Shown here piece after piece: positions 1 to 15,452 of a stretch of 15,452 nucleotides of DNA (position 1 is its first letter; each line of letters starts with the position of its first letter). The notes under the pieces were generated by a model. It saw only the letters and a list, made by a program, of their open reading frames with translations, was not told the DNA's origin and ran no database searches. This DNA is from an uncultured Anaerolineales bacterium (lineage in GTDB: Bacteria > Chloroflexota > Anaerolineae > Anaerolineales > UBA11657): positions 1 through 15,452 of the forward strand of contig CAJWIA010000012.1 in assembly GCA_913040765.1 (NCBI GenBank), written 5' to 3'. The position numbers and the translations under genes are program-made.

Positions 1-3
1 CTA

Positions 4-1107
4 TTAGTTTTGATTGTTCCTAGGAGGCGAAAAACGTATATTTATTATATCTCCATCTTGCACAATATACTCTTTGCCTTCCAACCTCCATTTTCCAGCT
101 GCCTTCACTGATGCTTCCGACCCCAGTGACTTCAGGTTTGCAAAAGACATGACTTCAGCCCTGATAAAACCAGACTGCATGTCACTGTGGATGGTTCCTG
201 CTGCTTGTGGTGCATTGGTATCACCTGTGATTGTCCATGCGCGTACCTCATTGTTACCCACTGTAAAAAAGGATTTTAGAGACATCATCTTATAGGCATT
301 CTTAATGATTTTGTCTAGTACTGGTTCCGACATACCGTACTCTTTCATAAAAAATGAAGCATCACTTTGATCAAGTTGAGCAATCTCCATTTCCAATTTA
401 CTCATTAGTGAAATTGCAGCTGTTTTGAGATTATTATGTTTGCCAGTGTTAATAAGACAGTTTTCCATATGCGATTTGTCATCAGAATTAAGCACTATTA
501 GCATTGGTTTGCTAGTAAGAAACCCAAAGCCAGAGACTAGTTTTTGCTGCTGTTTGTCTAAATGTACTGCACCTACACCATAGTTGGTTTCAAGGGCACC
601 ATGCAATTGCTCAAATAGTTTTTGCTCATACTCGATTTCTGAACGATTTCGTCCACCTCCCTTATCCCATTCACTCTTGAGGCTTTCCAGCCTTCGATCG
701 ACTGTCAGCATGTCGGCTATAGCAAACTCATCCAGAAGTATATTTATATCTTCTTCTATATCAATACGTTGCATAGGATGAGGGATGTTAAGATCATGAA
801 AGTTGCGAACGACATGGATAAATCCGTCTACCTGTGACAAGATAGTTAAAAGCGACCGTGGAAAACTTTCTTGATCAGTTGTTATGCCTGATATATCTTG
901 AAAGGTAATCTTTGCATGAGATATCTTTTTCAGACGATAATGAGTCGACAACCAGTCTATGCGTTCGTCAGGCACACTGACTATAGCTGTGTCTATTTGA
1001 GCCCTTCCATCAACAACTTTTTGTCCAGTTGGATTGTAATTATGTGTCAGAGCACTAAAAAGTGTGGTTTTGCCACATTGAGGTAATCCAATAATACCAA
1101 GTTTCAT
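4..1107 (-). CDS. ychF: YchF/OLA1-family P-loop NTPase, divergent switch II
   Basis: Complete 367-residue protein, close to the usual ~363 of YchF, a ribosome-associated ATPase/GTPase linked to translation and stress. The P-loop is GLPQCGKTT at residues 7-15 (GLPNVGKST in typical YchF). G3 is D71-I-S-G74. His110 in NIPH sits where the catalytic His114 of E. coli YchF would align. The NxxE nucleotide-specificity motif reads N207-S-D-D210. The C-terminal TGS domain (about 278-360) is textbook, with FFTVGNNEVRAWTI, APQAAGTIH, GFIRAEV and YIVQDGDII. Odd: the Gly-rich KGAS-x-GEGLGN segment that follows G3 in canonical YchF is replaced by an unrelated stretch (ITTDQESFPRS). The lineage may therefore carry a diverged paralogue rather than the housekeeping copy. 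It is transcribed away from the tRNA. A TATACT box lies only 3 nt upstream of the ATG (1111-1116), so the promoter position is unclear. Family assignment is very sure; nucleotide preference is not. Confidence 0.93.
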   Translation of the reverse strand: MKLGIIGLPQCGKTTLFSALTHNYNPTGQKVVDGRAQIDTAIVSVPDERIDWLSTHYRLKKISHAKITFQDISGITTDQESFPRSLLTILSQVDGFIHVVRNFHDLNIPHPMQRIDIEEDINILLDEFAIADMLTVDRRLESLKSEWDKGGGRNRSEIEYEQKLFEQLHGALETNYGVGAVHLDKQQQKLVSGFGFLTSKPMLIVLNSDDKSHMENCLINTGKHNNLKTAAISLMSKLEMEIAQLDQSDASFFMKEYGMSEPVLDKIIKNAYKMMSLKSFFTVGNNEVRAWTITGDTNAPQAAGTIHSDMQSGFIRAEVMSFANLKSLGSEASVKAAGKWRLEGKEYIVQDGDIINIRFSPPRNNQN

Positions 1108-1118
1108 ACCAGTATAAC

Positions 1119-1147
1119 TTGACCGTATTACGTGGTTAGCTTAGAAT
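1119..1147 (+). promoter_or_regulatory. sigma70-type promoter of tRNA-Leu
   Basis: A -35 box TTGACC (1119-1124) and a -10 box TAGAAT (1142-1147) are separated by exactly 17 bp. The expected transcription start (about 1153-1155) is a few bases before the tRNA 5' end at 1161. It lies in the 53-bp gap between the start of ychF and the tRNA. Confidence 0.7.
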
Positions 1148-1160
1148 GCCCTGTGTGCTC

Positions 1161-1243
1161 GCCGAAGTGGCGGAATTGGCAGACGCGCGCGACTCAAAAT
1201 CGCGTACCCTTAGGGTGTGTGGGTTCGATTCCCACCTTCGGCA
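1161..1243 (+). tRNA. tRNA-Leu (anticodon CAA)
   Basis: Class II tRNA folded by eye. The acceptor stem GCCGAAG (1161-1167) pairs with CTTCGGC (1236-1242), with discriminator A at 1243. The anticodon stem CGCGA/TCGCG (1188-1192/1200-1204) encloses loop CTCAAAA, so the anticodon is CAA (1195-1197), reading UUG. The long variable arm has an ACCC/GGGT stem (1206-1217 region). The T-arm is GTGGG-TTCGATT-CCCAC (1219-1235). The 3' CCA is not encoded, so it must be added post-transcriptionally. Long variable arm plus CAA anticodon make leucine identity secure. Confidence 0.97.
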
Positions 1244-1282
1244 TAGAATTATTGCTAACAGAAGTAATATTGTAAATTTGGA

Positions 1283-1753
1283 ATGTGTTCTGAAACATAT
1301 CAACAATTCTATCATGGCATGACCCGTTACGATTACAAATACCAACGTCAGAAACAGACTCGTGTATTGCGTCCGCAGCGCATGAATCGAGTGTCTCGTG
1401 TAGCCCTTTTGAATATTTTCATGGGATTACTAGTTGGTATTGGAGCTAGTCTTTACTATGCTTGGCAGATTTCACCAGTAAAATATTTGGATAATGATCC
1501 TTATGCGCTAAGAGCAGATTATGCAAATGATTATCTATTGTTGATCGCTCAGAAATATTCTATAGAGAAGGATATTCGTGTGTCACGTGCCTATCTTTCT
1601 GATTTAGGTTTGGATCGACCAGGTGAAGTTGTGGCTGCGCGAGTGGAATATATGATTGATACTGGACATAGTAGTGCTGATATAAATGCGATGGCCGAAC
1701 TTGCAAAAGCACTTGGTGCAGACACAGCCAAAATGCAGCCTTTCTTGTCGTGA
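1283..1753 (+). CDS. Membrane-anchored hypothetical protein, paralogue of the next gene
   Basis: 156 residues. The N-terminus is strongly basic (many Arg/Lys up to residue 39), followed by one transmembrane helix at about 39-60, so N-in with the rest outside by the positive-inside rule. The external part is short and predicted helical: LRADYANDYLLLIAQKYS (about 76-93), a D-x-x-x-x-R-x-x-L-x-x-L-G motif, then an Ala-rich C-terminus. The next gene has the same order of elements (compare LHSEYRDKYVVMVAAAYS), so the two are tandem paralogues. I recall similar proteins in Chloroflexota but know no function; the helical repeats resemble a TPR-like scaffold only loosely. Start uncertain: ATGs at 1283, 1319 and 1382 all keep the helix and none has a clear Shine-Dalgarno site. 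The stop overlaps the downstream start (GTGA), implying translational coupling. Confidence 0.8.
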   Translation: MCSETYQQFYHGMTRYDYKYQRQKQTRVLRPQRMNRVSRVALLNIFMGLLVGIGASLYYAWQISPVKYLDNDPYALRADYANDYLLLIAQKYSIEKDIRVSRAYLSDLGLDRPGEVVAARVEYMIDTGHSSADINAMAELAKALGADTAKMQPFLS

Positions 1754-2544
1754 AACAAATACGAGTAAATCTTGTACTAGTAGGTCTTGTTGTTGGTGCT
1801 GCTATCGGTCTTATATTGGGGTGGGTTGTATATCCCAGGCAGCTCAGAATAGCCACTCCTAAAGATTTACACTCAGAGTATCGGGATAAATATGTGGTTA
1901 TGGTTGCTGCAGCTTATAGTAGAGATGGAGATTTGGAAAGAGCTCGAATAAGATTAGATGAACTTGGAACGGAGGACGTTCTAGATGCTACAACTTCACA
2001 AGCCCAAAGGTGGGCTGCGGCTGAGAGATCTGATTTTGACGTGTCGGTGCTTGGAGAGCTTGCCTTTGCGCTAAGTGGTAGAGCTGTGGAACCCGAATCT
2101 GTTCCGGCTGATCTACCTATATCAACAATAGTTTCAAAGGTGAATTCAATAGTAACTCCTTATCCTACAGTAGTTGTACTTAGCCCAGTGCCTACTATTG
2201 CATTGTTGAATGAATACGTACTTCTTGAAAAGACTGTAATTTGTGATGAGCAAATCAGGAAACCGATGCTTAAAGTATATGTGATAGATGCTGTTGGTAA
2301 TCCTATGCCTGGAGTGCAATTGAGGATAGACTGGGCCACTGGTAGTGATATGTTTTCGACAGGCTTACATCCGGACATTGGGATTGGTTACGGTGATTTC
2401 GCAATTGATCCACAACAAGTTTATACTCTGCAAGTTGGCAGTAGTTCTGATCCTATATATGGACTGACTAGCGAACCTTGTCGGATGGGTGATAGCGATG
2501 AATTTTCTGGTTCAATACTCGTTAAATGGCAGCGAGAAGGATAA
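1750..2544 (+). CDS. Membrane-anchored hypothetical protein with extracellular beta domain
   Basis: 264 residues with a GTG start overlapping the upstream stop by four bases. One transmembrane helix at 7-27 ends in GWVVYP. A helical segment at about 38-115 matches the preceding protein in order and spacing (SEYRDKYVVMVAAAYS, DLERARIRLDELG, then LGELAFALSG). A Pro/Ser/Val-rich linker (about 116-155) leads to a C-terminal beta-rich domain (about 165-262). The phrase KVYVIDAVGNPMPGVQLRI there resembles Ig-like or carboxypeptidase-regulatory-like folds of cell-surface proteins. Cys165 and Cys244 could form a disulfide outside the cell. Topology, paralogy and linker are visible in the sequence; the surface location and the beta fold are inferred. 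It may be an envelope accessory factor, given the polysaccharide genes downstream, but no function is known to me. Confidence 0.85.
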   Translation: MKQIRVNLVLVGLVVGAAIGLILGWVVYPRQLRIATPKDLHSEYRDKYVVMVAAAYSRDGDLERARIRLDELGTEDVLDATTSQAQRWAAAERSDFDVSVLGELAFALSGRAVEPESVPADLPISTIVSKVNSIVTPYPTVVVLSPVPTIALLNEYVLLEKTVICDEQIRKPMLKVYVIDAVGNPMPGVQLRIDWATGSDMFSTGLHPDIGIGYGDFAIDPQQVYTLQVGSSSDPIYGLTSEPCRMGDSDEFSGSILVKWQREG

Positions 2545-2550
2545 TTAATT

Positions 2551-3189
2551 ATGGCAATTATTGATATTTCCGTAAATATTAAGCCTGGTTTTCCTGTTTG
2601 GCCTGGTCATCCGGAAATTAGGTTTACCCCAATACAGAAGATTGGAAATGATTCAAAAGCTAATGTGACGCAAATCGAATTGGGTGCTCACTCTGGTACT
2701 CATTTGGATGCACCACTTCACTTTTTGAAGGATGGATGCGATGTGACAGGTATTGATCTCGAGATACTTATTGGTCCAGCTTTGTTGATTGAGGTTTCTG
2801 ATGTGCAGGTTGTAGATGCAGCTTTGTTGGATAAGCTGTCAATACCTAAGAATACGGAGAGGTTACTTATTAAGACTAGCAACTCACAATTATGGTCTGA
2901 AAACAATACTATGTTTCACAAAGATTTTGTTGCTATATCCGACTCGGGAGCCAAGTGGATTGTGGAACATGGGATTCGACTAGTAGGTGTTGACTACCTT
3001 TCAGTTGCTCCTTACGGTAATACTGGACCAACTCATTACACACTACTTCAAGCAGGGATCGTACCAGTCGAAGGTTTGAATTTTGATGGAGTAAAGGAAG
3101 GTAGATATCATCTAATATGTCTTCCTATCAAGCTTGAAGGATGCGAGGGCGCTCCTGCTAGAGCAGTATTGATTGATCTTGATAGATAA
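2551..3189 (+). CDS. Cyclase/KynB-family metal-dependent hydrolase
   Basis: 212 residues, full length for the family (PF04199) that includes bacterial kynurenine formamidase and uncharacterised cyclases. The metal site signature is intact: GAHSGTHLDAPLHF with His47, His51, Asp53 and His57. Other family features are FPVWPGHP near the N-terminus (13-21), LLIKTSNSQLW, the VGVDYLSVAP segment, and the C-terminal CLPIKLEGCEGAPARAVLID. The fold is expected to hydrolyse an amide or ester bond with a divalent metal such as Zn or Mn. Substrate cannot be read: no tryptophan-degradation neighbours are present, so I do not call it kynB. An AAGGA Shine-Dalgarno site (2537-2541) lies 9 nt before the ATG, and only 6 bp separates it from the upstream gene, so it is probably co-transcribed. 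Confidence 0.9.
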   Translation: MAIIDISVNIKPGFPVWPGHPEIRFTPIQKIGNDSKANVTQIELGAHSGTHLDAPLHFLKDGCDVTGIDLEILIGPALLIEVSDVQVVDAALLDKLSIPKNTERLLIKTSNSQLWSENNTMFHKDFVAISDSGAKWIVEHGIRLVGVDYLSVAPYGNTGPTHYTLLQAGIVPVEGLNFDGVKEGRYHLICLPIKLEGCEGAPARAVLIDLDR

Positions 3190-3233
3190 TTATTGATTCG
3201 TGGTATTGCGGTAGTAAGTCGAGTTTGATATAT

Positions 3234-4355
3234 ATGGCAAGAAAAATAAAAGTTGCATTGCTTTCAAAAGCATGCGTAACAGGTGTATATAGAAGTAAAT
3301 TAGACGAGATTATCAATCATTCTGACGTTAATCTTACTGTAATAGTACCGCCTGAGTGGAGAGATGAACGAGGCATATTACCATTTGAGGCAACGGATAC
3401 TACAGGGTATGATATTCTAGTTGAACCAATAGCGTTTAACGGCAGCTATCATTTTCATTTTTATCCCCGATTACGTCGAAGACTGTTTGAAATTGATCCT
3501 GATGTTCTGCATATCGATGAAGAACCATACAATTTGGCCACCGGTCATGCAATTTGGGCCGCAAGGGGACATAGATGTAAAACCCTCTTTTTTTCTTGGC
3601 AGAACATTAACAAACACTATCCATGGCCATTTAGTGCAATGGAATCAAGTGTTATGCATCATGTGGATGCAGCTATCTTCGGCACTAGAAGTGCATCAAA
3701 GGTGTTCGAAGACAAAGGTTACAGAGGTGTTTCAAAGGTGATACCCCAATTTGGTGTTGATACTGAAGTGTACCGCATGCGGACTAATGCAAAGCAGATG
3801 GGGAGTGGTTTTAATATAGGCTTTGTAGGAAGACTTGTCCATGAAAAGGGAGTTGATATACTAATTCGTGTTCTAACTCGAATGCCAAAAGATGTTCGTC
3901 TGAATGTGTATGGATCCGGTCCTGAATTAGCTGCTTTGCGGGATCTAACCGAGAGTTTGCAAATACAGGATAGAGTATTAATTGCTCCATGGATGTCTTC
4001 TGACAAAATACCGGCATTACTACACACCTTTGATGTATTGGTGTTACCTTCTAGAAGCACTCCAGGATGGAAGGAACAATTCGGTAGAGTTCTGATAGAG
4101 GCTATGGCCAGTGGAGTACCTGTCATAGGCTCTAGTTGCGGTGAGATCCCTCATGTTATAGGTGATGCCGGGTTTGTGTTTCAAGAGAACGATTTGTTTG
4201 CTTTGGAAGAAGCACTTATGTTGTTATATTCCGATATTTCTCTACGCAGCGAATTAGGCCAGAAGGGTCGGAAGCGTGTGCTTACTCATTTTACACAAGC
4301 TAGTGTTGCATCCAGAACAGTTGATCTTTATCGAAGCTTGGTCGGCATTTCTTAA
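3234..4355 (+). CDS. GT-B fold glycosyltransferase (GT4-like)
   Basis: 373 residues from the ATG at 3234; a TTG at 3225 would add three residues and is less likely. N-terminal acceptor domain (about 1-190) contains LHIDEEPYNLATGHAIWAA, a usual element in this type. The C-terminal nucleotide-sugar domain has GFVGRLVHEKGVDILIRVL (about 196-214), VYGSGPE (225-231) and the E-x7-E motif EQFGRVLIE (Glu281 and Glu289) that contacts the donor in retaining enzymes. No membrane helix is evident; it should act at the cytoplasmic face of the membrane. With the next two genes it forms a glycan-assembly module. Sugar donor and acceptor cannot be told from sequence. 44 bp follow the cyclase gene, with no strong ribosome binding site. 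Confidence 0.93.
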   Translation: MARKIKVALLSKACVTGVYRSKLDEIINHSDVNLTVIVPPEWRDERGILPFEATDTTGYDILVEPIAFNGSYHFHFYPRLRRRLFEIDPDVLHIDEEPYNLATGHAIWAARGHRCKTLFFSWQNINKHYPWPFSAMESSVMHHVDAAIFGTRSASKVFEDKGYRGVSKVIPQFGVDTEVYRMRTNAKQMGSGFNIGFVGRLVHEKGVDILIRVLTRMPKDVRLNVYGSGPELAALRDLTESLQIQDRVLIAPWMSSDKIPALLHTFDVLVLPSRSTPGWKEQFGRVLIEAMASGVPVIGSSCGEIPHVIGDAGFVFQENDLFALEEALMLLYSDISLRSELGQKGRKRVLTHFTQASVASRTVDLYRSLVGIS

Positions 4356-4365
4356 ATGATATAAT
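4338..4365 (+). promoter_or_regulatory. Possible internal promoter before second glycosyltransferase
   Basis: A perfect TATAAT (4360-4365) lies across the 20-bp gap between the two glycosyltransferase genes, 10 nt before the ATG at 4376. A weak -35 TTGGTC (4338-4343) is 16 bp upstream. If used, the transcript would have a leader of only a few bases. TATAAT can occur by chance in AT-rich DNA, so this is tentative. Confidence 0.4.
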
Positions 4366-4375
4366 GTAGTCTTCA

Positions 4376-5557
4376 ATGTCAGCGTACCAAACTAGAACAC
4401 ATAATATTGGACTAAACGCTTTGTTGCTCGGTTCAGGCAGCAAGGGTACGTACCGGCAAGCAGGTATTCATAGCTATATTGATGGTCTACTTTCACAGCT
4501 GAAAGACAAAGACCAACGGTTTTCATACAAAGCTTTTGTTTGTTTAGACAATGAAAATAAGTATGATGGATTAGCGGCTTATCAAGCACCTAATGCTGTA
4601 AATATATCGCCGGTTGCTCGAATATTGTGGGAGCAATTTGTGTTACCAAAAATAGCTAGGCGTAAGCGCTTGGATTTATTGCATGGTATGGCATTTGTGA
4701 CACCGATATTGAGTGTTGTACCAACAATTGTGACTGTTTATGATCTTTCATTTCTCAGATTTCCTAGACGTATAAATCGGACAAATCGTCTATACCTATC
4801 ATTGTTCACGCGGATTTCATGTATCAAGGCGCGTCGTATCATTGCAATATCTGAGCATACCAAGCAAGATTTGGTCAGTTTGTTGGGAGTTAAAAAGAAC
4901 AAAGTGGATGTCATCTATCCTGGTCTTGGCAGAAACTTTAAACGCGCTTCGGAAGAATCGGTAAATAAATTTCGGGAGCGTAAAGGTCTGCCTGAAAGAT
5001 TCATCTTTTACCTAGGCACTATAGAGCCTAGAAAAAATTTATCGGTCTTAATTCATGCTTATAATAAGATTAAACCGAAAAATGTAAAGCTTATATGTGC
5101 TGGTGACAAAGGTTGGCTGTACAAGGAAGTATTTCGAATCGTTGAAGAGCTGCATCTTGGTCGAGACATCATGTTCCCGGGTTTTGTACCAAAAGATGAA
5201 TTATCATTGTGGTATTCTGCTTGCAGTGTGTTTGTGTACCCATCTGCCTACGAAGGATTTGGTTTGCCAGTGTTGGAGGCTTTGGCGTGTGGTGCTATCA
5301 CTATAACTACCGATGCAGCGTCCTTGCCTGAGGTTGCTGGCAAAGCTGCTTTACTTGTTCCTCCGGGCGAGGTTGACATCTTGGCAGAATATATAGACGA
5401 TGTACTAAATACTAAAGGCAAATATATTGAACTATGTAATGTTGGTCCAGAGCAGGCTGCTAGATTTAGTTGGGAAACAGCTGGCAGATTAACTGAGCGT
5501 ACTTATGCGCGAGCTTTGGGTTTGCCCGACATACGACAAACAATTGATACCAAATGA
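4376..5557 (+). CDS. GT-B fold glycosyltransferase, mannosyltransferase-like (GT4)
   Basis: 393 residues. The N-terminal domain has VYDLSFLRFPRRINRTNR (121-138) and ARRIIAISEHTKQDL (152-166), a pattern common in the WbdB/mannosyltransferase-like group. The C-terminal domain has FYLGTIEPRKNLSVLIHAY (211-229), AGDKGW (242-247), FPGFVPKDELSLWYSAC (267-283) and the E-x7-E motif EGFGLPVLE (Glu293 to Glu301). It should add a sugar from a nucleotide donor to a lipid-linked glycan on the cytoplasmic face. Its TGA overlaps the ATG of the downstream phosphotransferase (ATGA), so the two are translationally coupled. That supports a shared pathway. Donor and linkage unknown. Confidence 0.94.
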   Translation: MSAYQTRTHNIGLNALLLGSGSKGTYRQAGIHSYIDGLLSQLKDKDQRFSYKAFVCLDNENKYDGLAAYQAPNAVNISPVARILWEQFVLPKIARRKRLDLLHGMAFVTPILSVVPTIVTVYDLSFLRFPRRINRTNRLYLSLFTRISCIKARRIIAISEHTKQDLVSLLGVKKNKVDVIYPGLGRNFKRASEESVNKFRERKGLPERFIFYLGTIEPRKNLSVLIHAYNKIKPKNVKLICAGDKGWLYKEVFRIVEELHLGRDIMFPGFVPKDELSLWYSACSVFVYPSAYEGFGLPVLEALACGAITITTDAASLPEVAGKAALLVPPGEVDILAEYIDDVLNTKGKYIELCNVGPEQAARFSWETAGRLTERTYARALGLPDIRQTIDTK

Positions 5558-6984
5558 TTATGAAACAAATTAATTTGAAATCCCGTTGGATATGGATGCT
5601 GGTTGATCTACTCTTGATTTATCTGGCATCATATTTGTCCTGGTTCATTCGTTATGAACTTCGCTGGTTCCGGAATGTGGAAACAGGATTTTATAGTGAT
5701 TTACAATCCTATTCTGCACTGTTCGTGGGATTGTCACTTGTGTTATTGCTTACCTTCAATGCCAATAAGGTATACAACATTGGTCGCAGTACTTCTTGGG
5801 TAGATGAAGTATATCGTATTGCTAATAGCGTTTTTGTAGGTACCATATTTGTAATGGCAGCAACATTTGGGCTAAGGCCATTGGCCTTTTCGCGCTTGCT
5901 GTTTTTATATGATGCTGTGCTGATAATTGTATTTCTTGGACTAATACGTGGATTAAGGCGCTTTCTAGAATCAAGACTCAGAGCTAGAGGAATTAATGTA
6001 ACCAACTTGTTAATAGTCGGTGCTGGTGATATTGGTCGGGCTGTTATGCGCGCAGTTTTTGCACAACCCCATTTGGGTTTTAGAGTAGTTGGATTTGTAG
6101 ACAACGACTCAGACCTTGGCGTTACTGACATAGGACGTTTTAAAGCACTAGGGTCTTTGTCTCAATTGGATAATATTTTAGAGTCAAGAGAAATTCATGA
6201 GGTTATCGTTACTCTTCCGTGGAGTGATCAACAGGAAATATCTCAATTAGTTAGTGCCTGCGAGAGAAGAGGCGTGCGTGCTCGCATAGTACCGGACATG
6301 TTCCAACTAAACTTAAGTAGAGTTAGTGTTGAAGAATTAGGAGGCATACCTTTAATTGGCTTGAAAGTGACGCGCTTCACCGAATCAGGTATGCTTGCTA
6401 AGCGTATGTTGGATATTTTGGTCAGTTTAGCTATATTTCCATTAGTGATTCCTGTGTTCCTGTTGATTGCTTTATTGGTGCGACTCGAATCCACTGGGCC
6501 AATATTTTTTACGCAAATCCGTGTGGGCAGATTGGGTCAGACATTTAAGATATATAAATTTCGCTCTATGGCTGTTGATGCTGAAAGTCAGCAGGATGAA
6601 CTAACACAATTGAACCAAGCTGCTGCACCTCTGTTTAAGATTCCTGAGGATCCCCGCCTAACTTGGACGGGAAAGTGGCTTCGTAGATCGAGTTTAGATG
6701 AATTGCCCCAGCTTATTAATGTCTTGCAGGGAGATATGAGTATTGTAGGACCACGCCCTGGACTTCCCAAGGAAGTTAAACAATATAAGCATTGGCACCG
6801 TCAGAGACTAGATGTGCTACCAGGTATTACTGGATTGTGGCAAGTGTCTGGGCGCAGTGATATAGCTTTCGATGAAATGTGTTTGTTGGACATTTACTAT
6901 ATAGAAAATTGGTCATTGCCTTTAGATGTTATTTTGATTTTGCGCACAATTCCGAAAGTTTTTATGGGTAGAGGTGCATATTAA
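5554..6984 (+). CDS. Polyprenyl-phosphate sugar-1-phosphate transferase (WbaP/WcaJ type)
   Basis: 476 residues, normal for the long bacterial form. It transfers a sugar-1-phosphate from a nucleotide donor to undecaprenyl phosphate, the first step of exopolysaccharide, capsule or O-antigen synthesis. Four N-terminal membrane helices (about 13-130) are followed by a Rossmann-like domain with GAGDIG at 156-161. A fifth hydrophobic segment (about 287-310) precedes the catalytic domain. Hallmarks there: KFRSM (335-339), SLDELPQLINVLQGDMSIVGPRPG (380-403 region) and PGITGLWQVSGRS (423-435). The start overlaps the previous stop; an in-frame ATG at 5560 would drop two residues. It ends 28 bp from the convergent YfhO gene. 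The sugar (Gal, Glc or another) cannot be assigned. Confidence 0.96.
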   Translation: MIMKQINLKSRWIWMLVDLLLIYLASYLSWFIRYELRWFRNVETGFYSDLQSYSALFVGLSLVLLLTFNANKVYNIGRSTSWVDEVYRIANSVFVGTIFVMAATFGLRPLAFSRLLFLYDAVLIIVFLGLIRGLRRFLESRLRARGINVTNLLIVGAGDIGRAVMRAVFAQPHLGFRVVGFVDNDSDLGVTDIGRFKALGSLSQLDNILESREIHEVIVTLPWSDQQEISQLVSACERRGVRARIVPDMFQLNLSRVSVEELGGIPLIGLKVTRFTESGMLAKRMLDILVSLAIFPLVIPVFLLIALLVRLESTGPIFFTQIRVGRLGQTFKIYKFRSMAVDAESQQDELTQLNQAAAPLFKIPEDPRLTWTGKWLRRSSLDELPQLINVLQGDMSIVGPRPGLPKEVKQYKHWHRQRLDVLPGITGLWQVSGRSDIAFDEMCLLDIYYIENWSLPLDVILILRTIPKVFMGRGAY

Positions 6985-7012
6985 TAGTCACCATTAGCTC
7001 AAATTTGACAGA

Positions 7013-9004
7013 TTATTGTGAGTGTTGTTTGTTGGCGTAGCTTGTGTTGCGAAGAAGCAATGCTAGTAGGCATATGGTCAATCCAGAAATGATCACTCCC
7101 ATCCGAACAGATCTTGGACTATATTCCCACTCAATTGTCCATGTCCCTCTAGGAAGAGATACTGCTCGAAGCAAACCAAATGCGCGCAAACTTTCAATTG
7201 TTTTGCCATTAGCACTTACCTTCCATCCTGGATAATCAATTTCGCTCAGAACAATTATCCCTGGGGCACTCAAGCTCACTTCTGCTTCAATATAGTGATT
7301 GTTATGTTTAACTAAAACTGCACTTTCAGAATCTATTGCTGATTTTGGTTTTGGAGACGGGGATTTTTCTAGCACAACTGTTTGGTATGGATCAAGCCAT
7401 TTCATGGATGAGGTGACCTGAAATGCATTATCTTGATTGGGTACAATCTCAAGGTCGTGTGTGATCCATACAGGTTTGCCACCTAAATCTAGTTGGTAGA
7501 TATTAGGATGAGTCATGTTATCAATCAAATTCACACCAGGGTATTCTATGCTGCGTTCCGTTATTACGTAGCGAACATTAAGGAGCTGCCACCATCGAGT
7601 CTCCGGTACTTTTCTCATAAATTTGTGATAATTAGCTAGTGAAAGCGGTCCATTACCTGTTACATCACGGAGATGAAAGATTTTCCCCGCATTACCTCCA
7701 CTTGGCAACAATGCTTCACTACTAATTCGCCAGTAACCTGGTTGATTCTGAAGATAATTTACTGCGAGTGTGTGGTTATAGAAACCCTCTTCAGGTGGCT
7801 TCTGTAATATGACACCATAATTAGCAATGAACAAATCAGCTGTGACAATTATTATAGATATGGGTAATAACCATTTGGGTATCCAGTTTTGTAGTATTAA
7901 TTGTTTGTATCCATAACCTGCTAATACGACTAATGCAAAACAAACCAAGAAAGCAGCGCGTTCTTGGCCACGAAACAATGCTGCATTAGGTGCCAATGAG
8001 TATACAAATGGATATACAAATCCGTGGCGTCCTAATGACAATAATAGAGAAAATGTGAATATGATTCCCCAGTACCATATCACAACTTGTCGTTGGCATA
8101 ATCCTATTAATGCAAGCAAGAGAGGGAAAATTCCCACGTATAGTGGCGACCACTCATCAGTATTGGGGCGCACAAGTCCTACTAATGCATTAGTGCCAAA
8201 TCCGCCAGATACTTCGTTGTATGAAAGCCCTATGCGATTGGACACTAATGCCAATTGAACACTGGGTATCCATTGGGCTGCACTTAATCCTAATGCTATA
8301 GTGATTATTATCGATATAACAGTTAGAGCGAAACGTACTTCTTTCCAGTTTGCGGAACTGCGCATTAGAACATATGTGACTATTACAAAAATGCAGTATG
8401 AAGTAGTTTGTGGATGTCCTGCAAGGATGCTGAATCCCATTGCAACTCCTGCAATAGCAGCAAATTTAAGCGTGCGTTTTGTGACTGATATTTCAGCCAG
8501 CCATAGTCCGGCAGGCAACCATGTAGCAGCCTCTATGATAGGAGTTTGAAGCATAGGGTATGAAGTTAGAAATCCACTTAATCCAAAAGATATCCCTGAC
8601 AACATAGCCGCACCTATACTATTGGTTAGGTGTTTCACTAACAAGAATGTAAACAAGGCACTTAATCCTAGATGAAAAATTGCTTCAATTTCTAATGCTA
8701 AGAATCGTAAAGGAGCGGGTACTAACGCTAGCCATAATCCTAAAGGATAAAAGGTTGCATGTTGACTTTCTGAAATAGCTGGATATCCTCCAAATGTGTA
8801 AGGATCCCAAATGGGTAGGCGTCCGCTACGTATTTCTTCTGCTGCAAAAGAACGAAATGGGTAGTGTTGTGCAACAAAATCTCCTTGAGCAAAGACATGT
8901 CTGTCATCACTGTTTGGCCACCAAATTTGCCAAAACAGCAGAAATGGCAATATCACAAGTATTATGCCTGCAAAGATAGATTTGTTTGTTGCAAAATAGC
9001 GCAT
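7013..9004 (-). CDS. YfhO-family multi-pass membrane protein (probable GT-C glycosyltransferase)
   Basis: 663 residues. After the first helix (about 11-29) comes a family-typical extracytoplasmic loop: GDFVAQHYPFRSF (41-53; Asp42 is the likely catalytic acid by analogy with GT-C enzymes), then GRLPIWDPYTFGGYP (61-75). About ten more hydrophobic segments run to residue ~395. A large soluble domain follows, containing LLNVRYVITER and SEIDYPGWKVSANG, and a last helix near 637-655 anchors the C-terminus. YfhO relatives in Gram-positives glycosylate lipoteichoic or wall teichoic acids using lipid-linked sugars; a comparable envelope role here is inference. It faces the polysaccharide genes tail to tail and is not in their operon. 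A TATAAT lies 6 nt before the ATG, suggesting a leaderless message. Confidence 0.85.
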   Translation of the reverse strand: MRYFATNKSIFAGIILVILPFLLFWQIWWPNSDDRHVFAQGDFVAQHYPFRSFAAEEIRSGRLPIWDPYTFGGYPAISESQHATFYPLGLWLALVPAPLRFLALEIEAIFHLGLSALFTFLLVKHLTNSIGAAMLSGISFGLSGFLTSYPMLQTPIIEAATWLPAGLWLAEISVTKRTLKFAAIAGVAMGFSILAGHPQTTSYCIFVIVTYVLMRSSANWKEVRFALTVISIIITIALGLSAAQWIPSVQLALVSNRIGLSYNEVSGGFGTNALVGLVRPNTDEWSPLYVGIFPLLLALIGLCQRQVVIWYWGIIFTFSLLLSLGRHGFVYPFVYSLAPNAALFRGQERAAFLVCFALVVLAGYGYKQLILQNWIPKWLLPISIIIVTADLFIANYGVILQKPPEEGFYNHTLAVNYLQNQPGYWRISSEALLPSGGNAGKIFHLRDVTGNGPLSLANYHKFMRKVPETRWWQLLNVRYVITERSIEYPGVNLIDNMTHPNIYQLDLGGKPVWITHDLEIVPNQDNAFQVTSSMKWLDPYQTVVLEKSPSPKPKSAIDSESAVLVKHNNHYIEAEVSLSAPGIIVLSEIDYPGWKVSANGKTIESLRAFGLLRAVSLPRGTWTIEWEYSPRSVRMGVIISGLTICLLALLLRNTSYANKQHSQ

Positions 9005-9010
9005 TAGTAG

Positions 9011-9016
9011 ATTATA
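9011..9016 (-). promoter_or_regulatory. -10 box of the YfhO-family gene, possibly leaderless
   Basis: A perfect TATAAT on the minus strand lies with 6 nt between it and the ATG, so transcription would start at or next to the start codon. The -35 is weak (TTAGTG at 9034-9039, 17-bp spacer). No Shine-Dalgarno site precedes the ATG, consistent with leaderless initiation. Confidence 0.45.
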
Positions 9017-9163
9017 GACCTAGTAGTATCCTACACTAAGTTTTTTTTCTGGTAGTTAAGGGTGTTTTGGTAAGGTTGGTTAGATTATTGGTTACATGCT
9101 GCTTCATAGACAAAAATGATCTAACATTAACTAATTAACAACAGACATATGTAGAGATATGGT

Positions 9164-9526
9164 TCAAATAGCATTTGTGAGTGTCAAAGCTGTAAACCAG
9201 ATAATTAACTGCGCTATCAATGTAATTGTCAATAAAAGATGTGCTACAAATCGTTCATCTTTGTTCCGAAGTAGAACAAGACCAGTCATTGTGTTGACTA
9301 ACCATATTAATGATCCTATCATTGGTAAATTAAATAGGTTATGTGTTGATCCGTACCTTATTGCAGTTCCTTCATAACTCAAATTTAATGGGATAGGGTT
9401 AGGGAGAGTTGGTACTGTTCGAGCAATAAATGCAAACAACAGCAGTATTGACAGCAGTGAAATCCCAAGCAAGATAAGTGCTGGGCCGTGATTTTTCCAA
9501 GTAGCAATCTTATCTGAAGTTTCCAT
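9164..9526 (-). CDS. Small three-helix membrane protein (DUF1648-like)
   Basis: 120 residues with three hydrophobic segments at about 14-35, 66-83 and 94-116. Between the first and second is LPNPIPLNLSYEGTAIRYGS, which resembles the signature of DUF1648-type proteins (a Pro-Ile-Pro turn, then Gly and Arg-x-Gly). LPMIGSLIWLVNTMTG and an RNKDERF loop follow. Function unknown. It sits 45 bp downstream of ilvE in the same direction with no terminator visible between, so it may be read from the ilvE transcript; a metabolic link is not implied. No clear ribosome binding site. A perfect 10-bp palindrome lies 14 bp upstream (9541-9550). Confidence 0.75.
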   Translation of the reverse strand: METSDKIATWKNHGPALILLGISLLSILLLFAFIARTVPTLPNPIPLNLSYEGTAIRYGSTHNLFNLPMIGSLIWLVNTMTGLVLLRNKDERFVAHLLLTITLIAQLIIWFTALTLTNAI

Positions 9527-9540
9527 ATCGATGCCTATTG

Positions 9541-9550
9541 GTACTAGTAC
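9541..9550. repeat. 10-bp perfect palindrome between ilvE and the small membrane protein gene
   Basis: GTACTAGTAC reads the same on both strands and lies in the 45-bp gap, 14 bp before the start of the downstream gene. It could be a small operator or chance; no second copy was noticed. Confidence 0.3.
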
Positions 9551-9571
9551 TTGACATCTAATAACATATTG

Positions 9572-10483
9572 TCAGACGTACTCCAACCATTCTTTTGATC
9601 GTTTACCAGTCCCATTGACTGTATCAAAAAATACCTGCTGAATTGTTTTAGTTATTGGACCAGGTTTGCCTAGACCTATAGTGCGATGGTCGACGGCTCT
9701 GACAGGAGTGACTTCAGCTGCAGTTCCGCAGACAAATAACTCATCAGCAATATATAATTGATCGCGTGAGATGAGATTCTCGGTAATATTGTATCCAGAG
9801 TCTTTGGCTATGGTAACCAATGAATTTCGTGTGATTCCTTCTAGAATGGTTGCTCTAGGTGGCGTCTCTATATCTTGATCATTTACGACGAACAAGTTTT
9901 CGCCGGAACACTCCGACACGTATCCGTTAGGATCAAGCATAATGGCCTCATCATATCCTGATCGCAATGCCAAAGTTTTAGCCAATACAGAATTCACGTA
10001 GTTCCCAGATATTTTTGCTTTTGTCATACTGACATTGATATGATGACGTGTAAATGATGAAACCATCATGTGAACTCCTCTTTCAAGCGCTTCGTCACCT
10101 AAATAGGTTCCCCATTCCCATGCAGCGATACCAATTTTTGCAACTGATGCATCTAAATCTAGACCTAGAGGTCCATCAAGGTAAATTAGGGGTCTAATAT
10201 AACAACCTTTGAAACCATTCGCTTTGATTGTTTCAAAAGTAGCCTGACATAAATCGTCTATGCTATAAGGAAATTCGCTTACGCCCAATATGAGAACAGA
10301 ATCTAGAAGCCGTTGCATATGTTCTCGTAATCGGAACACAGCTGCGCCTTCTGGAGTTTCATAACACCGTATACCTTCAAATGCTCCGATTCCATAGTGC
10401 ATAGTTGGGCTTAGAAAGTGAATGTTAGCTTCTTCAAATGGCACAATCTTGCCATTCATCCAAATATAGTCTGCTTTCATCAT
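9572..10483 (-). CDS. ilvE: Branched-chain amino acid aminotransferase
   Basis: 303 residues, PLP fold type IV, catalysing the last step of Val, Leu and Ile synthesis (or the first step of breakdown) with glutamate/2-oxoglutarate. The internal aldimine lysine is Lys157 in KAKISGNYVNSVLAK. Other conserved elements are MHYGIGAFEGIRCY (28-41), YIRPLIYLD (95-103), YVSECSGENLFVV and ATILEGITRNSLV in the cofactor-binding half. Two adjacent ATGs (10483, 10480) share an AGGAG Shine-Dalgarno site; spacing is 4 nt to the first and 7 nt to the second, so the second may be the true start. No ilv/leu neighbours are present, so it is a standalone gene. I see no T-box or peptide attenuator in its ~45-nt leader. 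Confidence 0.95.
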   Translation of the reverse strand: MMKADYIWMNGKIVPFEEANIHFLSPTMHYGIGAFEGIRCYETPEGAAVFRLREHMQRLLDSVLILGVSEFPYSIDDLCQATFETIKANGFKGCYIRPLIYLDGPLGLDLDASVAKIGIAAWEWGTYLGDEALERGVHMMVSSFTRHHINVSMTKAKISGNYVNSVLAKTLALRSGYDEAIMLDPNGYVSECSGENLFVVNDQDIETPPRATILEGITRNSLVTIAKDSGYNITENLISRDQLYIADELFVCGTAAEVTPVRAVDHRTIGLGKPGPITKTIQQVFFDTVNGTGKRSKEWLEYV

Positions 10484-10487
10484 GAAA

Positions 10488-10492
10488 CTCCT
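10488..10492 (-). promoter_or_regulatory. Shine-Dalgarno site of ilvE
   Basis: AGGAG on the minus strand, 7 nt before the ATG at 10480 and 4 nt before the ATG at 10483. The better spacing favours the second ATG as the initiator. Confidence 0.7.
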
Positions 10493-10533
10493 GTATCTAT
10501 AACTTCCAGCATAATTGAGTTTATCTTTATATC

Positions 10534-10562
10534 ATTATACAACTAGAGATTGTGAATCCCAA
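10534..10562 (-). promoter_or_regulatory. sigma70-type promoter of ilvE
   Basis: A -35 box TTGGGA (10557-10562) and a perfect -10 box TATAAT (10534-10539) are 17 bp apart on the minus strand. The predicted start near 10527 gives a leader of about 45 nt that contains the Shine-Dalgarno site. It lies downstream of the dnaK terminator, so ilvE is transcribed independently of dnaK. Confidence 0.65.
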
Positions 10563-10582
10563 ATCAATTGTAAGGGAATCCA

Positions 10583-10615
10583 TAAAGAAAAGTAGCCCGT
10601 CCATGGACGAGCTAC
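10583..10615 (-). terminator. Intrinsic terminator of dnaK
   Basis: On the minus strand, GTAGCTCGTCC pairs with GGACGGGCTAC (10592-10615), one mismatch, with a tiny loop in CCATGG. TTTTCTTT (10584-10591) follows at once. It lies about 40 bp after the dnaK stop codon and upstream of the ilvE promoter, so it separates the two units. Confidence 0.85.
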
Positions 10616-10654
10616 ACGAGATAGGTGTTGTTTTGTTTCTACTACATGTTGATT

Positions 10655-12544
10655 TTATGCTTCTGTAAATTCACCCTCTACTACATCTTCATTGTCAGGC
10701 TTATCATCGTCACCAGAATCACCAGAGTCTGAACTATCTTGTGCGCTGGCGGCTGCTTGTTGACTTAGTGCATGGGAGGCTTGCTGTAAATTCTGTGTCA
10801 AATCTTGTATTTTTGCTACATCCTCATCCTGCATGCTCTCACGAAGTTCTTGAATTTGTGTTTCAATTGAATTTCGTTCGTCAGTATCTAGGTTTTCTCC
10901 TAATTCTTCTAATACCTTTTCAGTAGTATAAGCTACACTATCGGCCTCGTTACGAGCTTCAACCAATTCTTTCCGTTTGCGGTCCTCAGCCTCGTTTTGA
11001 CGGGCATTGTTGACCATATTTTCTATTTCTGAGTCATCAAGATTTGTGCTAGCTGTGATTGTTATTTGTTGCTTAGCACCAGTGGCTTTATCCTGCGCTG
11101 TTACACTGAGAATTCCGTTTGCGTCAATATCATAATCTACTTCAATTTGTGGCATACCTCTTGGAGCTGCTGGAATTCCCTCTAGCCGAAATCTTCCTAG
11201 GCTCATGTTGTCTGAAGCCATTGATCTTTCGCCTTGTAATACATGTATATCGACAGCTGTTTGATTGTCAGCAGCAGTAGAGAACACTTCGGTCTTCTTG
11301 ACTGGTACGGTAGTATTACGTTCAATCAGGGGAGTCATTACTTCTCCTAACGTTTCCAATCCAAGAGTTAATGGTGTGACGTCTAGCAGTAGAACATCTT
11401 TGACTTCCCCACCTAGTACTCCTCCTTGGATAGCTGCTCCTATCGCAACCACTTCGTCCGGGTTTACACCTTTGTGTGGCGACTTCCCAGTTAGTTGCTC
11501 AACCAGGTCTTGTACCATGGGCATTCGTGTTGAACCACCCACAAGTACTATTTGATCTATATCTGATGCCGATGCGCCAGCATCCTTAAGTGCACTCTCA
11601 AATGGCCCACGCAACCGCTGTACTAATCCCTGAGTGAGTTGTTCGAATTCACTACGCCCCAGGTTTATCTGTAGATGTTTAGGTCCTTCAGCATCTGCAG
11701 TGATGAACGGTAAATTTATTTCAGTTTGTTTCATAGAGCTAAGTTCAATCTTAGCCTTTTCTGCTGCTTCTCTTAATCTTTGTAATGCTTGGCGATCGTT
11801 GCGTAAGTCGATACCCTGATCTTTTTTGAACTCATCTGCTGCCCAATCCAGGATAGCTTGGTCCCAGTCGTCGCCACCTAAATGTGTATCCCCATTAGTT
11901 GCTTCCACTTCAACCACACCTTCTGCTACTTCTAGAATGGATACATCAAAGGTGCCTCCACCAAGATCAAATACAAGAATTTTCTCATTAGCATTTGATT
12001 CTAGACCATAGGCCAAAGCAGCAGCCGTAGGTTCGTTGATAATGCGCATTACTTCCAATCCAGCTATTTTTCCGGCATCTTTAGTGGCTTGTCTTTGACT
12101 ATCGCTAAAATATGCAGGTACGGTTATTACAGCTTGTGTAACAGGGGTACCTAAATAGCTTTCAGCATCGGACTTTAATTTTGCGAGAATCATTCCAGAT
12201 ATTTCTTGAGGAGTATATGTTTTGTCTGTTTGAGGTATTTTTACTCTAGCATCTTCTTTGGATCCAGAAACGATTTCATAGGGCACCATACCACTCTCTG
12301 TAGTCACTTGGTCGGCTCTGAGACCCATAAGTCGTTTGATTGAATATATTGTATTCTGTGGGTTTGTTACTGATTGTCGTTTTGCAGTTTGACCCACCAG
12401 TCGCTCACCGTTTTTGTTGAATGCTACTACTGACGGCATGGTTCTAGTTCCCTCACTAGTGCTTATTACTGCAGGGTCACCTCCTTCCATTACCGCTATG
12501 ACAGAGTTGGTAGTACCTAAATCAATTCCAATAATCTTCGACAT
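10655..12544 (-). CDS. dnaK: Chaperone protein DnaK (Hsp70)
   Basis: 629 residues from the ATG at 12544, chosen because GGAGGA sits 6 nt upstream and the protein then begins [15 protein letters not shown] as in all DnaK. Extending to 12577 would add 11 unrelated residues. The ATPase domain has the phosphate-1 loop [10 protein letters not shown] (5-14), [31 protein letters not shown], the phosphate-2 loop FDLGGGTFD and LVGGSTRMP. The linker [20 protein letters not shown] leads into the substrate-binding domain and an acidic, Gln/Ser/Asp-rich tail ending [10 protein letters not shown]. It folds and protects proteins in the cytosol with DnaJ and GrpE; neither partner gene is adjacent, so this is a lone dnaK unit. 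A terminator follows it. The promoter region lacks a CIRCE element. Confidence 0.98.
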
Positions 12545-12550
12545 TTCAAT

Positions 12551-12556
12551 TCCTCC
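12551..12556 (-). promoter_or_regulatory. Shine-Dalgarno site that sets the dnaK start
   Basis: GGAGGA on the minus strand, 6 nt before the ATG at 12544. It fixes the DnaK start and makes the longer in-frame start at 12577 unlikely. Confidence 0.85.
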
Positions 12557-12618
12557 ATACAGGCTTATAGCAATCACAGTATGTTCTATGTGATAACACT
12601 CTATATGTTAAGGGATAG

Positions 12619-12633
12619 ATGTTTGAGAAACAT
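12619..12633. promoter_or_regulatory. Candidate operator overlapping the dnaK promoter
   Basis: Perfect inverted repeat ATGTTT-GAG-AAACAT (6-bp arms, 3-bp spacer). It overlaps the proposed dnaK -10 box (12630-12635) and the start-site region, where a repressor would act. It does not match CIRCE or any operator I know. It may be chance. Confidence 0.35.
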
Positions 12634-12658
12634 TAGAGGTATATAAAGATATTATCAA
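12630..12658 (-). promoter_or_regulatory. Candidate dnaK promoter
   Basis: On the minus strand, TTGATA (12653-12658) and TAATGT (12630-12635) are 17 bp apart. The start would be near 12623, giving a leader of about 80 nt before the dnaK ATG. The match is moderate and no CIRCE or sigma32 consensus was seen. Confidence 0.45.
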
Positions 12659-12701
12659 CATATTGCAGTAGAGCAAATCAGCAATATGCGAGATTTTCGG
12701 T

Positions 12702-12707
12702 TATACT
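12702..12707 (+). promoter_or_regulatory. -10 box of the family 2 glycosyltransferase, possibly leaderless
   Basis: TATACT lies 8 nt before the GTG start at 12716, so transcription should begin within a base or two of the start codon. There is no Shine-Dalgarno site and no good -35. It drives the unit divergent from dnaK. Confidence 0.45.
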
Positions 12708-12715
12708 AAATTATT

Positions 12716-13681
12716 GTGTCTCAGAATGATCCAAAATACTCTATCGTAGCACCTGTATTTAACGAAGAAGAAACACTACCTGAATTTTACAGGCGTATAT
12801 TCGCAGTTGTTCAAGAACTGGATAGTGCAACCGAACTGTTGTTGATAGATGATGGCAGCACTGATAATTCTTTAGCACTTATGCAAGAACTCCAGGCTCA
12901 AGAGTCGTTTGTGAGAATTATTAGTTTTTCCCGTAATTTTGGTCATCAGGTTGCTATCACAGCTGGCATAGATTACGCAAAGGGTGACGCAGTTATAGTT
13001 ATAGACTCTGATTTGCAAGATCCCCCTGAGGTTATTCATGAGTTAGTCTCCAAATGGAAAGCAGGCGCTGAGTTGGTTTTGGCGGTACGTTCGGCACGCA
13101 GAGGAGAGAGCTGGTTCAAGCGTGCCACTGCATCTTTTTTCTATCGATTAATTGACAAGCTGACAGATTTACATATACCAAAGGATAGTGGTGATTTTAG
13201 ACTGATGGATCGCAAGGTAGTGCAAGCACTGCGAAAAGTTAGAGAACAACATCGGTTTATGCGGGGCCTTTCAGTGTGGGTAGGATTCGAGCGGGATGAA
13301 GTGTTGTATGTACGGGATGAGCGATTTGCCGGTCGCAGCAAATATCCCCTTAGTCGTATGCTTCGTTTCGCCACTGATGGTATCACTAGTTTTTCTCATG
13401 TTCCCATGCAGCTTTCGATGACATTGGGTTTTTTCTTTGCTGGGGTTGCATTGCTTGGTATCCCAGCAATTATAGCGCTACGTTTTTCTGGAAGTAGGGA
13501 GTTTTTTGGTCAGGCCACAACATTGGTTAGCGTGTTGTTATTGGGTGGAGTTCAACTGATATGTTTGGGGATTATAGGTGAATATCTAGGACGCATATAT
13601 AACGAAGTGAGGCGGCGACCACTATATTTGATTTCGAGAAAATGGGGCTTCGATAGAGATGATGAGGGATTATCAGAATAA
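12716..13681 (+). CDS. Polyprenyl-phosphate glycosyltransferase, GtrB/DPM type (GT2)
   Basis: 321 residues with a GTG start. A cytosolic GT-A domain has SIVAPVFNEEETL (9-21), the donor motif DDGSTD (45-50), NFGHQVAITAGIDYAKGD (74-91) and the metal-binding DSDLQDPP (97-104), followed by SGDFRLMDR (158-166) and GRSKYPLSRML (206-216). Two C-terminal membrane helices (about 233-257 and 267-289) and IGEYLGRIYNEVRRRPLY complete the GtrB/ArnC architecture. Such enzymes move a sugar from a nucleotide donor to polyprenyl phosphate, producing the lipid-linked sugar that GT-C proteins use outside the membrane. This could supply a partner such as the YfhO-family protein in this window; that link is inference. 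sbcD follows 24 bp later and is probably co-transcribed. Confidence 0.93.
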   Translation: MSQNDPKYSIVAPVFNEEETLPEFYRRIFAVVQELDSATELLLIDDGSTDNSLALMQELQAQESFVRIISFSRNFGHQVAITAGIDYAKGDAVIVIDSDLQDPPEVIHELVSKWKAGAELVLAVRSARRGESWFKRATASFFYRLIDKLTDLHIPKDSGDFRLMDRKVVQALRKVREQHRFMRGLSVWVGFERDEVLYVRDERFAGRSKYPLSRMLRFATDGITSFSHVPMQLSMTLGFFFAGVALLGIPAIIALRFSGSREFFGQATTLVSVLLLGGVQLICLGIIGEYLGRIYNEVRRRPLYLISRKWGFDRDDEGLSE

Positions 13682-13705
13682 TTTGCCTAAGTTCTGGAAG
13701 CAATT

Positions 13706-14935
13706 ATGAGTAATCCTATTCGTTTGCTCCATTTCGCAGATGTGCATGTGGGTATGGAGAATTATGGTCGACTCGACTTGGATAGTGGCACTTCGACACG
13801 AGTTCGCGATTTTCTAGACCGTATGGATGAGGTGATTGACTACGGAATAAATAATAAAGCAGATATTGCAATATTTGCTGGTGATGCATTTAAAACGAGA
13901 GATCCAAATCCAACACAACAGCGCGAATTTGCAACGCGCCTTAAACGTCTAGCTGATCATATGCCATTGCTGGTATTGGTAGGTAATCATGACGTGCCGG
14001 GCATGGCTTCTAAGGCAAGCAGTGTTGATATTTTCAAGGCTCTTGATGTTCCCAATGTTATCGTTGGGAACGAGCCTACAGGTGAGGTAGTGGACACTAG
14101 GAGTGGACCTGTGTTCCTAGCTTGGATGCCGTATCCTATGCGTAACAGGTTACTTACTAAGGATCAATATCAAGGAAAATCATTGCATGATCTGGATTTG
14201 GCACTCCAGACCGCTGTAGTTACTATTATCAAGGATTTGGCGGGTAAAGCTATAGAATATGATATGCCTCGCGTACTAAGTAGTCACTTGTCAGTATCTG
14301 AGGCCAAACTCGGATCAGAGCGTAGTGTCATGCTCGGTAAGGATGTGTCTATAGGTAAATCGGTTCTTAACGACCAAGTGTGGGATTATGTAGCTCTAGG
14401 ACATATTCACAAACATCAGGATGTTAACTCAGGTTCATATCCGGGGATTGTCTATTCAGGGAGTTTGGAGAGAATAGATTTTGGAGAGGAAAAAGATTCT
14501 AAAGGATTTTGTTGGATAGAGCTTGAGCGTGAAAAAACCGTATGGAAGTTCGTACAAGTTGATGCTCGTCCGTTTTTGACCATTCGAGTAGATGTGCGTG
14601 ATCACGAAGAACCTACCACTGCTATTCTAAGTTCCATATCAGCACATGATATTAAGGATGTAGTGATTCGCCTTATGATAAATATCAAGTCGCAAAATGT
14701 GCAGTTGCTAAGAGACAATGATATTGTTGCAGCTTTGTCCGATGCACATAGCTATTCTATAAACAAGGATGTTGAGCACGAAGCTAGGACGCGAATCGGT
14801 GGGGTGGCTGCTGAGACACTATCCGCCGAAGAGCTTCTTAAGCATTATTTAGTTGACAAAGGGTATATGCCTGAACGCATAAAAACTCTTTTGACAGCCG
14901 CTAACAATATTTTCCAAAATGATACTAAATCATAA
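13706..14935 (+). CDS. sbcD: Exonuclease SbcCD subunit D (Mre11-like nuclease)
   Basis: 409 residues. The metallophosphoesterase motifs are all there: Asp12 and His14 in FADVHVG, Asp60 in FAGDAFK, Asn94-His95-Asp96 in GNHD, His194 in SSHLSV, and His233/His235 in LGHIHKH. The SbcD-type capping region entry YSGSLERIDFGEE (250-262) follows. With the SbcC ATPase it opens hairpins and trims double-strand breaks. The segment after Asp60 reads GDAFK where GDLFD or similar is usual; the metal ligand itself is kept. GGAAG (13696-13700) lies 5 nt before the ATG. sbcC is not directly downstream: a long gene-free gap and a repeat-protein gene follow instead. Assignment sure; whether it pairs with a distant SbcC is not visible. 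Confidence 0.95.
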   Translation: MSNPIRLLHFADVHVGMENYGRLDLDSGTSTRVRDFLDRMDEVIDYGINNKADIAIFAGDAFKTRDPNPTQQREFATRLKRLADHMPLLVLVGNHDVPGMASKASSVDIFKALDVPNVIVGNEPTGEVVDTRSGPVFLAWMPYPMRNRLLTKDQYQGKSLHDLDLALQTAVVTIIKDLAGKAIEYDMPRVLSSHLSVSEAKLGSERSVMLGKDVSIGKSVLNDQVWDYVALGHIHKHQDVNSGSYPGIVYSGSLERIDFGEEKDSKGFCWIELEREKTVWKFVQVDARPFLTIRVDVRDHEEPTTAILSSISAHDIKDVVIRLMINIKSQNVQLLRDNDIVAALSDAHSYSINKDVEHEARTRIGGVAAETLSAEELLKHYLVDKGYMPERIKTLLTAANNIFQNDTKS

Positions 14936-15028
14936 CCAGACTTTTCATTCAAACAAAGAATTAATCGCCTCGCGTGACGTGGACCACTATAAAATTACCC
15001 CCTGCCACATGGAATAAAAACAAAAAAC
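14936..15028. other. Gene-free spacer after sbcD
   Basis: AT-rich with no open reading frame worth calling. No stem with a T-run was found, so sbcD has no recognisable intrinsic terminator here. Together with the promoter and leader that follow, it makes a 366-bp stretch without a gene. Confidence 0.5.
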
Positions 15029-15058
15029 TTGACATACCTTGTTGAGATATTGTATATT
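15029..15058 (+). promoter_or_regulatory. Strong sigma70-type promoter of the repeat-protein gene
   Basis: A consensus TTGACA (15029-15034) and TATATT (15053-15058) are 18 bp apart. An inverted repeat GTATA-TTAG-TATAC (15052-15065) overlaps the -10 box and could be an operator. The start is expected near 15065, well upstream of the start codon at 15302. Confidence 0.7.
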
Positions 15059-15065
15059 AGTATAC

Positions 15066-15301
15066 AGTCGGTTACGGTCAATATACTGCGTTCACCGGCG
15101 ATGCATCAGATAGGCCCGAATAAAATTATATATCTGCCGACCTAGTGGTTTTCCTCAGAAGTCAGGGGTTTTAGTCATCGCTTGTGACAGGAGTTGCCAA
15201 GAAAGAATTGCAAATAAATAATTACTAAATTGATAGTATGACACGTTGACCTGTTAAACATAAAGGTCGCAATCATCCTGAATGGATGAAAGGATATTGA
15301 A
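15066..15301 (+). other. Long 5' leader of the repeat-protein gene, with hairpins
   Basis: About 235 nt separate the promoter from the start codon, long for this gene-dense window. Visible pairings: GTCGGT (15067-15072) with GCCGAC (15136-15141), a long-range stem with one G-U; GTCA/TGAC (15174-15188); GACCT/AGGTC (15248-15268, loop 11); and TCATCC-TGAAT-GGATGA (15273-15289), which directly abuts the ribosome binding site. No known riboswitch signature was recognised. It may be a regulatory leader or a plain untranslated region. Confidence 0.4.
15289..15294 (+). promoter_or_regulatory. Ribosome binding site of the repeat-protein gene
   Basis: AAAGGA, 7 nt before the ATG at 15302. It fixes the start and its first base is the last base of a 6-bp hairpin, so folding could limit access. 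Confidence 0.7.
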
Positions 15302-15452
15302 ATGATCAATTACATTTTAAGTTGGGAAAGTAACGTTAATATGCAGACAGCAGGTACACCTGGTGGTCCTCCAGCGGGCGAAGGCGGTACACCTGGCGGT
15401 CCTCCAGCGGGCGAAGGCGGTACACCTGGCGGTCCTCCAGCGGGCGAAGGCG
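15302..15452 (+). CDS. Gly/Pro-rich tandem-repeat protein, 3' end beyond window
   Basis: Partial gene, 50 codons visible. The non-repeat N-terminus is MINYILSWESNVNMQTA, then the 11-residue unit GTPGGPPAGEG repeats three times up to the edge. Each unit has five Gly, three Pro and one Glu, so the chain should be extended, disordered and acidic. Gly spacing (3, 1, 4, 2, 1) is not the period-3 Gly-X-Y of collagen, though the composition is similar. There is no signal peptide or membrane helix in the visible part. The good Shine-Dalgarno site, the promoter and a frame-preserving 33-bp period all argue for a real gene. Its base composition (about 73% GC in the repeats) stands out from the rest. 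Function unknown; a surface or structural polymer, or a flexible linker before a downstream domain, are possibilities. Confidence 0.75.
   Translation, partial: MINYILSWESNVNMQTAGTPGGPPAGEGGTPGGPPAGEGGTPGGPPAGEG
15353..15452 (+). repeat. 33-bp tandem repeat, three copies, continuing past the edge
   Basis: Copies begin at 15353, 15386 and 15419. Copies 2 and 3 are identical, and copy 1 differs by one silent base at 15364 (T for C, GGT/GGC). There is no spacer between copies. Near-perfect identity points to recent expansion or active homogenisation. Confidence 0.95.

Follow-up and report, generated by a model that had tools for sequence, protein, structure and literature searches.

A contig of an uncultured Anaerolineales bacterium ends within a gene whose product turns, after 17 residues, into 11-residue Gly/Pro-rich units, and this raises the question of what kind of protein the gene encodes and what the long leader in front of it does. 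The window, by which we mean the whole 15,452-nucleotide stretch analysed, is the entire contig C12, ends exactly at 15452, and belongs to a 1.6-Mb genome of 259 contigs with an estimated completeness of 77%. The overall reading that we favour, and consider reasonably probable, is that a cis-acting leader controls cytoplasmic, disordered and strongly acidic scaffold proteins.

The interrupted gene and its neighbourhood

The open reading frame starts at ATG 15302, with an upstream in-frame stop at 15287, and its product consists of MINYILSWESNVNMQTA followed by three GTPGGPPAGEG units. The features of this part of the window are as follows.

13706..14935, plus strand: sbcD, exonuclease subunit SbcD (Mre11-like), upstream of the leader; NCBIfam TIGR00619 (E 1.2e-34, above cut-off) and Pfam Metallophos
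15302..15352, plus strand: N-terminal 17-residue module MINYILSWESNVNMQTA, from translation
15353..15451, plus strand: three 33-bp units coding for GTPGGPPAGEG; frame open at the contig end

The original prediction placed the repeats after 17 residues, and translation and TRF (period 33, 3.0 copies, 98% matches, score 193) agree with it; the repeats, which it described as perfect, are identical as protein, but the DNA of unit 1 differs from that of units 2 and 3 by one silent base. It was also right that the Gly spacing rules out a collagen triplet: the longest Gly-x-y run in the 50-residue window product is 3, and the product is therefore not collagen-like, so that this reading was rejected. 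The unit, said to belong to no repeat family that could be named, indeed has no Pfam or NCBIfam match.

The end of C12 within the array is an assembly break. Because C12 stops exactly at 15452, the continuation of the array that had been predicted beyond the window is present in this assembly solely as a separate contig, G000:C22. Contig C22 opens inside a repeat array that contains GTPGGPPPGEG in the frame of the window units, continues with TPHTGTTPDGEMHTPDEGG-type units, and then reads MATPDPTGEL and a poly-Asp/Glu tail, with the stop codon at C22:491. Behind the tail lies an SbcC-like gene, which matches TIGR00618 with an E value of 8.3e-77, below the curated cut-off, and Pfam AAA_23 and SbcC_Walker_B, both above cut-off. 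The longest exact stretch common to C12 and C22 is 25 bases. The start of C22 is very probably the missing C-terminal part of the window gene, in frame, a join that we infer rather than observe directly; it is strongly supported by the frame match, by the sbcD and sbcC sides seen in genus g1, and by the homologue P0007, which has both ends. In g1, the acidic tail lies ahead of sbcC in all five genomes, and sbcD is followed by the leader and the N-terminus in four of them (the window, L011/L055, L012 and L013), G008 being the genome whose sbcD side was not seen; SbcD of L011/L055, L012 and L013 is 69 to 88% identical to that of the window (tblastn). P0007 is a complete homologue of 113 residues with a window-like N-terminus MNNLLAWDWNFHLQTAD, a TPHTGTTPDGE segment and a C22-type tail ending in EETNV. 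The window gene thus very probably lies between sbcD and sbcC.

Variation of the unit among relatives, for which the original prediction had proposed to look at copy number, goes as far as the absence of any 11-mer in P0007, and the units are species-specific across assemblies. Because the complete P0007 has both ends without an 11-mer, the array is a variable, fast-changing spacer. In both genomes of genus g3, sbcD and sbcC are 30 bases apart with no gene between them; since the pair is directly adjacent there, the position of the window-type gene within sbcCD looks like a later insertion in g1, and a functional tie to SbcCD is not needed. None of the three genomes of genus g2 has a match to this sbcC or to the leader at E 0.001.

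The broken copies raise an alternative in which the repeat would be an artefact of assembly. Every one of the seven leader-bearing genomes has one or more copies cut off by a contig end, and runs of N lie inside the array in two scaffolds (G007:C52 and G009:C46), as an artefact might leave them; against this, the units are in frame and species-specific in separate assemblies, the ends are intact, one related gene is unbroken (G000:C85), and P0007 is complete. We rejected this explanation as extremely improbable.

Elsewhere in the window, a tRNA-Leu (caa) is located at 1161-1243, and the adjacent open reading frames 1283-1753 and 1750-2544 have similar N-terminal halves and, as judged by eye, a hydrophobic stretch near each start, with no Pfam match.

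A family of acidic proteins with conserved ends

The window gene is type A of a paralogous family of at least three types found in one lineage of Anaerolineales. The acidic tail motif [DE]3xDW[DE] is present in all 14 tails examined (five of type A, five of type B and four of type C) and in all seven homologues, and the proteins have hypervariable spacers between conserved ends. Type B is complete on G000:C85, where it encodes 321 residues that include repeats of EEHH and of GEYGGMG as well as a GVQDIFAMADAGDITYAEAYEKAEEDFDW-like segment; type C combines GEYG repeats with a segment similar to that of type B. The four copies of type C (G009:C7, G006:C32, G004:C37 and G005:C101) are all cut by the contig end, and the type C leader region is therefore not readable.

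The family has no match in Pfam or NCBIfam, and for type B a PDB sequence search gave no match and a PDB fold search (Foldseek) gave nothing usable, the best match having an E value of 5.6. A search of 5.8 billion sequences returned six relatives of type B, whose starts are predictions and some of which begin inside longer ones (P0002 inside P0003), and one relative of type A, P0007, from a search in which scoring was limited to the 7994 candidates with the most words in common; P0007 as query found no other. Protein matches with E values of about 1e-4 in G047 and G134 resemble low-complexity sequence and were discarded. No description of the proteins or of the leader was recognised in the open-licence literature searched; by these database and literature searches the protein family is undescribed, and the leader RNA apparently so as well.

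Net charge ranges from -40 to -102 in the eight proteins that have a start codon; their pI is about 4.05, and each contains only 0 to 6 Lys and Arg residues. Their hydrophobicity is low, the highest 19-residue Kyte-Doolittle mean being 0.52 among the seven homologues, the G000:C85 paralogue and the C22 part, and at most 0.32 in five N-termini including that of the window; by this Kyte-Doolittle measure, none of these sequences contains a hydrophobic segment of the kind expected for an export signal or a membrane or wall anchor. An AlphaFold2 model of a type B homologue has a mean pLDDT of 55; its single short stretch of helix, at residues of about 171-220, reaches block means of 78 to 92. Composition and this one low-confidence model suggest that the proteins are largely disordered. 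The earlier suggestion of a disordered linker to a C-terminal domain gains support from the distinct acidic C-terminal part on C22.

Gly/Pro/Thr-rich repeats are common in surface stalk and polymer proteins, and a surface adhesin stalk or extracellular polymer had been among the roles first proposed. This proposal was not supported, as strongly hydrophobic stretches for export or anchoring are absent and what follows the repeats in C22 and in the relatives is an acidic poly-Asp/Glu tail rather than an anchor; we rejected it as highly improbable. A cytoplasmic tethered polyanion or cation buffer would fit the protein composition, which an adhesin would not.

The leader RNA

The region between sbcD and the open reading frame contains the following features.

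15029..15058, plus strand: sigma-70 type promoter TTGACA-18-TATATT, 11 of 12 consensus positions
15066..15204, plus strand: structured leader RNA of 139 nt, from a nine-copy alignment, pair counts and shuffles
15067..15141, plus strand: P1, 15067-15071 (GTCGG) with 15137-15141 (CCGAC), crossing P3; invariant in nine of nine copies
15076..15116, plus strand: possible pseudoknot of 15076-15079 (GGTC) and 15113-15116 (GGCC); both partners change in one pair (C-G, U-A, U-G)
15092..15103, plus strand: 5' strand of P3, TCACCGGCGATG, pairing with 15176-15187; RNAalifold, pair counts, shuffles and folds
15107..15136, plus strand: P2 hairpin, 15107-15112 (CAGATA) with 15131-15136 (TATCTG); invariant in nine of nine copies
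15176..15187, plus strand: 3' strand of P3, CATCGCTTGTGA; 11 pairs, 98% of cells paired
15274..15288, plus strand: small hairpin of CATCC and GGATG immediately upstream of the ribosome-binding site; 97.4% of cells paired
15290..15294, plus strand: ribosome-binding site AAGGA, read from the sequence

The consensus promoter, long leader and ribosome-binding site of the original prediction are thus recovered as TTGACA-18-TATATT, a leader of about 236 nt and AAGGA. A promoter scan found four sites in all, two of them on the other strand, compared with a mean of 1.2 in shuffles. In all eight copies with upstream DNA, the promoter stands 6-7 bases ahead of a conserved AGTCGG in the common layout TTGACA-N16/18-TATATT or TACACT-N6/7-AGTCGG, with spacers of 16 to 18; the contig of the ninth copy starts too close to show a -35 box. 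From this layout, transcription would begin at about 15065, at or beside the first base of the 139-nt RNA. A further promoter-like site, which spans 15194-15222 and agrees with the consensus at 10 of 12 positions, would leave possible a transcript that starts near 15229 and lacks the RNA.

Covariation supports P3 as a long-range helix: two of its pairs are changed on both sides, a helix length of 11 pairs was reached by 1 of 200 column shuffles, and the alifold energy (z -2.33) was reached by 6 of 300 shuffles; on the other side, two P3 cells are unpaired. In all nine copies the minimum-energy fold contains either every one of the 11 P3 pairs or all but one; P2 appears in two of the nine and P1, which such folds are unable to hold together with P3, in none. 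Because P1 and P2 are invariant in all nine copies, they have no covariation support. When P1, P2, P3 and the pseudoknot are taken together, 99.1% of cells are paired, and both partners are changed in two P3 pairs and one pseudoknot pair. The covariation score of this whole structure (0.144 versus 0.089) was reached by none of 500 shuffles, as was its share of paired cells, while the three both-side-changed pairs were reached by 32 of 500 and the number of pair types by 307 of 500; when the partners were slid, pairing fell to 30-46%. Single-sequence folding energies are ordinary (z -1.80 to +1.11 across copies, and -0.33 for the whole leader), and common descent could account for part of the signal, which comes from nine sequences of two genera. 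An alternative pairing joins 15076-15077 (the GG of GGYC) with the CC of the 3' GTTGCC (15197-15198) in eight of nine minimum-energy folds and competes with the pseudoknot; such alternative pairings would be what a switch needs.

The conserved block might instead be an attenuating upstream open reading frame, [MV]HQI[GD]P..YLPT (15101-15145 in the window), rather than an RNA structure. ATG or GTG followed by HQI[GD]P is found in all nine copies and YLPT in seven, but a one-base gap shifts the frame in two (L011 and L013), no copy has a ribosome-binding site in the preceding 14 bases, and the covariation of P3 would be left unexplained. Leader-peptide attenuation was rejected on these grounds and appears very unlikely.

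Between the RNA and the open reading frame lie about 100 nt, in which, as in the whole of 14900-15452, no terminator-like site was found. In the hairpin abutting the ribosome-binding site, one of five pairs is changed on both sides (C-G to U-A); its covariation score was reached by 12 of 500 shuffles and its count of both-side-changed pairs by 229 of 500. Given the lack of a terminator-like site before the open reading frame and the presence of this hairpin, control by the leader would most likely act at translation.

Matches to the leader DNA comprise nine copies in 7 of the 10 genomes of the bacterial family, from two genera. Searched with a covariance model, 400 genomes of the order yielded the same nine copies, in seven genomes, while 400 genomes of a phylum sample, otherwise without g1 or g3 relatives, yielded the two copies in the genome of the window and no others; neither sample gave a copy outside the family. 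Both searches used stricter filters, which lose some weak matches, so that distant relatives of the leader may be missed. Five further matches to the RNA model were weak (E 0.46 to 6.24). In genome contigs, the leader core was found in 10 stretches, seven from this lineage; its relatives include six Anaerolineales bacterium MAGs of the Chloroflexota (UBA3499, UBA832, UBA3001, UBA1136, ALOHA_A2.5_8 and ERR599127_bin.8), which, from names such as ALOHA, presumably originate from sea water. The stretches in a Bacteroides MAG contig (two) and in Marinobacter (one) lack the rest of the leader and were set aside as chance, as were, by eye, the two-mismatch matches in G000:C34 and C88. No leader-core match was found in viral contigs.

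Rfam 15 covariance models gave no match to the leader in the nine copies (E up to 5; also E up to 0.5), and at the gathering score they found only a tRNA in the window. A match to RT-17 at 14998-15067 (E 1.6), which touches the first two bases of the leader, was judged to be chance, and a mir-3003-like near-match concerns a hairpin beyond the type B gene and not the leader. On G000:C85 (L005, about 757-814), the type B gene and a GAF-domain gene converge on a strong terminator-like hairpin, which is the source of weak Rfam matches.

All nine leaders lie upstream of a start codon, and eight clearly head this protein family, the open reading frame being complete or reaching the family's low-complexity sequence before the contig ends; the contig of the ninth (G004) ends four codons into the frame. 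Feedback would account better than a metabolite regulon for the restriction of the nine copies found to this family, and the folded leader could be a binding site for its own repeat protein or for another protein rather than a small-molecule switch. Against such autoregulation, polyanionic proteins bind RNA poorly, and no basic module was seen, with Lys and Arg together at most 6 per protein; we regard it as unlikely.

The leader could also be a riboswitch for a metal ion or another cation, with the Glu/His-rich and Asp-rich arrays buffering the ion that is sensed. EEHH-rich type B arrays, which occur in g1 and in the only g3 copy of readable length, that of G005, and the poly-Asp/Glu tails speak for this. 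So does the position of leader-headed B-type genes, which in g1 (G007 and G008) and g3 (G004 and G005) have an MscS-type channel and a TrkA-N ion channel in their vicinity, the channels being identified by Pfam on the G008 copies and by likeness in the other three; these neighbours hint at ion or osmotic stress. On the other side, the window copy, being of type A, is His-poor (a His fraction of 0.04 in the C22 part), none of the nine leaders heads a transporter gene, and the ligand is hypothetical. This explanation is also doubtful in our estimation.

In G007:C52 (L065, 5606-6790) and G008:C85 (L062, 6682-7851), a protein-kinase-like gene separates the MscS-type channel from the type B leader; the G008 copy falls just below the cut-off of Pfam Pkinase, and a AGTCGGTTTGGGTCACA-like stretch that recalls the 5' end of the leader is found upstream of the G007 copy.

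A proposed mechanism and comparison with known systems

In the reading that we favour, a cis-acting leader for acidic scaffold proteins, the RNA would form the long-range P3 and probably also a core of P1, P2 and the pseudoknot, would stay in the mRNA, and would control expression in cis. In the protein, a short module at the N-terminus would be followed by a low-complexity array that expands fast and provides a flexible spacer, and the C-terminus would be an Asp/Glu tail with [DE]3xDW[DE]. The protein would most likely act as a tethered polyanion whose tail and N-terminal module each bind something, such as basic proteins or metal ions, and the array would set the distance between them. A bolder and rather improbable version is that the leader represents a new riboswitch class of one marine Chloroflexota lineage that serves paralogous disordered polyanions: the RNA would sense an ion or metabolite, the cell would make a disordered buffer or condensate scaffold, and one copy would have jumped with its leader into the sbcD-sbcC junction of g1.

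Each part of this arrangement has a known counterpart. For the protein, the nearest comparisons include acidic intrinsically disordered proteins and the C-terminal tip of bacterial SSB, an acidic-aromatic tail with a terminal F that follows a disordered linker in a protein with an OB fold. Similarly, in the present family a putative disordered linker leads to a poly-acidic end segment that contains a conserved aromatic residue; unlike in SSB, this residue is a W inside the acidic stretch, and the family has neither an OB fold nor a Pfam or NCBIfam match. Bacterial collagen-like and Gly/Pro-rich repeat proteins consist of tandem units that differ between species, and the window family likewise has Gly/Pro-rich tandem units varying by species, but it lacks a Gly-x-y register as well as an export or anchor segment, and one homologue is devoid of the 11-mer.

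Structured leader RNAs normally occur on transporter, enzyme or ribosomal-protein genes. The present leader resembles riboswitches and the structured 5' leaders of Rfam in its conserved core, covarying long-range helix and possible pseudoknot, and in having a promoter directly ahead and a gene at a fairly constant distance. Unlike the Rfam leaders, it has no Rfam match, occurs in two genera only, and heads a repeat-protein family in place of a transporter or enzyme. Known structured RNAs of this sort are exemplified by the 104 candidates of PMC2864571. Short-read assemblies hide genes of this kind, as the copies broken at contig ends in all seven leader genomes illustrate. Should the RNA prove to be a switch, the identity of its ligand would reveal the role of these disordered proteins, which is rarely accessible from sequence. 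A structured leader is in itself of a known kind; what is unusual here is that every copy found is linked to a family of disordered repeat proteins.
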